From Thermogutta terrifontis (lineage in GTDB: Bacteria > Planctomycetota > Planctomycetia > Pirellulales > Thermoguttaceae): a stretch of 64,000 bases of DNA. Location of the stretch: positions 434,001 to 498,000 of the forward strand of contig NZ_CP018477.1 in NCBI RefSeq assembly GCF_002277955.1, read 5' to 3'. The position numbers and the translations under genes are program-made. Within the stretch, counting starts at the first letter, position 1. Every line of letters begins with the position of its first letter. Positions 1-64,000 of this stretch are shown here, piece after piece. The notes beneath the pieces were generated by a model. The model did no database searches. It had not been told where the DNA came from and saw only the letters and a list, made by a program, of their open reading frames with translations.

Positions 1-1773
1 CCACTTCGTGTCCCTCAGGAAGCGGAGGAGTTCACACGGTACCTCCATGCGGGTGCGCTTTCTGACAGGGCGGCGGGACTTCGTTTCCTGCTGCGAACCG
101 CGCGGGCCCGAATGGACGTGCCCCCCTCCACGATCGAGCTCGATGAGCATTCGAACGATCCGGTTGAGTTCCTTCAGAGAACCCTTGTCCAGGCCTACAA
201 CCTGTACGCACAAACTGTCAAGCCGCTTTCACAGGCTGAATTCACCGAACTCGCGCGACGCATCAATTACGTGATGACCACCAACACCGTTGTGGGGCAC
301 ACCGTCAACGACCGCGGTAGTGCGAGGCGGCTTGTGCAGCTTTTGGAAAAAATGGATCGGGCGGCGCAATGGGACATGGCCGAAGTGCTGGCTGGCCTCA
401 ACGACCGCTTGTTCCTCGAGAGCCTCCGGCAAGCACTCGGCGGCTCGGCAGGTCACGGAACGCAAACAGCCGTGCCCGGCGTCAGCGGCACTGTCGTACG
501 GAAGATCGAGACCTCTGTGGGAACAATTGTGGTGGGGGGAACGGGCATTAACGAGTACCGCCTTGAAGAGATGAAAGGTGTCGTTGCGATTGTCGATTTG
601 GGGGGCGACGACGTGTATTGGGAGGGCACGGTCTCCGTCGATCGCCCGTTGCTGCTCATCCTCGATTATTCGGGGAACGACCGTTATCAGGGTAAACTGC
701 CGGGAATTCAGGGGGCCGCGATCCTCGGTGGTTCGCTGCTCATCGACTTGGCGGGAAACGACATCTACTGGGCGCAGGATGTGGCCCAGGGAAGCACTTT
801 GGGCGGTGTGGGGATTCTTGTGGATTGGGCTGGAAACGACCAGTATTTGGGGCTTCGCCGCGTGCAGGGTCAGGCCATCGGAGGTGTGGGGGTGCTCATT
901 GACCGGGAAGGGCAAGACGATTATCACGCTGCGATGTGGGCCCAGGGATTCGGTGGCCCACTCGGTTTCGGCCTGATTGACGACCTTGCCGGGGACGACC
1001 ACTACTACGTGGGCGGTCGCTGGTACGACTCGTATCCCGAGACGCCGGGTTACGAAGGGTGGGGCCAGGGCGTTGGCTCAGGGATTCGGGGAGCTGCCAA
1101 CGGCGGGATTGGTGTGCTCCTCGAAGGAGCGGGGGATGACACCTACGAGTTCGACTATTTCGGCCAGGGTGGTGGTTACTGGCTTGCCATCGGCTTCGCC
1201 CGGGATTTTGCTGGCAATGACCGTCGGCTGGGGGCCACACTCAAGGCCTATGATGGCTCCGCGCGAACGCAGCAGCGGTTTCAGCGTTTTGGCAATGGCT
1301 GGGGATGCCACATGGGTGTGGGGGCCCTCATCGACGATGGAGGTGACGATGAGTACCACGGTTCCATCATGGGGACCGGGTTTGGTTGGGACCTCTCGGT
1401 GGGCTATCTGCTGGAACTGAGCGGCGACGATCACTATCTCGCCCGGGTGGGAGGAGTTCAGGGGCAGGGTGCCCAGGCTAGCCTGGGGGTTCTCTATGAC
1501 TTCGAAGGGGCCGATGAATACAGTGGCACAAGCCAGGGATATGCGTCGAGCGCTATCACCTACCACCCGTATCCCACCTGCGGCGGTAATTTCAGTTTTG
1601 TGGTGGATTACGGCGGGATGGACCGCTACGGTTCGGGCGCGAAAAACAACGCGATCACCCGACGGGGGACGGGCGGATTCATCGTTGATCGTCCCAAAGA
1701 GGAAGAGTTGCAAGCCGCCCAGGTCGAATCGTCCGATTCGCGTGACACGCTCAGCGCTGGCAATTCGCGATAG
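1..1773 (+). CDS. GxDxY-repeat protein, 5' end outside window
   Basis: The reading frame is open from base 1, so the ATG at 112 is probably internal and the gene starts upstream of the window. The protein is built from about 12 degenerate repeats of 25-45 residues. Each carries a turn of the form h-x-D-x-x-G-x-D-x-Y (for example DLGGDDVY, DYSGNDRY, DLAGNDIY, DWAGNDQY), usually preceded by QG and G-x-G-h-L stretches. One repeat has lost the tyrosine (AGNDRRLG). The regular Gly/Asp turns suggest a stacked beta-repeat fold, and the Asp-rich turns could bind calcium, but that is inference. The N-terminal region (to about residue 140 counted from the ATG) lacks repeats. I do not recognise a named family. 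The gene is followed by a hairpin terminator. Confidence 0.75.
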   Translation, partial: PLRVPQEAEEFTRYLHAGALSDRAAGLRFLLRTARARMDVPPSTIELDEHSNDPVEFLQRTLVQAYNLYAQTVKPLSQAEFTELARRINYVMTTNTVVGHTVNDRGSARRLVQLLEKMDRAAQWDMAEVLAGLNDRLFLESLRQALGGSAGHGTQTAVPGVSGTVVRKIETSVGTIVVGGTGINEYRLEEMKGVVAIVDLGGDDVYWEGTVSVDRPLLLILDYSGNDRYQGKLPGIQGAAILGGSLLIDLAGNDIYWAQDVAQGSTLGGVGILVDWAGNDQYLGLRRVQGQAIGGVGVLIDREGQDDYHAAMWAQGFGGPLGFGLIDDLAGDDHYYVGGRWYDSYPETPGYEGWGQGVGSGIRGAANGGIGVLLEGAGDDTYEFDYFGQGGGYWLAIGFARDFAGNDRRLGATLKAYDGSARTQQRFQRFGNGWGCHMGVGALIDDGGDDEYHGSIMGTGFGWDLSVGYLLELSGDDHYLARVGGVQGQGAQASLGVLYDFEGADEYSGTSQGYASSAITYHPYPTCGGNFSFVVDYGGMDRYGSGAKNNAITRRGTGGFIVDRPKEEELQAAQVESSDSRDTLSAGNSR

Positions 1774-1899
1774 CCGTCCTGAACAGAACGCATCGGGCAG
1801 CACGGTGCGTTTGCACCGCCTTTCCCAGAGCAACGCGGTCCTGATCCATGCTGGTAGGCACTCATAAGCAAGCGGGAAAAAGCCTATCCCCCGAGTGAA

Positions 1900-1936
1900 A
1901 AGAACAGGGACGACCAGCCAGTCGTCCCTGTTTCTG
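1900..1936. terminator. Bidirectional hairpin terminator
   Basis: The arms AACAGGGACGA (about 1903-1913) and TCGTCCCTGTT (about 1922-1932) form an 11-bp stem around a short loop. On the plus strand it is followed by TTTCTGTTCT; on the minus strand by TTCTTTTC. It sits between two convergent genes (ending at 1773 and 2069) and would serve both. The rest of the 1774-2068 gap shows nothing recognisable. Confidence 0.7.
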
Positions 1937-2068
1937 TTCTGGCGGATTGTCATCGGCCAGAAGGCCGTAATTTAGACATATTCAATTAAAAGAAGTGGGC
2001 CTCAGTGTCGTGCGACACGTTCATTGGCCACCACACGCATCCGGTCAGGCACGACCGGGTGCATGGTG

Positions 2069-3814
2069 TCACTCAGTGCCCGATGGAAGCGGGAGCGGCA
2101 GCGGACCCTGCGGGGCCTTCTGCTGAAGGGTCAATGCCATGGTGACGAGGAGCTTCACCACGCCCTCCTCAATATCGATTTGCGTGGTGCCTTTGTCGCC
2201 CTGCACGCTGGCGGTCAGCGTGACACGGTCCTTCGAGCTCACCAGCGGCAATAACTGCTGCACCTGGTCGCGGGTTTCTGCCTTTTCTGCGACCACGCTG
2301 ATGAACTTCATCAGCGGATTGAGAGCGATGTACATGTCGGCCAGCTTCGTCACGGTTGTTTCACTGTCCATTTGATCGATGGCCTTCTTGAGCAGGTCAG
2401 TTGCTTTGGGGGCGGCCGCCATCGCAAAGGCGTGATCAGAAAACGCAAGGACAAAGGCAAAGTCTTCGCCCATCATTTGGCGGATCGGTTCGGGAGCGTC
2501 CGTCACCTTGCTCGCCGGAAGATCGAGAACATGAAACCGGAAGCCTTTGTATTCGGCTGCATTGACGTGAAAGTGTTCTTTCACATCCGGTTCCTTTTCC
2601 GCAGCCTGGTTGAGCAAATTGAGCAATGATTTCTCCACTTTGGCACCATCTTCGAGCATCATGCCAGAGAGCAATGTCAGTTGCTTATCACTCATCTGAC
2701 CCGAGAAAGCCAGATCGAGCGTGCCCTTCTCGACCGTGGCTCCCAGGGCATCCAGCAAGGCGTCGATCAAGTCGGTGGCCAGTCGCTTTTCTTTCTTGGT
2801 CAGGGTTTTTTCCTTGTCGAGCGACTCACGGAAGAGCTTTTTGTAATTCGGGATGACAGTCGCTTTAAATTGCTCAATATCGCGCTGCCCGAGTCGTGCG
2901 GTTTCCCGCAGCATGAACGTGGCGTCCGGAAGCACAAAGCCACTCAGCCGGGTTTTCACGTCCTGATTCTGACGCAGGTTGCGAGCGTACTCGGTACCCG
3001 GGCGAGGTACCACGGTGTACACCAGCGAGATGGCGGCCTGCGGGCTGTTCACCGTCAGTCCCACGGTCATCGTGTCGATTTCATCCAGCATGACCTGCAT
3101 TTGCTGGAAAGAGCGCTGGATCATTTCCCGCTGCTGGGTGACGTCCTGGCCGGTCTCCTTGGCCTGCTGCTGGAGGGCCATCTCCATCCCCTGCTGGATC
3201 ATCGACAGGCCGAGTTGTTTGAACATCGGCGGGATATTCGCCATGTAGAGCAGAACGCTCAGGTCGTGCGTGCCGGAAAGCTCCGTCAGGCTCGGCGGCG
3301 GATTGTCACCGACCTGCGAGAACACCTGCTTGTCCGCGGCTATGATCGCCCAGTTGTTCTTGTTCGCCACAAACACCGTCTGGCCGTTGGGGAGGTCTGC
3401 CGACCACAGGTCCCCCTCCTGTTTCAGTTCGATCTCTCGGCTTTTCAGCCATTCCCGCGTCTTATCAAAATCCGTGACGGGGACGTAACCGGCCACCAGG
3501 AATTGAAAGCCGTTGGTCTGCACGACAACACCACACGGCCGCTTGGCATCGACGCCGGGGACGCCCGGCTCACCGGTTTGAGCCGCCAGCGAGTTTTTCA
3601 GATTCTCGGCCAGACTCTCCATGCCAGCCAGTTTGCCCAGGTACTCAACGTCCTCAAACAGCCGATCAATTCCGGCGAAACTGACCACCACAACCGGCTT
3701 GACCTCCACACTGGGAGGCGCCGACGGTTGCTGGGCCAGAAGTTGCCCTGGTAGCGACAGCAAGAGACCGCATGCTGCGGCCACAAAAGCACCAAAGAGA
3801 TTCCACGACCTCAT
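2069..3814 (-). CDS. Exported protein of unknown function (581 aa)
   Basis: The start at 3814 is supported by an AAAGGAG ribosome-binding site about 8 nt upstream. Residues 1-27 form a Sec signal peptide: a basic start, then a hydrophobic Ala/Leu stretch ending in LLAQQ. The mature protein is soluble-looking, with alternating hydrophobic beta segments and helical charged segments, one Cys and a Gln-rich region around residues 200-230. It has no catalytic motif that I recognise. The style is that of large exported planctomycete proteins with no assigned role. Its neighbours, a repeat protein downstream and an RraA-family gene upstream, do not suggest a pathway. The function is unknown. Confidence 0.8.
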   Translation of the reverse strand: MRSWNLFGAFVAAACGLLLSLPGQLLAQQPSAPPSVEVKPVVVVSFAGIDRLFEDVEYLGKLAGMESLAENLKNSLAAQTGEPGVPGVDAKRPCGVVVQTNGFQFLVAGYVPVTDFDKTREWLKSREIELKQEGDLWSADLPNGQTVFVANKNNWAIIAADKQVFSQVGDNPPPSLTELSGTHDLSVLLYMANIPPMFKQLGLSMIQQGMEMALQQQAKETGQDVTQQREMIQRSFQQMQVMLDEIDTMTVGLTVNSPQAAISLVYTVVPRPGTEYARNLRQNQDVKTRLSGFVLPDATFMLRETARLGQRDIEQFKATVIPNYKKLFRESLDKEKTLTKKEKRLATDLIDALLDALGATVEKGTLDLAFSGQMSDKQLTLLSGMMLEDGAKVEKSLLNLLNQAAEKEPDVKEHFHVNAAEYKGFRFHVLDLPASKVTDAPEPIRQMMGEDFAFVLAFSDHAFAMAAAPKATDLLKKAIDQMDSETTVTKLADMYIALNPLMKFISVVAEKAETRDQVQQLLPLVSSKDRVTLTASVQGDKGTTQIDIEEGVVKLLVTMALTLQQKAPQGPLPLPLPSGTE

Positions 3815-4127
3815 GACGCAACTCCTTTCCTTCCCTTTTCTAACCAGAGGGTGCTGTAAATCCTGTTTGCCAGATTTACTCTATCGACAGGCTATACACG
3901 TTGCCTCCCTGACACGTTACGTCAAGACGAGACGGACGGTGTTTCCTTCTTCGCCCCGAACATCCACGTATTCCCACAGCGAACTCGTCGCAGGTTTGTC
4001 CGCGTGTGTTCGCAAAAGCATAGATTAGTATAAGGGAGTTCCCGCAGAAAAGCGACAGGACTGGACGGCTGATCCATCCTGCCTTTTGGAAAAAGCCCCC
4101 TGAGACGCCACAGGCACAATGTGCTTT

Positions 4128-4311
4128 GGGGCAATTCATAAATTGCCGCTGCGGTCAAGCGGGAACCCAAACACGCAAACGAGGCACGGTCGCTGGAGTG
4201 GACGGTGGAAACGGGCAAAGCGGACGCGACAAGCACGTCCCTCCGAAAGCGGATTGTCAGGGAGATCCGTCCGGGAAGTCTTTGGGAAGGCCACGCCTGT
4301 CGTGCCCGGGG
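4128..4311. repeat. Degenerate palindromic repeat cluster 1
   Basis: This lies in the 705-base gap 3815-4519. It holds one worn copy of the CAATTCATGAATTG palindrome (4128-4150) and two worn copies of the YTTGT-loop hairpin in reverse orientation or with mismatches (4221-4246, and about 4289-4311 with GTCGTGCCC). The copies are more eroded than those elsewhere in the window. I see no gene in the gap; the overlapping short reading frames only translate the repeats. Confidence 0.6.
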
Positions 4312-4519
4312 GAAACCTCGGCCTGCCGACAAGAAAAGAAAAACCGGTTTTTTGCGCACACTACTCGCGGCGTTCGCACCTGGATGACCGAAAATCCTAT
4401 CATCAAGTTGACAATCTGACTGATTTACGCAAACTATGTTTGATGGGTGGAACTAAAGTAACCATGCCCGCGGGTATTCCTCCGCTTCAGAGATTCGATC
4501 TCGTCATCGGAGAAACCTC

Positions 4520-5218
4520 ATGAACAACCAGTTGTGGAAGAACGACGAGCAGCTCTTCGCCCTCTTTCGGCAAGAGCTTTCCACGGCGGTGGTGGGAGAG
4601 GTGCTGGATCAGATCGGGCTCAACGCCCAATTCTTGCCGATCGCCATCCGCCCTTTGGATCCCCGGATGGTGCTCGTGGGTCGGGCGATGCCGGTGCTTT
4701 TTGCGGACTGTTACGAGACGTTTTCTCCCAGTGGACTGAACCCGGTCTTCGCCAAACCGTTCGGACTGATGCTGGAGGCCCTGGATGACCTGCGTCCCAG
4801 GGAAGTCTTTGTGGCCACGGGCGGTCGCAATGAGCTTGCCATGTGGAGCGAATTGATGACCGTCCGCGCGGTCCAGTTGGGCGCGGCCGGTGCCCTGGTG
4901 GACGGTTGCGTCCGTGATACCGCAGCCCTTGCCCGATTCTCGTTCCCGATTTTCTCTCGCGGGGCGTTTGCCCAGGATCAGCGGACACGGGGGAAGGTTG
5001 TGGATTTTCGTGTGTCGGTGCAGATTGGGCATGTGCGGATTCGGCCGGGTGACCTGATTTTCGGAGATCACGAAGGGGTTTGCATTATTCCCCAGGGAGC
5101 GGAGGCCGATGTGGTGGAGGCCGCCCTGCAGCGTGTGCAGAAGCGTGCCGAAGCCCGTCGCGAACTGGAAGCCGGCGCCTCCGCGGTGGAAGTCTTTGCC
5201 CGACACAACATGATCTGA
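4520..5218 (+). CDS. RraA-family protein (HMG/CHA aldolase-like)
   Basis: This is a 232-residue protein of the RraA / 4-hydroxy-4-methyl-2-oxoglutarate aldolase family, whose members either cleave alpha-keto acid aldols with a divalent metal or, in E. coli, bind RNase E. The core family signature is present at about residues 102-135: GRNELAMWSELMTVRA, then G-A-A-G-A-L-V-D-G-C-V-R-D, with the Arg-Asp pair that forms the metal and substrate site in the aldolases. The usual G in the WGEL-type motif is replaced by S. Length fits the family. No RNase E is nearby, so an aldolase or decarboxylase role is more likely than RNase regulation, but the substrate cannot be told. It stands alone, with a repeat-filled gap upstream. 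Confidence 0.8.
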   Translation: MNNQLWKNDEQLFALFRQELSTAVVGEVLDQIGLNAQFLPIAIRPLDPRMVLVGRAMPVLFADCYETFSPSGLNPVFAKPFGLMLEALDDLRPREVFVATGGRNELAMWSELMTVRAVQLGAAGALVDGCVRDTAALARFSFPIFSRGAFAQDQRTRGKVVDFRVSVQIGHVRIRPGDLIFGDHEGVCIIPQGAEADVVEAALQRVQKRAEARRELEAGASAVEVFARHNMI

Positions 5219-5343
5219 CATGGCCCTTCCGGCCGAAAGTCGCTTTCTTCCCCGGCCATTCTTGAAGTATTCACACTGCCGGCTCTTTTGCCCGCTCTAT
5301 CCTGAATGTGCGTGCCGCTGGCGAGACGCTTGCGTGGGGAGGG

Positions 5344-6228
5344 TCAGCGCGATTTGTCCTTCTGCTGATCCTCCGGCTTGACGTAGAACTGACTGAGGTC
5401 GATTCCTCCCCGCTGTTCTTCTTCGAGCAGTTTGATGCGCATTTCCAGGCGTTCCACCCGGCGGAGAAGGGTGTAGTAATTGAGAAGGACCATTTCCTCG
5501 CGTTTGGGCCGGGGGACGGAGGGATAGCCTAAATGTCGGGAGAGCGCGGCGAACAGGTAGAGCGGATCCTTCCGGCGATTGGCCAGCGCAATCTTTCCTT
5601 CTTTTTCACCAAACAGAATGGGCTTGCCGGAATCCCCGCGGAGCTGCCGGTAGTATTCACTCCGCACGAAGATCATATCCGCAATATCGATGAGACCCAC
5701 CTGTCGGCGGAGATCGAGGATGAATTCCCGCCAGTTTTCATCGTAGATGGGATCTCCAGCCATTGCTTCCAGCCCCTTGTCGTATCCCAGGCGATTGCGG
5801 CAGAGGGTTTCAAACTGGTAGAGGAAAACACCCTGAACGCTCGCGCCTTTGGCTTTGTACTCCGCTTCTTTTTCCAGGATCTCCAGCGCGACGCGGAAAT
5901 CCAGCCGTCCGTCTTCCCGTTCGGCTTCGTGAATGACGAACGCTTGAAAGGGGGTGAAATAGTGGCTGAGCCTGGCCATGGCCGAGGCAAATCCCCCGGT
6001 GAAGCGAAGTTCGGTGGTCATGAAGTCAATGGCCAGGGGGAGTTTGGTCGTGGAAAGGATTTCCTGTTTGATGGTTTTGAGAAGTTCCTGGGTGGAAACC
6101 CCCTGATCGAGACGTTCCCGAAGGGCCCGAAAGAAATACGCCTGCTCGATGTATTCTTCTCTTTCCAGAAGCATAGCGGGACTCCCGATTGTTTGCATCC
6201 AGGCAATCGCGGCGGATAAGACGCTCAA
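5344..6228 (-). CDS. Conserved protein of unknown function (294 aa)
   Basis: A cytoplasmic-looking protein of 294 residues with no signal peptide or membrane segment. It is rich in amphipathic helix with many Glu, Arg and Tyr residues. Near the C-terminus (about residues 240-270) a heptad-like stretch around LLRRVERLEMRIKLLEEEQ suggests a short coiled coil, perhaps for dimerisation. I do not recognise the family; the absence of frameshifts and the coding pattern support a real gene. The downstream end is 125 bases from the RraA-family gene, which converges on it. Confidence 0.7.
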   Translation of the reverse strand: MSVLSAAIAWMQTIGSPAMLLEREEYIEQAYFFRALRERLDQGVSTQELLKTIKQEILSTTKLPLAIDFMTTELRFTGGFASAMARLSHYFTPFQAFVIHEAEREDGRLDFRVALEILEKEAEYKAKGASVQGVFLYQFETLCRNRLGYDKGLEAMAGDPIYDENWREFILDLRRQVGLIDIADMIFVRSEYYRQLRGDSGKPILFGEKEGKIALANRRKDPLYLFAALSRHLGYPSVPRPKREEMVLLNYYTLLRRVERLEMRIKLLEEEQRGGIDLSQFYVKPEDQQKDKSR

Positions 6229-6409
6229 TCCCGCCGGGTTTTCTTACGAACCCCTTCTGATCACGAATTCATCGCCGGCGTTTCCTCAGCGATCAGCACA
6301 CCATCGGCGGAGTTTTCCGCCCGGCCGAGCGTTTTCCCTTTTCATTATGACGGAAAAGTCCCCCGGCAAACACTCCACTTCACCGCGAAGTTCGATTCGC
6401 AGACACATT

Positions 6410-6522
6410 CCGGAGGGACACGCTTGTCGTGTCCGCGTTCCGGAGGGACACGCTTGTCGTGTCCTTTCGGAGGGACATGTTTGTCATGTCCTTTTCTTGG
6501 TTGGCCACGCCTATCGTGTCCG
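6410..6522. repeat. Palindromic repeat cluster 2: tandem YTTGT-loop hairpins
   Basis: Three direct hairpin units lie in tandem in the 422-base gap 6229-6650, followed by a worn fourth (about 6502-6522). Two units read GGACACG-CTTGT-CGTGTCC and the third GGACATG-TTTGT-CATGTCC. The third differs by an A-T for G-C swap made on both arms, so the stem stays fully paired. The gap has no gene. Confidence 0.85.
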
Positions 6523-6650
6523 CCAGAGAAGGCTTACCCTAAACGGCGTGCACCATAGCCCAGGACAGGACGCCCTGCACCCGATGACGGGGGAACGATG
6601 CGGCAGAGAAATTTTTTCGTTTCTGACCGCTGCGGCCACGCCGGGCGAAA

Positions 6651-8426
6651 TCACAGATCGAGGAGCTCTTCGGCAAATTCCTGACGCAGGACGGTGAGGG
6701 CCTGTCGGCCTTTGTCGCCCGTCGTCACCACATTCAGCCGTACCTCGCTGGTGCTGATCATTTCCACGTTGATCTGCGAATGGGCGAGGGTCTTGAAGGT
6801 CCGACTGGCGACATCGATGTGGCTTTTCAATCCCGTTCCCAGGATCGAGAGCTTGGCGACCTTGGGACGGCCGGTCGGTGGAGCAGCCCCGATCTCCTGG
6901 CAGAAAGGCCGGCAGGCAGCCAGAGCCGCCTCGTAGGACGACTGCGGCACGGTGAAACTCATCATCGCTTTGCCGTCCCGACCAACACTCTGCACGATCA
7001 TATCTACAACGATTTCGCGCTCCGCGACCTGGCGGAAGACGCGGGCGGCCAGCCCCGGGCGATCCGGAATGTTGGAAAGCGTCACACAGGCCTGGGTTTC
7101 ATCCAGACAGATCGACTCGATTACCAGATCTTCCATCCCATGCAGTCGCCCGATAATCCGATCGCGGTCGTTGCCCAATTCTTCCGGTCGGGCTTCTTCC
7201 TCGGCCTGCGGCGGTTCTTTATCCAGCTCAAACGCTGCGTGGACCGTCCGCAGGGCTTCGACGGCGCGGTCCCGCTCCACAAGCACGGAAATTTTAATCT
7301 CGCTGGTGGTGATCATGAGGATGTTGATGCCCTTGTCGGCCAGCGCCTGGAACATCCGCTGGGCAACACCCGGTTGTTTGGCCATTCCCAGGCCCACCAC
7401 CGAGACCTTGGCCACGTTTTCATCGTAATTGACACCTTCGGCTCCGATTTCCCGGGCCGTTTCTTCCACGACGCGGAGTGCGGCCGGGAGCTCTTCCTGA
7501 AATACCGTGAAGGAAATGTCTGCGCGACCGCCCTCAGCGACGTTTTGAACGATCATGTCGGTGGCGATGTTCCTGGCACCCAACCGCGAGAAGATCGCCG
7601 CGGCGTTGCCCGGCTGATCCGGGACACCGCGGACGGTGATCCGTGCTTCCTTGAGGATGGCGGCCGCCCCACAAACCGGAACGCTTCGCGATTCCGGCAT
7701 CCAGGAAATAAGCGTGCCTGGCATGTCGCTGAAGCTGCTCCGCACGTGGACGGGCACGGAAAAACGTTTGGCGAATTCAATCGAGCGGTTGTGCATGACG
7801 CCCGCCCCCGCGGTGGCTAGTTCCAGCATTTCATCGTAACTGATACGGCTCATCCGGCGGGCTTCCGGGACCAGCCGCGGGTCCGTCGTGTAAACGCCGT
7901 CCACGTCGGTGTAAATCTCGCAGGTTTCCGCACGCAGAGCGGCGGCCAGGGCCACTGCCGTAGTGTCACTCCCACCACGTCCCAGAGTGGTGATATCCGC
8001 CGTGTCGGTGACTCCCTGGAAACCCGCGGCGATCACGATGTACCCTTCATCCAGCGCCTGACGGATGCGATCCGTCTGGATCGAGCGGATGCGGGCTTTG
8101 GTGTGCGTGCTGTCGGTGCGGATTCCCAGTTGCGCCCCGGTAAAGCTGATGGCGCGATGTCCCAATCGGTGGATCGCCATGGCCATCAGGGCCACACTCA
8201 CCTGCTCGCCGGTGGAAAGGAGCATGTCCATTTCCCGGGCAGGCGGATCGGGATCGATCTGTTTCGCCAATTCGATGAGGTGGTCAGTGGTATGCCCCAT
8301 GGCGCTGACCACCGTCACCACCTGGTAGCCCTGCTTCTGTGCCCGGATTGCCTTCCGGGCGGCCGCCAGAATTTTTTCAGCGTCGGCAACACTTGTCCCA
8401 CCGAACTTCTGCACCAGAATGGCCAT
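6651..8426 (-). CDS. lysC: Aspartate kinase with four ACT domains
   Basis: Aspartokinase phosphorylates L-aspartate, the first step toward lysine, threonine and methionine. The N-terminal kinase domain (about 1-240) has the hallmark KFGGTSV at residues 7-13, the FTGAQLGI and GRGGSDTTA substrate and ATP motifs, and YTDVDGVYTTDPR. Two ACT pairs follow: about 264-410 and, after a charged linker (about 411-435), about 438-588. Each pair has the IPDRPG- or VPDQPG-type turn. Most aspartokinases have one ACT pair and about 400-460 residues, so this 591-residue form carries an extra regulatory module, an arrangement also known from cyanobacterial aspartokinases. It is last in the order hom, apgM-like, lysC. 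Feedback inhibition by lysine and/or threonine through the ACT domains is expected, but the effector cannot be read from sequence. Confidence 0.93.
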   Translation of the reverse strand: MAILVQKFGGTSVADAEKILAAARKAIRAQKQGYQVVTVVSAMGHTTDHLIELAKQIDPDPPAREMDMLLSTGEQVSVALMAMAIHRLGHRAISFTGAQLGIRTDSTHTKARIRSIQTDRIRQALDEGYIVIAAGFQGVTDTADITTLGRGGSDTTAVALAAALRAETCEIYTDVDGVYTTDPRLVPEARRMSRISYDEMLELATAGAGVMHNRSIEFAKRFSVPVHVRSSFSDMPGTLISWMPESRSVPVCGAAAILKEARITVRGVPDQPGNAAAIFSRLGARNIATDMIVQNVAEGGRADISFTVFQEELPAALRVVEETAREIGAEGVNYDENVAKVSVVGLGMAKQPGVAQRMFQALADKGINILMITTSEIKISVLVERDRAVEALRTVHAAFELDKEPPQAEEEARPEELGNDRDRIIGRLHGMEDLVIESICLDETQACVTLSNIPDRPGLAARVFRQVAEREIVVDMIVQSVGRDGKAMMSFTVPQSSYEAALAACRPFCQEIGAAPPTGRPKVAKLSILGTGLKSHIDVASRTFKTLAHSQINVEMISTSEVRLNVVTTGDKGRQALTVLRQEFAEELLDL

Positions 8427-8582
8427 CGTCAGTTACCCTCGGTTTTGAAAACTTGTGTTTTCCTCCCGACGATTTTCCTTGTGCTCGCGTGTCGTGCGGT
8501 TGAAAGAAGCGTAACCCTGCCACAGTGTTCTCAAGCCACGTAGGAAACCCACGTCCGCAAATCCCTCACACGGCAAACCGCC

Positions 8583-9794
8583 TTAGTGGTTCTGTCCGTG
8601 GAGAAAATAGCCCATCACCCTCCAGCCTTCTTCGAAGATCAGCCCGGATTGGGCGGCCGCTTTCTCGTGATAGCCGGAAGCGTTACCCGGCTTGATGCCC
8701 GTGCCGGCTATGGCGAACGGTACACATCCATGACTGTGGGTCTTGATGCGGATAGGGGTGGGATGATCGGGGGAAACCATGATCCGGTATTCTCCATGCA
8801 AGCGAAGGGCCTCCCACACTGGACCCACAATTTTTTCGTCGATATTCTCTATGGCGCGAATCTTCTCCTCGATGCTGCCTTCATGGCTGGCCTCATCCGG
8901 GGCCTCGATGTGAACACACACGAGGTCGTAATCGGCAAGGGCGGCCACGGCGTAGCGCCCCTTGGCGGCGTAATCAGTGTCGATATAACCGGTGGCACCG
9001 GGCACATCGATTCGCGGCCAGCCGAACAGCGCCGCCAGTCCCCGCAGCAAGTCCACGGCGGTGATCATGGCCCCCTTCACGCCATAACGCTCTTCGAATC
9101 GGGGAAGTTGCGGGGCACCACCGAGTCCCCACAGCCAGATGTTCGTGGCGGGTAGCTTGCCCGCCTTTTTTCGTGCCTGATTGACGGGATGGTCCGCGAG
9201 AACGACTTCGCTTTCGGCCATGAGCCGGGCCAGCAGATCACTTCCCGGACCACGAGGGTAAGCATCCAGGACGCTTTGATCGGTCAGGTCGTGCGGTGGC
9301 ACTGTAAAGGTATCGCGGGAAAACGGGGCAGGTTGATTCCCTCCGCGATAAATGAGCAGGTTGCGATAACTCACCCCCGCGTAAAACTGCAACTGCTCAG
9401 ACCCCAGCTTTTCCTGAAGCGCCGCCATCAACTGCCGGGCTTCCTCGGTGGAGATGTGACCCGCCGTAAAGTCCCGCATCACCTGGTCGATGATTGTCAC
9501 CAGGTTGCAGCGGATGGCCCAGTCGTGAGGGCCCAGCTCGATCCCCTGAGCCGCCGCTTCCAATGGAGCCCGCCCGGTGTAGTAGGTCTGTGGATCGTAG
9601 CCCAGCAGACTGAGATTGGCCACGTCGGAGCCAGCGGGCAGCGTCTCAGGCACATGATTGGCCAGCCCCACCACACCCTGTCGCGCAATGGCGTCCATCG
9701 CGGGAGTCCGGGCAGCCTCCAGGGGAGTTTTTCCGCCCAGCGCCTCCTGCGGTTCGTCAGCACACCCGTCCGGAATGATGATCGCGTATTTCAT
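8583..9794 (-). CDS. ApgM-like alkaline-phosphatase-superfamily enzyme, possibly a homoserine kinase
   Basis: The 403-residue protein belongs to the archaeal-type cofactor-independent phosphoglycerate mutase group. It has IPDGCADEP at residues 7-15, GKTPLEAARTP near 21-31, GSDVANLSLLGYDP near 55-68 with the candidate phospho-serine, YYTGRAPLEAA, and the metal ligands in HIEAPDEASHEG and SPDHPTPI, followed by HSHG. By sequence alone it would be called ApgM, a glycolytic enzyme. Its position between homoserine dehydrogenase and aspartate kinase, with no other homoserine kinase in view, argues for another role. I recall that a mutase-like protein encoded between thrA and thrC genes in Bacteroides was shown to be a homoserine kinase. 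I infer that role here, but glycolytic mutase activity remains possible. Confidence 0.75.
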   Translation of the reverse strand: MKYAIIIPDGCADEPQEALGGKTPLEAARTPAMDAIARQGVVGLANHVPETLPAGSDVANLSLLGYDPQTYYTGRAPLEAAAQGIELGPHDWAIRCNLVTIIDQVMRDFTAGHISTEEARQLMAALQEKLGSEQLQFYAGVSYRNLLIYRGGNQPAPFSRDTFTVPPHDLTDQSVLDAYPRGPGSDLLARLMAESEVVLADHPVNQARKKAGKLPATNIWLWGLGGAPQLPRFEERYGVKGAMITAVDLLRGLAALFGWPRIDVPGATGYIDTDYAAKGRYAVAALADYDLVCVHIEAPDEASHEGSIEEKIRAIENIDEKIVGPVWEALRLHGEYRIMVSPDHPTPIRIKTHSHGCVPFAIAGTGIKPGNASGYHEKAAAQSGLIFEEGWRVMGYFLHGQNH

Positions 9795-9934
9795 GGGAAT
9801 TGTACTGGAAGATCTGTTGCCCGCGGGATGGTGACCTCAATGTCGTTCCGTCCGTTTTAATCCGTTTGACGCTAAGCCGAGCATGCCTCTTCTCGGTGGC
9901 CGTGCGAGAGCGTAGACCCTCCACGCAGCACGCA

Positions 9935-11233
9935 TTAATCGCGGACACGCATCCACACGCTGCCGGGACGGACCACGGGAAGTTGATCGATCTGTTCCAT
10001 GGCGCGCCGCATGGGGCCTTCGGCCGCCGCATGGGTCATGATCACCAGGGGAACAATTCCTTCCGCCTCTTCTTCGGTCTCATGCTGGATGACAGAAGCA
10101 ATCGAGATTTGGTTCCGTCCTAAAATGCCGGCAATCTCGGCCAGGACTCCCGGCCGATCCTGTACATTGAATCGCAAATAGAACCGGCTTCTGCTTTCGT
10201 CGGGATTGCGGAGCCGGACTTTCGGCCCATCATTGGACCAAAGCCGCAGGGTGCGGAAGGTGATCGCCGCGCGACCTACCGCCGTGTCGATGATGTCGGC
10301 CACGACCGCCGAGGCCGTCGGCATCTGCCCAGCTCCCAAACCGTGGAAAAACACCCGTCCCACGGCATCCCCCACAATGCGGATCGCATTATACGCCCCG
10401 CGAACCTCGCCCAGCGGTGTGCCCTTTTTCACCAGCGTCGGCGAGACGTGGAGTTCCAGCTCTCCATCGACCCGTTCCGCAACCGCCAGCAGTTTGATAT
10501 GGTATCCCAGTTCTGTGGCGTAGCGCATGTCGTCGGCCTGGACGGTGTCGATTCCCACCCGCGGAATTTCCTTCCAGTTGACCTCCGCTCCGAAGGCGAG
10601 TTGGGCGAGGATGGCCAGCTTTTGGGCCGCATCGGCACCACTCACATCCATAGCGGGATTGGCCTCTGCATATCCGAGCCGCTGCGCTTCGGCCAGCGCT
10701 GCCGCATATTCCTGGCCCTGCTCCTCCATCTGAGTGAGAATGTAGTTGCTGGTCCCGTTGAGAATCGCATGGATGGACAGAATCTCGTTGGCGGTCAGGC
10801 TCTCCCCAATCGCTGCGATGATCGGTATGCCCCCCGCGACCGATGCCTCAAAGGCAATCGATCGCCCCAACCGTCGGGCGGCTTCGAAAAGCTCCGGACC
10901 GTGTTCCGCAAGAAGCGCCTTGTTGGCAGTCACCACGTCTTTTCCGTGTTCCAGCAGCGAGAGGACGATGGAGCGGGCGGGCTCCAACCCGCCGATCAGT
11001 TCCACCGCGATGGAAATCGAGGGATCCTTGATGACGCTGTCAATATCATCTGTGAGTAACTGCCGTGGCACACTCACGTTGCGCGGACGAACGAGGTCCT
11101 TATCGACGATCCGCACAAGCTCGACGGGCCGCCCCGCACGCCGCGAAATCCGGTCACCATGCTCCAGAAGGAGCTTGGCCACGCCGGAACCGATCGTTCC
11201 AAACCCAATGATGGCAACTTTCACTGGAGTCAT
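9935..11233 (-). CDS. hom: Homoserine dehydrogenase with C-terminal ACT domain
   Basis: This enzyme reduces aspartate semialdehyde to homoserine with NAD(P)H. The N-terminus has the Rossmann motif GFGTIGSGV (about 10-18). The middle holds VTANKALLAEHG with the catalytic-region lysine, ASVAGGIPII, and the family signature LNGTSNYILTQM followed by GYAEANPAMDVSGADAAQK. Residues about 350-432 form an ACT domain (RFNVQDRPGVLAEIAGIL) of the kind that senses threonine. At 432 residues it matches the monofunctional Hom family. It is first in the minus-strand series hom, apgM-like, lysC, with gaps of 140 and 156 bases, so all three may be one transcript. Confidence 0.95.
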   Translation of the reverse strand: MTPVKVAIIGFGTIGSGVAKLLLEHGDRISRRAGRPVELVRIVDKDLVRPRNVSVPRQLLTDDIDSVIKDPSISIAVELIGGLEPARSIVLSLLEHGKDVVTANKALLAEHGPELFEAARRLGRSIAFEASVAGGIPIIAAIGESLTANEILSIHAILNGTSNYILTQMEEQGQEYAAALAEAQRLGYAEANPAMDVSGADAAQKLAILAQLAFGAEVNWKEIPRVGIDTVQADDMRYATELGYHIKLLAVAERVDGELELHVSPTLVKKGTPLGEVRGAYNAIRIVGDAVGRVFFHGLGAGQMPTASAVVADIIDTAVGRAAITFRTLRLWSNDGPKVRLRNPDESRSRFYLRFNVQDRPGVLAEIAGILGRNQISIASVIQHETEEEAEGIVPLVIMTHAAAEGPMRRAMEQIDQLPVVRPGSVWMRVRD

Positions 11234-11479
11234 GGATATTAAAAGCCTGTCCGCTGGACGACACCCCGGGCATGTTCAAAACCGCCTCCCCTAGTCGCAC
11301 TCCGCGTTCGGATGAAGCACGATCCCGCCCGTCAGAGTGTAAACCCTTATCCTAAATCAGCCAGCCTGAAAGGTAAAGCACAGCGGGCGCCGGCGAGACC
11401 CCTTCCAGAACCGGTCAGATCCCGATCAAGACGATTTCCGTGTTTCGTTTACCGCGGGTCGATACGGGGCAGCAAACCC

Positions 11480-12025
11480 CGGTAGGGCCGATTCATGAAT
11501 CGCCCCTCCAAGACGTCAAGAATCGCCAAATCGATCAAATCCCCGTGGCAAAACTTCATTATTTGCCCATGCTGCGCATGGACGATAGCTCAATGCCCAG
11601 ATCCCGGTAGGGTCAATTCATGAATGGCCCCTTCCAGGGCCCCGCTTTCGCGGCCGCGCCAAACACCGCAAACGCCGAGGTGGTGAAGGCTAAAGCCTTC
11701 ATCAAAAAGCGGCGATGAATCGCCGCACTCCATGGAGTGCGGGGCTTTAGCCCCCCTTTCCGCGCGGGACTTCAGTCCCCGGTGAACGCCAATGGACGAT
11801 CGAACGTTGGGCGGCGGACGTGACAGGCACGTCCCTCCGACAAGCGGACCTGACAAGCAGGTCCCTCCGAAAGGTCGGAGGGGCACGCTCGTCGTGCCCG
11901 GTGAGGAGGGATGGGTGATCCATCGGTATTCAGCGGACCCAACAAGCAGGTCCCTCCAATATCCGGACCTGACGAGCACATCCCTCCGATGTTGTAGGGT
12001 CAATTCGTGAATTGCCCCCTATCAG
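11480..12025. repeat. Palindromic repeat cluster 3 (large mosaic)
   Basis: This fills much of the 990-base divergent gap between hom (start 11233) and the DUF1080 gene (start 12224). In order it holds two CAATTCATGAATTG-type palindromes (11481-11510, about 11605-11634; the first has GATTCATGAATC). Next is a block of GAAGGCTAAAGCCTTC, GCGGCGATGAATCGCCGC, GGGGCTTTAGCCCC and GGGACTTCAGTCCC (about 11685-11785), then about five YTTGT-loop hairpins, mostly in reverse orientation (11806-11990), and a final palindrome about 12000-12022. No gene is supported in the gap; its short reading frames are translations of the repeats. Confidence 0.85.
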
Positions 12026-12089
12026 GGGCCCACCGAGAGTCCTTTCCAGCAACAGAAGACACGTGGTGTGCACTCAACGTCCTGGGCGC

Positions 12090-12118
12090 TTGAGTTGCCT
12101 GTCCGGCGATGGTATTCT
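12090..12118 (+). promoter_or_regulatory. Candidate sigma70-type promoter for the DUF1080 gene
   Basis: TTGAGT (12090-12095) and TATTCT (12113-12118) are separated by 17 bases, giving matches of 4/6 to each consensus hexamer. It lies about 105 bases upstream of the ATG at 12224 and just downstream of a repeat cluster. Weak evidence, from spacing and position only. Confidence 0.35.
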
Positions 12119-12223
12119 GGGCAAGGGAGGTGTGCCCGCCTTCCTGCGCTTCCGCGGAGTGCGACCTACCGGGCCTAAGACTGCCCATAATCGCGGTGTG
12201 CCTTTGCTTCGAGGAGACCGACC

Positions 12224-12862
12224 ATGAGGAAGAACCCGTATGTCGCTGTTTGGCCGGTGGTATTAATTGCACTGTTCGGCTTGCGATCGGCGGCTGTTAG
12301 AGCAGCAGAGGAAGAAGGCTTCAAGCCGCTGTTTGACGGTAAGACCCTTGCCGGTTGGGAGGGGGATCCCCGGTTCTGGTCGGTTCAGGACGGCGTGATC
12401 GTGGGGAGTACCGACGAAACGCGAACTCCCCACAACACCTTCCTCTGTACGACAAAGACGTACAAGAACTTCATTCTCAAATTGGAGTTCCGCCTGCGAA
12501 ACCACAATTCCGGCGTGCAAATTCGCAGCAAACGTCTGGACGATTTCATCGTCGCCGGTTATCAGGCGGACATCGCCGAAAAGCGCTACACGGGGATCCT
12601 CTACGAGGAGCGGGGTCGGGGCATCCTCGCCGATGTGAATCCCGAGGAAGTGGCAAAACACGTCAAGCCCGGCGACTGGAATGAATACACCATCACCTGC
12701 GACGGTCCGCGGATTCGGTTAGAGTTGAACGGCTTCACCACGGTGGATTACGAGGAGAAGAGTCCCGAAGGCGCTAAAGAAGGTATCATCGCTCTCCAGT
12801 TACACGCCGGGCCGCCAATGAAAGTGGAGTTCCGCAACATCCGCATCAAAGAGCTTCCGTAG
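12224..12862 (+). CDS. Exported DUF1080 (3-keto-disaccharide hydrolase-type) protein
   Basis: Residues 1-27 form a Sec signal peptide ending in AVRAAEEE. The mature part is a single DUF1080 / LamG-like beta-sandwich: it opens with the family signature FKPLFDGKTLAGWEG (about 32-46), followed by the WSVQDGVIVGS strand, NSGVQIRSK, and a closing strand ending in FRNIRIKELP. Such domains are abundant in planctomycetes and are associated with sugar hydrolysis (3-keto-glycosides) or sugar binding. The start is backed by a GAGGAG ribosome-binding site. Length (212 aa) is that of a single-domain family member. It lies 41 bases upstream of the J-domain-like gene and may share its transcript. Its substrate is not evident. 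Confidence 0.85.
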   Translation: MRKNPYVAVWPVVLIALFGLRSAAVRAAEEEGFKPLFDGKTLAGWEGDPRFWSVQDGVIVGSTDETRTPHNTFLCTTKTYKNFILKLEFRLRNHNSGVQIRSKRLDDFIVAGYQADIAEKRYTGILYEERGRGILADVNPEEVAKHVKPGDWNEYTITCDGPRIRLELNGFTTVDYEEKSPEGAKEGIIALQLHAGPPMKVEFRNIRIKELP

Positions 12863-12902
12863 CCTGCGCGATGTGGGCGGAACGGATTTCGCAGCCTCAC
12901 CA

Positions 12903-13487
12903 ATGACCACGAACGAACCGCCGTTCGATCCCTACCGCAAATGGTTGGGCATCCCGCCGGAAGAACAGCCGCCGAACTATTATCGGCTGCTGGGGATTCC
13001 GCTGTTTGAAGGCGATCCCGACGTGATCATCAATGCCGCCGACCGCCAGATCGGTCATGTACGGCGTTTCCAAGCGGGAAAGTACGCCGATGCGTGCCAG
13101 CGAATTCTCAATGAGCTGGCCGCTGCCCGGGTGTGTCTGCTCGATCCGGTCCGCAAACGAGAGTACGACCAACGGTTGTTTTTCGAATTGCAACGGCGTG
13201 GCGTGCCGTTACCGCTTCCGGTGGCGCAGCCGCTTCCTCAGGAGCCCTCATTTGCGGGGCTGGGAGCCGAGAATCCGATCACTTCTTTTTCTTCTCCAGA
13301 CATGTCCGCGCCGCAACCAGCGGTGGGCATTCCTGCAGAGCGTGTCCCGGTTACCGTCCTCTTGAGACGCCGTCGCCGGGACATCTGGAAAGACCCCGCG
13401 GTGGCATTGGGACTGGGAGTCCTCTTTCTGCTGGTCTGCGTGCTGGCCATTCTGGTGATTTTTCGGAAAGAATTGCTCGGCATGTGA
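12903..13487 (+). CDS. J-domain-like membrane-anchored protein without HPD motif
   Basis: The start at ATG 12903 is chosen over an in-frame GTG at 12873 because the protein then begins MTTNEPPFDPYRKWLGIP, a typical planctomycete N-terminus for this group; no strong ribosome site distinguishes them. The region YYRLLGIPLFEGDPDVI (about 23-40) through DPVRKREYDQRLFF is a J-domain-like helical bundle, but the HPD tripeptide needed to stimulate Hsp70 is missing. A Pro/Ala-rich linker follows. Residues about 163-186 form a single transmembrane helix near the C-terminus, leaving a short lysine-containing tail. A canonical DnaJ co-chaperone role is unlikely; a scaffold or signalling adaptor is my inference, helped by the membrane Ser/Thr kinase 78 bases downstream. 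Confidence 0.75.
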   Translation: MTTNEPPFDPYRKWLGIPPEEQPPNYYRLLGIPLFEGDPDVIINAADRQIGHVRRFQAGKYADACQRILNELAAARVCLLDPVRKREYDQRLFFELQRRGVPLPLPVAQPLPQEPSFAGLGAENPITSFSSPDMSAPQPAVGIPAERVPVTVLLRRRRRDIWKDPAVALGLGVLFLLVCVLAILVIFRKELLGM

Positions 13488-13565
13488 GCTTCCCCTTGAG
13501 TGTAGAATAGATGGCAGATGACGGCGCGGATTGGTGAGTCTTTGCCGCACGAAAGGGCGTGACCT

Positions 13566-15146
13566 GTGGCCCGATTCCCTTCACCTTCGCGAGACCTTTC
13601 CGGGCAAACTGTTGGAGACTTCCGGGTTCTGCGGCGCCTCGGTGTGGGCGCAATGGCGGATGTCTATCTGGCCGAGCAAATTTCCCTCCGTCGGCAGGTG
13701 GCGCTGAAGGTTCTTCGGCCGGAACTGGCCAGCGATTCCACCTATCTGGAGCGATTCCGTCGGGAAGCTCAGGCGGCCGCGAAACTCGTCCACGCCAATA
13801 TTGTGCAAATCTTTGAAGTCGGCTCAGAGGACGATATCCACTACATCGCGATGGAGTATGTGCCGGGGGTTAACCTCCGGCAATGGCTCCAGAAGAATGG
13901 TCCCGCCGAGTTGCGAACAGCGCTCATCATCATGCGGCAGGTGGCGGCGGCCCTCGCCAAGGCAGCCGAAGAAGGGATCGTCCATCGGGACATCAAACCG
14001 GAAAACATCCTTATCACCCGCAATCTCGAGGTCAAGGTTGCAGACTTTGGACTCGCCCGAGTCAGACCGACAGAGCAGGGCCTGGAGCTCACTCGGGTGG
14101 GGATGACGATGGGCACGCCCCTGTACATGAGCCCGGAACAGATCCAGGGCAAGCCGCTGGATATTCGCAGTGACATCTATTCTTTCGGTGTGACGTGCTA
14201 TCAACTGCTCACCGGCGAGCCCCCATTCAAGGGCGATAACGCCATGGTGGTGGGGGTGATGCACCTCACCAGAGAACCCGAGCCGCTGGAAAACAAGCGG
14301 CCGGATCTTCCCCGGGCGCTCTGTCAGGTGATTCATCGGATGCTGGCCAAGGAACCGGAGAAGCGGTTTGCTTCTCCCAAGGCGCTCCTTGCGGAGCTTC
14401 GCAAAATATACGCTGAATACGTTGGAGAAAGCTGGCCAGAGGAACTTCCCGATCTTGAAACGGGAGAGTGGTCGGTTGCCCTGAGCACGCCTGCCATTCG
14501 CCAGTTGGAAGAGGCGATGAAGGCAGCGCCTCCGCCCGCCAAAAACCGAAGGTGGATTTGGGCTGCGGCGCTGGCAGGATTCTGGGCGCTTGCAATGGGG
14601 GTGGGACTTTTGGTCGGTTATTACCGCATCCACGAGCCGCCTCTTCTCGCGGAAACCACAAGCCCACCACGCCTGAATGTTCCCAAATATGACACAATTT
14701 TCGGGCAGTGGCTGCACGCCAGCCAGTTGGGGACGGAAGAAGCGTGGCGCGCCGTCATCGAGTATTTCCCCGACAAGGTTTACTGGACGTCGCGGGCTAA
14801 AATGCGACTGGCCCAAATTTACCTTCGGGAAGATCGCCTGGAAGAGGCCCTTCGCCTCTTTCAGGAGCTCGCCGCAATGGGGGATTCTGAACCGGAACTT
14901 CGGGCCTTCGGCCTGGCCGGGATAGCAGGGGTCTATGTCCTGCAAAAGCGCTACAGAGAAGCCGCCGACGCCCTCAATCAGCTTTGGCCGATGCGTGATC
15001 ATTTGCGCGATCCGCTCATGCGACGATTGGTGGACTACGCGATCACCACGACGCGGGAAAAGCTGGGTCCCATTACGGCGCAGGAATGGGATTCGTGGCT
15101 GAAGAGTCTTCAGAACGGCAGCGAAAACGCAGAAAACCGACCGTGA
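13566..15146 (+). CDS. Membrane Ser/Thr protein kinase (PknB-like) with TPR-like C-terminus
   Basis: A Hanks-type kinase phosphorylating Ser/Thr on unknown targets. The kinase domain (about 18-285) has the Gly-rich loop RLGVGAMADVYLA, VALKVL with the ATP lysine (about K48), HRDIKPENI (about 141-149), DFG (about 159-161), the MGTPLYMSPEQ activation segment and DIRSDIYSFG. A juxtamembrane segment leads to one transmembrane helix (about 334-356). The extracytoplasmic part (about 370-510) is all helical with alternating Leu/Ala pairs, like TPR or Sel1 repeats, and is probably a protein-binding sensor. The GTG start at 13566 begins MARFPSPSRD. It follows the J-domain-like gene at 78 bases, and an FHA-domain gene, the usual reader of phospho-Thr, lies opposite within 1 kb. 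Confidence 0.92.
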   Translation: MARFPSPSRDLSGQTVGDFRVLRRLGVGAMADVYLAEQISLRRQVALKVLRPELASDSTYLERFRREAQAAAKLVHANIVQIFEVGSEDDIHYIAMEYVPGVNLRQWLQKNGPAELRTALIIMRQVAAALAKAAEEGIVHRDIKPENILITRNLEVKVADFGLARVRPTEQGLELTRVGMTMGTPLYMSPEQIQGKPLDIRSDIYSFGVTCYQLLTGEPPFKGDNAMVVGVMHLTREPEPLENKRPDLPRALCQVIHRMLAKEPEKRFASPKALLAELRKIYAEYVGESWPEELPDLETGEWSVALSTPAIRQLEEAMKAAPPPAKNRRWIWAAALAGFWALAMGVGLLVGYYRIHEPPLLAETTSPPRLNVPKYDTIFGQWLHASQLGTEEAWRAVIEYFPDKVYWTSRAKMRLAQIYLREDRLEEALRLFQELAAMGDSEPELRAFGLAGIAGVYVLQKRYREAADALNQLWPMRDHLRDPLMRRLVDYAITTTREKLGPITAQEWDSWLKSLQNGSENAENRP

Positions 15147-15160
15147 AAGCGCAAAAATAA

Positions 15161-15181
15161 CCCGGCGGTCACTCCGCCGGG
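15161..15181 (-). terminator. Hairpin terminator between convergent genes
   Basis: CCCGGCGG (15161-15168) and CCGCCGGG (15174-15181) form an 8-bp perfect stem with a 5-base loop. On the minus strand it is followed by TTATTTTTGC, a good T-rich tail, so it mainly terminates the FHA operon. It lies just past the kinase stop codon and may act for both strands. Confidence 0.7.
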
Positions 15182-15208
15182 GATTGTAGTCGCCCGTTTG
15201 AGCGGGGA

Positions 15209-15490
15209 TCACTCTGACCGCTTGATGCCGATCGACTCCGTCACATCGTGAATGATGTCACGAAGTTCTCGCAGCGACACGTCTTCCAAGCGCTTGCCGC
15301 TCTGCTCGAGACGCTCGTTGACCTTGATGGCCGTCTCCTGCATCACCGCGTGGGTGTCTTTACTCCCACCCCAGAGGACGAAATTCTTCCCCCGCGTGAT
15401 CCGGGTCTGGCCATCGTCATTGTCGAGACCAATCCCCAACAGACCGGCGATCTTTTTCTTGTCCTGATTGTGATGGGCTTCGTCGGCCAC
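15209..15490 (-). CDS. Small protein of unknown function (93 aa)
   Basis: A 93-residue soluble protein with a GTG start, lying 24 bases downstream of the FHA gene and so probably in the same transcript. It starts with a charged stretch (DEAHHNQDKKK), then has a glycine-bearing segment and an amphipathic C-terminal half with VNERLEQSGKRLEDVSL, likely helical. I know no domain for it. Its close coupling with the FHA gene and the convergent kinase suggests a part in the same signalling set, by context only. Confidence 0.7.
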   Translation of the reverse strand: MADEAHHNQDKKKIAGLLGIGLDNDDGQTRITRGKNFVLWGGSKDTHAVMQETAIKVNERLEQSGKRLEDVSLRELRDIIHDVTESIGIKRSE

Positions 15491-15514
15491 TGTGCACCCC
15501 CGGGAGGTTTTGCC

Positions 15515-16198
15515 TCAGGTCTTTCGGAAAAACGCTTTCAATACGTTGGCAGCAGCTTGACGGGTATCCTGGGGCTTGGGCTTCTGGAATTTACCTGAAT
15601 CCCCTTGTTTCTTCGGAACGTCGCCGCTCTGACCTTGATTCTCTTCGTTGAAGAGACTAGCCAGGGCCTGGCGAGTCTCCTCATCGACGGGCTTTTCCGG
15701 GCCGTGGTGCGGGGCCGGCGTGGGTTCTGCCGTATCCTTGGGCTGGTCGATCTGAATGGTTCGCGTTTCCGCGTGGGAAGCACCCTCGGTTGGAGCTTCC
15801 TCGTCGCTCAGCCATTGCTCGACATCGAACTCCGTCGAGCTGGCGGATGCCGCCCGCGCTGCTGCTTCCCGGACGGATTCCACTTTAGGCTTCACCTTGG
15901 CCCCCTCGCCCAGCCGCACGATGAATTCCAGCACGCCCACCAGGAGGCGATCTCCATCCCGGAGTTGCATCTCCGTCCGCACACGCTGGCCGTTGACGTA
16001 GGTCCCGTTTTTGGAGCCCAGATCTCGCACCGCCACATAATCACCTTCGGTGATGATGACACAGTGATGGCGGCTGACCAGGTCGCTGGCCGGACGAAGC
16101 TGGCAATCCTCACCCCGACCGATGAAGAACTTAGGGCCGGTCACCCGAACGGATCTTCCGGCGTACTTGCCGTTTGCGACTTCTAATCTGACTTCCAT
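15515..16198 (-). CDS. FHA-domain protein
   Basis: The start is placed at the ATG at 16198, which begins MEVRLEVANGKYAGRSVRV, rather than an upstream in-frame start at 16234, because FHA domains begin directly with such a strand. The forkhead-associated domain (about residues 1-100) has the phosphothreonine-binding signature: FIGRGEDCQL, then SDLVSRHHC and DLGSKNGTYVNG. The rest (about 110-227) is acidic, Pro/Ser/Thr-rich and probably disordered, with DEEAPTEG, a likely phosphorylation region, and a helical end (RQAAANVLKAFFRKT). It would bind phosphorylated kinase or substrate. The Ser/Thr kinase gene converges from the opposite strand. Confidence 0.9.
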   Translation of the reverse strand: MEVRLEVANGKYAGRSVRVTGPKFFIGRGEDCQLRPASDLVSRHHCVIITEGDYVAVRDLGSKNGTYVNGQRVRTEMQLRDGDRLLVGVLEFIVRLGEGAKVKPKVESVREAAARAASASSTEFDVEQWLSDEEAPTEGASHAETRTIQIDQPKDTAEPTPAPHHGPEKPVDEETRQALASLFNEENQGQSGDVPKKQGDSGKFQKPKPQDTRQAAANVLKAFFRKT

Positions 16199-16604
16199 CG
16201 CCACACGCCTATTTGAGAGACATTCGGCAGACAAGCTGCCAGGAACCGAAGCACTTCGGACCGTGATGAGCCAGATCGCTGCCCCGGAACGGATCAGGCT
16301 CCGGGTCCCCCCAACACCAATTTCCCAACCTCTCGCCTTTACCGGCTATCGCCCTGCACTTCCGAAGTTAACGGTCCCGTTTCACCTCTCGTCGGCGTCG
16401 GCCGGATCCCAAAGCTCCGTCTCTCCACAGACCTCCTGCTTCCCAGCCGAAACCTGCGTCGGCGAACAGTGAAAACGAGGTCAAAACTTCCATCCCTCTA
16501 TCATGGTAACAAAACCGTCCGTGCAAGTCAAAGTCCCCGGGAAAGTTTCTTTGTCCTACCAACGTGCATCGAGGCACCACACGCATAATGCGGAGTGCGA
16601 TTAA

Positions 16605-17148
16605 TGTGGAGTGCGGCGATTCATCGCCGCTTTTCCGTGAAGGCTTTAGCCTTCACAACCTTCCGTCGGTGCAGATGGAACGACAATAACCGGTCGGGCC
16701 GATTCACGAATCGGCCCGACAACACATGGACCCTGGCCAAGCCTGGTTTCGGTAGGGGCAATTCATGAATTGCCCCTACCCCATACGGAGGGACCCGCTT
16801 GTCGGGTCCGATCGATACCGATTGATGACCCATACCCCTTCACCGGGCACGACAAGCGTGCCCCTCCGATTTTTCGGAAAACCCTTTCTCGGCGGAACTG
16901 TTTCGGAGGGACCTGCTTGTCAGGTCCGCTTTCCTATCACGGATAATCCATTGCCGTTCTGCGGGCACGACGAGCGTGCCCCTCCGAACGATTACTCGGA
17001 GGGCCCTGCTCGTCAGGTCCGCTTGTCCGCCTTGGACGAACCACCCCAATTTGCTCGCGTTTCGGTCCGCCGTTTGAAGTTCGACCATCCATTACCTTTC
17101 GGCGGGGACTGAAGTCCCGCGCCGAAAACGGGGCTAAAGCCTTGCCCT
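16605..17148. repeat. Palindromic repeat cluster 4 (large mosaic)
   Basis: This occupies most of the 1012-base gap 16199-17210. It starts with GGCGATTCATCGCC and GAAGGCTTTAGCCTTC (16612-16660). A variant palindrome with GGGCCGATTC paired to GAATCGGCCC follows (16692-16721), then a perfect 30-bp copy centred on CATG (16751-16780). Five YTTGT-loop hairpins follow (about 16786-17022; stems GGACCCG, GGACCTG, GGGCACG in one or other orientation), then GGGACTGAAGTCCC and GGGGCTAAAGCC (about 17104-17145). Bases 16199-16600 hold no repeat and no gene that I recognise. Confidence 0.88.
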
Positions 17149-17210
17149 CCACATCTTGGCAACTTCGCCCACAGCCCATTTCTTGTCGGGACACTGTTTG
17201 TCCCCGCTGA

Positions 17211-18485
17211 TCACCCGCCGCGTGAACCCGCGGCCATGGCGCTTTTGTGTAATGCAAATGAAGAGTGTGGGCAAATCTCAGGTGACTCGCATTGCGGTCG
17301 AGCGAGCTGCCGAACAAGCCAGTCGGCCGCGCGATCGACGGCCCCCTCCCAGCCAAGGGATCTTTTCAGTTCCCGCAGCACGGCGACAACTCTTTCTCTT
17401 TCTTCGGCGTCGGTCAGCCAGATGGCAAGCCGCCGGCAGATTTCCGCTGTTACATCACGCGCGGTAAGGAATTCGGGAAAAAGGGCGTCGGTGGGGGGTG
17501 GCGTGGTGGCATCCTCGGGGGCAATCTCGGCAGCCTGAGCACCTCCATGATAGAGAAGATTGACCAGCGTGATGTATTTCACGCGACGAACGAATCTCTC
17601 GATGCGAGCAGCCAGGGGACTGATCCGGTAGAGAATGACGGAGGGCTTTTCGTGATAGAGAAGCTCCAGGGAAACCGACCCGGAGACGGCCAGGCAGCAC
17701 GTGGCCGAGTGAATTAATTCCGGCGTTTTTCCGGCCAGCACGAGCGCGGGAGCATCGAGCTGGTGGGCCCAGCCTTTCATGAGCTCGGCCTGGTGCGGTC
17801 GAAATGCTGCGACGGCCACCCGGAGGTTGGGAATTTGTTGCCGCAGACGGGCGGCCACTTTCAGCATGGATCGTCCGTTGGCGTGGACCTCCTGATCGCG
17901 GGAACCCGGCAGGATGGTGAGTAAAGGACGGGGATCAGCCGTTAGTTGTGTCACCAGCCCGGGATCGCGCACGGCAGTGGCGCACTCGTCGAAAAACGGA
18001 TGTCCCACATAGGTTGCGGAGCAGCCGCGGGCAGCAAGCCAGTGTTGCTCAAAAGGCAACCAGCAGAGGGCATGGTCAACCCAGCGACGCATCTTCCGCA
18101 CCCGCCAGCGCGCCCAGGCCCAAATTTGCGGCGGCCCGTAGAAAAAGACGGGAATCCCCCGGCTTTTGGCGGCCCTAGCCAAATGCCAGTTGAATCCAGG
18201 ATAGTCGATAAGCACGACCGCGTCCGGCCGATGGTGCTCCATTTCTGCAATGGCCTGGCGATAGAAGCGGTAAAAATGATGGAGCTGAACTATCGGGCGC
18301 AGGAATCCCATCACGGCATGGGAGGTCAGATCAGCGAGAAGGTGGCACCCGGCCTGGGCCATCCGTGCTCCGCCGAAGCCCACGAGAGTAATTTCAGAAA
18401 GTCTAAGGCGGAGCGCTGTGATGAGGGCCGCGCCGTGCTGGTCGCCGCTTGGTTCCCCCGCTGAGAAAAAAATTCTGTGCGTCAT
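17211..18485 (-). CDS. lpxB: Lipid-A-disaccharide synthase
   Basis: LpxB condenses UDP-2,3-diacylglucosamine with lipid X to form the lipid A disaccharide on the cytoplasmic face of the inner membrane. The N-terminus carries the invariant FSAGEPSGDQHG (about 6-17), followed by GFGGARMAQAG, the VLIDYPGFN motif, FFYGPPQIWAW and a GT-B-type C-terminal half with ILPGSRDQEVH and AVSGSVSLELLYHEKP (variant of the usual SGT motif). At 424 residues it is slightly longer than E. coli LpxB (382) because of a C-terminal extension. It is last in a minus-strand series with the S1 protein and lipA. Its presence supports an LPS-bearing outer membrane. Confidence 0.93.
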   Translation of the reverse strand: MTHRIFFSAGEPSGDQHGAALITALRLRLSEITLVGFGGARMAQAGCHLLADLTSHAVMGFLRPIVQLHHFYRFYRQAIAEMEHHRPDAVVLIDYPGFNWHLARAAKSRGIPVFFYGPPQIWAWARWRVRKMRRWVDHALCWLPFEQHWLAARGCSATYVGHPFFDECATAVRDPGLVTQLTADPRPLLTILPGSRDQEVHANGRSMLKVAARLRQQIPNLRVAVAAFRPHQAELMKGWAHQLDAPALVLAGKTPELIHSATCCLAVSGSVSLELLYHEKPSVILYRISPLAARIERFVRRVKYITLVNLLYHGGAQAAEIAPEDATTPPPTDALFPEFLTARDVTAEICRRLAIWLTDAEERERVVAVLRELKRSLGWEGAVDRAADWLVRQLARPQCESPEICPHSSFALHKSAMAAGSRGG

Positions 18486-18608
18486 GGACGCCTCCTTGCC
18501 GCTTCATTTCCGATTTGGCCGCATTCTCACGCAGGGAGCAAATCCATGGTGCGTCAAATCGGGCGGGGCCTAAATTTTCCCGCACATCGCCGAATGGGTG
18601 CATCACCT

Positions 18609-19607
18609 TTAACACCGGGACCGGTCGGCCCCACCAACCTGAGGCGTCACGCCGGAAACGCTGGCTGAATTGCGGGGTGCCGGAACCGCCTTCTGGACAT
18701 GCGCGAACACCTCTCCCGCGTGATAACTGGACCGCACAAATGGACCGCTGTAAACCTCCTTGAAGCCGATGCGCCGTGCCATTTCCGCCAGGTGATCGAA
18801 TTCCTCGGGATGGTAATATCGGACCACGGGAAGATTCTGAGGGGTGGGCTGGAGATACTGGCCTACAGTGAGGATATCCACGCCCACCGCTACCAGATCG
18901 GCGAAAGTGTCGAGAAGTTCCTGGTAGGTCTCTCCCAGGCCCACCATCAAGCCCGACTTGGTACACAGGCCGGGGAATTCCCGCTTGAGACGCCGGAACA
19001 TTTCGAGCGTCCAGCGGTAATTGGCCTTGCGTCCGCGAACTGTGGCGTAAAGCCGGGGGACGGTCTCGGTGTTGTGATTGTAAACATCCGGCCTGGCCGC
19101 CGCGACGGTTGCTACAGACTCCCACCGCCCATGAAAGTCAGAGGGCAAAACTTCGATTGTCGCCTGGGTGACGGCACGCACGGCCTCGATCGTCCGCACA
19201 AAATGGGCGGCGCCACCATCCGGGAGATCATCCCGGGTGACGCAGGTGATGACGACATGTTTGAGTCCCAGAGTGGCAGCGGCCTGGGCGACGCGGTGGG
19301 GTTCCGTAGGATCGAGCGGTTGCGTTTTTCCTTTTTTCACCGCACAGAATCCGCACCGCCGCGTGCAGACTTCGCCCATGATCATGAACGTCGCGGTGCG
19401 CCGGGCGTAGCACTCCATCCGATTGGGGCATTTGGCATGCTCACACACCGTGACCAGGCCCAGCGTTTCCACCAGTCGGGCGGTGAAATGATTGCCGTTG
19501 CCCTTGGGAACGTGACGCTTCAGCCAGCGAGGCAAACCGCGACGGCTGAGGTTTGCCGCCTCCTCGCAAGATTCACTGGTCACAATAGGGAGCTGAATGG
19601 ATGTCAC
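18609..19607 (-). CDS. lipA: Lipoyl synthase
   Basis: A radical-SAM enzyme that inserts two sulfurs into protein-bound octanoyl groups. Both iron-sulfur sites are complete: the auxiliary cluster cysteines C55, C60 and C66 in the CEHAKCPNRMEC stretch, and the radical-SAM triplet C81, C85 and C88 in CTRRCGFC. The end contains RSSYHAGE (about 304-311), the conserved serine motif that ligates the auxiliary cluster. Length (332) is normal. It is 20 bases downstream of the S1-protein gene, so translation may be coupled, and 123 bases upstream of lpxB. Confidence 0.96.
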   Translation of the reverse strand: MTSIQLPIVTSESCEEAANLSRRGLPRWLKRHVPKGNGNHFTARLVETLGLVTVCEHAKCPNRMECYARRTATFMIMGEVCTRRCGFCAVKKGKTQPLDPTEPHRVAQAAATLGLKHVVITCVTRDDLPDGGAAHFVRTIEAVRAVTQATIEVLPSDFHGRWESVATVAAARPDVYNHNTETVPRLYATVRGRKANYRWTLEMFRRLKREFPGLCTKSGLMVGLGETYQELLDTFADLVAVGVDILTVGQYLQPTPQNLPVVRYYHPEEFDHLAEMARRIGFKEVYSGPFVRSSYHAGEVFAHVQKAVPAPRNSASVSGVTPQVGGADRSRC

Positions 19608-19626
19608 TGCGTGGATTGACTCCCGA

Positions 19627-21615
19627 TCATTTTTTCAGCAGGTCGAGCAGACTCTGGCCGGGGCTACTTCCCAGACCACCCTTGAGCGGCTTGGGCGGCT
19701 TCTGCTTCTTGGGTGGCGGTGGCGGAGCGGCAGGTTCGGCGGTCTGCGTACTGGTCTCGGCGCTTTCCGGTTGTGGCGTGGGCTCCGGCTCTTTCATTTT
19801 CATCGCCGCCCGGATGGACAGGCTGATCTTTTTCTCCTGCGGATCAAAAGCCAGCACCACAACATCCACCTCGTCCCCCTCTTTGACCACGTCCCTTACC
19901 CGGGACACACGCTTGGTGGAAAGCTCCGAAATGTGCACGAGTCCTTCCACCCCCGGTTCCAGCTCCACAAAAGCGCCGAAATCCATAATCCGCGTGACGC
20001 GGCCTTTCCAGAGCGATTGCGGGACGTATTTCTTGTCCGCGTCCTCCCAAGGGTTGTAGAGCAGATCGCGGTAGCCCAGGCTGATCCGCTGGTTTTCGCG
20101 ATCGACTTTGTCGATGCGGACCTTGATGGTCTGGCCTTCGCGGAGGACCTCACTGGGATGCTTGATCCGTCCCCAGGCGATCTGGCTGATGTGCAGCAAC
20201 CCATCCACGCCCCCGAGATCGACAAAAGCCCCAAACTCCGTAAGTCGCCGCACGACACCGTCGCGGATCTGGCCTGGCGTCAGTGAATCCCACAATAGTC
20301 GCTGGGCTTGTTCCCGCTCCCGTTCCAGCACAGCGCGACGGCTGAGCACCAGATTTTTGCGTTGCGGGTCCGCTTCCAGTACCACGCAGGTAAACGACTG
20401 GCCAACATATTCTTCCGGCTTTTCCACGCGGAAGATGTCAATCTGGCTGATGGGAATGAATCCGCGAATGCGATTGACCTCGCATTCCAGTCCGCCCTGA
20501 TTGACGCCCGTCACCCGCGCTTCCACGAGCATGCCCTCGCTCAGGTCGGCCCAGTCGGCAACATCGGCCGCGGCAGCCGGCAGGACGAGTTCATAGACCC
20601 CCTCTTCGGGCACGAAGCGAACGACGCGGACTTCCACGGACTGCCCAACTTGAGGCGGTTCGCGGAACAACTTGAGCGGCACAATCCCCTGTTCGCGGAG
20701 GCCCAACTCCACAAACACATTCTCGCCGCGCACGGCCAGCACTTTCCCCACGTGGCGGGACTCCGGCTCAAGCTGGCCCACCTTCACCTTGCTGGCGGTT
20801 TCGGTAATGAGCTGTTCCACCGCGACATCGCCGAGGGCTTCGGCAAATTCCTTTTCCAGATCAGGCGGCAATCCTGCCCGGCGGTTGAACAGGTCCTGGA
20901 CTGCCTCCCGCGTGAGAATCTGCGCCGAGTCCCGCACCTGCTGCCGGAGTTGGTCGATCTCACTGGCGAGGATTTTTTCGGGACGCTCTTCTTCCGCTTC
21001 ATCCTCGGGGAAATCCGGCAGGGCTGAAAAGACGCGTGCTGGTCTCTCCTCGGTTGCGGTGAGCTTTCCGCCCGGGGACTGATCAGATGGCGTGAACGTC
21101 CCGGTCTTGGCATTGCCAGATGCGGCAACGTCCGCCTCTCGAGACGGCACGCCAAGGCCTTGCAGCGGCTCCGAGATCGCCGCGGCATCGCGGACGACAT
21201 CGGCGTTAGCGACCGCATCGCCAGCCAGTACCTGTTCCTGGGCTGGTTGCGGGCTGCTTTCTGGTGAACTCTTCTCCCCGGCTGACGCACCTGCGGGTGG
21301 TCCCGTCAGACGGCCAGGGCGAGTGGTTTCTGGGAGGGACGGTCGCGGCCGTGCCGGGGTCACGGGCTTGCCAGGCCGCGGACGATAGGCAGCCGGGTCC
21401 CGTTGCGAGCCAATGAGAATCCGCGGACGATTCGAAGACGCCGTGTTTTCCCCCGACGATGCACCGCTAGTGGTGGCCTGATCGGTAGCAGCCGTTTCCG
21501 TCGAGCTTTCGGACGGGGGCTGATTCCCCTGGTCACCACCTGGCGCGTCGTGTTTCCGTGAATCACCCAAACCGTCACCAGAATGGGGGAGAGGGTCGTG
21601 CGGATCGTAACTCAT
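19627..21615 (-). CDS. S1 RNA-binding protein with four S1 domains and long disordered N-terminus
   Basis: The first 190 or so residues are Pro/Ser/Thr/Ala/Glu-rich and low-complexity. A helical segment follows (about 210-270) and then four S1 (OB-fold) domains at about 285-350, 362-440, 447-518 and 530-605. Domains 3 and 4 carry the canonical [17 protein letters not shown] and [18 protein letters not shown] cores, while domains 1 and 2 are divergent. The C-terminus is a Pro/Lys-rich tail. It most resembles ribosomal protein bS1, which delivers mRNA to the 30S subunit; planctomycete versions differ in domain number. A Tex- or RNase-associated S1 protein is less likely because no other domain is present. 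It is the first gene of a series with lipA and lpxB. Confidence 0.85.
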
Positions 21616-22168
21616 GGAAATTGCTCGGAACTGCCAGCGTCAAACAACACGCGTCCTACGCCGACCAAAGGCCGGTTTGTAACCTATGCTCTTATTGTAC
21701 GGCTAAAAGAAAGCTCACTCCAGGTGTGATGTGGCGGAACGGCTTTCCCGACGCTGGAGCAGCCTGGATGCTGGGGCAGTCTCGCAAAAAACGCGGAGAC
21801 AAGGACGCCAAGTTGAGCGGACCAGGAAGAATAAACGAGGGTACGGTAGATCCCCCCTGAAGGGGTTGTTGCCATCTTGGTCGGCACGAGCGGCCCCAAA
21901 CTTGAAAAAATCTTTGCGTCAGATTGTCTTTCTACAACAAAACTTGCGCCAGAAGGCGTTAAATTTTGCCAGGTTGAGCGTTTGCATCCCGCGAATTACA
22001 GCCCAAAATTGAGTAGGGACGTGTCCCGGCCATCCTGTGCGCCGGAGCTGGTAGTCGTCCACGATGACGGTGTCCATTTCGTAGATGAGCATTAAGCAAG
22101 AGGGAATGAAGATCAGACTCCGAGGGGAGATCCCAGAGTCTTCCGATTTGTTCGCACGAGGTGAAAGA
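21616..22168. other. Divergent intergenic region, 553 bases
   Basis: This lies between the divergent starts of the S1 protein (minus) and the exported repeat protein (plus). It is lower in GC than its surroundings, with TA-rich stretches near 21690-21700 and 21920-21980. It must hold promoters for both genes, but I cannot pick hexamers with confidence. No hairpin repeats are present, unlike most gaps of this size in the window. Confidence 0.5.
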
Positions 22169-23647
22169 ATGAATGCCGCGATTTATCTGACACGGCGTTT
22201 GGTTCCCGTGATCACGGCGGTGGGCCTTGCCTGGGCGGGATTTTCCGTAGGTTTCGGTCAGGTCGTTACAAGCTCGGCAGTCATTTCGCCCTGCGAAGGA
22301 ACAAGCTACCGGCTCGTCTATCAGACCGTGTACGAGCCGGTCCAGGTCACTTCCTATCGCCTGGAATGCGAAACGCAGTATGAACAGCGTAAGGTGGTGA
22401 CCTATAAACCGGTTTGGGAGACGGAATACCGCGAGCGGCGTTACACGGTCAGTCGGCCGGTGGCGGAAACCAGCGTTCGCGAGGAACGGGTCACGGTCTA
22501 TAAGCCCGTATGGGAGACAGAGTATCGCGACGAGAGCTACAACGTCATCCGTTACGTGCAGGAGACGGCGGAGCGGGAAGAGCGGGTGAAGGTCCTCAAA
22601 CCCGTTTGGGAAACCCAGGAAAGGGAAGAATGTTACACCGTGATGCAACCGGTCCGCCAGATCGTGTATCGCACCCAGTACCGCACGGTCATGGAGCCGG
22701 TGGTCACCTACAGGACGCAGTACGTGGACCAGGGGCAATATGTGGACCAGCTCGTCCTGAAACCGGGGTTGTTCGCGAATCGGTTGACCTGGCAGGCCGG
22801 TCAGCCAGTGGTGGACCCCGTGACCGGCGCTGTCACCTGGCAGCCCGGCGGACTGTACTGGGTGCCCAACAATCGCGGTCGGTACGAATTCCGCAAGGTA
22901 TGGCAACCCAACATCGTGGCCCAGGTGGTCCCCGAGACGCAGTACGTGGCCAAGGTGGTGACGGAGCAGGTTCCGGTGGAAGTGGTGACTTATCAGCCTC
23001 AGGAAGTCCGGCGAAAGGTGCCCGTCCAGGTCTGCCGCATGGTTGAGGAAGAGCAGATCCGCAAGATTCCGATCACTGTGATGCGGCCGGTGGTGGAGCG
23101 GGTGGAAAAGAAAGTCCCCGTCCAGGTCTGTCGCATGGTGGCGGAGGAACAGGTTCGTCAGATCCCCGTCACCACGTACAAATGGGTGACGGAAGAACGT
23201 GTCGAACAGATACCGGTGCAGGTGTGTCGCATGGTCGCGGAAGAGCAAACGGTCACGGTTCCCCGCACGGTGCAGAAATATGTGCCGGTGACCTACACGT
23301 GCTACCGCCCGCGGACGGTCGTTTGCCGGGTGCCGGTGGATCCCTGCCTGGTCCCGGTGGATCTTTGCCCGGTGCCGAGCACAACAGTCGCGCCGAGCAC
23401 GACCGTTCCCTCTCAGCCGACACCGGCGCCGAGTACTTCCGGCCAATCCCCAAGCCCGGCCGACCAGCAGCCGACGCTCCCTCGTGAGACGCAGCGTGCG
23501 CCGGAAAAGCCCGTTCCTGGCCCCGCTCCGCTGGAAAACGGAGGGGCGGGTTCGGGCACGCCGTCACAGCCGGGAAGCGGTGCCCCGCCTGCTGCACCGC
23601 CTCAGCCGCCGGCTCCTACCCCCTCAGCTAGCGGCAGCACGACGTGA
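22169..23647 (+). CDS. Exported Tyr/Val repeat protein with proline-rich tail
   Basis: The start at ATG 22169 is chosen because GAGGTGA precedes it at good spacing and the protein then opens with a signal peptide (about residues 1-31, ending in FGQV). The mature protein has three repeat regions. About 45-190 has repeats of 15-25 residues such as VTYKPVWETEYRERRYTV, alternating Y/V/T with E/R, typical of beta strands. About 200-270 is a spacer with VDQGQYVDQ and QPGGLYWVP. About 270-400 has repeats with VPVQVCRMVEEE (at least four), each with one cysteine. The last 90 or so residues are Pro/Ser/Gly/Ala-rich and low-complexity. It is probably a secreted or cell-surface beta-repeat protein. I do not recognise a characterised family. 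Confidence 0.8.
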   Translation: MNAAIYLTRRLVPVITAVGLAWAGFSVGFGQVVTSSAVISPCEGTSYRLVYQTVYEPVQVTSYRLECETQYEQRKVVTYKPVWETEYRERRYTVSRPVAETSVREERVTVYKPVWETEYRDESYNVIRYVQETAEREERVKVLKPVWETQEREECYTVMQPVRQIVYRTQYRTVMEPVVTYRTQYVDQGQYVDQLVLKPGLFANRLTWQAGQPVVDPVTGAVTWQPGGLYWVPNNRGRYEFRKVWQPNIVAQVVPETQYVAKVVTEQVPVEVVTYQPQEVRRKVPVQVCRMVEEEQIRKIPITVMRPVVERVEKKVPVQVCRMVAEEQVRQIPVTTYKWVTEERVEQIPVQVCRMVAEEQTVTVPRTVQKYVPVTYTCYRPRTVVCRVPVDPCLVPVDLCPVPSTTVAPSTTVPSQPTPAPSTSGQSPSPADQQPTLPRETQRAPEKPVPGPAPLENGGAGSGTPSQPGSGAPPAAPPQPPAPTPSASGSTT

Positions 23648-23751
23648 CAGGTAGCCGATAACGCCACTTGCCCCCGGCTTATCATTCCTTTTCCTCGGCC
23701 GCTGGAAAGGGACACGGACCTGGGTGAAGCGGCACGGGAGTCGGACTCATT

Positions 23752-24062
23752 CCGGAGGGACGTACTTTGTCACGTCCGCTTTGTCGGAGGGACCTGCTTG
23801 TCAGGTCCGCCGTTTAAGATTCGAGCCTCCACCGCGTTTCACCGGGGACTGAAGTCCCTCGCCGAAAGCGGGGCTAAAGCCCCGCACTCCATATGTGGAG
23901 CCGGGGACGACAAGCGTGCCCCTCCGAAGGCTTTCTCAGAGCGAGCTGCGTCTCAGCTCCACATTCCAACCTTTGGCGACTGCACTTCACCGACCGGGCA
24001 CCGCGTGCTCGGCTCAGTTGCGAGTTAAACGGTAGGGGCAATTCATGAATGGCCCCTACCAC
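23752..24062. repeat. Palindromic repeat cluster 5
   Basis: This fills the 463-base gap between convergent genes. Two YTTGT-loop hairpins with stems GGACGTA/CACGTCC (worn) and GGACCTG/CAGGTCC come first (23752-23812). GGGACTGAAGTCCC and GGGGCTAAAGCCCC follow (23840-23890), then a reverse-orientation hairpin (about 23898-23926), and a near-perfect CAATTCATGAATGG palindrome (24031-24060) with one mismatch. The linkers match those in cluster 9. Confidence 0.88.
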
Positions 24063-24110
24063 ACTGTGACACACGTTGAAATTGCCGGACGAGCAGTCGT
24101 CCGTCCCTTT

Positions 24111-24779
24111 TCACGGCACCAGTTCCAATGTTGCCCAGAGGCTGGGGTCTTCATCGTAGGGCAGCGGCCTGCCAGCCGTAAACACGAATTCGCGATCACG
24201 GGCCAGATCGCACACCGCATAGTTGAACCCCAAACGGGGATATTCGCGCGGATCGTAGCCTGTCAGGGCATCTTTCAAAAAGAGCATGTCCACGCAATAG
24301 CCGTCCGTGTATTCCCGGACGAGAGACTTCAAGCTTCTCGGGGGCGGCGGACTCGGAGCCTCTTTTGCCCGAGGAATACCCACCCACGCCATCTTCGCCT
24401 CAAGGGCCTGGTTGCTCGCCACGTTGGCCAGCAACACAAAACGGTGGCAGTACCGTGTGGCACGGTGGACATCGTGGACCGCGCGGGTGTCGATCCACAC
24501 GTGGATCCACTGGGCGGCATGAACCATCCGCTTTGCCCGGGGACCTATCTGAAGGTCAAAAATGTGGAACCGCAATGCCAATCCGTCCTCATTCCAGCCC
24601 GCACGAACTTCCAACGGGGGAGTTGTCCCTTCCAGCCCTGCCAGGTTGGGCAAGCGATAGGATTCATCCAAATTCGCGCCATCCCGGTCCCACAGGGTCG
24701 CGCAATGACGGCAGGGCACCGCGAATTGAAACAGCGCCCGGGAAGGAATGGAAAGCAAAGCACGTTTATCACTGGCCAT
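24111..24779 (-). CDS. CBM9-like domain protein of unknown role (222 aa)
   Basis: A 222-residue protein without signal peptide. The pattern is beta-rich, with the features of family 9 carbohydrate-binding / DOMON-like domains: GWNEDGLALRFHIFD (about 60-75), HVWIDTRAVHDVHRATRYCHRF (about 90-112), then SLVREYTDGYCVDMLF and a late Y-D-P-R-E-YPRLGFNYAV strand. Planctomycete genomes carry many such modules. A single domain without signal peptide is unusual for carbohydrate binding, so the substrate and location are uncertain. Its downstream end faces the repeat cluster and its start is 111 bases from the UvrA stop codon. Confidence 0.65.
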   Translation of the reverse strand: MASDKRALLSIPSRALFQFAVPCRHCATLWDRDGANLDESYRLPNLAGLEGTTPPLEVRAGWNEDGLALRFHIFDLQIGPRAKRMVHAAQWIHVWIDTRAVHDVHRATRYCHRFVLLANVASNQALEAKMAWVGIPRAKEAPSPPPPRSLKSLVREYTDGYCVDMLFLKDALTGYDPREYPRLGFNYAVCDLARDREFVFTAGRPLPYDEDPSLWATLELVP

Positions 24780-24889
24780 GGTGATGGTTCCTCATCAGGT
24801 GATGGCCTCTTTCTTCTGGTGAATCCTCTCGGGTTGGCATGTGTCAATGGTGACACGATTCTTTCATCGGGAGCGACACGGCGACACCG

Positions 24890-27800
24890 TCATTCCATGA
24901 ATTCCGCGATGAAGGCATCGGCGGCTTCGCGGAAGAATTTGCCGAGCGCCGATGCATTGGTCAGTTTAGTTCCGGTGAAAAAGAATCGGATTCGATCCTC
25001 TCCGGGACGGGTGCCGTCGATTTTCACTTCGTACCAGAGAGTGCGCAACCTGCCGAGGGGAAACCGATTCTTGGAAGCGCGAATCACCAGCCACAGTCCC
25101 TCGGATTTTTTGGTGTATATGACCGCCCAAGTTTGCTGTGAGGGGCCAAGCCGGAGCATGATCATGCTCTTATGGTTAGGGTCAATCGCCACCTCGGGCA
25201 CGGCCTTTTTGATCCCACCAACAATCTGGCCAAGCAGTTCAGGTCGCCAACCTAACAGCCGCCCTGTGATACCCTTTTGGGCGAGATGCCAAATCAAATC
25301 GTACTTGATGGTGCGTGCGCTCTCGGTACTGCAGAGAGATTGGTAGTTCCGCATGGCAGGCGCCAGGAAGTCCCAAAAGTTGATTTCATCCAGCGACGCC
25401 AATTCGCTCACCCGAAGATCGATCTCGCACCAGACGCCGTGCTGCCTGGTTGCGAGAGAAGGCGGTGGGAGCGGCGGTTCTTCCTGCGGTGGTTCGTAGA
25501 GCTTCAGAAATGGCGAGGGAGCCTCCGGAACGGTTCGCCGGACAGGGCGAACACTGGGGGAACTGGTGAGTATTTTGGTGGCACCCCGGCCTGTTCGGAT
25601 CCGCAGGCGGAGCTGCAAATCGTCCCCCGTGTAAATATGCATGAACCACGGTCCCCGCAATCGTCGAGCGCGGACCTCGATGACATTCTGAGTGGAATAG
25701 TCGACCACCAGCGTCGACCGGTGGTTTTCCAGAAATTGTATGAGTCGTTCCAGGATGGCCCGATCCCATCGAATAGGCCTTCCATTCAATGCGGATGACC
25801 GAGTGAGATGCCAGGAACGGCCATCTATTTCCCATGGGCTCTTGACGTTGGTCAAGCCGGGTTCGGTTTCCGGTGAATGCAGGGGAAGCAGATGGTCCTT
25901 GTACGGATCATACGGCTTGCGTTCTTTGCGGGGACTGTTCTCCAGGACCGACGCCAGCACTTCTCCGGTGTAGGATCGCCACGGCGGCTGCGTCGTTGAC
26001 GCTCCTGATTTTCCATGGAGGGCTTCCTGTGTTGCCTGGCCCTTTTCGCGCTGCCACCAGCGAGCGTAGGCGACCACATCTTCCGGCGTGCCCGCCACCA
26101 CAACATATCCTCCTTGTTCACCCGCTTCGGGACCGAGATCGATGATCCAGTCGGCCGACTTGATGACGTCCAGATTGTGCTCGATGACCACCACTGTGTT
26201 CCCCAGATCAACCAGCCGCTGGAGGACATCGAGGAGGCGGGAGAGATCGTCAAAGTGCAGGCCGGTGGTAGGCTCGTCCAGGAGGTAGAGCGTTCGTCCG
26301 GTGTCCGGTCGCGCCAGTTCCGCCGCCAGTTTGACACGTTGGGCCTCACCCCCGGAGAGCGTGTTGGCCGGTTGACCCAGTTTGAGATACCCTAGCCCCA
26401 CGTCACAGAGCACCTGGAGAATGCGGCGGATCTCGGGGATGTTTTTGAACAGTTCGAGGGCATCCTCGCAGGGCATGTCAAGGACATCGGAGATTGACTT
26501 TCCGTGGTATGTCACGGCGAGGGTTTCCGCGTCGTACCGCCGACCATGGCAGGCGTCGCATTCCACCCAGACGTCCGGCAGGAAATGCATTTCGATTTTG
26601 ATCTGTCCGGCGCCTTCGCATTTCTCGCACCGGCCGCCGGGCACATTAAAGCTGAACCGCCGTCGGGTGAAACCGCGACGTTTAGCTTCCGGTAATTGGG
26701 CAAACAAATCGCGAATCTTGTCGAACACACCGGTATAAGTGGCGGGGGTGGACGTGGGGGTCTGACCGAGCGGCTGCTGATCGACACGGATGACCTTGTT
26801 GATCAGTTCCACGCCCTGAAGGCGATCAAATTCTCCAGGGATGGTGTTGGCACGGTGGAGATGCCGCGCAAGAGCGGAATAGAGGACGTCTTCCACCAGC
26901 GAGCTTTTACCGCTGCCACTTACACCGGTAATAACGGTGAAGGTCCCCAGGGGAATGGCCACGCTGATGTTCTTGAGATTGTTGTGGCGTGCTCCGTGGA
27001 CCTCCAACCAGCCGCCGCCCGGTGTGCGAAACGCTCGCCACACGGACTGGCCGGGCACGGATTCCTGAACGAGTGAGCCGGGTTCGCCCGGCCACCAGGA
27101 CGGCATTCGCCGGTTGCTGGGCGTAAAAATCGCCTTTTTGCCAGAGAGGTACGGGCCGGTGACGGACGCGCGGCTGCGAGCAACCCGCGTCGGTCGCCCC
27201 TGAGCGACGATCTCGCCCCCTTTGTCGCCCGCCTCGGGACCAAAATCCAGCAGGTGATCCGCCGCCTGGATGACCTCCCGGTCGTGTTCCACAACCAGGA
27301 GCGTATTTCCCAGATCACGCAATTTGCGCAAAGCAGCGAGCAGGCGATGGTTGTCCCGAGGATGGAGACCAATGGTCGGCTCATCCAGCACATAGAGGAC
27401 GCCGCACAGACCGCTTCCCACCTGCGCGGCAAGACGGATACGCTGCGATTCTCCGCCGGACAACGTGGGGGCCGACCGGGCAAGGGTCAGATAATCGAGC
27501 CCCACGTCCACCAGAAACTGCACGCGGCTGGCGATTTCCCGCACGATGTCCCCGGCGATTTCCTGTTCCCGGGGCGTGAGCTGCCACGAGCGGACCTCCT
27601 CAAGGAGCCGTCCCAGTGGCAACCGACACCACTCGTCGATGGTACGGTTCCGGAAGCGGACGGCCGCCGCGTCGTCCCGCAGCCGACTGCCACCACAAAG
27701 AGTACACTCGGTCTCGGCCACAATGTCCTGAAACGCCGCGCGCAACCGGGGTGAGGTTGCGGTCACTGTTTCCAGCGTGGGATACAGTCCCTTGTATTGG

Positions 27801-30800
27801 AACCGCAGAAGAATCCGCCGACCCTCGGCCGTGTCGTCGCCGGATGGCGTTTCGTCCAACTTCTCGCCGCGCATTTCGCGTCGGATTCGTTCGTAATCTT
27901 CCTGCCACACGTCGAACCATCGCTCACCCGTTCCGTGGAAGATCAGTCGCCGGGCAATGCCGGAGAGCTCTTCCCACGGCACGTCGAGGGGAATGCCTGT
28001 CTCCCGGCACAAGGTTTCCACCACCGCCCGGGAAAGCGGTTCGTCGCTGGTCGGCCAGATGGCCAGGGCCTGTTCGCGAAGGGTCGCTTTGGGATTGAGG
28101 ACAAGCGCGGCAGGATCGGCGCCGACTTCCTTGCCCAGCCCCTCGCACCCAGGACACCATCCCAGGGGACTGTTGAAGGAGAAATGATTGGGCGACAGCG
28201 GCTCGAAACTGCGACCGCACTTTTCACAGGCGAAGTGCTGGCTGTGCCGCACCGTTTTCCAGAACTGTTCTGGCGTTCGGTCGTTGGGATAAAGGACGAT
28301 CATGACGCCGTCGCCCAGCGACAGCGCCATCTCCACGCTCCCGGCGATGCGGTCGCGCTGGTCCGGGCGAATGACAACGCGGTCCACCACCACCTCCACC
28401 GCGTGCTGACGGCGGCGGTCAATCCGGGGGGGATCGTCCAAACTGTGGATGATGCCGTCCACGCGAACCCGGGTGAATCCCCCGCGACGCAGCTCATCCC
28501 ATAACTGATCCACATCGCCGCCATCGCGGAGATCGAGCGGCGCAAGGAGAAAGAGGCGTGTGCCCTCGGGATGGGCCATCACCTTGGCGATGATCTGATC
28601 GGCCGCCTGGCTCCCCACAGGAATTCCACACTGGGGGCAGTAGGGCTGACCCAGTCGGGCCATGAGGACGCGGAAGTAATCGTAGATTTCGGTGACCGTG
28701 CCCACCGTGGAACGCGGCGTGTTGGCGGCGTGCTTTTGTTCGATGGCAATCGCCGGGGAAAGCCCTTCCACATGATCGACCTTGGGCTTTTGCATCTGGC
28801 TGACGAATTGCCGGGCATAGGTGCTGAGGCTTTCCACATAGCGACGCTGCCCCTCCGCATACACCGTATCCATGGCCAGGGAGCTTTTCCCTGAGCCGCT
28901 CCGCCCACAGCACACGGTGAGTTGATCCCGTGGGATTTCCACGTTAATACCTTTGAGATTGTGCTGGCGGGCACCGCGGATGGTGATCGCGCGGATGGGC
29001 TTGGCTTTGCGGGTACGGGCCTTCAAACTGCGGAAAAATTCCTCGCGTTCCTTGCTCTTCCCGTTCATTGCCGGCAGGGTATGCCCGGCCAGAACGTGAC
29101 GCAGGAAGCGGCCTGTATGGGACGCCTCCACTTGGGCCACCTCTTCAGGCGTCCCGGTGGCCACAATATATCCACCGGCATCGCCGCCCTCCGGCCCGAG
29201 GTCAATAATCCAGTCCGCGGTTTTGATGACTTCCAGATTGTGCTCCACAACAATCACGGTGTTGCCTGCATCCACAAAGCTGTGCAGGACCTTGAGGAGC
29301 AGCTCAATATCGGCAAAGTGCAGTCCAGTGGTGGGCTCGTCGAGGATGTAAATCGTCTTGCCAGTGCTGCGTTTGGTCAACTCCCGCGCCAGTTTGATCC
29401 GCTGGGCCTCACCGCCGGAAAGCGTGGGTGAGGGCTGGCCGAGCTTCATGTAATCCAGCCCGACGGCCTGAAGCGTCTCCAATTTATGCCGGATGGGTGG
29501 GATGTTCTCGAAAAGCTCGAGCGCTTCTCGAACGTCCATCTCCAGGACATCGGCAATGTTTTTGCCTTTGTAGCGGATCTGGAGTGTCTGCCGGTTGAAA
29601 CGTTTCCCCTCGCAGACGGGACAGGTCACCCAGATGTCAGCCAGAAAATCCATCTCCAGTTTGGTGGCCCCGTTGCCCTCGCAGGATTCGCACCGACCAC
29701 CCGGCACATTGAAACTGAATCGGCCCGGTTTGTAGCCCCGCAGCCGGGACTCGGGCAAGTCGGCAAATAATTTCCGGATATCGTCAAACACCTTGATGTA
29801 GGTGGCGGGATTGGAACGCGGCGTCCGCCCGATCGGCGACTGGTCGATGGCGATCATTTTGTCCAGGTATTCCAATCCCTCGATGCTGTCGAACGCGCCG
29901 GGATTGCCTGTTCCGCCGTTCAGTTGGATATTCAGGGCCTCGACCAGAATGTCGCTGACCAGGGAGCTTTTTCCGGACCCAGAGACACCCGTCACACACA
30001 CGAACAACCCGAGCGGGATTTCCACATCGATATTCTTGAGGTTGTTGTGACGCGCGCCGCGGATAACGAGTTTTTTCTCAGTCGGGGACCTCCGCTGCGT
30101 GGGGATCGGGATTGCCCTACGACCAGAAAGGTACTGGCCGGTGAGGCTTTCCGGGACTTTGATGACCTCTTCAAAGTCGCCCATGGCCACCACCCGACCG
30201 CCCCGACTGCCAGGTCCCGGCCCGAAGTCCACGATGCAGTCCGCCGCGCGCATCGTGTCCTCGTCATGCTCCACAACCACCACGGTATTGCCCTGATCGC
30301 GGAGTCGCGCGAGGGTTGCGAGCAGGCGATCGTTGTCGCGGGGATGCAGCCCGATTGAAGGCTCATCGAGAATGTAGGTTACGCCCACCAGCCCTGAGCC
30401 GATTTGCCCCGCCAGGCGAATCCGCTGCATTTCGCCGCCGGAGAGTGTAGGGGCCGAGCGGTCCAGCGTGAGATAATCCAGCCCCACGTTGCCCAGAAAC
30501 TCCAATCGACTGCGGATCTCCTTGAGCGGTTCCTCGGCGATCTTCTGGCCAATGGCGTCCAGCTCCAATTCCGTAAAGAATAATCGCGCCTCGGAAATAG
30601 GAAGCGCGCAGACCTCGGGAAGCGACTTTTCCGGCGCGTCCGCAAAGTGGGGATGGGTGGTCCGGAGTCGGACAGCCCGGCCTAATGGACGCAGGCGCGA
30701 GCCCCCACAAGTGAAGCACGGCACCAGGCCGTAGGCCTGTTCCACCTGCCGGCGATGCTCGGCGCTCAGTCCACCGCTTTCGAGAAGAAACTCGGCCACG

Positions 30801-32011
30801 TCGGCAATTCCGGTCGCCTCCCAGCAGTATGCGGCGAAGTCTGCCAGTAAGTCTCGGTCGTCCCAAAGAGCGTCCACTCCGTACATGAGGACATTCTGGG
30901 CAAAGGGCGGAAGCTCCTCCCAGGCCGTCTCCAGGACCGTACCCGGCTCCAACTGGCACCGTGTCTCGAGCCACTCGGCCATGCGCCGAAGGAGAGTCCG
31001 AACCGGCGTCGGTGCCGAACGCCATTTACCCAAAAACTCAAAACATCCCTGCTGAATGGATCGCCGTGGATTCGTTAACAGTGCGGCCACATTGAGCTGC
31101 CGAATACGCCCCAGCCCCTGGCACTGCGGACACATCCCTTCCGGACTGTTGAAACTGAACAGCTGGGGACTGGGAGGCGGGAAGCCGATTTGGCAATTCG
31201 GACAGGTGTAGCGGGAAGAAAAATGGCCGATGATTCGGCCTGCTCGTTCCCGCCGGGATTTATCGTCCTCGCCTTCTTCACCCGAAGCCGATTCGTCTGC
31301 GCAGAGAAGGACCTCCCCCTCTGAAAATTTGAGAGCGTTCTCCACAGCTTCGGCGAGCCGGCTTCTCTGGGCGGGGGAGACCGTCAGCCGATCGACGACA
31401 AGTTCAATATCGTGGCGCATCTGCCGCCGGAGTCTCAGGTCCTCCTCCAGGCGAACGATCTCGCCGTCGATTCGCGCCCGGGAAAATCCCTGCCGCAACA
31501 AACTGGCGAAGAGGTTGCGATGTTCACCCTTTTGCCCGCGGACAAGAGGGGCCAGAATGTACACCCTCTGTCCTGAAGCCGTTTCCAAAATCTGCTCGAT
31601 AATCTTGTCCCTTGGTTGGGCCTGAATCTTCTGCCCGCACTGCGGACAGTAACAGGTACCGGCTCGAGCATAAAGAATGCGGAGATAGTCATAGATTTCG
31701 GTGATCGTGCCGACGGTCGAGCGTGGGTTGGAGCCGGCTGTTTTCTGCGAAATGCAAATCGAGGGACTCAGCCCCTCAATGCGATCCACGTTCGGTTTGG
31801 CCATCTGGCCGATGAACTGCCGGGCGAAGGTGGAGAGGCTCTCCACGTAGCGGCGCTGCCCCTCGGCATAGAGGGTATCAAAGGCGAGAGAGCTTTTTCC
31901 CGAGCCGCTCACGCCTGTGAAGCAAATGAGCTGGTTCCGCGGGAGAACGAGATTGATCGCCTGGAGATTGTGCTCCCGTGCCCCCTGGATGACGATATCA
32001 GAAGCGGCCAT
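24890..32011 (-). CDS. uvrA: Tandem-duplicated UvrA (covalent UvrA dimer) with extra C-terminal domain
   Basis: UvrA recognises bulky DNA lesions and loads UvrB in nucleotide excision repair. This 2373-residue protein is two complete UvrA units in one chain. Unit 1 (about 1-1000) and unit 2 (about 1012-1985) each have two ABC modules. Walker A motifs lie near residues 35, 675, 1036 and 1697 (G-x-S-G-S-G-K-S in each), signatures LSGGE(M/A/S)QR near 524, 864, 1517 and 1886, and DEPxxGLH Walker B regions in all four. Zn-finger pairs CPNC/CPQC and CESC/CPVC, and equivalents, are present in both. No key residue looks lost. After about residue 2050 comes a 320-residue domain of mixed alpha/beta character that I do not recognise. 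The normal UvrA is a homodimer, so this chain may be a built-in dimer. Confidence 0.95.
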   Translation of the reverse strand: MAASDIVIQGAREHNLQAINLVLPRNQLICFTGVSGSGKSSLAFDTLYAEGQRRYVESLSTFARQFIGQMAKPNVDRIEGLSPSICISQKTAGSNPRSTVGTITEIYDYLRILYARAGTCYCPQCGQKIQAQPRDKIIEQILETASGQRVYILAPLVRGQKGEHRNLFASLLRQGFSRARIDGEIVRLEEDLRLRRQMRHDIELVVDRLTVSPAQRSRLAEAVENALKFSEGEVLLCADESASGEEGEDDKSRRERAGRIIGHFSSRYTCPNCQIGFPPPSPQLFSFNSPEGMCPQCQGLGRIRQLNVAALLTNPRRSIQQGCFEFLGKWRSAPTPVRTLLRRMAEWLETRCQLEPGTVLETAWEELPPFAQNVLMYGVDALWDDRDLLADFAAYCWEATGIADVAEFLLESGGLSAEHRRQVEQAYGLVPCFTCGGSRLRPLGRAVRLRTTHPHFADAPEKSLPEVCALPISEARLFFTELELDAIGQKIAEEPLKEIRSRLEFLGNVGLDYLTLDRSAPTLSGGEMQRIRLAGQIGSGLVGVTYILDEPSIGLHPRDNDRLLATLARLRDQGNTVVVVEHDEDTMRAADCIVDFGPGPGSRGGRVVAMGDFEEVIKVPESLTGQYLSGRRAIPIPTQRRSPTEKKLVIRGARHNNLKNIDVEIPLGLFVCVTGVSGSGKSSLVSDILVEALNIQLNGGTGNPGAFDSIEGLEYLDKMIAIDQSPIGRTPRSNPATYIKVFDDIRKLFADLPESRLRGYKPGRFSFNVPGGRCESCEGNGATKLEMDFLADIWVTCPVCEGKRFNRQTLQIRYKGKNIADVLEMDVREALELFENIPPIRHKLETLQAVGLDYMKLGQPSPTLSGGEAQRIKLARELTKRSTGKTIYILDEPTTGLHFADIELLLKVLHSFVDAGNTVIVVEHNLEVIKTADWIIDLGPEGGDAGGYIVATGTPEEVAQVEASHTGRFLRHVLAGHTLPAMNGKSKEREEFFRSLKARTRKAKPIRAITIRGARQHNLKGINVEIPRDQLTVCCGRSGSGKSSLAMDTVYAEGQRRYVESLSTYARQFVSQMQKPKVDHVEGLSPAIAIEQKHAANTPRSTVGTVTEIYDYFRVLMARLGQPYCPQCGIPVGSQAADQIIAKVMAHPEGTRLFLLAPLDLRDGGDVDQLWDELRRGGFTRVRVDGIIHSLDDPPRIDRRRQHAVEVVVDRVVIRPDQRDRIAGSVEMALSLGDGVMIVLYPNDRTPEQFWKTVRHSQHFACEKCGRSFEPLSPNHFSFNSPLGWCPGCEGLGKEVGADPAALVLNPKATLREQALAIWPTSDEPLSRAVVETLCRETGIPLDVPWEELSGIARRLIFHGTGERWFDVWQEDYERIRREMRGEKLDETPSGDDTAEGRRILLRFQYKGLYPTLETVTATSPRLRAAFQDIVAETECTLCGGSRLRDDAAAVRFRNRTIDEWCRLPLGRLLEEVRSWQLTPREQEIAGDIVREIASRVQFLVDVGLDYLTLARSAPTLSGGESQRIRLAAQVGSGLCGVLYVLDEPTIGLHPRDNHRLLAALRKLRDLGNTLLVVEHDREVIQAADHLLDFGPEAGDKGGEIVAQGRPTRVARSRASVTGPYLSGKKAIFTPSNRRMPSWWPGEPGSLVQESVPGQSVWRAFRTPGGGWLEVHGARHNNLKNISVAIPLGTFTVITGVSGSGKSSLVEDVLYSALARHLHRANTIPGEFDRLQGVELINKVIRVDQQPLGQTPTSTPATYTGVFDKIRDLFAQLPEAKRRGFTRRRFSFNVPGGRCEKCEGAGQIKIEMHFLPDVWVECDACHGRRYDAETLAVTYHGKSISDVLDMPCEDALELFKNIPEIRRILQVLCDVGLGYLKLGQPANTLSGGEAQRVKLAAELARPDTGRTLYLLDEPTTGLHFDDLSRLLDVLQRLVDLGNTVVVIEHNLDVIKSADWIIDLGPEAGEQGGYVVVAGTPEDVVAYARWWQREKGQATQEALHGKSGASTTQPPWRSYTGEVLASVLENSPRKERKPYDPYKDHLLPLHSPETEPGLTNVKSPWEIDGRSWHLTRSSALNGRPIRWDRAILERLIQFLENHRSTLVVDYSTQNVIEVRARRLRGPWFMHIYTGDDLQLRLRIRTGRGATKILTSSPSVRPVRRTVPEAPSPFLKLYEPPQEEPPLPPPSLATRQHGVWCEIDLRVSELASLDEINFWDFLAPAMRNYQSLCSTESARTIKYDLIWHLAQKGITGRLLGWRPELLGQIVGGIKKAVPEVAIDPNHKSMIMLRLGPSQQTWAVIYTKKSEGLWLVIRASKNRFPLGRLRTLWYEVKIDGTRPGEDRIRFFFTGTKLTNASALGKFFREAADAFIAEFME

Positions 32012-32399
32012 GCTTTGTCACCCGATCCTTAGCTTATGAAAGTTGCAGTTTTCCGTGATCCTGACAAACGCGGTAGGCATGCCCACCACGGTGAATGAAG
32101 CTCCCAACAGAAAGAAAAATGCAAAGTGAGAACAGATGCAATTTGTCCACTGTGCAGTTCAGCGGTGTCTTGTCTGGGCCATCAAAACACATTGCTGCCG
32201 GGATCAGCCCACTTCCAGAAGCCTTGAGCGACTCGTTCAATGTTGTGTCTCGGCTTCCGGTGCGTTATCCTGCGGGGTCATCGACGGCCTTTCGTATCCC
32301 TGAACCGTTCATTATAGGACAGGCGCTGGTGGAGGGATAGGCAATTTTTGCTGGCGGGAAAGAAGAGAAAAAGAAGAGTGGCCGGAAGCCTGGAGAGAC
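32012..32399. other. Intergenic region between divergent uvrA and comEC, 388 bases
   Basis: This holds the divergent promoters of uvrA (minus) and comEC (plus). I see no gene and none of the palindromic repeats. A reading frame at 32095-32340 lacks coding character. No SOS-box-like palindrome stood out to me. Confidence 0.4.
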
Positions 32400-35012
32400 A
32401 TGGCATCGATGGGGCAAATGCTGACCAGGGAGGATAACCCGCAACGGCTGCCCGGTTGGTTTCAACCGCTCGTGCCGGTGGCGCTGGCCTTTGCTGCCGG
32501 CATTGCATGGGATCGCTGGGCTTTCCCGCCAGAACTCGGCTCTAAGGACGTCCTCCTCGGGTATGCCATCCTGGCTGTGGCGGGTTTAATTGCCGTGTGG
32601 TGGTGGGGATTTAGTAGCCGCGTGAGCCGATGGGCCCTCCTGGTCGTTTTCGCCCTGGCCGGGGCCGCCGAACACCACATAATCTGGCGGTATTTTTCCC
32701 CCCGCGATGTTGGCCTGATGGCCGGTGACTGGCCCCAGCCGGTAGCCCTCCGTGGGGTGGTGACGAGTGTTCCGGAAGCCCTTGCCCGGCCCCAAGCCGC
32801 CCCTTTCGAGCTATTCGCACCTCAACCGGCTGTGCGGTTTACCGTGCGGGTGACGGCCGTCCGCTGTGGACAGATCTGGCAGCCCGCCGCCGGCCGACTG
32901 CTGGTCTATCTGACGTGTCCTCAGCCTTCGGAAGCCGAACCGCACGTGCAGGAAATGCCGGTTTGGTTTTTGCCGGGCGAAAGCCTCCAGATGTTCGGGC
33001 GACTGCGGCGGGCATTTCCTCCCATGAACCCGGGTGGCTTCGATCTTCGCACCTACCGCCGCGAAGACCGGATCCTGGCGGAATTGGCCGTCCCCTATCC
33101 CGAGTGCATCACCCGGCTTGCCCCAGCCTCTTTTTGGAATCCCCAAACGCTGCTGGGATGGTGGCGGCTTCACGCGGCTCAGACGCTCAAAAAATATCTT
33201 TCCGCGGAAAACGAGCCCCTCGCGCAGGCACTCCTGCTCGGATTTCGGACTGAAATTCCCGACGAATTGGAAAGATCGCTGCTCCAAACCGGCACGATTC
33301 ATCTCCTGGCCATCTCGGGGCTGCACGTGGCCATTCTGGTCGGGGTTTTCAATGCCGTGTTCTGGGCGCTTAGAGTTCCCTATCGCTTGCGGATTGGCTC
33401 ACTTCTTGTCGTCATCGCCGTTTACGCGGTGATCAGCGGGGGGCAGCCAAGCACCATTCGCGCGGCCACCACGTTCAGCGTGCTCCTGTTGGGGACGCTG
33501 TTCCATCATTCGTTCTGGTCCATGAACGCGCTGGCTTTTGCGGCACTGGTGATTCTGACCTGGAATCCGGCGGCTCTTTTTCGCCCGGGACCCCAGCTTT
33601 CTTTCCTGGGGGCATCGGTTCTCATCATGGTGGGACGTCGATATTTTGCGGGCACGGTGGGGACTCTGAACAGGGATTTGCCCGCTTCCGCGAACCCCCC
33701 ACGCTTTGCCTGGGTTGAGGCTCTCTCGAAGTGGTTGACTCCCACCCTGGTGGTCACGGTGAGCATTTGGGTGATGTCCTGGCCGCTGGTGTGGCATTCC
33801 TTCCATATCATCAGCCCGTTGGGGATGGTGCTCACGCCCGTGCTCATCCCGCTCATGACCGGCGCGCTGGCTTCGGGATTCGGCCTGCTTTTTGTGGGCC
33901 CTCTTTGGTCGGCCGGAGCTTGGCCGCTGGCGTGGTTGTGTGACGCATGTTTGACCGGTTGTCGCTGGCTCATCCAGCAGGCGGAACACACTTTTCCGCT
34001 CTATACATGGCAGCCGGCACCGCCGACGTGGTGGGTGGCCGGGGTGTATGGATGGTGGATGTTGCTTCTGCTTAGCAGCGGCGGACCCACGCGGCGTCTG
34101 ACGCGGCTGTCATGGACGGGGCTTGGCGGATGGCTGCTGGGCGGAATTGTCTTCCTCGTCTTTCCCGCTGCTCAGGACGCCCGAAACTCCCACGATTTGC
34201 GGATGACGGTTCTTTCCGTGGGCCACGGTCTGGGAATCGTCATAGAGGCCCCCAATGGAGAAGTCTGGCTGTACGATCTGGGAAGTCTGGGGGGTGGCGA
34301 CCGGGCGGCATGGGCGGCGGTCGGCACGCTGTTTACCCGGGGGGTGCGGCGTCTCGACGGAGTCTTGCTCTCCCACGCAGACCTCGATCACTACAACGGT
34401 CTGCCGGATCTACGCCGCTACCTCGCGGTGGAACAGGTGGCGGTTACACCCAGGATGTTTCAGGCGACCGCCCGCCGTGAACCTGGTGTGCGGGCACTCG
34501 AGGAACTCATCGCCTCTCGTAAATTACCGCTGCGCACGATCGCTGCCGGAGATACCTGGTGCTGGGGAGATTGTCGCGTAACGGTACTTCACCCCCCGAC
34601 CGACTGTGCGGGTGTAACGGACAATGCGGCCAGCCTGGTGCTGTGTTTGGAGTACGCTGGCAAGCGAATCCTGCTGACGGGAGACCTTGAAGGGCCGGGC
34701 CTGGAGGCTCTCTTGAGTCGTCCCCCCATCTCCGCGGATGTCCTTGTGGCGCCGCATCATGGCACGGCACGGTCCCGGCCGGAGGAACTCGTTCAGTGGT
34801 GTCGCCCGGAGTACGTGATCATCAGCGGGGGCTGGGCAAGCCTCAGCAACACAGATGGCTTCACGGAGGAACTTCCGCGTCCGGGCAATGCCTCACCAGC
34901 GGCTCCCAAGGTCTTTCATACGGCGGAGGCAGGTGCCATCACCGTGACCATCTCCCCTGATGGCCGCTGCCAGGTAAGTGGATTCCGATCTGCCGCGCAA
35001 ACTCCCTTTTAA
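32400..35012 (+). CDS. comEC: ComEC/Rec2-type DNA uptake channel
   Basis: ComEC forms the inner-membrane channel through which single-stranded DNA enters during natural transformation. The 870-residue protein has an N-terminal membrane and OB-like region (about 1-260). The competence domain follows with the family signatures LLLGFRTEIPDELE and TGTIHLLAISGLHVAIL near 275-310, then GGQPSTIRAATTFSVL and PAALFRPGPQLSFLGAS. Many transmembrane helices lie between about 320 and 580. The C-terminal metallo-beta-lactamase-like domain (about 600-850) has LSHADLDHYNGLPDL (HxDxDH metal motif), GDLEG and VAPHHGTARS, so the putative nuclease motifs are intact. A second ATG at 32418 is an alternative start. 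No other competence gene is in the window. Confidence 0.93.
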   Translation: MASMGQMLTREDNPQRLPGWFQPLVPVALAFAAGIAWDRWAFPPELGSKDVLLGYAILAVAGLIAVWWWGFSSRVSRWALLVVFALAGAAEHHIIWRYFSPRDVGLMAGDWPQPVALRGVVTSVPEALARPQAAPFELFAPQPAVRFTVRVTAVRCGQIWQPAAGRLLVYLTCPQPSEAEPHVQEMPVWFLPGESLQMFGRLRRAFPPMNPGGFDLRTYRREDRILAELAVPYPECITRLAPASFWNPQTLLGWWRLHAAQTLKKYLSAENEPLAQALLLGFRTEIPDELERSLLQTGTIHLLAISGLHVAILVGVFNAVFWALRVPYRLRIGSLLVVIAVYAVISGGQPSTIRAATTFSVLLLGTLFHHSFWSMNALAFAALVILTWNPAALFRPGPQLSFLGASVLIMVGRRYFAGTVGTLNRDLPASANPPRFAWVEALSKWLTPTLVVTVSIWVMSWPLVWHSFHIISPLGMVLTPVLIPLMTGALASGFGLLFVGPLWSAGAWPLAWLCDACLTGCRWLIQQAEHTFPLYTWQPAPPTWWVAGVYGWWMLLLLSSGGPTRRLTRLSWTGLGGWLLGGIVFLVFPAAQDARNSHDLRMTVLSVGHGLGIVIEAPNGEVWLYDLGSLGGGDRAAWAAVGTLFTRGVRRLDGVLLSHADLDHYNGLPDLRRYLAVEQVAVTPRMFQATARREPGVRALEELIASRKLPLRTIAAGDTWCWGDCRVTVLHPPTDCAGVTDNAASLVLCLEYAGKRILLTGDLEGPGLEALLSRPPISADVLVAPHHGTARSRPEELVQWCRPEYVIISGGWASLSNTDGFTEELPRPGNASPAAPKVFHTAEAGAITVTISPDGRCQVSGFRSAAQTPF

Positions 35013-35067
35013 CGCGATGGTTGAGGTTTCCCGCCGTGCATGACTCCCATCTGCCGATGAGGATCCT

Positions 35068-36204
35068 TCAATCGATCCAGCCGCCTCCGAGGACGCGCTC
35101 ACCCTGATAGCAGACGGCGGCCTGGCCTGGCGCTACGCCATAGCACGGCTCATGGAACTGCACACGGAACCGGTCGCCTTCCAGAATCGTGACGGTGGCA
35201 GGGACGGCCTTCGTCCGATAGCGAATCTTCACCGTGCACGGGAAAGGTTCTGCCGGCGGTTCCACCAGCCAGTTCGCCCCTGAGGCGGTCAACTCCCAAC
35301 GGGCAAGGTCTTCTCGGGTTCCAACCACAACGCGACGCGTGTCCGCTTCCAGACGCACCACGTAGCGCGGCTCGCCGAAGGCAATCCTCAGTCCCTTCCG
35401 CTGGCCGATGGTGAACCGCTCCAGCCCGTCGTGATACCCCACGACGTGGCCCTGGGTGTCCACAATTTCTCCGGCTGTGGAACGTTCCCCTCGGAACTGC
35501 CGCACGAAGGCCGCATGGTCCTGGTTGGGAACGAAGCAGATTTCCTGGCTGTCTGGCTTGTCGGCCACCCGCAAACCGATTTTCGCCGCAATATTGCGAA
35601 TTTCCTGCTTTGTGTAATCTCCCACGGGAAAGAGAAGCCGACCGAGATATTCGCGCCGTATTCCAAACAGCACGTACGACTGATCCTTGGTAGGATCACG
35701 ACCACAAAAGAGGCCCGGCAAACCATCCTCGGCGGGTATCAGCCGGGCATAATGACCGGTTGCCACGAATTCCGCCCCCAGCGTGTCTGCATACTGAAAA
35801 AGACGTCCAAACTTGAGCCGGTTATTGCACACGACGCACGGGTTGGGCGTCCGGGCGGCGAGATACTCGTTGACGAAATAGTCGATGATCTCGCGAAACT
35901 CCTCCTCAAAGTTGAGGACATAAAACGGAATGTCGAGACGTTCGGCGACGCGCCGCGCGTCCTCGGCATCCGCCGCACTGCAGCATCCCTGCCTGGGACT
36001 GCGCAGGACGGGCAAAGCGTTGGCTGCGCTCTGAGAAGCCGTTGCCTGTGCCCCCGGTGTGTTGCCAGGTAACGAGCACGTGACCGGCGAATGCATCCCG
36101 TGACGCATAAAAACCCCGATCACCTCGTGCCCTTGCTCCCGGAGCAGATAGGCCGAGACGCTGCTGTCCACACCGCCGGACATTGCCAGAAGAACGCGAG
36201 CCAT
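35068..36204 (-). CDS. mnmA: tRNA-specific 2-thiouridylase
   Basis: MnmA thiolates U34 of tRNA-Lys, -Glu and -Gln. It has the PP-loop SGGVDSSV (about 8-15), the nucleophile region TPNPCVVCNNRLKFG (Cys near 122) and the second catalytic cysteine in SQEICFVPNQ (near 221). ATGHYAR and KDQSYVLFG are also present. The C-terminal beta-barrel ends in a GGGWID tail. An insertion of about 30 residues rich in Ala, Pro and Ser after GVFMRHGMHSPV is a planctomycete or lineage-specific feature that disturbs no known motif. Length (378) is normal apart from that. It shares the window with thiI, the 4-thiouridine gene. Confidence 0.95.
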   Translation of the reverse strand: MARVLLAMSGGVDSSVSAYLLREQGHEVIGVFMRHGMHSPVTCSLPGNTPGAQATASQSAANALPVLRSPRQGCCSAADAEDARRVAERLDIPFYVLNFEEEFREIIDYFVNEYLAARTPNPCVVCNNRLKFGRLFQYADTLGAEFVATGHYARLIPAEDGLPGLFCGRDPTKDQSYVLFGIRREYLGRLLFPVGDYTKQEIRNIAAKIGLRVADKPDSQEICFVPNQDHAAFVRQFRGERSTAGEIVDTQGHVVGYHDGLERFTIGQRKGLRIAFGEPRYVVRLEADTRRVVVGTREDLARWELTASGANWLVEPPAEPFPCTVKIRYRTKAVPATVTILEGDRFRVQFHEPCYGVAPGQAAVCYQGERVLGGGWID

Positions 36205-36477
36205 TTTGAAATCTATTTCAAGTTGATCGACATAAAAACAGGAACAAAAGGAATGGCTGAGACGTGTACTCGAGAAAGAAAGTCGATTGTCAGTCGCATT
36301 CTTCGCCGTCAGAAAGAATCACCCGCACGTTATCCACAGCGGAAGACACCGGCCTGCCCCGTCGTGGAGCGAGCCTTCGTTATTCTACGCAGAACATGCC
36401 CTGCGAGCCGATGGCGTTGCGGAGTCGTCTGGCGGCAGCCTGAACTGTTTGTAAGTCGACGAAACCGGTCATCTCAG

Positions 36478-36724
36478 GATCGGGCACGACAAGGGTGCCC
36501 CTCCTTTTCGGAGGGACCCGCTCGTCGGGTCCGCCCTCGGAGGGACGTGCTTGTCACGTCCGTTTTCGGAGGGACCCGCTTGTCGGGTCCGGTGAACATC
36601 GACTGATTATCCATCCTTCCTCATCGGGCACGACAAGCGTGCCCCTCCGAAAGGATTTCAAAGCATCTGGCACCGCCCCACGGACCGGATTTCCGTCGGG
36701 GCAATTCATGAATTGCCCCTACCA
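36478..36724. repeat. Palindromic repeat cluster 6
   Basis: This lies in the 721-base gap between divergent mnmA and the fucosidase gene. Five hairpins with YTTGT or YTCGT loops run in series (36478-36660): GGGCACG-type reversed, then GGACCCG/CGGGTCC, GGACGTG/CACGTCC, GGACCCG/CGGGTCC, and a reversed GGGCACG copy. One CAATTCATGAATTG palindrome follows (about 36695-36724). The linker between the fourth and fifth hairpins (TGATTATCCATC region) recurs in clusters 4 and 7. Nothing else is seen in the gap. Confidence 0.88.
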
Positions 36725-36925
36725 AACATCGAACCGTTGGCTTCTCACAGGGCGGTACAAAAAGTGGGATGGGTCAGGACCTCGGAGGGTTGCCACCGGC
36801 CCACGTCGGAGATTACACTGTCAGTCTGTTTGAATCGCTTGTTCCCACCAGTTTTAAGACGCCCTTTGATGGAACGCGAGCTTGCGCGATATGGCCATTT
36901 TCGGTGATCTGGGGAGGTATCAACC

Positions 36926-38335
36926 ATGACAGTGTTTGCCGCAATGCGAAGGCGATGGCTCGTGCTGGGCTTGCTCTTTCTGGGAATTGCCACCCCGGCG
37001 AAAGCAGAGTCGGCGCCGGGAATTCCGCCGGAAACTGTTGAGCAGCGCGACGCACGGATGAAATGGTGGCGGGATGCCCGATTTGGAATGTTCATCCACT
37101 GGGGTCTTTATGCGATTCCCGGAGGACGCTGGAAGGGACAACCGGTGGGCGGGGCCGGCGAATGGATCATGAACACGGCCAATATTCCGGTGGAAGAATA
37201 TGAACTGCTGGCCAAACAGTTTAATCCGGTGAAATACGATCCAGCACAGTGGGTGAGAATCGCCAAAGACGCGGGAATGCGCTACATCGTCATCACATCC
37301 AAGCATCACGATGGGTTCTGTCTATTCGATTCCAAGGTGACCACATACGACGTGGTGGACGCCACGCCCTGGGGCAAGGACCTCCTCAAGCCGCTCGCGG
37401 AGGAGTGCCGTAAACAGGGGCTCCACTTCTGCACGTACTATTCCATCATGGATTGGCACCATCCCGCGCAGATGCGGGGAAGTGACCGCGCTTACAATCC
37501 CACGCGGATTCGCGAGGGCCGGAAGCGCGAATACATGGACTACATGAAGGCGCAACTCAAGGAATTGCTGGAAAGCTGCAAGCCCGAGGTCCTGTGGTTC
37601 GACGGCGAGTGGCCTGACTGGTACACCGAGGAGGACGGCCGCGAAATTTACGCCTTTCTGCGGGAGCTCGATCCCAAGCTGATCATCAACAATCGGGTAG
37701 GAAAATGCCGCAAAGGGATGGAGGGGTTGAACCAGGAGGGACGGCAGTGTGTGGGAGACTTCGGCACCCCGGAACAGCAAATTCCAGCAAGCGGCTTGCC
37801 CGGCGTCGATTGGGAATCCTGCATGACGATGAACGACACCTGGGGCTTCAAATATGATGATCACAATTGGAAGAGTACTGAGACGCTGATCCGCAACCTC
37901 ATCGATTGCGCTTCCAAGGGCGGGAATTACCTGCTCAATGTGGGGCCCACCGCGGAAGGCGAAATTCCTGCACCCTCCGTGGAACGACTTCAAGGCATCG
38001 GCCGATGGCTAAAGGTTAACGGTGAATCGATCTACGCCACCCAGGCCAGTCCGTGGGGCAAACAACTTTCCTGGGGACGCTGCACTCAGAAGAAACTCGA
38101 TGATGGCACAACCCGGTTGTACCTCCATGTCTTTAACTGGCCGGGACAGGGCCGACTGGAACTTCCCGGTCTGAAAAACGACGTCACCCGCGCATTTCTC
38201 TTGGCCAACGGCCGGGAAGTGACAATCCGCCGCGATGGCGGCAAAATCGTCCTGGAAGCTCTTCCCGAAAAACCGCTCGACCCAGTGGCCACCGTGATTT
38301 GCGTGGATGTCAAGGGAACGCCCCAGGCGGATTAG
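36926..38335 (+). CDS. Exported alpha-L-fucosidase, GH29 family
   Basis: The start is set by GGGAGGT upstream of the ATG at 36926. Residues 1-27 form a signal peptide ending in AKAESAP. The catalytic domain has the GH29 features: WWRDARFGMFIHWGLYAIPGG (about 47-67), ITSKHHDGFCLFDSK (about 117-131), and the nucleophile aspartate in VLWFDGEWPDW (about D226). A C-terminal beta-sandwich ends the protein. The enzyme hydrolyses terminal alpha-L-fucose from glycans in the periplasm or outside the cell. Length (469) is typical. The general acid/base is not identifiable by motif alone. It is adjacent to an exported sugar-isomerase-like gene on the opposite strand. Confidence 0.92.
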   Translation: MTVFAAMRRRWLVLGLLFLGIATPAKAESAPGIPPETVEQRDARMKWWRDARFGMFIHWGLYAIPGGRWKGQPVGGAGEWIMNTANIPVEEYELLAKQFNPVKYDPAQWVRIAKDAGMRYIVITSKHHDGFCLFDSKVTTYDVVDATPWGKDLLKPLAEECRKQGLHFCTYYSIMDWHHPAQMRGSDRAYNPTRIREGRKREYMDYMKAQLKELLESCKPEVLWFDGEWPDWYTEEDGREIYAFLRELDPKLIINNRVGKCRKGMEGLNQEGRQCVGDFGTPEQQIPASGLPGVDWESCMTMNDTWGFKYDDHNWKSTETLIRNLIDCASKGGNYLLNVGPTAEGEIPAPSVERLQGIGRWLKVNGESIYATQASPWGKQLSWGRCTQKKLDDGTTRLYLHVFNWPGQGRLELPGLKNDVTRAFLLANGREVTIRRDGGKIVLEALPEKPLDPVATVICVDVKGTPQAD

Positions 38336-38393
38336 ATCCCCACGGTGGACAAATCAGGACTGGTCCACCTGCCGATTGTTCGCGGTGGACTGA

Positions 38394-39476
38394 CTACGAT
38401 TTTCGCCCGAGCATCCGATCGAGGGCGTCCGAGGTGTGGAACACGAGGGCTTCCGGCCAGTGGGGATAGGGGTTGAAGTACTCGAACGTCAGGTATCCCC
38501 GGTAGCCCACGCTGTCCAGTGCTTCGAGGACGGCGGGCCAGTTGGTGGTGCCGTCGAGCAACGGCCGGAACGTGTGCAGGTTGAATTCGTTCACCTTTTT
38601 CGATGCTTCCTTGAGGTGAACGTTGCGAATTCGCTTGCCGAGGATGGGAATCCAGTACTCGGCAAAGTGATACTGGGCGATGTTGCCTGTATCAAAGTGA
38701 ACTCCCACCGCGGACGAGCCAAAGCTGTCCACAAAGGCGGCCAGTTCCTGCGGGCTATGCAGGTAGCCGTTCATAAAGATGTTTTCCACGTTCAAAGAGA
38801 TCCCCGCCTGTTCGGCCACGGGGATCAGTTTGCGAAGGGCCTCGCGGGCACGCTGGTCGCATACCTCGAAGGGGACAGGTGGGTCGTCCGGCAACCACGG
38901 CACGTAGGTCGATCCGGCAATCACGAGAAGATTCTTGGTCTCCAGCAGCCTTGCCGTGCGAATCATATCCACGGCCAGCTCGATGCCTCTCTGACGGCGC
39001 TGGGGATCTTCGTGGGTGAATGAGTAGGGCCAGAAGAGAAACGAACACAGGCCGCTCACTTCAAGGCCGATCTGGCGGACCAGGCGGGCCACGTCGCGGA
39101 CAGCAGCGTCCGAAGTTTCCGGCGTGAGATCGCCTTCCAGGGCGTAATTGAGTTCCACCCCGTCGAATCCGGCTTCCTTGCACAGCTCCAGACACTCTCG
39201 GAGGGACATTTTACTGGGATACGGCAGTGCCCAGAGGTTGATCGATTTTTTCATGTCATATCGCTTACCTGGAGCACGTTTGGCCTGGGTTGGGGCCGGA
39301 TCCTCGGCCGCCTCACCCGGTGACACGAGGCCCTGAGCGGCTAAAAAGGCCCCGCCGAAAGCGGCCATGTAACTCAACATCTCGCGTCGTGGAAGCAGTT
39401 CGCGGCTACCCACCGGCTCAAGATTGCCGCAAGTACCCTTTTCGTTCGCGCGAGGTACAGGCTCGGGCGTGATCAT
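38394..39476 (-). CDS. Tat-exported sugar phosphate isomerase/epimerase-like protein
   Basis: The start is placed at ATG 39476, preceded by AAGGAG at about 10 bases. The N-terminal segment has a twin-arginine-like RRE motif (SRELLPRREMLSYMAAFG) and a hydrophobic stretch ending GEAAED, suggesting Tat export. The mature part is an AP endonuclease 2 / xylose-isomerase-like TIM barrel: LRECLELCKEAGFDGVELN (about 100-118), GLEVSGLCSFLFWPY, then NVENIFMNGYLHSPQEL and FDTGNIAQYH (metal-binding region), and a final YLTFEYFNP. Exported barrels of this type are common in planctomycetes. Substrate unknown. It faces the fucosidase gene, so both may be sugar catabolic. Confidence 0.87.
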   Translation of the reverse strand: MITPEPVPRANEKGTCGNLEPVGSRELLPRREMLSYMAAFGGAFLAAQGLVSPGEAAEDPAPTQAKRAPGKRYDMKKSINLWALPYPSKMSLRECLELCKEAGFDGVELNYALEGDLTPETSDAAVRDVARLVRQIGLEVSGLCSFLFWPYSFTHEDPQRRQRGIELAVDMIRTARLLETKNLLVIAGSTYVPWLPDDPPVPFEVCDQRAREALRKLIPVAEQAGISLNVENIFMNGYLHSPQELAAFVDSFGSSAVGVHFDTGNIAQYHFAEYWIPILGKRIRNVHLKEASKKVNEFNLHTFRPLLDGTTNWPAVLEALDSVGYRGYLTFEYFNPYPHWPEALVFHTSDALDRMLGRKS

Positions 39477-40200
39477 AAGGCGTGCTCCTTTTGTAGGTTG
39501 ATGCCGGGATAAGACATGGGTGGAACGCTGTGCGGTCGGTTGACTCATTTCCAGCCAAGCCCGGGAACGCCCTCATTTTAGGCTGACGAGAAACGCAAGC
39601 AAGATGCGCGCAGTCGGACGGCCGCCTTCCATGGCGGCTGTTTTACCCACGACAATTCCCGCCCGTTAGGTCGCCCCCTTCATCACTTGCTGGTCGATTT
39701 TTCTAAATCTTGCAATATTTGTGCTTTATCCATTTATCCCAGTTGACCGACTTTGTGAAGACCGCTAAGATAATGCGGTCGTTCGAATTATTCCAAAAAT
39801 GGCGATTTTGTGGCGTACGGTGCAGGCCGGGCCGATGCGATTGGAAAAGTTGGGGCGCGATGTGAGGGTAAGTCTTTCGATTTGGCCAGTCGCGGAATCG
39901 GGTGATGAAACGGGTAACTCCGAACTTGCCGTGCGATCCCCATGCGCTGATAAGTACACCCTGTGTTCTCCCCCGTAATTGGGTGGTGTTGCCATGTTGT
40001 GATTTTGAAACATCAGTGGCCAACTGGCTGTTTAGCTGACACGGAAATCAAGTTGTAAGTGACTTTCCAGAAATAACTTACGTAATCGAGCACGTCCCGC
40101 AAGGATGCTCGGGCATTGGATGTGCTCCCTCCTTCATCAGGCAAAGCAGGTTCGCGTCGTGTGAGCACCTTTGGGTCCCTTGCCTGTTGAGGACAGCACC
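39477..40200. other. AT-rich intergenic region, 724 bases
   Basis: This lies between the isomerase-like gene and the first sigma-factor gene. Bases 39690-40080 are clearly poorer in GC than the rest of the window, with TTTTTCTAAATCTTGCAATA and similar stretches. A minus-strand reading frame at 39703-40023 has no coding pattern, and I do not call it. The sharp drop in GC may mark an upstream control region or a remnant of inserted DNA. The hairpin repeats are absent. Confidence 0.5.
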
Positions 40201-41997
40201 TTGCCTAGAGCCAGCCATCACAAACCGCATTCCGTTGCCCGCGGGCCTCGAACCGGTAAGGTCAATGGTCACCGCACAGAGCTTGCCCGCGTTGCGGGCA
40301 AAACCACCTCGGAGGTCGCGCCCGACAGGGGCGTGAACGGCGAATCGGTTCATCCCGACGTATTGCTTGAGGCTCTCGACCCCAGCTTGCTGGACGAGGA
40401 CCAGAACTCGACCGCTGCCGCCGGGGATCACATCCACGACGAGACCTTCGATGAAGACCTTTTTGAGCTGGATGGGGCCAGCCACTCCACCCACGAATTG
40501 GCCGACGACGAAGAGGCACTCGATCCGGAGGATGCCGGAGAGAGCGATCTGGACGCCGAATCCACCGGCCAGGACGACCGGATTGACGACCCCGTCCGCA
40601 TCTACCTGATGCAGATGGGGGAAATTCCCCTGTTGACCCGGCGGGATGAGATTCGGGCGGCCAAGCAGATCGAGCGGGCACGCCGGAAATTCCGCTACGC
40701 GATGCTGGCCACCGATTTCATTCTCAATGCCGCCATCGAACTGCTGAAAAACGTCCGGGATGGCCGCCTCCGCCTCGATCGCACGATGGACGTCTCGGTC
40801 ACCAATCTGCGGGGCAAGCGGCACATCACTCGGTTGCTGGAACCCAATTTGCGAACGCTCCAGGAAATCCAGCGGCGAAATCGGCGGGACTTCGCCCAGA
40901 TGATGAACCGCCGATTGCCGATGGAGGAGCGGCGGGCTGCTCGACGCCGCCTGATGGCGCGGCGATTCCGTGCCGTGCGACTGGTCGAAGAGCTCGATCT
41001 GAGAACACAAAAATTGCAGCCGCTGCTGGATCGCCTCACCAGGATCTCCCAGCGGATGGATGCCATCATCCAGGATCTGAAGGCCCTTCGCGGCACGCCC
41101 GAGACACCCTGGGAAAAGGAGTTGCGGCGCGAACTCCGGCAGCTCATGCGGTTGACGCTGGAAAGCCCCACCACGCTCCGCAATCATCTGGCGGCCGTCA
41201 TGCGGTATGCCGAGGAGTACGAGGCCGCCAAGCGCTATCTCTCGGCGGGAAACCTCCGCCTCGTCGTCTCCATTGCCAAGCGCTACCGCAATCGGGGCCT
41301 CAGCTTCCTCGATTTGATTCAGGAAGGCAATACCGGTCTGATGCGGGCGGTGGACAAGTTCGAGTACGCTCGGGGATTCAAATTCTCTACCTACGCCACA
41401 TGGTGGATTCGGCAGGCGATTACCCGGGCGATTGCCGATCAGAGTCGCACCATCCGCATGCCGGTGCACATGCTGGACGTATGCGGGCGAATCCATGCCA
41501 TGGCCCGCAAACTGGCCCAGGATCGGGGGATTGTCCCCAGTCTGGACGAAACCGCCCAGGCCCTGGGAATGCCGGTGGAAGAGGTGCGGAGCATCCTTCG
41601 CATGAGCCATCAACCGCTTTCTCTCGATCAGCCAGTCGGCGAACAGGAAGAGAGCTACCTGGGTGAATTTCTCGCCGACTATCGGGAAGATGACCCCCTC
41701 TATGAAATGAACTTCGAGCTTCTCAAAAGATCCATCAACGAGGCCCTGGCCGAACTGACCTATCGAGAAAGAGAAATCATTCGCCTGCGCTACGGGCTGG
41801 CTGATGGGTACGCCTACACCCTGGAAGAAGTGGGCAAGATTTTTGGCATCACACGGGAACGGGTGCGGCAAATCGAGGCCAAAGCCATTCGCAAGCTCCG
41901 GCATCCGGTTCGATCGCGAAAGCTGGCGGGCTTCATCGACGCTCTGGTCGCCCGGGGACAACTCACCCCCGATCCCGGCCTGGAAGCCGAACTCTGA
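40201..41997 (+). CDS. RpoD-like primary-type sigma factor (paralogue 1)
   Basis: A sigma70 family protein. An in-frame TGA at 40162 leaves only TTG codons (40171, 40180, 40201) as starts near the N-terminus; GAGGA at about 40189-40193 supports TTG 40201, giving 598 residues. The first 125 residues are acidic and disordered. Region 1.2 begins [17 protein letters not shown] (about 127). A long non-conserved region leads to region 2 with [15 protein letters not shown] (about 350) and the [19 protein letters not shown] core. Region 4 has [12 protein letters not shown] and [18 protein letters not shown] (about 519-570). This is group 1 (RpoD) architecture rather than ECF. A second paralogue lies 5 kb downstream. 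A TTG start could lower its translation. Confidence 0.9.
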
Positions 41998-42017
41998 GCG
42001 CTCGGCATTTGGAGTTG

Positions 42018-42268
42018 TATCGGGCACGACGAGCGTGCCCCTCCGAATTGTCCGGAGGGACGTGCTTGTCAGGTCCGCTTTCGGAGGGACGTGCTTGTCA
42101 CGTCCGTCTGCCAACCCTGGATGATCCACCCCAGTTCACTCGCATTCCGGTAGGGGCAATTCATGAATTGCCCCTACAACGTCGGAGGGACCCGCTTGTC
42201 GGGTCCGATGAACGCCGATTGATGACCCATCCCTCATCACCGGGCACGACAAGCGTGCCCCTCCGATC
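42018..42268. repeat. Palindromic repeat cluster 7
   Basis: This lies in the 433-base gap between the sigma-factor gene and ilvE. A reversed GGGCACG hairpin (42018-42048) comes first, then copies with stems GGACGTG opposite CAGGTCC (a mispaired one) and GGACGTG/CACGTCC. A near-perfect CAATTCATGAATTG palindrome follows (42149-42177), then GGACCCG/CGGGTCC (42183-42207) and a reversed GGGCACG copy (42240-42268). The linker TGATGACCCATCCCTCATCA recurs in cluster 4 with few changes. Confidence 0.88.
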
Positions 42269-42430
42269 CTTCCGCCTTTGACCTCGCGCCAGATGGCAGC
42301 AACCGCCCGGATTCATTGTCCCGAGGCGGACGTCGCAGGACGCGAAAAATTGTGGTAAAGTAAACCAGTTGGATCTCCAAAGATGCTGTAATGCATTCGC
42401 CGTCTTGGTACCTCAGTGTGGTTTTCAGCC

Positions 42431-43294
42431 ATGTCTTTGAAGGTTTACATCAACGGACAGTACTACGATAAGGAAGACGCCAAGATCAGCGTTTACGATC
42501 ACGGCCTGTTGTACGGTGACGGGGTCTTCGAGGGAATCCGCAGCTACGGCGGTAAAGTTTTTCGCCTGAAGGAGCACCTCGATCGCCTCTGGGATTCGGC
42601 CAAGGCCATCTGGTTGACCATCCCCATGACCAAAGAAGAGATGGCCCGGGCCATTGAAGAAACGCTCCGCATTAACGGAATTGAGGACGGCTACATTCGG
42701 GTGGTTGTCACCCGGGGTGTGGGAACGTTGGGCCTGGACCCGAACCGCTGCAGCAACCCCCAGGTCATCATCATCACCGATCACATCTCGCTCTACCCAA
42801 AGGAGTTGTACGAAAAAGGGCTTGAGATCGTCACGGTGAGCACCGTCCGCAATCACCCGGCGGCCCTCAGCCCTCGGATCAAATCCCTCAATTATCTCAA
42901 TAACATTCTGGCAAAAATTGAGGGTCTCCAGGCAGGTTGTATTGAGGCGCTCATGCTCAACCACAAAGGGGAGGTGGCAGAATGCACGGGGGACAATATC
43001 TTCCTCGTGCGACGCGGCGAGCTGTTCACGCCGCCCCGGGAAGCGGGAATTCTGGAAGGCATTACCCGCGCAGCGGTCATCGAGTTGGCCCAGGAAGCGG
43101 GGTTGAAGGTCCATGAAGTCCCCCTGACCAAACACGATGTTTACATTGCCGACGAGTGTTTTCTGACGGGCACCGCTGCGGAGATCGTTCCGGTGGTCAA
43201 GGTCGACAGCCGTCCTATTGGGGACGGTAAACCCGGCCCCATCACGCGGGATCTGATGGAGCGGTTCCATCGCCTTACCCGCAATCATTGCTGA
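42431..43294 (+). CDS. ilvE: Branched-chain amino acid aminotransferase
   Basis: A class IV PLP-dependent aminotransferase moving amino groups to and from leucine, isoleucine and valine. The ATG at 42431 is used because the protein then begins SLKVYINGQYYDKEDAKIS; an in-frame start at 42416 adds five residues. Key motifs are DHGLLYGDGVFEGIRSYGG (about 24-42), the PLP lysine in RIKSLNYLNNILAK (about K151), and AECTGDNIFLV with EAGILEGITR. The KSLNY version is that of the archaeal and Gram-positive type rather than E. coli IlvE, so a D-amino-acid transaminase cannot be fully ruled out. Length (287) fits. The downstream hydrolase gene starts 33 bases after the stop, so they may be co-transcribed. 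Confidence 0.9.
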   Translation: MSLKVYINGQYYDKEDAKISVYDHGLLYGDGVFEGIRSYGGKVFRLKEHLDRLWDSAKAIWLTIPMTKEEMARAIEETLRINGIEDGYIRVVVTRGVGTLGLDPNRCSNPQVIIITDHISLYPKELYEKGLEIVTVSTVRNHPAALSPRIKSLNYLNNILAKIEGLQAGCIEALMLNHKGEVAECTGDNIFLVRRGELFTPPREAGILEGITRAAVIELAQEAGLKVHEVPLTKHDVYIADECFLTGTAAEIVPVVKVDSRPIGDGKPGPITRDLMERFHRLTRNHC

Positions 43295-43326
43295 AAGGCA
43301 TCCGGGTCCAGCGCGGAGGTGAAACC

Positions 43327-44217
43327 GTGACGGGACGTCATGCGGTTCTTGCAATGGCGATTGGGGCTCTGTTTTTCGCGTGTGCGGCACCTCTTCCAGC
43401 TCATGCCGAGCAGGGTGTCACGGTCAAAACCGATATTGTCTACAAGACCGTTGACGGCCAGGACCTGATGCTCGACGCCTACCTTCCGACAAACGCGGGT
43501 ACATGCCCGGGTGTCGTGCTCATTCACGGCGGGGCGTGGCGGGCGGGGGACAAGTCAAGCTACCGCGCCTGGGGAATTGCCTATGCCCAGTTGGGCGTCG
43601 CTGCCTTTTCGATCAATTATCGGCTTTCTCAGGTGGCAAAATATCCAGCGGCCGTGGAAGACTGCCTGGATGCCATTCGCTGGTTGCGAAGTCATGCGGA
43701 GGAATTCCACCTGGATCGGGACAGGTTGGGCGTCGAGGGCGGATCGGCCGGGGGACATCTGGCCTTAATGGTGGCATTCATGGAGCCGGATTCTTCCGCT
43801 GTTGACTCGCATGGTCAGCCGTTGAAAAACTGGGTGCGATGTGCGGTGTCCTTTGCCGGGCCGACCGATTTGTCGGATGCCGAATCCATCGAAGCAAGCA
43901 CCGAAAAACAAAGTCTTGTGGCGTTTCTCGGGTGTACCCTCAGGGAGTGTCCGGAGCGTCACCGAGAAGCGTCCCCGATCACCTATGTCTCGCCCGATGA
44001 TCCTCCCGTCCTGCTTGTGCACGGCACAGCGGACCGAGTGGTGCCGTTCAAGCAGGCGCAGCTTCTTGAAAAGGCTTTGAAGAACGCGGGCGTCCCGGTG
44101 GAGGTTCTGGCACTGGAAGGTTGCGGTCACGACTTCGGCTGTCTCGATCGAGAAGGTCGCAACAAGCTCCTGGAAAAGACTCGCCGGTTTATGCTCCATC
44201 ATCTTGGGGTGGAATGA
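43327..44217 (+). CDS. Exported alpha/beta hydrolase (esterase/lipase-like)
   Basis: The GTG at 43327 is taken as the start because GGAGGTGAAACC precedes it and a signal peptide follows (about residues 1-28, ending in AHAEQG). The mature domain is an alpha/beta hydrolase of the BD-FAE / hormone-sensitive-lipase-like type: oxyanion HGGAWRAGDKSSY (about 67-79), nucleophile GGSAGG (S140), acid in HGTADRVVP (D236) and histidine in GCGHDFG (H268). It lacks large insertions. Planctomycete relatives are thought to act on carbohydrate esters, but the substrate here is unknown. The short gap after ilvE suggests co-transcription rather than shared function. Confidence 0.9.
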   Translation: MTGRHAVLAMAIGALFFACAAPLPAHAEQGVTVKTDIVYKTVDGQDLMLDAYLPTNAGTCPGVVLIHGGAWRAGDKSSYRAWGIAYAQLGVAAFSINYRLSQVAKYPAAVEDCLDAIRWLRSHAEEFHLDRDRLGVEGGSAGGHLALMVAFMEPDSSAVDSHGQPLKNWVRCAVSFAGPTDLSDAESIEASTEKQSLVAFLGCTLRECPERHREASPITYVSPDDPPVLLVHGTADRVVPFKQAQLLEKALKNAGVPVEVLALEGCGHDFGCLDREGRNKLLEKTRRFMLHHLGVE

Positions 44218-44472
44218 TCACCCGTCGAAACAGGACGTGCCCAACTCCACTGAAAATAAAAGGACCGTTTGCGGTCATCACCGCATCCATTTGGCTTGGT
44301 TTTTCCACAGTGCCCCTCCAACGCCCGGCAAGAAAATTTCCCCGGCCGGGGCTCTGAAGAATGTGGCAGGGCAGCAGATTGGCCCCGGTGAATACAATGG
44401 GGCGCGGACGGGCGGCATCCTTGTTCTGGTTTTTCTCGGTTTTCGGTCACCAGTCGAACTTTGCGAGAATTC

Positions 44473-45990
44473 ATGACAGTGAACCACGCCCCATTTTCAA
44501 TCCTCATGCTGCGGCCATCGGCGGAGTTCACCCTCAAATCCAACCGCACGCGCCGTCGGCTTCAGCAGGAACTGGTGCACAATCTCACGGACGCACTGGA
44601 AAGTCATGGGCTGACGTACCGCATTTCCGGAGCATGGAATACCTATTTTGTCGAGACAACCGCTCCAGGACAGGCTGCCGAAGTCCTGTGCCGCGTCGCA
44701 GGGATCGGGTCGATTGTACCCATCGAAAGGGTTAGTCAGGCGGAGCTGGACGAGATCGTCCGCCTGGGCGTGGAAGCCTTCGCCGAACTAGTGCGGGGAA
44801 AACGGTTTGCCGTGCGGGCGCGACGGACGGGAAATCATCCCTTTCGCTCCCGGGATGTGGAAGTGGCCCTGGGTGCCGAGCTGCGGCCATTTGCACTTAA
44901 AGTGGACCTGACCCAACCCGAGATCACCGTCCACGTTGATATCCAGGAGGACAGGGCTTTTCTCTATGCGGAGACGCTCCGCGGCCTTGGCGGATTGCCA
45001 ATCGGCAGTCAGGGAAAAGCCCTCGTACTGATCTCAGGGGGTTTCGACTCGGCGGTGGCTGCCTGGCTGATCATGCGCCGCGGTGCGGCGGTCGATTACG
45101 TGTTCTGCAATCTGGGCGGAAAAGCCTACGAGCGAGCCGTGGTTCAGGTGGCCAAGGTCCTTTCCGACAACTGGAGTTACGGCACGCATCCACGATTCTA
45201 CTCGGTCGAGTTCACCGACGTCGTCATCGAAATGCGGCAAAAGACGCGGTCTTCGTACTGGCAGATCGTTCTCAAACGGCTGATGTATCAAGCGGGGGCC
45301 CTGGTCGCCCGACGAAGCGGAGCGGTGGCCCTGGTGACGGGCGAGTCGATCGGTCAGGTCTCCTCACAGACGCTGAAGAACCTGGCGGCGATCGAGGCGG
45401 GTAGCGAGTTGCCGGTCTTACGACCCTTGCTCACCTACGATAAGGAGGAGATCATCCATCTGGCCCGGCGGATCGGAACGGCCACTCTATCGGAACGTGT
45501 GCGGGAATACTGTGCCCTCACGCCGGACCATCCAGTAACGGGGGCGTCCTCGGAGACGCTCGATCGGGAGATGGCGAAAATCGATCTCGCCGTGCTGCAC
45601 CAGGCAGTGGAGCGGGTGGAGGAGTACGATTTGCGCAGCCTTTCCGCCTCGGAGGTGGTCCTCCCGTATCTGTTCACGGAGACCGTTCCTGATGGGGCCG
45701 AGGTCATCGACTGCCAGCCCGAGACTGCGTATCGGCAATGGCATTATCCAGGTGCCCGGCATGTGGATCCCTGGGATCTACTCAAGCAATTCAGCCAATT
45801 GGACCGAAATCGGGTGTATGTACTTTACTGCCCGCAGGGGCTGCAAACGGCTTACGTGGCGGAAGTCATGCAGCGGGCAGGTTACGAAGCCTATTCCTTC
45901 AAGGGCGGGACACCGGCTCTCAAAGCCTATTGCGAGAACCACCCGCCAGTGGCGGTGAGAGCTTCAGGCGAAGCTTGCGAAGAGCCCTGA
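44473..45990 (+). CDS. thiI: tRNA 4-thiouridine synthase with rhodanese domain
   Basis: ThiI makes 4-thiouridine at position 8 of tRNA and can also donate sulfur to thiazole synthesis. The ATG at 44473 is chosen; a TTG at 44461 is an alternative. It has a THUMP region (about 60-170), the PP-loop LISGGFDSAVAAWL (about 186), VTGESIGQVSSQTL, the catalytic cysteine region REYCALTPDHP (about Cys 346), and a C-terminal rhodanese domain with YCPQGLQTAYVAEV (about Cys 452). Both cysteines used in sulfur transfer in E. coli ThiI are present. Length (505) is similar to the E. coli protein (482). It is followed by a repeat cluster. Confidence 0.93.
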   Translation: MTVNHAPFSILMLRPSAEFTLKSNRTRRRLQQELVHNLTDALESHGLTYRISGAWNTYFVETTAPGQAAEVLCRVAGIGSIVPIERVSQAELDEIVRLGVEAFAELVRGKRFAVRARRTGNHPFRSRDVEVALGAELRPFALKVDLTQPEITVHVDIQEDRAFLYAETLRGLGGLPIGSQGKALVLISGGFDSAVAAWLIMRRGAAVDYVFCNLGGKAYERAVVQVAKVLSDNWSYGTHPRFYSVEFTDVVIEMRQKTRSSYWQIVLKRLMYQAGALVARRSGAVALVTGESIGQVSSQTLKNLAAIEAGSELPVLRPLLTYDKEEIIHLARRIGTATLSERVREYCALTPDHPVTGASSETLDREMAKIDLAVLHQAVERVEEYDLRSLSASEVVLPYLFTETVPDGAEVIDCQPETAYRQWHYPGARHVDPWDLLKQFSQLDRNRVYVLYCPQGLQTAYVAEVMQRAGYEAYSFKGGTPALKAYCENHPPVAVRASGEACEEP

Positions 45991-46013
45991 AGGTCGGACG
46001 GACACAACACCCG

Positions 46014-46308
46014 CAGGGTCGCGCTCGCGCTGCCCGGTGAGGCGAAATGGATCATCCGGCGCTAATAAGCGGACCTGACGAGCAGGTCCCTCCGAAAATC
46101 GGAGGGGCACGCTTGTCGTGCCCGGTGTCACTTGGCCAGGAGAGGTCATAAGCCCGGGTAGGGGCAATTCATGAATTGCCCCTATCGGTGAGCGATTGTC
46201 GTGCCCAGTGAGAAATGGGGTTGGATTATCCAGCGTGGAGCAACGGACCTGACAAGCAGGTCCCTCCGGGCCATTCGGAGGGGCACGCTTGTCATGCCCG
46301 GGGAAACC
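46014..46308. repeat. Palindromic repeat cluster 8
   Basis: This lies in the left part of the 1178-base gap after thiI. It holds about five YTTGT-loop hairpins mostly reversed (46014-46130 and 46240-46308; stems GGACCTG, GGGCACG) around one CAATTCATGAATTG palindrome at 46157-46185. The linker with GGATTATCCAGC recurs elsewhere. From 46310 to 46680 I see no gene or repeat. Confidence 0.88.
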
Positions 46309-46688
46309 TTCAAAAGCCGGGCAAGTTGGGAGAGCACGGCAACCTGATGCCACGCCGAACGGCACTCGGGCGAGCGAAAACCCTTGCCGGGTTCTCTGAG
46401 AAAAATCGTCGGCACACCGGGTAAGATGTTCCGTTGGGAAACAGCGTCCCTAATCTGGGAAGGGCGGGGAGTCGGATAAATAGGGAATAAGCTTGGGCAA
46501 ACCGGTGCGGGCAAGGGCAGAACGAGGGGCAGGGTGCTTGTGAAAATTGGCGAGCATGAGACGGACATTTTGCGTAGGGAAATGTGTATAGCTCGCGGAG
46601 GCTGAGAAGGCAAGCGAAGGTCCCGGCTTTTTGCGGCTTTTGCGAGCGGAGCACGGTCAGGGAGGAGCGAGAATTTCGATTTTAACGC

Positions 46689-46716
46689 TGGACATCGGCC
46701 AGTTTTTGTGTAGAAT
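46689..46716 (+). promoter_or_regulatory. Candidate sigma70-type promoter upstream of second sigma factor
   Basis: TGGACA (46689-46694) and TAGAAT (46711-46716) are separated by 16 bases, 5/6 to each consensus. Transcription would start near 46723, giving a leader of about 445 bases to the ATG at 47169. The leader has no gene that I can support and may hold further promoters or regulatory sites. Confidence 0.4.
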
Positions 46717-47168
46717 TGAGCGACGGGCCCCATTGCGAACCCAGCCTTGGTCTCAGAGGCACGCGGGTCAACTCAATTTATAACCAGTCCCGCCTTAAAG
46801 AACATTTGGGGCACGGCCGTTCCAGTGCTGATGTGGAATCGTGTTGGCGAGAACGCGATTCGGGACCAGAACTCATGGGAGGCTAAGCCCCGCTCATCCG
46901 GATGCTGATCTGCTCCGACTGCTGCCGGGAGGTGCGCGCGGAGTGTGTGTGCCTGCGGGGAGTGCGGGGAATCCATCGATTCGAGTGATCCAAGAATGAG
47001 GGTCCCTCAGCCAGTGTTCCATCAGCAGTGGCAACGGCGCATCATCCCTTCCCGGCGATTGCATGAGAACACCTTCGCCGTAGCTCCCTGTTCGCCGGGT
47101 TGCACGCGGTGTGTGGTGAGGAGTCAGTCACGTTGTCAGGGTGGTTAGAAAGTAGTTCTGGAGGAGTC

Positions 47169-48770
47169 ATGGCCTTGTACGAAGCCGATCACCTGTTTGA
47201 CGATCTGGAATTGCGCCCAATGGAGGATGAAGAGGAGCTTGAGCTCCACGAGGGGGCACTGTTGGAAATGGCTGAGTCGTACGCGCCGGACGAGGAGGAC
47301 CTCGAAGATGAGGATGAACTGAACGAGGAGGCCTGTCGGGCAGCGGCCGAGGCCGACGAGGACGACGAAGAGGCCCCGCTCACCGCCGAGGAAGAGGAGT
47401 CCTGGTCCGACGATCCCGTCCGCATGTACCTCACCCAGATGGGAGAGATCCCGCTCCTCACACGGCAGCAGGAAATCGCCCTGGCCAAGAAAATCGAGAT
47501 CACCCGCGCTAAGTTCCGCCGCAAACTCATGGAGTGTGACTATGTCCTGCAACAGGCAGTGCGGACATTTGTGCGGGTGGACGAGGGCAAACTGCCCTTC
47601 GATCGGACGGTTCAGGTCTCGGTGACGGACCATCTGGAAAAGCAGCAGATCCTCGGCCGATTGCCCCACAATCTCAAGACGCTCCAGGCCATCCTGAAGC
47701 GGAATCGCCGGGATTATCTCACGGCCCTGAGCAAGTCCAAGCCCATGGAAGAGCGGCGAGCGGCCTGGCGGCGATTGGGTCGATCCCGGCGGCGGGCAGT
47801 TCGCCTCGCCGAAGAACTCGGTCTGCGCACCCAGCGGCTGGAGCCGATGATCAAGGCCCTCGAAGAGTTCAGTCGTCGGGTCGATGAGTTGAAGGCCCGC
47901 ATCACGGAGCACGTCAAGGCCGGCCGTCCCTACAAGGAACGGGAACCGTGGATCAAGGAATACCGCGATATTCTCCGCCTCACCCAGGAAACCCCAACCA
48001 GTCTGCGGAACCGCGTGGCCTATGTGAAAAAGGTCTACGCCGAATATATGGAGGCCAAGCAGGAGCTGTCGAAGGGCAACCTCCGGTTGGTGGTGTCCAT
48101 CGCCAAGAAATACCGCAACCGGGGACTCAGCTTCCTGGACCTGATTCAGGAAGGGAATGCCGGTTTGATGCGGGCGGTGGACAAATTCGAGTATCGCCGG
48201 GGCTTCAAGTTCTGCACGTACGCCACGTGGTGGATTCGGCAGGCGATCACCCGGGCGGTCGCCGATCAAAGCCGCACGATTCGCATCCCGGTCCACATGG
48301 CCGAGACGATGAGCCGCGTCCGTAACGTTTCCCGCAAGCTCTATCAGGACCTCGGTCATGAACCGACACTGGAAGAAATGGCGGCGGCGGCCGACGCCAA
48401 GGCCGAGGAAACCCGGCGCGTCCTCACCATGAACCGGTATCCGATCAGTCTCGATCGGCCGGTTGGTAACAGCGAGGACAGCCATTTCGGCGATCTCCTC
48501 CCGGATACCTCCGCGGAGAACCCGCTCGACGGGGCCACCCTGGATATGCTCCGCGAAAAGATCAATAAAGTGCTCAAGACACTGAGCTACCGCGAGCGGG
48601 AAATCATCAAACTCCGTTACGGCCTGGGGGACGGCTACTGCTACACCTTGGAGGAAGTCGGTCACATCTTCAAGGTGACCCGCGAACGAATCCGCCAGAT
48701 TGAAGCGAAGGCCGTTCGCAAGCTGCAGCAGCCCTCCCGCAGCCAGGAGCTGGTGGGCTTCCTCGATTGA
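47169..48770 (+). CDS. RpoD-like primary-type sigma factor (paralogue 2)
   Basis: The ATG at 47169 follows GGAGGAG with short spacing; an upstream in-frame start at 47100 has no such support. The 533-residue protein begins with an acidic region (about residues 11-75, many Glu/Asp stretches). Region 1.2 then starts with [17 protein letters not shown] (about 81). After a non-conserved segment, region 2 has [15 protein letters not shown] (about 303), the [19 protein letters not shown] core, then region 3. Region 4 has [12 protein letters not shown] and [17 protein letters not shown] (about 471-520). The core is closely similar to paralogue 1 but the N-terminus and the middle differ. Its ATG and good ribosome site suggest it is the more highly expressed, housekeeping one; that is inference. 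A terminator follows. Confidence 0.92.
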
Positions 48771-48799
48771 GGATTTTCCATCTGGGCAAGACGACAGGC

Positions 48800-48845
48800 G
48801 GCCCGTCCGTCGGCATAAAGGCCGGCACGGGCCCTTTCTTATTGG
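48800..48845 (+). terminator. Rho-independent-type terminator after sigma factor
   Basis: GGCCCGT (48800-48806) pairs with ACGGGCC about 48827-48833, and GTCGGC with GCCGGC inside it, around an ATAAAG loop. The stem is followed by CTTTCTTATT. It begins 30 bases after the stop codon at 48770. Confidence 0.75.
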
Positions 48846-48947
48846 ACCGTAGCACTCAGCAATCCGCCCCGCGCCACGATACGGCGAGAAAAAGCGCAGA
48901 TTCTCCCTCATATGCGGTCGGAACGACTCCTGAAGCGCCCTTGGCTC

Positions 48948-49354
48948 CGGAGGGACCTGCTTGTCAGGTCCGCCGTTTGACTCCATGGAGTGCGGCGATT
49001 TATCGCCGCTTTTCGGTGAAGGCTTTAGCCTTCACCACCTTGGCGTTGATCCGGATGGAAACGGACTACCGGTCGCGGTGGAACCCGATCCTCCAATCCA
49101 CACAATGGAGGTCCACATAATTGGAGGGACCCGCTTGTCGGGTCGGCATCTTCGGAGGGACGTGCTTGTCACGCCCGCTTCCCCTCGGAGGGACCTGCTT
49201 GTCAGGTCCGCCGTTTGAACGTTGGATCATCCATTCGCTTTCGCCGGGGACTGAAGTCCCGCGCCGAAAGCGGGGCTAAAGCCCCGCACTCCATATGGAG
49301 TGCGGCGATTCATCGCCGCTTTTTTCGTGAAGGCTTTAGCCTTCACCACCTCCT
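48948..49354. repeat. Palindromic repeat cluster 9 (large mosaic)
   Basis: This lies in the 790-base gap 48771-49560. In order it holds GGACCTG/CAGGTCC (48948-48973), GCGGCGATTTATCGCCGC and GAAGGCTTTAGCCTTC (48990-49036), then hairpins GGACCCG/CGGGTCG, GGACGTG/CACGCCC and GGACCTG/CAGGTCC (49122-49212). GGGACTGAAGTCCC and GGGGCTAAAGCCCC follow (49240-49290), and the GCGGCGATTCATCGCCGC plus GAAGGCTTTAGCCTTC pair again (49300-49354). The same block order and linkers occur in cluster 5. Confidence 0.9.
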
Positions 49355-49560
49355 CTCTATTGACAGCCGCCCCTCACCGGCGACAATGAATCCATCGGTT
49401 TTGGCCACACGTTCCGTGCTCTCCGATTGAATTGCATGGACTGGCAAGTCCCCGCACCGGGCCATCCCGCGGCAATATTGCCTGCTGCTTTCGGTAAGAT
49501 TTCAGAACTGCCAATGGCGTGTCTTGTAGCCCTATCATGATGAACGACGGGAGGATCAGC

Positions 49561-50934
49561 ATGAACGACATGACCCACGGCACGACGCGACGGAACTTCC
49601 TCAAGACGACAGGCCAGGTCGCCGCTCTTTCCGCCCTGGCAGGAACAGCCATTCCCGCTGTCCACGCTGCGGAAAACAACACCATCCAGCTCGCTCTCAT
49701 CGGATGCGGCGGTCGGGGAACAGGGGCCGCTGGCGACGCCATGTCGGTCCAGAAGATTCTGAACGTGCCCATCAAACTGGTGGCCATGGCGGATGTGTTC
49801 GAGGACCGCGTCACCCGCAACCACAAGAACCTCAAGGAACGGTTCCCCGATCAGGTTGATGTTCCCGAGGACCGCCTGTTCGTGGGATTCGATGCGTATA
49901 AGAAGGCCATGGACTGCCTGCGCCCGGGCGACGTCGCCATTTTTGCCACTCCCCCCGCCTTCCGCTGGGTGCACTTCACCTACGCCATCGAAAAAGGCCT
50001 CAATGTGTTTATGGAAAAGCCCGTCACCGTCGATGGTCCCACGTCACGGCGGATGTTCGAGCTCGGCAAAAAATCGGTGGAGAAGAATCTCAAAGTCGGT
50101 GTCGGGTTGATGGTGCGTCACTGTCGGGGACGTCAGGAATTGAAGAAGCGAATTGAAGATGGCGAAATCGGGGAAATCCAGTTCCTCCATGCTTATCGGA
50201 TGGGTGGCCCCGCTGCCAATATCCGCCGCAAACCCGATAACATCAGCGAACTCCGCTACCAGATCCGGCAGTTCCACAGTTTCATCTGGGCCAGCGGCGG
50301 CGTGTACAGCGATTTCTACATCCACCAGATCGACGAATGCTCCTGGATGAAGGGCGCCTGGCCTGTCAAGGCCCACGCCCTCGGTGGCCGACATTATCGC
50401 GGCGATGCCGTCGATCAGAATTTCGACACTTACTCCGTGGAATACACCTATCCCGACGGAACAAAACTCTTCTACTTTGGCCGACAGATGGCCGGCTGCC
50501 ACAACGAGTTCGCCAGCTACGGCCACGGGACGAAGGGCTGCTGCATCATCTCCACATCCGCCCACACACCCGGCCGGGTCCGCACGTTCACCGGCCAGGA
50601 TTTCAGCCAGGACAAACTGATCTGGGCGTTCCCGCAACCGGAACCCAACCCCTACCTGATGGAATGGGTGGACCTCATCGAGGCGATCATCAAGGATCAG
50701 CCGTACAACGAGGTGGAGCGCGGCGTCCAGGCCAGCCTGGTAACCACCATGGGCCGCATGGCCGCCCACTTCGGCCGAATCGTGACCTATGAGGAGGCCC
50801 TCAATCATCCCCATGAGCTGGCCCCGGATGTCGATAAATTCACCGAGGATTCACCGGCTCCGGTCCAGTTTGATGAAGCAATCGGCATGTATCCGCAGCC
50901 GATGCCCGGCATCAAGACCGATCGCGAGTACTGA
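49561..50934 (+). CDS. Tat-exported Gfo/Idh/MocA-family oxidoreductase
   Basis: The ATG at 49561 is preceded by GGGAGGATCAGC, a strong ribosome site, and the protein then begins with a twin-arginine signal (TTRRNFLKTTGQVAALSALAG, residues about 8-28). The NAD(P)-binding domain opens with LALIGCGGRGTGAAGDAM (about 41-58), followed by the FMEKPVTVDG motif with the catalytic-region Glu-Lys-Pro (about residues 145-154). The C-terminal alpha/beta domain includes GGVYSDFYIHQIDECSWM. Length (457) is typical of the many planctomycete paralogues, which are thought to oxidise sugars or cyclitols in the periplasm. Substrate unknown. It stands alone between two repeat clusters. Confidence 0.92.
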   Translation: MNDMTHGTTRRNFLKTTGQVAALSALAGTAIPAVHAAENNTIQLALIGCGGRGTGAAGDAMSVQKILNVPIKLVAMADVFEDRVTRNHKNLKERFPDQVDVPEDRLFVGFDAYKKAMDCLRPGDVAIFATPPAFRWVHFTYAIEKGLNVFMEKPVTVDGPTSRRMFELGKKSVEKNLKVGVGLMVRHCRGRQELKKRIEDGEIGEIQFLHAYRMGGPAANIRRKPDNISELRYQIRQFHSFIWASGGVYSDFYIHQIDECSWMKGAWPVKAHALGGRHYRGDAVDQNFDTYSVEYTYPDGTKLFYFGRQMAGCHNEFASYGHGTKGCCIISTSAHTPGRVRTFTGQDFSQDKLIWAFPQPEPNPYLMEWVDLIEAIIKDQPYNEVERGVQASLVTTMGRMAAHFGRIVTYEEALNHPHELAPDVDKFTEDSPAPVQFDEAIGMYPQPMPGIKTDREY

Positions 50935-51007
50935 TGCCACATGGCTGCGCTACGCGATCCGTTCCCTCTTTTGCAGGGATCGCCGAGATAACATGATCGC
51001 AGGTCGT

Positions 51008-51256
51008 TGTAGGGGCAATTCATGAATTGCCCCCACCGAAGCGCGAGTGAATTGGGGTTGATCTTCCAAGGTTGACAAGCGGACGTGACAAGCACGTCCC
51101 TCCGAATACGGGCCTGACAAGTAGCTCCCTCCGAAGCGTGTTCCACCGAAAAAGGTTTTCCGAAGGTCGGAGGGGCACGCTTGTCGTGCCCGATGTCACA
51201 TAGACATGTGGCGCCACAATCCCCGGTAGGGGCAATTCATGAATTGCCCCCACCGT
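51008..51256. repeat. Palindromic repeat cluster 10
   Basis: This lies in the 535-base gap between convergent genes. CAATTCATGAATTG palindromes bracket it at 51008-51033 and 51225-51254. Between them are two hairpins in reverse orientation (51079-51104; a worn one at about 51110-51135) and one forward with GGGCACG/CGTGCCC (51167-51192). The linker GTGAATTGGGGTTGATCTTC is the reverse complement of the linker in cluster 11, and GAAAAAGGTTTTCCGAAGGT is found there in reverse too. Confidence 0.88.
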
Positions 51257-51469
51257 TGGTCCGTCCGGGTTGAATTCCGCTTCCACGCGAGCCCGGCTGG
51301 ATGTTCGCATTCCTCTCGGCTGGGGAAAAGTGGGGACGTGTCAGCACCGCTGTCGGCCGGTGCCCTTGATTCGTGATAAAAGCGGCAAAATGATTCGGCG
51401 GGATCTGACCCGTGTGGTTAGGTCCCGTTTTTTATCGCCTCAAAAAAAGAATGGCTGACACATTTGCCG

Positions 51470-52939
51470 TCAATCCTGGGAACCGGCGGAGAAGGTTGAT
51501 GTACCGGAAGCATTCCGCCGCGGGGACGAGGCGGTGGTAGAGCCGCGTTCGGTCTTTTCCCGCAACTGGCGGCGGAGTTCCCTGATCTGGGTCCGGTAGC
51601 CGAGCCGGTGCAGCCGCCACGCGTGTTCCTTTTCAGCAAGCCGCGCTGCCTGCTCGGCCAGCCTGCGTTTTTGATCGGTCAACTGCTGGGCCAGTTGGTC
51701 GAGTTCCTCCCATCGTGCGGCAATGGCGGTTTCCAGGCGGGCCTTTTCCTCGCGAACCTGTTTCAAAAGCTCTTCTGTTTGATGATGGAGTTCGGCAAGT
51801 TGCTGTTCCTTGTGCTGCTGCTCTTCCGCTTGTTCCCGCAGAAGAGCCTCGCGCTCTTTGCGAAGGGAAAGGATTTTCTGGGTAATCTCTGCAACTTTGT
51901 CCGGATCAACTGCGGCGATCACCTCCCGAGCGGCCAGGTGGTGTTCCAGCGCCGCCAGTTGTTTGGCCTCGATTTCCCGCCGAAGCTGAACGAGTTCTTC
52001 ATGAAATTGGGCGAGGGTTTGACCGCGACGCCGAATCGCTTCTTTTTGCTCTTCGAGTTCGGCCAGGGCCCGCCGTTGGTCCTCTGCCCACTGACGTCGC
52101 CATTGCCGCTCTTCCTGCCGGAAACGTTTACGTGCCTCCCGCAGTTCCTTGAGCAAGGTTCTGGCTTCCTCCAGCAACTGACGTAACTCGGCCTCCTCAT
52201 AATGGGACGGCCTCTGGCCGGAACCGGGCACAGCCTCAGGCGGTGTCGCCGAGTTCGGCTCCACAAGGACCGCCAGGGCCGTGAGATCCTCTTCTCGCAG
52301 ACGGACGGAGGCTTCTCGGTGCAGCAGGTCTTTTCTGCGGCGTTCAAGTTCCTCTTCCCGCTCCCGCAGCTCCTGTTCGCGGCGGCGGAGGGTTTCTTCC
52401 CATTGCGCGATGAGAGATTCCCGCTGTTGGAGTTGCTCCTCGCGCTCTCCCAGGTCGGCCCGGCGACGGGCAACGGCCGCCGCCTCATCCGCCAAAGCCC
52501 GTCGTTTCTCTTCCCATTCCGCGAGACGCTCCGCCAGCAAAAGGCGACTTGCCCGCAGGTCGTTTTCCAATTGGGCGAGCTGCGCGTTCAACCGGGCCTC
52601 CCGGCGGTCGAGATCCGCCTGGCGACGCCGCAGATACTCAGCCAGTTGCCGTGCCTGTCGGCGGAGACGCTCCTGCGTGACCGGAATGTCACCTGGCCCT
52701 TCGGTTTCCAGAAGAAGGTCCGGAACTGCCCCGGTTCCCGCAGGGGAGGTGTTTTCTTCGGAATGATCGGCCGACTCTTCGACGCGGTTGTGAGTGGCGG
52801 AGTTGGGTTCCGGCCCAGACGAATGAGCAGGGTCGATTCGGGCGGAGACCATGAGCTCAGGCCCGACCGGCGTCGCCTCGCTGGCGAGCGATTCCTTCTC
52901 TGGAACGGCCGTTCTCTGCTCACTCCTCGGGTCGAACAT
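51470..52939 (-). CDS. Long coiled-coil protein of unknown function (489 aa)
   Basis: The start is placed at ATG 52939 (a TTG at 52945 is also in frame). Residues about 1-85 are acidic and disordered (Ser, Glu, Pro). From about 90 to 460 the protein is almost continuous heptad repeat, with Arg/Glu/Gln/Leu and units such as REQELREREEELERRRKDL, broken by a linker near 225-245 (PEAVPGSGQRP). The tail is Ser/Thr-rich. It has no catalytic motif and no membrane segment. Such proteins form rods or scaffolds; a planctomycete compartment or chromosome role is possible but unsupported. It is not SMC or Rad50 because no Walker motifs are present. Confidence 0.8.
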   Translation of the reverse strand: MFDPRSEQRTAVPEKESLASEATPVGPELMVSARIDPAHSSGPEPNSATHNRVEESADHSEENTSPAGTGAVPDLLLETEGPGDIPVTQERLRRQARQLAEYLRRRQADLDRREARLNAQLAQLENDLRASRLLLAERLAEWEEKRRALADEAAAVARRRADLGEREEQLQQRESLIAQWEETLRRREQELREREEELERRRKDLLHREASVRLREEDLTALAVLVEPNSATPPEAVPGSGQRPSHYEEAELRQLLEEARTLLKELREARKRFRQEERQWRRQWAEDQRRALAELEEQKEAIRRRGQTLAQFHEELVQLRREIEAKQLAALEHHLAAREVIAAVDPDKVAEITQKILSLRKEREALLREQAEEQQHKEQQLAELHHQTEELLKQVREEKARLETAIAARWEELDQLAQQLTDQKRRLAEQAARLAEKEHAWRLHRLGYRTQIRELRRQLREKTERGSTTASSPRRNASGTSTFSAGSQD

Positions 52940-53488
52940 GCTCAAGTCGCTGTCTCACTGGGAAGCCACGCACCTGCAAAACGTCGGTTACTGCATTTGA
53001 CCCAAGCGGCAGTTCGAATCGAACCGGACAACTCGGGCTAATCGTTAGAATCGTCAAAGTTTTCCAAAATCTTCGGGTAATCCTGGAAGAAAAGGGGAGT
53101 TTTGTGGGCAGTGCAAGCTTTGGTCTGTCTGCAGAGCAATTTTGCGAAGGGAGACCTGTGTCGGATGAAAATGGCAGGTCCAGGGAGACTGTACAACATG
53201 GAAAAATTTTTACAAATACCATGGCAAGCGCCTTTGGACTGGCTATGATAGAACAATCACCGGCGGAACTCTTTGCGGTTGGAGACACTGCCGGTTCGTT
53301 GTTCCTGGCCTGCACCAGATCGGTATCCTATGCTTTCCTAGACCATTCTTCGGAACCCGGATGCGGAAGACACGTGTGAATAACTCTCATGGCTGCTCGG
53401 ACGGGGAATCATTCTCCTTTCGTCGCGGCCGAGGTTTCAGTTTGCGTCGTTGACAAGATTGTTTATCCTGAGCGGAGGTTACCCTGCA
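52940..53488. other. Divergent intergenic region, 549 bases
   Basis: This lies between the coiled-coil gene (minus) and the adaptor gene (plus). A plus-strand reading frame at 53104-53379 and a minus-strand one at 52920-53315 overlap each other. Neither has a ribosome site, coding pattern or recognisable domain, so I call neither. No palindromic repeat is present. It is somewhat AT-rich near 53040-53100 and 53200-53220, as expected of a promoter region. Confidence 0.45.
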
Positions 53489-55273
53489 ATGTGTCTCACC
53501 GTCAGTCAAGCGCGCGGCATCGTTACAGTGCTCGGAGGAATATGGGCCATCAGCTTCACCGTGATTTTTGCGGCGGCCGCCTCGGGCAGCACGGTTGAAA
53601 AACACGACCGTGAGGCCCTCGCACCCGCTGGATCGCACGCTGTTTTCGAAGAGGCCGAGGATCAGGATGAGGAAAAACAAAACAAGGAGGAAAAGCACGA
53701 GGCGGAGGAACACAAACCCGCTCCCAAAGCGGAATCTCATGCCCCGGCCCACGCGAAGCAGGCTCCGTCCGGCGAAGCCGCCAAGGCCGAGGGAGAGTCC
53801 GGCCAGGCCAGTAAACCTGAACAGGCCCAGCCCGCGCAGCCTCAGGCCAAACCGGCAGAACAGGCGAGACCTGCCCCTGCCGCTCAGGCGCCCGCCCCAC
53901 CGCGGCCAGAGCGTTATAAAGCGAAACGCGAACTGATCAAGATCGAAAAAACGTACACCGCCACGCTGCAACCGCGCGATCCGGTGGAGATTCGCCTGGA
54001 TGCCAAAACCTGGTCGAGCTTCCAGGTGAAGGAAGTTGTAGACCACGGACAGGAGGTCCGTCAGGGAGATGTGCTCATCCGATTTGAGACGGAGGACGTC
54101 GATCGCGCGATCGCTGACCAGGAACGAACACTCCGCTCCACCGAACAGTCCCTCAAGGATGCTGAGCGACTCCTCGCCCTCATGGAGAAGACTGTTCCCT
54201 TCGATTTGGCGACTGTGGAACGCAATCTCAAGATCACCAAAGAAGACACGGAGCGCTATTTCTCCAAAGAGCGCGACCTGTTGATTCGCAACTATGAAAT
54301 GAATCTCAAGGCCGCTGAATGGTCACTCGAATCCGCCAGGGAAGAACTCCGCCAACTGGAAAAGATGTACAAGGCAGATGATCTGGTTGAAGAAACCGAG
54401 GAGTTCATCCTCAAACGGCAGCGCCAGGCTGTCGAACGCGCGGAGTTCTATTATCAGGTGGAGAAGGATCGCTATGAACGGTTCCACACAATGGACCTTG
54501 CCCGGCGCGATGAAGACGCCCGCCGGGACCTCGAGCTGGCGTCATTTATAGCTGAGCGGTCCCGCATCAATCTGCCATCGTTGCTTTTCCAGCAGCGGAT
54601 GACCGTCGAGCAACTCCGCACCGATCTCGAGCGGGCGAAAGACCGGATGGCAAAACTCCGGGCTGATCGTGCCCTGTTTGAAATCAAATCCCCCTGCGAT
54701 GGCGTTGTCTACTATGGCCAGTTCAATCGTGGAGAATGGTCGGGAGCAAGCACCCTGCAAAGCAAGCTCCGACCGGGTGGCTCGGTCTCCAAGGGAGATG
54801 TCATCATGACGGTGGTCCATCTCCCACCGGCCACCGTTCGCTTCAAAATCGGCGAGGAGGACCTGCGGTGGATGGAACCCGGTCGGGAGGGAGTTTTCAA
54901 GCCGACAGTTCTCCCTGACCTGGCAATCCCGGCCGCTGTCACAAAGGTTGATCATATCCCTGTCGCCCCCAACCAGTTTGAAGTCCTGGCGGAGCTGGAC
55001 CTCCCCAAGAAACCTTTGCCGTTGGCTCCGGCCATGGGTGGAAAGGTCCGCTTCTTTGTGTATGTTCGGGAGGATGCCCTGGTCGTTCCGGCGAAGGCCG
55101 TGTTCGCGGAAGACCTCGATCCTGAACAGCGGTACGTCTATGTCGTGAAAGGCGACACCCAGGAGAAGCGACCGGTGAAGGTCGGCGAGCAGGTGGGTGA
55201 CAAAATCGAAATTCTCAGCGGACTCAAAGAGGGTGAGGAAATCCTGCTCGACAAACCTGCAAGCTCGAACTGA
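53489..55273 (+). CDS. HlyD-like membrane-fusion/periplasmic adaptor protein
   Basis: The ATG at 53489 is preceded by CGGAGG. A hydrophobic N-terminal segment (about 8-32) serves as signal or anchor. Residues about 40-150 are low-complexity, rich in Glu, Lys, Ala, Pro and Gln, and unlike the usual adaptors. The adaptor fold follows: a lipoyl half with VDHGQEVRQGDVLIRFE (about 190-206), a long helical hairpin (about 215-395) and a second lipoyl half FEIKSPCDGVVYYGQF. A beta-barrel with IMTVVHLPPATVRFKIGE and a C-terminal VPAKAVFAED / VKVGEQVGDKIEILSGLKEGEEIL region complete it. Such proteins link inner-membrane transporters to the periplasm or outer membrane. No RND, ABC or MFS partner is adjacent; the next gene encodes a prenyltransferase-repeat protein. 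Confidence 0.88.
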   Translation: MCLTVSQARGIVTVLGGIWAISFTVIFAAAASGSTVEKHDREALAPAGSHAVFEEAEDQDEEKQNKEEKHEAEEHKPAPKAESHAPAHAKQAPSGEAAKAEGESGQASKPEQAQPAQPQAKPAEQARPAPAAQAPAPPRPERYKAKRELIKIEKTYTATLQPRDPVEIRLDAKTWSSFQVKEVVDHGQEVRQGDVLIRFETEDVDRAIADQERTLRSTEQSLKDAERLLALMEKTVPFDLATVERNLKITKEDTERYFSKERDLLIRNYEMNLKAAEWSLESAREELRQLEKMYKADDLVEETEEFILKRQRQAVERAEFYYQVEKDRYERFHTMDLARRDEDARRDLELASFIAERSRINLPSLLFQQRMTVEQLRTDLERAKDRMAKLRADRALFEIKSPCDGVVYYGQFNRGEWSGASTLQSKLRPGGSVSKGDVIMTVVHLPPATVRFKIGEEDLRWMEPGREGVFKPTVLPDLAIPAAVTKVDHIPVAPNQFEVLAELDLPKKPLPLAPAMGGKVRFFVYVREDALVVPAKAVFAEDLDPEQRYVYVVKGDTQEKRPVKVGEQVGDKIEILSGLKEGEEILLDKPASSN

Positions 55274-55331
55274 CAGATCAAGCAGAGTGATCGACTCCTG
55301 GACTGCAAGAGCAACTCCGAGGGCCTCAGCC

Positions 55332-56615
55332 ATGCGGTGGCGATTGTTTGTGCTTATGGCCTTATTGGTGGGTGGGGGCCTGCCGGCTTTCAACTGCCGA
55401 CCGCTCTTTGCCGAAACTCCGCAGACCCCGCCCGGGCCACCGCCGCTGGCCACCGAGGGCCCCAAACCGCCGCCCACTGCGCCGCCGAGTCGCGAGGAGA
55501 TCGATCGGGCAATTCGCCGCGGAGTCGATTTCCTCCTCCTTCGCCAGAATCGGGACGGCTCCTGGGGATCTCCCCACAACACCAAAGGGCTCAACATTTA
55601 TGCTCCCGTGCCCGGGGCCCATCAGGCCTTTCGCGCGGCCGTGACGTCACTGTGTGTGGCGGCCCTTATCGATGTCCAGGACCCACGCTCCGAGGTTCAG
55701 GAGGCAATCGACCGCGGTGAGGCATGGCTCATCGCGAATCTGCCGAAGGTCCGCCGCGCGACGCCCGATGCGATTTACAACAACTGGGCGCATGCCTACT
55801 CCCTCCAGGCTTTGACCCGCTTGATCCGCCGTCACGAGGGCGATCCCGCCAAACAAGCGGTCCTTCGCGAGGTGATGGATACGCAGTTTGATCGGCTCCT
55901 CCGCTATGAGTGTGTGGACGGCGGCTGGGCCTACTACGACTTCGATTACGGCACTCAAAAACCCGGCGGATCCACCATCAGCTTTGTAACGGCCACAGTC
56001 CTGGTCGCCTTTCACGAAGCCCAGCAGGTGGGGCTCAAGGTGCCCGAAAAACTCATCGACCGTGCGAAAGCCTCCATCCTTCGCCAGCGTAAGCCGGATT
56101 ACAGCTACTGTTACGGTGAATACCTGAAAATGCGCCCCCTCCATCCGGTCAACATGCCGGCAGGGAGCCTTGGCCGGTCCCAGGCCTGTAATCTGGCCAT
56201 GCGTTTGTGGGGTGATACCACGGTCACCGATGAAGTCCTCCGCACCTGGCTGGATCGCTTTTTCGCCCGGGATGGCTGGCTCGATCTCGGCCGAAAACGT
56301 CCCATCCCCCATGAATCCTTCTTCGCCATCGCGGGATACTTCTTTTACTACGGCCATTACTACGCCTCGCTGTGCATCGGACAACTTCCCGAGTCCGAGC
56401 GGCCGGAGTTCTACGGGCGTCTGGCCGCCATTCTGCTTCCTCTTCAGGAAAAAGACGGTTCCTGGTGGGATTTCCCGTTCTACGACTATCATCAGCAATA
56501 TGGCACGGCGTTCGCGCTGCTGTCACTCGTTCCGTGCCGGGCGAGCGCACCTTCGAAGCCAGCCAGACCGCCGGAGGAGAAAGCTGTCGCCCAGTCGCAT
56601 CCGCCACTGCGGTGA
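55332..56615 (+). CDS. Exported prenyltransferase/squalene-cyclase-repeat protein
   Basis: The ATG at 55332 has GAGGG about 8 bases upstream and gives a signal peptide (about residues 1-27, RWRLFVLMALLVGGG through FAETPQ) and a Pro-rich linker (about 30-50). The mature part has alpha-alpha barrel repeats of the squalene-hopene cyclase / terpene cyclase type: RRGVDFLLLRQNRDGSWGS (about 59-77), VDGGWAYYDFDYGTQKP (about 195), and a late LLPLQEKDGSWWDFPFYDY (QW-like motif). The DXDD or DCTAE catalytic motif of cyclases is not evident, so an enzymatic role in terpene synthesis is doubtful. Exported members are common in planctomycetes, of unknown role. It follows the adaptor gene by 58 bases and probably shares its transcript. 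Confidence 0.8.
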   Translation: MRWRLFVLMALLVGGGLPAFNCRPLFAETPQTPPGPPPLATEGPKPPPTAPPSREEIDRAIRRGVDFLLLRQNRDGSWGSPHNTKGLNIYAPVPGAHQAFRAAVTSLCVAALIDVQDPRSEVQEAIDRGEAWLIANLPKVRRATPDAIYNNWAHAYSLQALTRLIRRHEGDPAKQAVLREVMDTQFDRLLRYECVDGGWAYYDFDYGTQKPGGSTISFVTATVLVAFHEAQQVGLKVPEKLIDRAKASILRQRKPDYSYCYGEYLKMRPLHPVNMPAGSLGRSQACNLAMRLWGDTTVTDEVLRTWLDRFFARDGWLDLGRKRPIPHESFFAIAGYFFYYGHYYASLCIGQLPESERPEFYGRLAAILLPLQEKDGSWWDFPFYDYHQQYGTAFALLSLVPCRASAPSKPARPPEEKAVAQSHPPLR

Positions 56616-56729
56616 GCCGTCGAAGCGACTCACGGGCCGGAATTTCCCCCTCTGACTCATAACCACTTTTACTCTAAAAACGGGCAAGTGGCCCGCCACA
56701 AGAGTTCGCGCGGGGACAAGGTTCAACCC

Positions 56730-57082
56730 GGAGGGACCTGCTTGTCAGGTCCGCTTGCTTCGGAGGGACCCGCTTGTCGGGTCCGTCGCGCCACGTTCGA
56801 TCATCAATTCCCTTTTCCCGGGCACGACAAGCGTGCCCCTCCGACCTTCGGAAAACCTTTTTCGGAGGGACGTGCCTGTCACGTCCGCTTCCCCTTGGAG
56901 GGACCCGCTTGTCGGGTCCGTCGCGCCACGCTCGATCATCAATTCCCTTTTCCCGGGCACGACAAGCGTGCCCCTCCGACCCCTCGGAGGGACCCGCTTG
57001 TCACGTCCGCTTTTTTAACCTTGGATAATCCACCCCAATTGACTCGCCCTTCGGTAGGGGCAATTCATGAATTGCCCCTCCA
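56730..57082. repeat. Palindromic repeat cluster 11, with an 85-bp direct duplication
   Basis: This lies in the 517-base gap between convergent genes. It holds seven YTTGT-loop hairpins with stems GGACCTG, GGACCCG, GGGCACG (reversed) and GGACGTG. Bases 56762-56846 are repeated at 56897-56981 with one difference (GTTCGA versus CTCGA at the linker). Each 85-bp copy has two hairpins separated by a linker. A CAATTCATGAATTG palindrome closes the cluster (57053-57082). Confidence 0.92.
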
Positions 57083-57132
57083 AGACATTGTGCCCGTGAC
57101 ATGTCGTGGGTTTTTGCAAAAGTCGGGATGGG

Positions 57133-57984
57133 TCAGTTTCCCCCTGAGGCCATAAGCCGGTCGATCGTTTCTCGGATGAACACCGACGGCACGATGATCG
57201 CCAGGCCCATGCGATGACGAAACTTGCCGCTCTGATAGATGAGCTTGAATTCCTCATCCACAAAGTGCTGCCCGCTGACCAATCCAATGACATAACCAGC
57301 CACCGCGCCGGTCTCCTTGTTTTCGCTGGCGAGCGCGAAGACCGGCCCGCCGCTATCCCCTTCAAACGTATTCATGTCCACCAGAAAGCGAGGATTTTCT
57401 TTGATCGGCAGTAAAGGATAACTGGCGATGCAGCCCAATCGTGCGATGCCGAACTCTTCCGGATTGCCGTTAAAAATATTGGCATGAGGAAATCCCAAGG
57501 CACGCACGATAAGTCCCGGCTCCAGCGGCAGCTTTTCCAGCATCTGTTCCGTTGCCAGACATTCGTAGGGCAGAACCCCCAGGTTGGCATCGCGCTCAAA
57601 ATCCACCCTGATGACGGCCACATCGGCCGTGGGGTGTTTCTCCCACAGGTCCTTGTTTTCCCGACGCACTGGAACGGTTTGCGGATTTTTCACAATCCGG
57701 CCGTCGTCGCCCCGGCGGTGCAAAATGACCGTACATTGGTCCCCCTTCATCGATGAGAACACATGGGCAGCCGAGACGAGCACCCATGGCCCGGAGGGCA
57801 GTTCCACGAGAAACCCCGTAGCGGTTGAACCCGGATTGGTGATCTTCACGGTGGCCCAGGTGACCTGCGTGAGAAACCCCGGGGTCTCCGAGGCCTGTTC
57901 CGCTCGGAGTTGTGTCGTCACCCCCAACCCGACCACCTGCCAAATCAACCAGAGCACGAATGCCGCGCAATGATGCTGCCTCAC
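57133..57984 (-). CDS. Exported trypsin-like serine protease
   Basis: A GTG start at 57984 is preceded by AAGGAGA. Residues 1-29 form a signal peptide ending RAEQASE. The protease domain carries the full triad: H74 in VSAAHVFS, D121 in TADVAVIRV, and S211 in FEGDSGGPVF. No PDZ domain follows, so it is not DegP-like. With 283 residues it is a single-domain secreted chymotrypsin-fold protease. Targets are unknown. It converges on the prenyltransferase-repeat gene and is near the trypsin-like domain found in the 60 kb module, but the two sequences do not look recently related. Confidence 0.88.
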   Translation of the reverse strand: MRQHHCAAFVLWLIWQVVGLGVTTQLRAEQASETPGFLTQVTWATVKITNPGSTATGFLVELPSGPWVLVSAAHVFSSMKGDQCTVILHRRGDDGRIVKNPQTVPVRRENKDLWEKHPTADVAVIRVDFERDANLGVLPYECLATEQMLEKLPLEPGLIVRALGFPHANIFNGNPEEFGIARLGCIASYPLLPIKENPRFLVDMNTFEGDSGGPVFALASENKETGAVAGYVIGLVSGQHFVDEEFKLIYQSGKFRHRMGLAIIVPSVFIRETIDRLMASGGN

Positions 57985-58375
57985 GGATGCCGTCTCCTTA
58001 TCCCGTTATGAACGAGTAATCCAAAAGACCGCCTGGTCATCACGACCGACCAGAAAATCCACAGTGGCCACTCTCGCAGAAATCGGTCGATGGGGAAACT
58101 TCCGGTTCCCCAGACGCGCAGCCTCGCGGAGCAAATCTTTCCACCAATTCTCCCGCGCGAGTCCTGCTCTCCCGCCCCAACTCCCTTTCTTTCTGTTGTT
58201 GCCAGACTCGGGCAGATGTTGCAAGTTTTCGTCATCCCCGCTATCGCCGCAGGCTACAGCCGATAACAGCCCCCCCACCGATAAATGACTGAACCGTCAG
58301 CCACGAGGCAATCAGGGACCGCCCTGAAGCATCCCGTTTTTGTGCAAACGACGAGATGCCGCGGATACAAGCAGT

Positions 58376-58500
58376 GATAGGGGCAATTCATCAACAGCCC
58401 CCACCGGAGTGCGAGTGAATTGGGGTGGATCATCCAGGCGGACCTGACAAGCAGGTCCCTCCGAAGTGAACCGGACCCCACAGGCACGTCCCTCCGAGGG
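58376..58500. repeat. Palindromic repeat cluster 12
   Basis: This lies in the 696-base gap 57985-58680. A worn CAATTCATCAACAG palindrome (58378-58405) comes first, then the GTGAATTGGGGTGGATCATC linker and two reverse-orientation hairpins (58436-58461, 58469-58497). The rest of the gap (57985-58375 and 58501-58680) shows no gene that I can support. Confidence 0.8.
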
Positions 58501-58680
58501 AATTCCGCTGCCACGCAAGTGCGTGTGGATGTTCGCGTTTCTCTGGGCAGAAAATACGATGATGGGGCAGGGGACCACCGCATCACCCGATGCCTTTTCC
58601 AATGGCTATGATCCCGTCGGCCGATGAGCGTCTGTTAGAATGGTCAAAAATGGACAAAAAGCACTGCGGTCCATGCAGCC

Positions 58681-59433
58681 ATGCGGGATGATCTGTCGCC
58701 TTTCCGTCCTTCACGTTTTTTTCCACCAGCAGAATCGGCCAATCGTTATGGCGTGGTGGCGGTGGGGGGAACTCTCCATCCGGAGGTGCTCCTCGACGCC
58801 TATGCCCACGGCATTTTTCCCTGGCCGATCGATGAAGACTCGCCCATTGTTTGGGCCTCGCCGGGCACCCGGGCGATTTTCGAATGGGAACACATCCACA
58901 TCCCGCATCGCCTGCGACCGATCATCAAGCGTGGCGATTTTCAGATCACGGTGGACCGCGATTTCTCCGCGGTGATCCGCGGCTGTGCCACCGCGAATGG
59001 CCGGGCGGGTGCGACCTGGATCACCCCGGCGATGATCGAAGCCTACACGCATCTCCACGAACTCGGCTATGCCCACAGCGTCGAAGCCTGGAAAGCTGAC
59101 GAGCTGGCAGGCGGCGTGTACGGCGTGGCGCTGCGTGGGCTTTTCGCGGCCGAATCCATGTTCTATCGCATCAGCAATGCCTCCAAGGTCGCGCTGCTGT
59201 ATCTCCTCGCCCACCTCAAGGCTCGGGGCTACCTCCTTGTGGACATTCAGATGCTCACTCCAGTCACGCAATCGCTGGGGGCGCGCACGATTCGCCGCCG
59301 GCAATACCTTTATCGTCTGGCTGAAGCCCTCCGGGCAAACGTCACCTTTGGGACAACCCTGGAGGTGACCGCCGCCGACGTCCTCGCGCTGGACCAGACG
59401 TATCGTCCATCTTCAGAACCCAATGCAGGCTGA
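58681..59433 (+). CDS. aat: Leucyl/phenylalanyl-tRNA-protein transferase
   Basis: Aat attaches Leu or Phe to N-terminal Arg or Lys of proteins, marking them for ClpAP degradation under the bacterial N-end rule. The 250-residue protein has the family features in order: AYAHGIFPWPIDEDSPIVWASPGTR (about 41-64), CATANGRAGATWITPAMIEAY (about 101-122), HSVEAWKADELAGGVYGVALRG (about 137-158), ESMFYRISNASKVAL (about 162-176), and the end motif DIQMLTPVTQSLGA. Length fits the family. It lies next to the integrated-element-like module downstream but is a normal housekeeping gene. Confidence 0.95.
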   Translation: MRDDLSPFRPSRFFPPAESANRYGVVAVGGTLHPEVLLDAYAHGIFPWPIDEDSPIVWASPGTRAIFEWEHIHIPHRLRPIIKRGDFQITVDRDFSAVIRGCATANGRAGATWITPAMIEAYTHLHELGYAHSVEAWKADELAGGVYGVALRGLFAAESMFYRISNASKVALLYLLAHLKARGYLLVDIQMLTPVTQSLGARTIRRRQYLYRLAEALRANVTFGTTLEVTAADVLALDQTYRPSSEPNAG

Positions 59434-59567
59434 TCGGCCAGCCGAAAAGGTTTCGATACCCCGGACCTCTCTCGCCTTCGCTCCACTCCCGCCTGACATC
59501 ACCCCTGCCACGCATCAGATGCGCATCAAATGGACATGTTTTGCCTGAAAAGATTCCCTCGTCATGC

Positions 59568-59597
59568 TTGCAATTAGTCCACTTCGTGTGATATACT
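59568..59597 (+). promoter_or_regulatory. Candidate sigma70-type promoter of the module
   Basis: TTGCAA (59568-59573) and TATACT (59592-59597) are separated by 18 bases, 4/6 and 5/6 to consensus. It points to the right, with about 205 bases of leader before the GTG at 59810. Confidence 0.45.
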
Positions 59598-59742
59598 GGG
59601 CGGCGTCTTAACCAAAACCCCGACGTACCACGTGGGCAGGTCGATCTCGTGCGAACTCATAAGGTACCAGTCTGAAAGGGCTCTCTGACACCCTCTGGTT
59701 TTCCCGTCGCAGATCGCCTGCCTTATTTTTGTAGCGCAATAG

Positions 59743-59756
59743 TGTACATATGTACA
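59743..59756. promoter_or_regulatory. Perfect 14-bp palindrome, candidate operator
   Basis: TGTACATATGTACA is an exact palindrome, in an AT-rich stretch 54 bases before the GTG of the helix-turn-helix gene. Its position fits an autoregulatory site for a regulator, but there is only one copy and no proof. Confidence 0.4.
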
Positions 59757-59809
59757 TATAAAGTCAACCTATGGGATTGTAAGGGACCTGTACCTTAACG
59801 GAGGCCGTC

Positions 59810-60373
59810 GTGATCTCGCCCGCCCTTGCTGCAAAAGTCCGTTCTCTCTTGGTTGATCAGAAGATGAGCCAGCGGCAGGTCGCCAGGCTCACCGGCGTCA
59901 GTCGCGCCACCGTGAAGGCAATCGCCTCGGGCGAATGGTTTGAACGCTACCGCGCCCGACACGGTTGCGACAACACAACGCCGATCCTTGCACGCTGCCC
60001 GGAATGCGGTGCGATGGTGGAGATGCCTTGCCGCGCCTGCGAAGTGCGGCGGCTCAAAAAGGCAGGCCGAATCCCGCCGCTCCCCGCCACCGAAGATGGG
60101 CCGCCCCGCGTGGAACTCCGCGGCTCGGAGTATGCACGCTACCTGGAAGTCCGTGCGGCGGCCCTCGCTCGGGGCGAACCGGATGCCGACCCCGCCTGGT
60201 CACCCGATAGCGACTCGCACGATACCTGGCTCGACGACGATCCTTTCACCGCTCTGGGATCCCCCACCGAGACTGATCTCGCCAACCTTGAGGCCTCCTT
60301 CGAAAGCCAACCCAGAGGCGATGGCTGGATTGGCGCATTGGTTGTGCCAAGCGAACTGCGGAGGGCCGCCTGA
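59810..60373 (+). CDS. Helix-turn-helix protein with zinc-ribbon-like CxxC pairs
   Basis: The GTG start at 59810 follows GGAGG with about 5-base spacing. The N-terminal residues 19-42 match a helix-turn-helix (SQRQVARLTGVSRATVKAIA), followed by CPEC (63-66) and CRAC (74-77), a possible zinc-binding pair of pairs. The C-terminal half (about 110-187) is acidic and Ser/Pro-rich. This architecture suits a small regulator or a DNA-binding protein of a mobile element. The stop codon overlaps the next start (TGATG at 60371-60375), so the two are translationally coupled. No family name is offered. Confidence 0.75.
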   Translation: MISPALAAKVRSLLVDQKMSQRQVARLTGVSRATVKAIASGEWFERYRARHGCDNTTPILARCPECGAMVEMPCRACEVRRLKKAGRIPPLPATEDGPPRVELRGSEYARYLEVRAAALARGEPDADPAWSPDSDSHDTWLDDDPFTALGSPTETDLANLEASFESQPRGDGWIGALVVPSELRRAA

Positions 60374-62307
60374 TGCATACCGTCCGTCTTCACGTACCCC
60401 TGAACCAAGCCCAGGAGTGGATCCGCGATGGCGATCTGCTCCTCTTCCGGCGGCGGGGCTTAATTGCCGTCGTCGGTCGCGGAGAACACTCGCACGCAGC
60501 CCTCGCCGGATGGTGGGGCGAAACGCTCTGCTGCCTGGAAGTCCGCGCCCTCTACGGGGGCAGAGTCGTCACGCTAGCCAGTCAGGTCAATCGTTATCCT
60601 GGCCGAATCGACGTGTACCAGGCCGACCCTGATGGCCGCTGGCCCGAGTTCGACCGCCAGCAAACGGTCCAGTTCATGCTCCGATTTGCAGGAGAGCAGT
60701 ACGGTTACGGCGGCATCCTCCGCGTCGCCCGGTATCATCTGCCGCTTCTTCGACTTTTCTGTCGTCCGAAGCTGCACGATAGGGAATCAACGTTGTCCCG
60801 CCCGTTCTGCAGCCAGGCGTGCGTCACAGCCACGCGGATTGGTGGGGGAGTGGATCCCGTGCCCCAGTTGGCCGATGAAGCAACGGAACCGGCCGATCTG
60901 GCGCGGAGCCCCTTTTACCGCTACCGCGCCACCCTCGTCCCTGATGACGAACCCACGGACTGTCTGCCGCCAAACGCCCGAGCCAGACGCTCCAGGGGAA
61001 TCTGCTCCTGGCTAGGAGTTCTGATCGCGGGACTGGTGGCCATTGCGATCTGCCTTGGTGGATTACAACGGGTAACGCTGGCCCAGGGATGTGCCCAGGG
61101 TTTTTGCCCCGCCCCTGCCGCACCCTATCCATCCGGCGCCGACCTTCCACAGGTCGTGGGCAGCCGCACCATTGGGAACCTGCCGAAAGACTCTTTACCC
61201 ACGGAATCCGTCGCCCGAATTGAAAACAGACTCACCTCGGGAATAGCCGTTTACGGCTCGGGCGTGCTCATCCGCAAGGATGACCGGTGGGGTTGGATCC
61301 TCACCTGCGACCATCTTTTCCGTGACGGGGTTGGCCGATTGACCGTCTGGCTGCCGAACCGCTCGGCCTACGCCACTTATGAGGGCCGCCTCATTGCGCG
61401 GAGTGCCCCGGATGATCTCGCCGTTGTTGGCATTGCGGCTCCACCCAACGCCCCGGCTGCCGTCGCCGAGACGGTTCCCCGGCCAGGCGATGTCGTTGCT
61501 CTGGCGGGATTCGGACCCAACGGATCACTGAGAGTGGCGCAGGGAGCAGTTCTCGGCTATGTCCAAACGGCCGGCAGTTCCGGTGTAGAAACGCTCCAGA
61601 TCCGCGCTGCTGCCCGCGATGGCGATTCCGGCGGACCGATCCTTGACAGCTCAGGTCGCGTGGTGGCCATTCTGTGGGGGACAGACGGCTACCGCACCGT
61701 GGGCACTTATTGCGGAAGAATCCGCCAGTTTCTCGCCGGGATTTTCGGTGATCAGCGGCCTGCTCCCCGATCGCCGGAAAACCTTCTCGTGCCGATTCCT
61801 CCGCAGGAGGCGGCGCCCTCTCCACCCAGGCCACCGAGCAACCCGATCGACGGAAGTCAGACCCCGCCAGATTCACTGCTCGCGCAACTGCAAGCACGGC
61901 TGGAAGAACTCCGCCAGCGAGTGGAAGCCCGATTCGCAAATGAGGAACCTCTGAGCGAGCGTCTCAGGCAACTCGAAGAGCGAACCTCGCTGGTGAGCCA
62001 ATTGAGGGAGCGCGTGGAACGGGCGGAGCAGGTGGTCGGGGCGGAAAACATTCGGGCGGTGATCCGGCAGACAGCCGCCGATCTTCTCGCCGAAAAAGGC
62101 CCCGGCTGGCTGGATACAATCCTCCCCGCCGTGCTGACGGCCCTGGGATGGACCGGTCCACCGTCCATCGCGCTGGCCTTTGCCGCCCGACTTGGTTTGA
62201 GAATTCTCGAGCGTCGGCTGCGTCAGCGGGTGGCAGAGGCCCTTTCCTCCAGGGAATCGACCTCCACGGACGCAACATCAGATCAGAAGACGTCGCCTTC
62301 AAGCTGA
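60373..62307 (+). CDS. Permuted NlpC/P60-like domain fused to trypsin-like protease (644 aa)
   Basis: Residues about 15-185 look like a circularly permuted papain-fold (YiiX / NlpC-P60-like) domain: GDLLLF, then GEHSHAAL with the candidate histidine (H39 or H41), and PFCSQACV with the candidate nucleophile (C146), in His-before-Cys order. A transmembrane or signal-like helix (about 210-236) ends in LAQG. A chymotrypsin-fold domain follows with H314 in LTCDHLF, D348 in APDDLAVVG, and S419 in RDGDSGGPIL. A Pro-rich linker (about 465-500), a coiled coil (about 500-560) and a hydrophobic C-terminal region (about 580-610) complete it. Two hydrolase folds separated by a membrane helix in one chain is unusual. 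The likely target is peptidoglycan amide or proteins. Confidence 0.75.
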   Translation: MHTVRLHVPLNQAQEWIRDGDLLLFRRRGLIAVVGRGEHSHAALAGWWGETLCCLEVRALYGGRVVTLASQVNRYPGRIDVYQADPDGRWPEFDRQQTVQFMLRFAGEQYGYGGILRVARYHLPLLRLFCRPKLHDRESTLSRPFCSQACVTATRIGGGVDPVPQLADEATEPADLARSPFYRYRATLVPDDEPTDCLPPNARARRSRGICSWLGVLIAGLVAIAICLGGLQRVTLAQGCAQGFCPAPAAPYPSGADLPQVVGSRTIGNLPKDSLPTESVARIENRLTSGIAVYGSGVLIRKDDRWGWILTCDHLFRDGVGRLTVWLPNRSAYATYEGRLIARSAPDDLAVVGIAAPPNAPAAVAETVPRPGDVVALAGFGPNGSLRVAQGAVLGYVQTAGSSGVETLQIRAAARDGDSGGPILDSSGRVVAILWGTDGYRTVGTYCGRIRQFLAGIFGDQRPAPRSPENLLVPIPPQEAAPSPPRPPSNPIDGSQTPPDSLLAQLQARLEELRQRVEARFANEEPLSERLRQLEERTSLVSQLRERVERAEQVVGAENIRAVIRQTAADLLAEKGPGWLDTILPAVLTALGWTGPPSIALAFAARLGLRILERRLRQRVAEALSSRESTSTDATSDQKTSPSS

Positions 62308-62345
62308 GTGACACACTCAACGACCCAGGTTACGGAGCCCACACC

Positions 62346-62627
62346 ATGTCGCCGCTTGATTGGGGGTTTGCCACGGCCCTTGTGACCACTGGCGTGGCAG
62401 TGCTTTTACCCTGGATGCTCATGGTCCATGCACGGCTCGCCGTAGCCGTCAGCAAGCTCCAGGACCTGGAAAAACGCATGACGGCGCTGAGCGAACGTCT
62501 GGATGCCCTGTGCGATCTGGAACACGAGCGCCAACTCGACTCCGCCCGCTGGGAAGGCCGCCTGCGCACGTTGGAAGAGCAACTGGGAGACATCCCCGAA
62601 GTTCCAGGTGATTTTCCCGTTTCCTGA
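62346..62627 (+). CDS. Small membrane protein with coiled coil (93 aa)
   Basis: The ATG at 62346 is preferred over an upstream frame extension (62148) that overlaps the protease gene. Residues about 7-30 form one transmembrane helix (WGFATALVTTGVAVLLPWML). The rest is a heptad-rich cytoplasmic or periplasmic helix (LQDLEKRMTALSERLDAL and further), ending in an acidic tail. The size and layout recall small holin-like or membrane-anchor proteins of phages, but the match is only structural. It lies 38 bases after the protease gene. Confidence 0.6.
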   Translation: MSPLDWGFATALVTTGVAVLLPWMLMVHARLAVAVSKLQDLEKRMTALSERLDALCDLEHERQLDSARWEGRLRTLEEQLGDIPEVPGDFPVS

Positions 62628-62650
62628 CCCCTGTATAGGCAAAGACGACC

Positions 62651-63208
62651 ATGCACATCCGTGATCGGATCAAAGAGTTGCGGCGTGTGCGGGCAGGAGA
62701 TCTCCGGCCCAACCCCCGCAACTGGCGCATCCATCCCGACAAACAGCGTGCAGCCCTCCGCGGAATCCTGGCGGAAATCGGCTATGCCGACGCCCTCCTG
62801 GCCCGGGAACTGGCCGACGGCACCCTCGAGTTGATCGACGGTCATCTCCGCGCCGAGACCACTCCCGATGCCGTTGTCCCGGTGCTCATTCTGGACCTCA
62901 ACGAGCAAGAGGCGGCCAAGTTACTCGCCCTGCTGGATCCCCTGGCTAACCTGGCCGAAGCCGACACCGAAGCACTGGCCGACCTTGCCAGCGAACTGGA
63001 TCTTCAAAGCCCCGTCCTCCGTGATCTGCTCCATGAGATGCTTTCCGTCCCTGGCAATGACGAGGAGTCTCCGGATTCCCCTGTCCTGCCGCAATCGCTC
63101 CCGGAGAGCTTTCAGGTGGTCGTGGAATGCGAGGACGAAGACCAGCAGCGTGAGGTGTTCGAGCGGCTCTCCGCCGAGGGATACAACTGCCGCTTGCTCA
63201 CGCTGTAG
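62651..63208 (+). CDS. ParB-like N-terminal domain protein
   Basis: The 185-residue protein has ParB/Srx-type features: DLRPNPRNWRIHPDKQRAAL (about 17-36), then GYADALLARELADGTLELIDGHLRAE (about 44-69), with strand VVPVLILDLNEQEAAKLLALLD. The acidic C-terminal part (about 120-185) has no HTH, so it is not a chromosome-type ParB with a full DNA-binding domain. Short ParB-like proteins of this kind are found in phages and integrated elements, often near DNA methylases or packaging genes. It starts 23 bases after the small membrane protein and 67 bases before the ATPase. Confidence 0.8.
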   Translation: MHIRDRIKELRRVRAGDLRPNPRNWRIHPDKQRAALRGILAEIGYADALLARELADGTLELIDGHLRAETTPDAVVPVLILDLNEQEAAKLLALLDPLANLAEADTEALADLASELDLQSPVLRDLLHEMLSVPGNDEESPDSPVLPQSLPESFQVVVECEDEDQQREVFERLSAEGYNCRLLTL

Positions 63209-63275
63209 ACCGGCTGATAGCCCAACGCAAAACACCGGCAACTTCAAGCACAAGCGTGATGCAAAGGGAACACCC

Positions 63276-64000
63276 ATGTCTGAACCGTTCGTGATTGAGT
63301 TGACCCTGGAAAGTCCGGTGGCCAACAGTTTCCGTGTGGCCCAGGTGGCGGGAATGTTCGACCTCGATCTGCAGAAGGCGTCCCGTGAAACGATCACCCT
63401 CACCATTCCCCCGCAGAAAGAGGACTGGCGGTTGGGGGTCATCGTGGGACCGTCGGGAAGTGGCAAATCGACGCTCGCCCGCTGGTTGTTTGGCGATCGG
63501 GTCCTCTCCCGTTTTTCCTGGCCCAGCGATCGGCCCGTCATCGACGCCTTTCCCGATCTTTCCATCAAGCAGATTGTGGGCCTGCTCACCACAGTGGGAT
63601 TTGCTTCACCGCCGGCCTGGTTGCGGCCGTACCACCTGCTCAGTAACGGTGAGAAGGCCCGCTGCGACCTCGCCCGGGCCCTTGCTTGCTCTCAGACCTG
63701 CCCGTCCGCGGAAGCCGCCCTGGAGCGCTGGCACCGCCTCCTTCCGCCCGATGCCGACAAACACCTGCCGCTTGTCGTTTGCGATGAATTCACCAGCGTG
63801 GTGGATCGGCATGTAGCCCGGGCCATTGCCGCCGGAATTCACCGCCGGATGCAGCGTGGCGAGCTGGCCTGCCGCTTCGTCGCCGTCACCTGTCATTACG
63901 ACATCATCGAATGGCTGGCCCCGCATTGGGTCATCGACATGGCGACGCGGCAGTTTACAAGGAGGTGTCTTCCACGACCTCCCATCACGCTGGCGATTGT
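63276..64000 (+). CDS. ABC-type ATPase, 3' end outside window
   Basis: The gene starts at ATG 63276 and runs off the right edge, with 241 complete codons visible. The protein has Walker A GPSGSGKST (58-66), a signature-like LLSNGEKARCDLARAL (121-136), Walker B PLVVCDEFTSVVDR (165-178), and an H-loop-like VTCHYDI (204-210). The spacing between Walker A and signature is short, and there is no transmembrane domain, so it is a soluble ABC ATPase rather than a transporter subunit. The visible C-terminal residues (RRCLPRPPITL) suggest another domain follows; I recall that some phage-associated ABC ATPases are fused to an acetyltransferase domain after such a stretch, which cannot be checked here. 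Confidence 0.8.
   Translation, partial: MSEPFVIELTLESPVANSFRVAQVAGMFDLDLQKASRETITLTIPPQKEDWRLGVIVGPSGSGKSTLARWLFGDRVLSRFSWPSDRPVIDAFPDLSIKQIVGLLTTVGFASPPAWLRPYHLLSNGEKARCDLARALACSQTCPSAEAALERWHRLLPPDADKHLPLVVCDEFTSVVDRHVARAIAAGIHRRMQRGELACRFVAVTCHYDIIEWLAPHWVIDMATRQFTRRCLPRPPITLAI

Follow-up and report, generated by a model that had tools for sequence, protein, structure and literature searches.

Known gene transfer agents (GTAs) mostly deliver DNA via a tail, and PBSX of Bacillus subtilis has a complete tail that is used for killing. In the excerpted account that we follow here, few lineages are known to have GTAs, and most of these belong to the Alphaproteobacteria (PMC12946183). The same excerpts describe FpGTA of Faecalibacterium, a GTA-like cluster outside that class that was demonstrated through sequencing and proteomics, as podovirus-like and possessing short-tail homologues, and its particles as being without identifiable tails; they present PBSX as a defective-phage locus that packages host DNA without injecting it (PMC12946183).

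Here we describe a gene cluster at the right edge of the window (the whole 64,000-nucleotide stretch of Thermogutta terrifontis DNA analysed) that is phage-derived yet is not an ordinary prophage. From 59,810 the genes are compact, on one strand and partly overlapping, as the initial annotation had stated, and its gene list (HTH with CxxC pairs, protease fusion, small membrane protein, ParB-like domain, ABC ATPase) was borne out:

Gene A, 59810..60373, + strand: N-terminal HTH and two CxxC pairs; first gene of the cluster and candidate regulator.
Gene B, 60373..62307, + strand: YiiX/C92-like amidase-type N-domain (weak), TM segment, trypsin-like protease and coiled coil.
Gene C, 62346..62627, + strand: small membrane/coiled-coil protein, weakly DUF2730-like (PF10805 E 0.055; phrog_1009 E 0.0016).
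Gene D, 62651..63208, + strand: ParB-like domain protein (phrog_498 E 2.5e-12; phrog_620 E 1.2e-10).
Gene E, 63276..64000 in the window, complete end at 64523, + strand: soluble ABC ATPase fused to a GNAT acetyltransferase.

Gene A matched HTH_3 in Pfam (E 4.5e-05), with further matches to regulator and transposition families that were weak and confined to the HTH; its family was present in 12 of the 41 loci compared, and its dN/dS was 0.21 against the same-genus genome G001. Gene B matched Trypsin_2 (E 3.9e-17) and Peptidase_C92 (E 0.056) in Pfam, and its N-part was read as cysteine-peptidase-like. Because the gene B query gave two matches in several relatives, it is probably a fusion in this genome. 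Gene D gave no match in Pfam and was 46–65% identical to its relatives. Gene E matched PF00005 (E 3e-06), PF00583 in its C-terminal GNAT part (E 2.8e-10), which was out of sight of the initial annotation, and phrog_11143 (E 1.2e-90); its Walker, signature and GNAT residues agreed in 95% or more of 22 sequences. In PADLOC, gene A matched mad1 through its HTH alone (E 1.2e-4) and gene E matched mad3 in part (E 1.3e-11); the protease part of gene B matched a model for a reverse-transcriptase-linked protease (E 5.6e-10), and gene D a type II methyltransferase (E 0.0023). All four look like shared domains. Other mads proteins were absent among the ten of 18 proteins run through PADLOC, and no defence names came from Pfam and PHROGs (18 genes) or NCBIfam (10 genes). 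The single promoter proposed for these genes did not stand out, one sigma70-like site (59568–59597) being found against a mean of 0.9 in shuffled sequences. Repeats had been thought absent here; counted as recurring 14-mers rather than palindromes as such, none recurred in 59,434–64,000, but recurrent 14-mers were present further inside the cluster at 68,400–68,414 and 69,236–69,417.

The genes at 59.8–64 kb proved to be the left part of an 18-gene run of 15.6 kb, which reaches ~75.4 kb in window numbering. It comprises the regulator, the amidase-like/trypsin protein, the ParB-like protein, the ABC ATPase-GNAT fusion, terminases, portal, prohead protease, cement, capsid, and neck and tail-related proteins. 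The head and packaging genes (terminase, portal, prohead-protease-like, cement and capsid) were assigned by profile (Pfam and PHROGs, 18 genes). Genes M, N and O had no match in these databases at E < 0.05, and the sole match of gene Q was an unknown PHROG. The initial annotation saw no structural gene, which is true inside the window, but extension to the right of 64000 revealed terminase, portal and capsid genes starting ~0.6 kb beyond its edge, and the phage link that it had proposed was thereby confirmed. G + C content was 62.3% in the cluster, 59.5% to the left and 58.9% to the right.

No integrase, excisionase, primase, excision gene or replication module was recognised among the 18 genes with Pfam and PHROGs, extending the earlier observation of no integrase to the whole cluster. 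No tRNA was found within 20 kb around it, and its ends shared no repeat longer than 12 exact bases and showed no clear att site. These results did not bear out an integrated element in the sense of a present-day mobile insert, and chromosomal-looking genes, which had been named as evidence against such an element, take over directly at 75.45 kb.

As in RcGTA and its relatives (viriforms), phage-derived head and packaging genes are carried on the host chromosome, integrase and replication genes were not recognised, the genes sometimes lie in several loci, and signals of vertical inheritance and purifying selection were found. Unlike those GTAs, the planctomycete cluster, known here from genes alone, has the ParB-like and ABC-GNAT genes built in, and no tape measure was found. 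Its MCP profile matched none of the PDB chains, even with E allowed up to 1 (the 6tba capsid chain was possibly outside that sequence set, although 6tba is present in the PDB structure library used for gene O), and the nearest GenBank phage terminases, at ~36%, were those of DMS3-like phages; both may set it apart from RcGTA. The cluster shares with FpGTA a GTA-like content outside Alphaproteobacteria and, in its putative particles, the lack of an identifiable tail, but it has the gene order of siphophage-type relatives and is genomic only; the two are set apart by the excerpted descriptions (PMC12946183). We consider it probable that the cluster is a domesticated, chromosome-resident phage head and packaging locus, mainly vertical in Pirellulales and GTA-like, with a reduced or absent tail.

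The genomic arrangement was observed in relatives. Portal and MCP genes were split in 10 of 23 judgeable genomes, four further genomes being left out because their contigs were too short. The single-contig genome G029 has its portal at 4.375 Mb, TerL at 4.424 Mb and MCP at 4.439 Mb, and the portal adjoins TonB-receptor, transporter and PALP genes; in G017 it adjoins NadA and S1-domain genes. The other 13 genomes, including the divergent G039, had contiguous portal and MCP genes, a prophage-style arrangement that counts against the GTA-like reading. Gene order conserved at syntenic positions of many unrelated planctomycetes had been named as a sign of a core locus. This was found in part: many planctomycete genomes have the order, and right-flank genes (MBL-fold hydrolase and substrate-binding protein, named by eye) were common to 8 of 19 loci compared, across genera, but the position of the cluster differs among relatives and many clusters are split.

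The genes are widespread. Among 40 genomes including the window's own, portal was found in 30, MCP in 32 and TerL in 33, weak matches counted, and the MCP profile matched 57 genomes of a 393-genome phylum sample. Of the 19 same-order genomes that fall outside the coded family f16, 17 had matches above 600 bits. In distance correlations with rpoB, r was 0.69 for MCP (0/2000 permutations as high), 0.54 for TerL (3/2000) and 0.55 for portal (0/2000), and MCP and TerL distances were correlated with r 0.72. G039 was excluded from these correlations; of 30 genomes, two had no rpoB and one more was set aside because its rpoB is in two pieces. The three genes track rpoB in part, and since the agreement is incomplete, some horizontal exchange is likely. 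Across all 18 genes, dN/dS against G001 was 0.035–0.214. Against the more distant genus-mate G002 it was 0.13–0.53, highest in O and P, which counts against the GTA-like reading, with dS mostly >1. The TerL residues of Walker A, Walker B and the nuclease Asp, at positions that we assume for these motifs, were invariant in 27/27 sequences. Internal stops reported in three of those 27 TerL matches (G008, G030 and G038) and in the portals of G016 and G033 count against the same reading.

These data bear on a rival reading, which we judge unlikely: the cluster would be a prophage, defective or cryptic, from a family of phages that is common in Pirellulales, with remnants kept by lysogens and with repeated infection by related phages behind the conservation. 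The contiguous loci would suit it, as would the patchy presence of the cluster (portal was absent from 6 of 27 good-quality genomes), a second, divergent copy in some genomes and a large internal deletion that leaves the same-genus G003 without genes D–J. True phage-like relatives also exist: L117, a prophage-like locus with RusA and a tape measure in G001 (a Thermogutta MAG), and IMG/VR contigs. There were 209 MCP relatives in IMG/VR contigs, and those examined loci that were at least 53% identical had the same gene order as the cluster; both findings count against the GTA-like reading. However, low dN/dS in all 18 genes, invariant TerL motif residues, right-flank genes common across genera and pieces scattered among other chromosomal genes are all unlike decaying remnants. 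An ordinary prophage was rejected: portal and capsid genes are split in many relatives, the portal of the single-contig genome lies among transporter and metabolic genes, integration genes and sites were not recognised, and the cluster in this genome is not a complete contiguous phage genome with integration genes and a full tail.

The loci compared comprised the best 80 of 118 in one comparison and the best 80 of 209 in IMG/VR. Siphophage-type IMG/VR contigs and L117 share the order prohead-cement-MCP-N-O-P-tail tube-...-R, as seen in L360 and L373, but their MCPs are <53% identical and they have a gene of 548–714 aa between tail tube and R. A profile identified this gene as a tape measure in L117, and visual inspection suggested the same for L360 and L373. 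The gap between tail tube and R was 2.3–3.0 kb in 5/5 phage-like loci with both genes, whereas it did not exceed 438 bp in 15 of the 18 named loci with both; intermediate gaps of 0.8–1.7 kb, seen in three of these 18 and in three of eight viral loci, count against the GTA-like reading. As judged from these gaps, most loci with both a tail tube and a tail tip lack the tape measure that related phages have between the two. Of 30 genomes searched with the tape-measure profile PF10145, nine had a match with E no higher than 0.001, and three (G023, G032 and G033) were over the cut-off, so that tails elsewhere in these genomes are possible. The window's own genome gave no tail-tube or tape-measure match.

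Gene O, without a Foldseek match at E up to 0.001, has a predicted structure that resembles phage stopper/neck proteins, including that of RcGTA. In the models, one half is similar to the RcGTA virion protein 6tba_3A (Z 9.2, rmsd 3.0, 96 aligned) and a half to PBSX XkdH 3f3b (Z 10.1, rmsd 4.3, 88 aligned). Gene R likewise had no Foldseek match at E up to 0.001; in a second comparison of its residues 1–112, the top five rows included tail-tip/baseplate proteins at Z ~6, a range that the tool calls common. The tail-tip gene R was not found in 7/7 f7 genomes, and O is the last gene in all six f7 clusters viewed.

The missing R, the clusters ending at O and the lack of a tape-measure match in the window's own genome would also suit a capsid co-opted for a use other than transfer, either a tail-less compartment for packaging or storing DNA or a PBSX-like killing or stress particle. 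The precedent is PBSX, which in the excerpted account packages DNA without injection (PMC12946183), though the planctomycete tail appears reduced. We regard such a use as rather improbable: portal, terminase and stopper would imply filling with DNA, a costly toxin or store, and some relatives retain tail-tube and tail-tip genes. A PICI-like phage satellite, with its own head genes and helper-phage tails that would explain the missing tail, is very unlikely; the 15.6 kb length, the head-heavy gene set and the related tailed prophage in a genus-mate (L117) are in its favour, but the integrase and excision/replication genes expected of that class were not recognised, no clear att site or tRNA was found, loci are split, 17 of 19 same-order genomes outside f16 have the MCP, and the window's own genome lacks tail-tube and tape-measure matches. 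A core locus with nothing phage-like was ruled out by the capsid and terminase matches.

If the cluster is a domesticated, GTA-like locus, a host signal, with gene A as candidate switch, would lead to production of the portal, prohead, protease, cement and capsid proteins, which may form particles. TerS/TerL would fill the head with DNA. In genomes with scattered genes this DNA could not be the element itself, and packing of the whole gene set is unlikely for the same reason; the cargo would most likely be host chromosomal DNA. The ParB-like and ABC-GNAT pair may modify or mark DNA around packaging, and gene O would plug the portal with two stopper domains. Heads would exit by lysis or regulated release, gene B being a candidate envelope-cutting enzyme, and delivery, if any, might use a very short tail, another surface protein or natural transformation taking up the released DNA. 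We offer more tentatively, and with doubt, an order-wide, ancient, tail-less DNA-packaging organelle of Pirellulales: ParB/ABC-GNAT-marked heads of host DNA, plugged by a double stopper and without an injection tail, would only protect the DNA, which the competence machinery of recipients would import. ComEC was present in 11 of 12 genomes and 10 of 14 controls, which is uninformative.

Adjacent ParB-like and ABC-GNAT genes also occur in Gordonia phage Jace (gp85-gp86; gp86 is 40% identical over 90%), and an ABC-GNAT gene in the Mu-like phage Komp_PAO1_1. Next to ABC-GNAT, on its downstream side, both phages carry a gene with the annotation aspartate decarboxylase or formyltransferase, which is missing in the cluster. 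A literature search on the ParB and ABC-GNAT combination found nothing usable.

As far as its genes indicate, the cluster resembles a new type of gene-transfer particle more closely than it does a phage insertion. Of the initial suggestion of an unknown defence or transfer system, the transfer part comes close to our preferred reading, and defence is kept as a minor possibility; "resident, domesticated phage-head locus" describes the cluster better than "integrated element". Phage-finding pipelines may label such chromosomal fragments as viruses, as the 209 relatives in IMG/VR illustrate. If the GTA-like reading is true, Planctomycetota would have a widespread, largely vertical GTA relative, for which no sequence link to a solved capsid was detected and whose tail was lost step by step, a loss that rests on divergent genes not being found. 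This would suggest that phage heads were domesticated once more to move or handle host DNA, and the cluster would pose the question of whether a tail is needed.

The source genome of the window is a single contig of 4.81 Mb, of which the window spans bases 434,001–498,000; we examined a further 60 kb stretch that overlaps the window and runs on to its right. The initial annotation, which saw no integrase or structural gene, had proposed searching there for terminase, portal, capsid and integrase genes. Terminases, a portal and capsid genes were found in a cluster of 18 plus-strand genes (A–R) from 59,810 to ~75,427 (window numbering, continued past 64,000); Pfam and PHROGs profiles recognised none of the 18 as an integrase, an excisionase or a replication gene. 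For four small genes, C, M and N among them, the ORF list was used and not the first automatic pick.

58,681–59,433: aat-like gene (named by eye), left neighbour of the cluster
Gene A, plus: HTH/zinc
Gene B, plus: amidase-like/TM/trypsin
Gene C, plus: small membrane protein
Gene D, plus: ParB-like
Gene E, ending at 64,523, plus: ABC ATPase-GNAT
Gene F, ~64,593–65,105, plus: small terminase (phrog_4102, E 2.8e-14)
Gene G, to 66,750, plus: large terminase, TerL (phrog_38, E 1.7e-86)
Gene H, to 68,196, plus: portal (PF05136, E 1.2e-16)
Gene I, 68,305–69,174, plus: prohead-protease-like (matches phrog_29592, of unknown function, at E 4e-11 and the head maturation protease family phrog_207 at E 0.0014)
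Gene J, to 70,038, plus: cement (PF09956, E 1.2e-7)
Gene K, to 71,285, plus: major capsid protein, MCP (PF25209, E 8.2e-21)
Gene L, 71,356–72,183, plus: LamG
Genes M, N and O, between L and P, plus
Gene P, to 73,951, plus: tail completion gp17 (PF11367, E 8.6e-8)
Gene Q, between P and R, plus
Gene R, 74,576–75,427, plus: putatively tail-tip-related
75,454–77,043, minus: sugar-isomerase-like gene, right neighbour of the cluster (PF24856, E 2.7e-4, below its cut-off)
Next in the right flank: uroD-like gene (named by eye)

Gene A gave weak matches, through its HTH only, to regulator and transposition families. A small minus-strand XRE-type HTH gene (by eye) occurred in 12 of 19 loci compared, in 11 of them no more than ~200 bp from where gene O ends (L276–L278 and named loci such as L146 and L175), and is a candidate repressor of the cluster. 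The window also holds a ComEC-type competence gene (33,231–34,073, plus strand, PF03772, E 4.7e-44).

The gene O model (mean pLDDT 83) comprised two small beta domains in tandem. Foldseek returned nothing at E up to 0.001; in a second-look structure search, 25 of the top 26 rows were phage neck, connector or portal-region entries and the other an uncharacterised Shigella protein. Matches included the SPP1 connector 7z4w (Z 9.9, rmsd 3.6, 101 aligned), PBSX XkdH 3f3b (Z 10.1, rmsd 4.3, 88 aligned) and the virion of the gene transfer agent (GTA) RcGTA, 6tba_3A (Z 9.2, rmsd 3.0, 96 aligned), and the modelled protein is read as a putative double stopper. The gene R model (pLDDT 78) resembled tail tips weakly.

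The ParB-like and ABC ATPase genes had earlier been taken to recall a prophage. The head and packaging genes bear out a phage origin; integration did not hold up, and the cluster is very probably phage-derived and domesticated, as argued by dN/dS, TerL residues, rpoB correlation, scattering, shared right flanks and recurrent 14-mers. Against the congeneric genome G001, dN/dS was 0.035–0.214 across all 18 genes (portal compared over 403 of 453 residues) and 0.064 for the flanking isomerase gene; against the more distant G002 it was 0.13–0.53, with dS mostly >1. The TerL lysine, DD and two aspartates that we take to be Walker A, Walker B and nuclease residues were unchanged in 27/27. MCP, TerL and portal distances correlated with those of rpoB (r 0.54–0.69, a partial agreement), and MCP with TerL distances (r 0.72). 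Of 23 judgeable genomes, 13 had portal and MCP contiguous (≤4.2 kb apart, same strand) and 10 had them split; contigs were too short in four more. In G029, portal, TerL and MCP were dispersed across 64 kb, the portal lying among transporter, TonB-receptor and PALP genes; in G017, the portal adjoins NadA and an S1-domain gene. In G001, R is followed by the same isomerase as here, and G022 has a related isomerase close to R, oriented alike relative to it. Downstream of gene O, a substrate-binding-type gene (1.8–7.3 kb away; 8/19 loci) and an MBL-fold gene (7/19) recurred. The 14-mers recurring in other intergenic gaps were also present inside the cluster, at 69.2–69.4 kb.

Across 118 kb, these 14-mers formed 22 clusters (14 to the left of the phage-head genes, three among them, five to their right), including those at 4,228–58,498 and 69,236–69,417, with one between genes I and J.

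Among 40 genomes, that of the window included and weak matches counted, the portal was found in 30, MCP in 32 and TerL in 33; phylum-wide, the MCP profile matched in 57 of 393 sampled genomes. Of the 19 same-order genomes not in family f16, 17 gave matches >600 bits (G026 and G031 lacked them). Most of these had one match; G287, G311 and G032 had more, the extras partial or weak. In f16, 9/20 genomes gave 281–304 bits, and matches in families f19 and f21 were mostly weaker (138–445 bits), the examples viewed looking like separate lineages. The best 80 of 118 named loci were all planctomycete; from their titles we infer that the order is Pirellulales, and the nearest named relative among them was a Thermogutta MAG (MCP 97% identical). 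Planctomycetia families f16, f19 and f21 (loci L280–L294) thus have more distant head-cluster versions of their own, which could be further domesticated lineages; in L284, L287 and L291, neither portal nor terminase was matched in the 20 kb inspected.

Decay also occurs in some cluster copies. TerL internal stops were reported in G008, G030 and G038, and portal stops in G016 and G033. In the congeneric G003 (locus L120, G003:C81:1-20000), genes A-B-C are directly followed by K-L-M, with D–J missing, and neither TerL nor portal was found in this fragmented, possibly misassembled genome: either the capsid is kept without its packaging motor or the assembly is in error.

The tail looks reduced, genes being scored absent when the profiles used did not find them. 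The window's genome had no match to the tail tube (10/31 genomes did), to the tape-measure profile PF10145 (over cut-off in G023, G032 and G033) or to the tape measure of L117; in G001 the tail tube matched only a second, prophage-like copy. Gene R was present in 6/21 genomes tested and not found in 7/7 of family f7, where gene O was last in the six clusters viewed. Tail tube and R co-occurred in five of 29 loci with MCP <53% identical (gaps 2.3–3.0 kb; two of the five are near-identical contigs). At ≥53%, they co-occurred in 18 of 79 named loci (gap ≤438 bp in 15; 772, 1052 and 1701 bp in the others) and eight of 53 viral loci (19–274 bp in five, 1188–1746 bp in three). By eye, short remnants and genes resembling chaperones lie in some of the larger gaps. 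In L117 an R homologue directly follows the tape measure; in L360 and L373 it follows a gene that looks, by eye, like a tape measure. L117 (G001:C896, 1-20000) is a separate, divergent prophage-like relative and a natural comparison for tail loss: besides its tape measure of 548 aa it has a RusA resolvase, a head-morphogenesis gene and a capsid (~35% identical).

Genes D and E stood side by side upstream of the terminase in most loci reaching that far. The same pair is gp85-gp86 of Gordonia phage Jace, and Komp_PAO1_1, a phage with Mu-like genes, has an ABC-GNAT gene after its tail-fibre genes and before a formyltransferase-like gene, the place matching that of the mom modification gene in Mu. 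In PADLOC, gene E partially matched the MADS defence protein mad3 (E 1.3e-11). A role of the pair in DNA modification is plausible.

Among the matches listed, titles and abstract starts of open-licence literature on planctomycete or Thermogutta GTAs, prophages and virus-like particles held no description of the cluster. Excerpts of PMC7947584 treat GTA terminases and place a Zavarzinella prophage TerL close to the RcGTA group, those of PMC9953437 cover classified GTA families and those of PMC12946183 FpGTA and PBSX; an excerpt of PMC10853773 contains nothing about the ParB/ABC-GNAT pair. The cluster is probably GTA-like, in that it would form DNA-filled particles serving the host.
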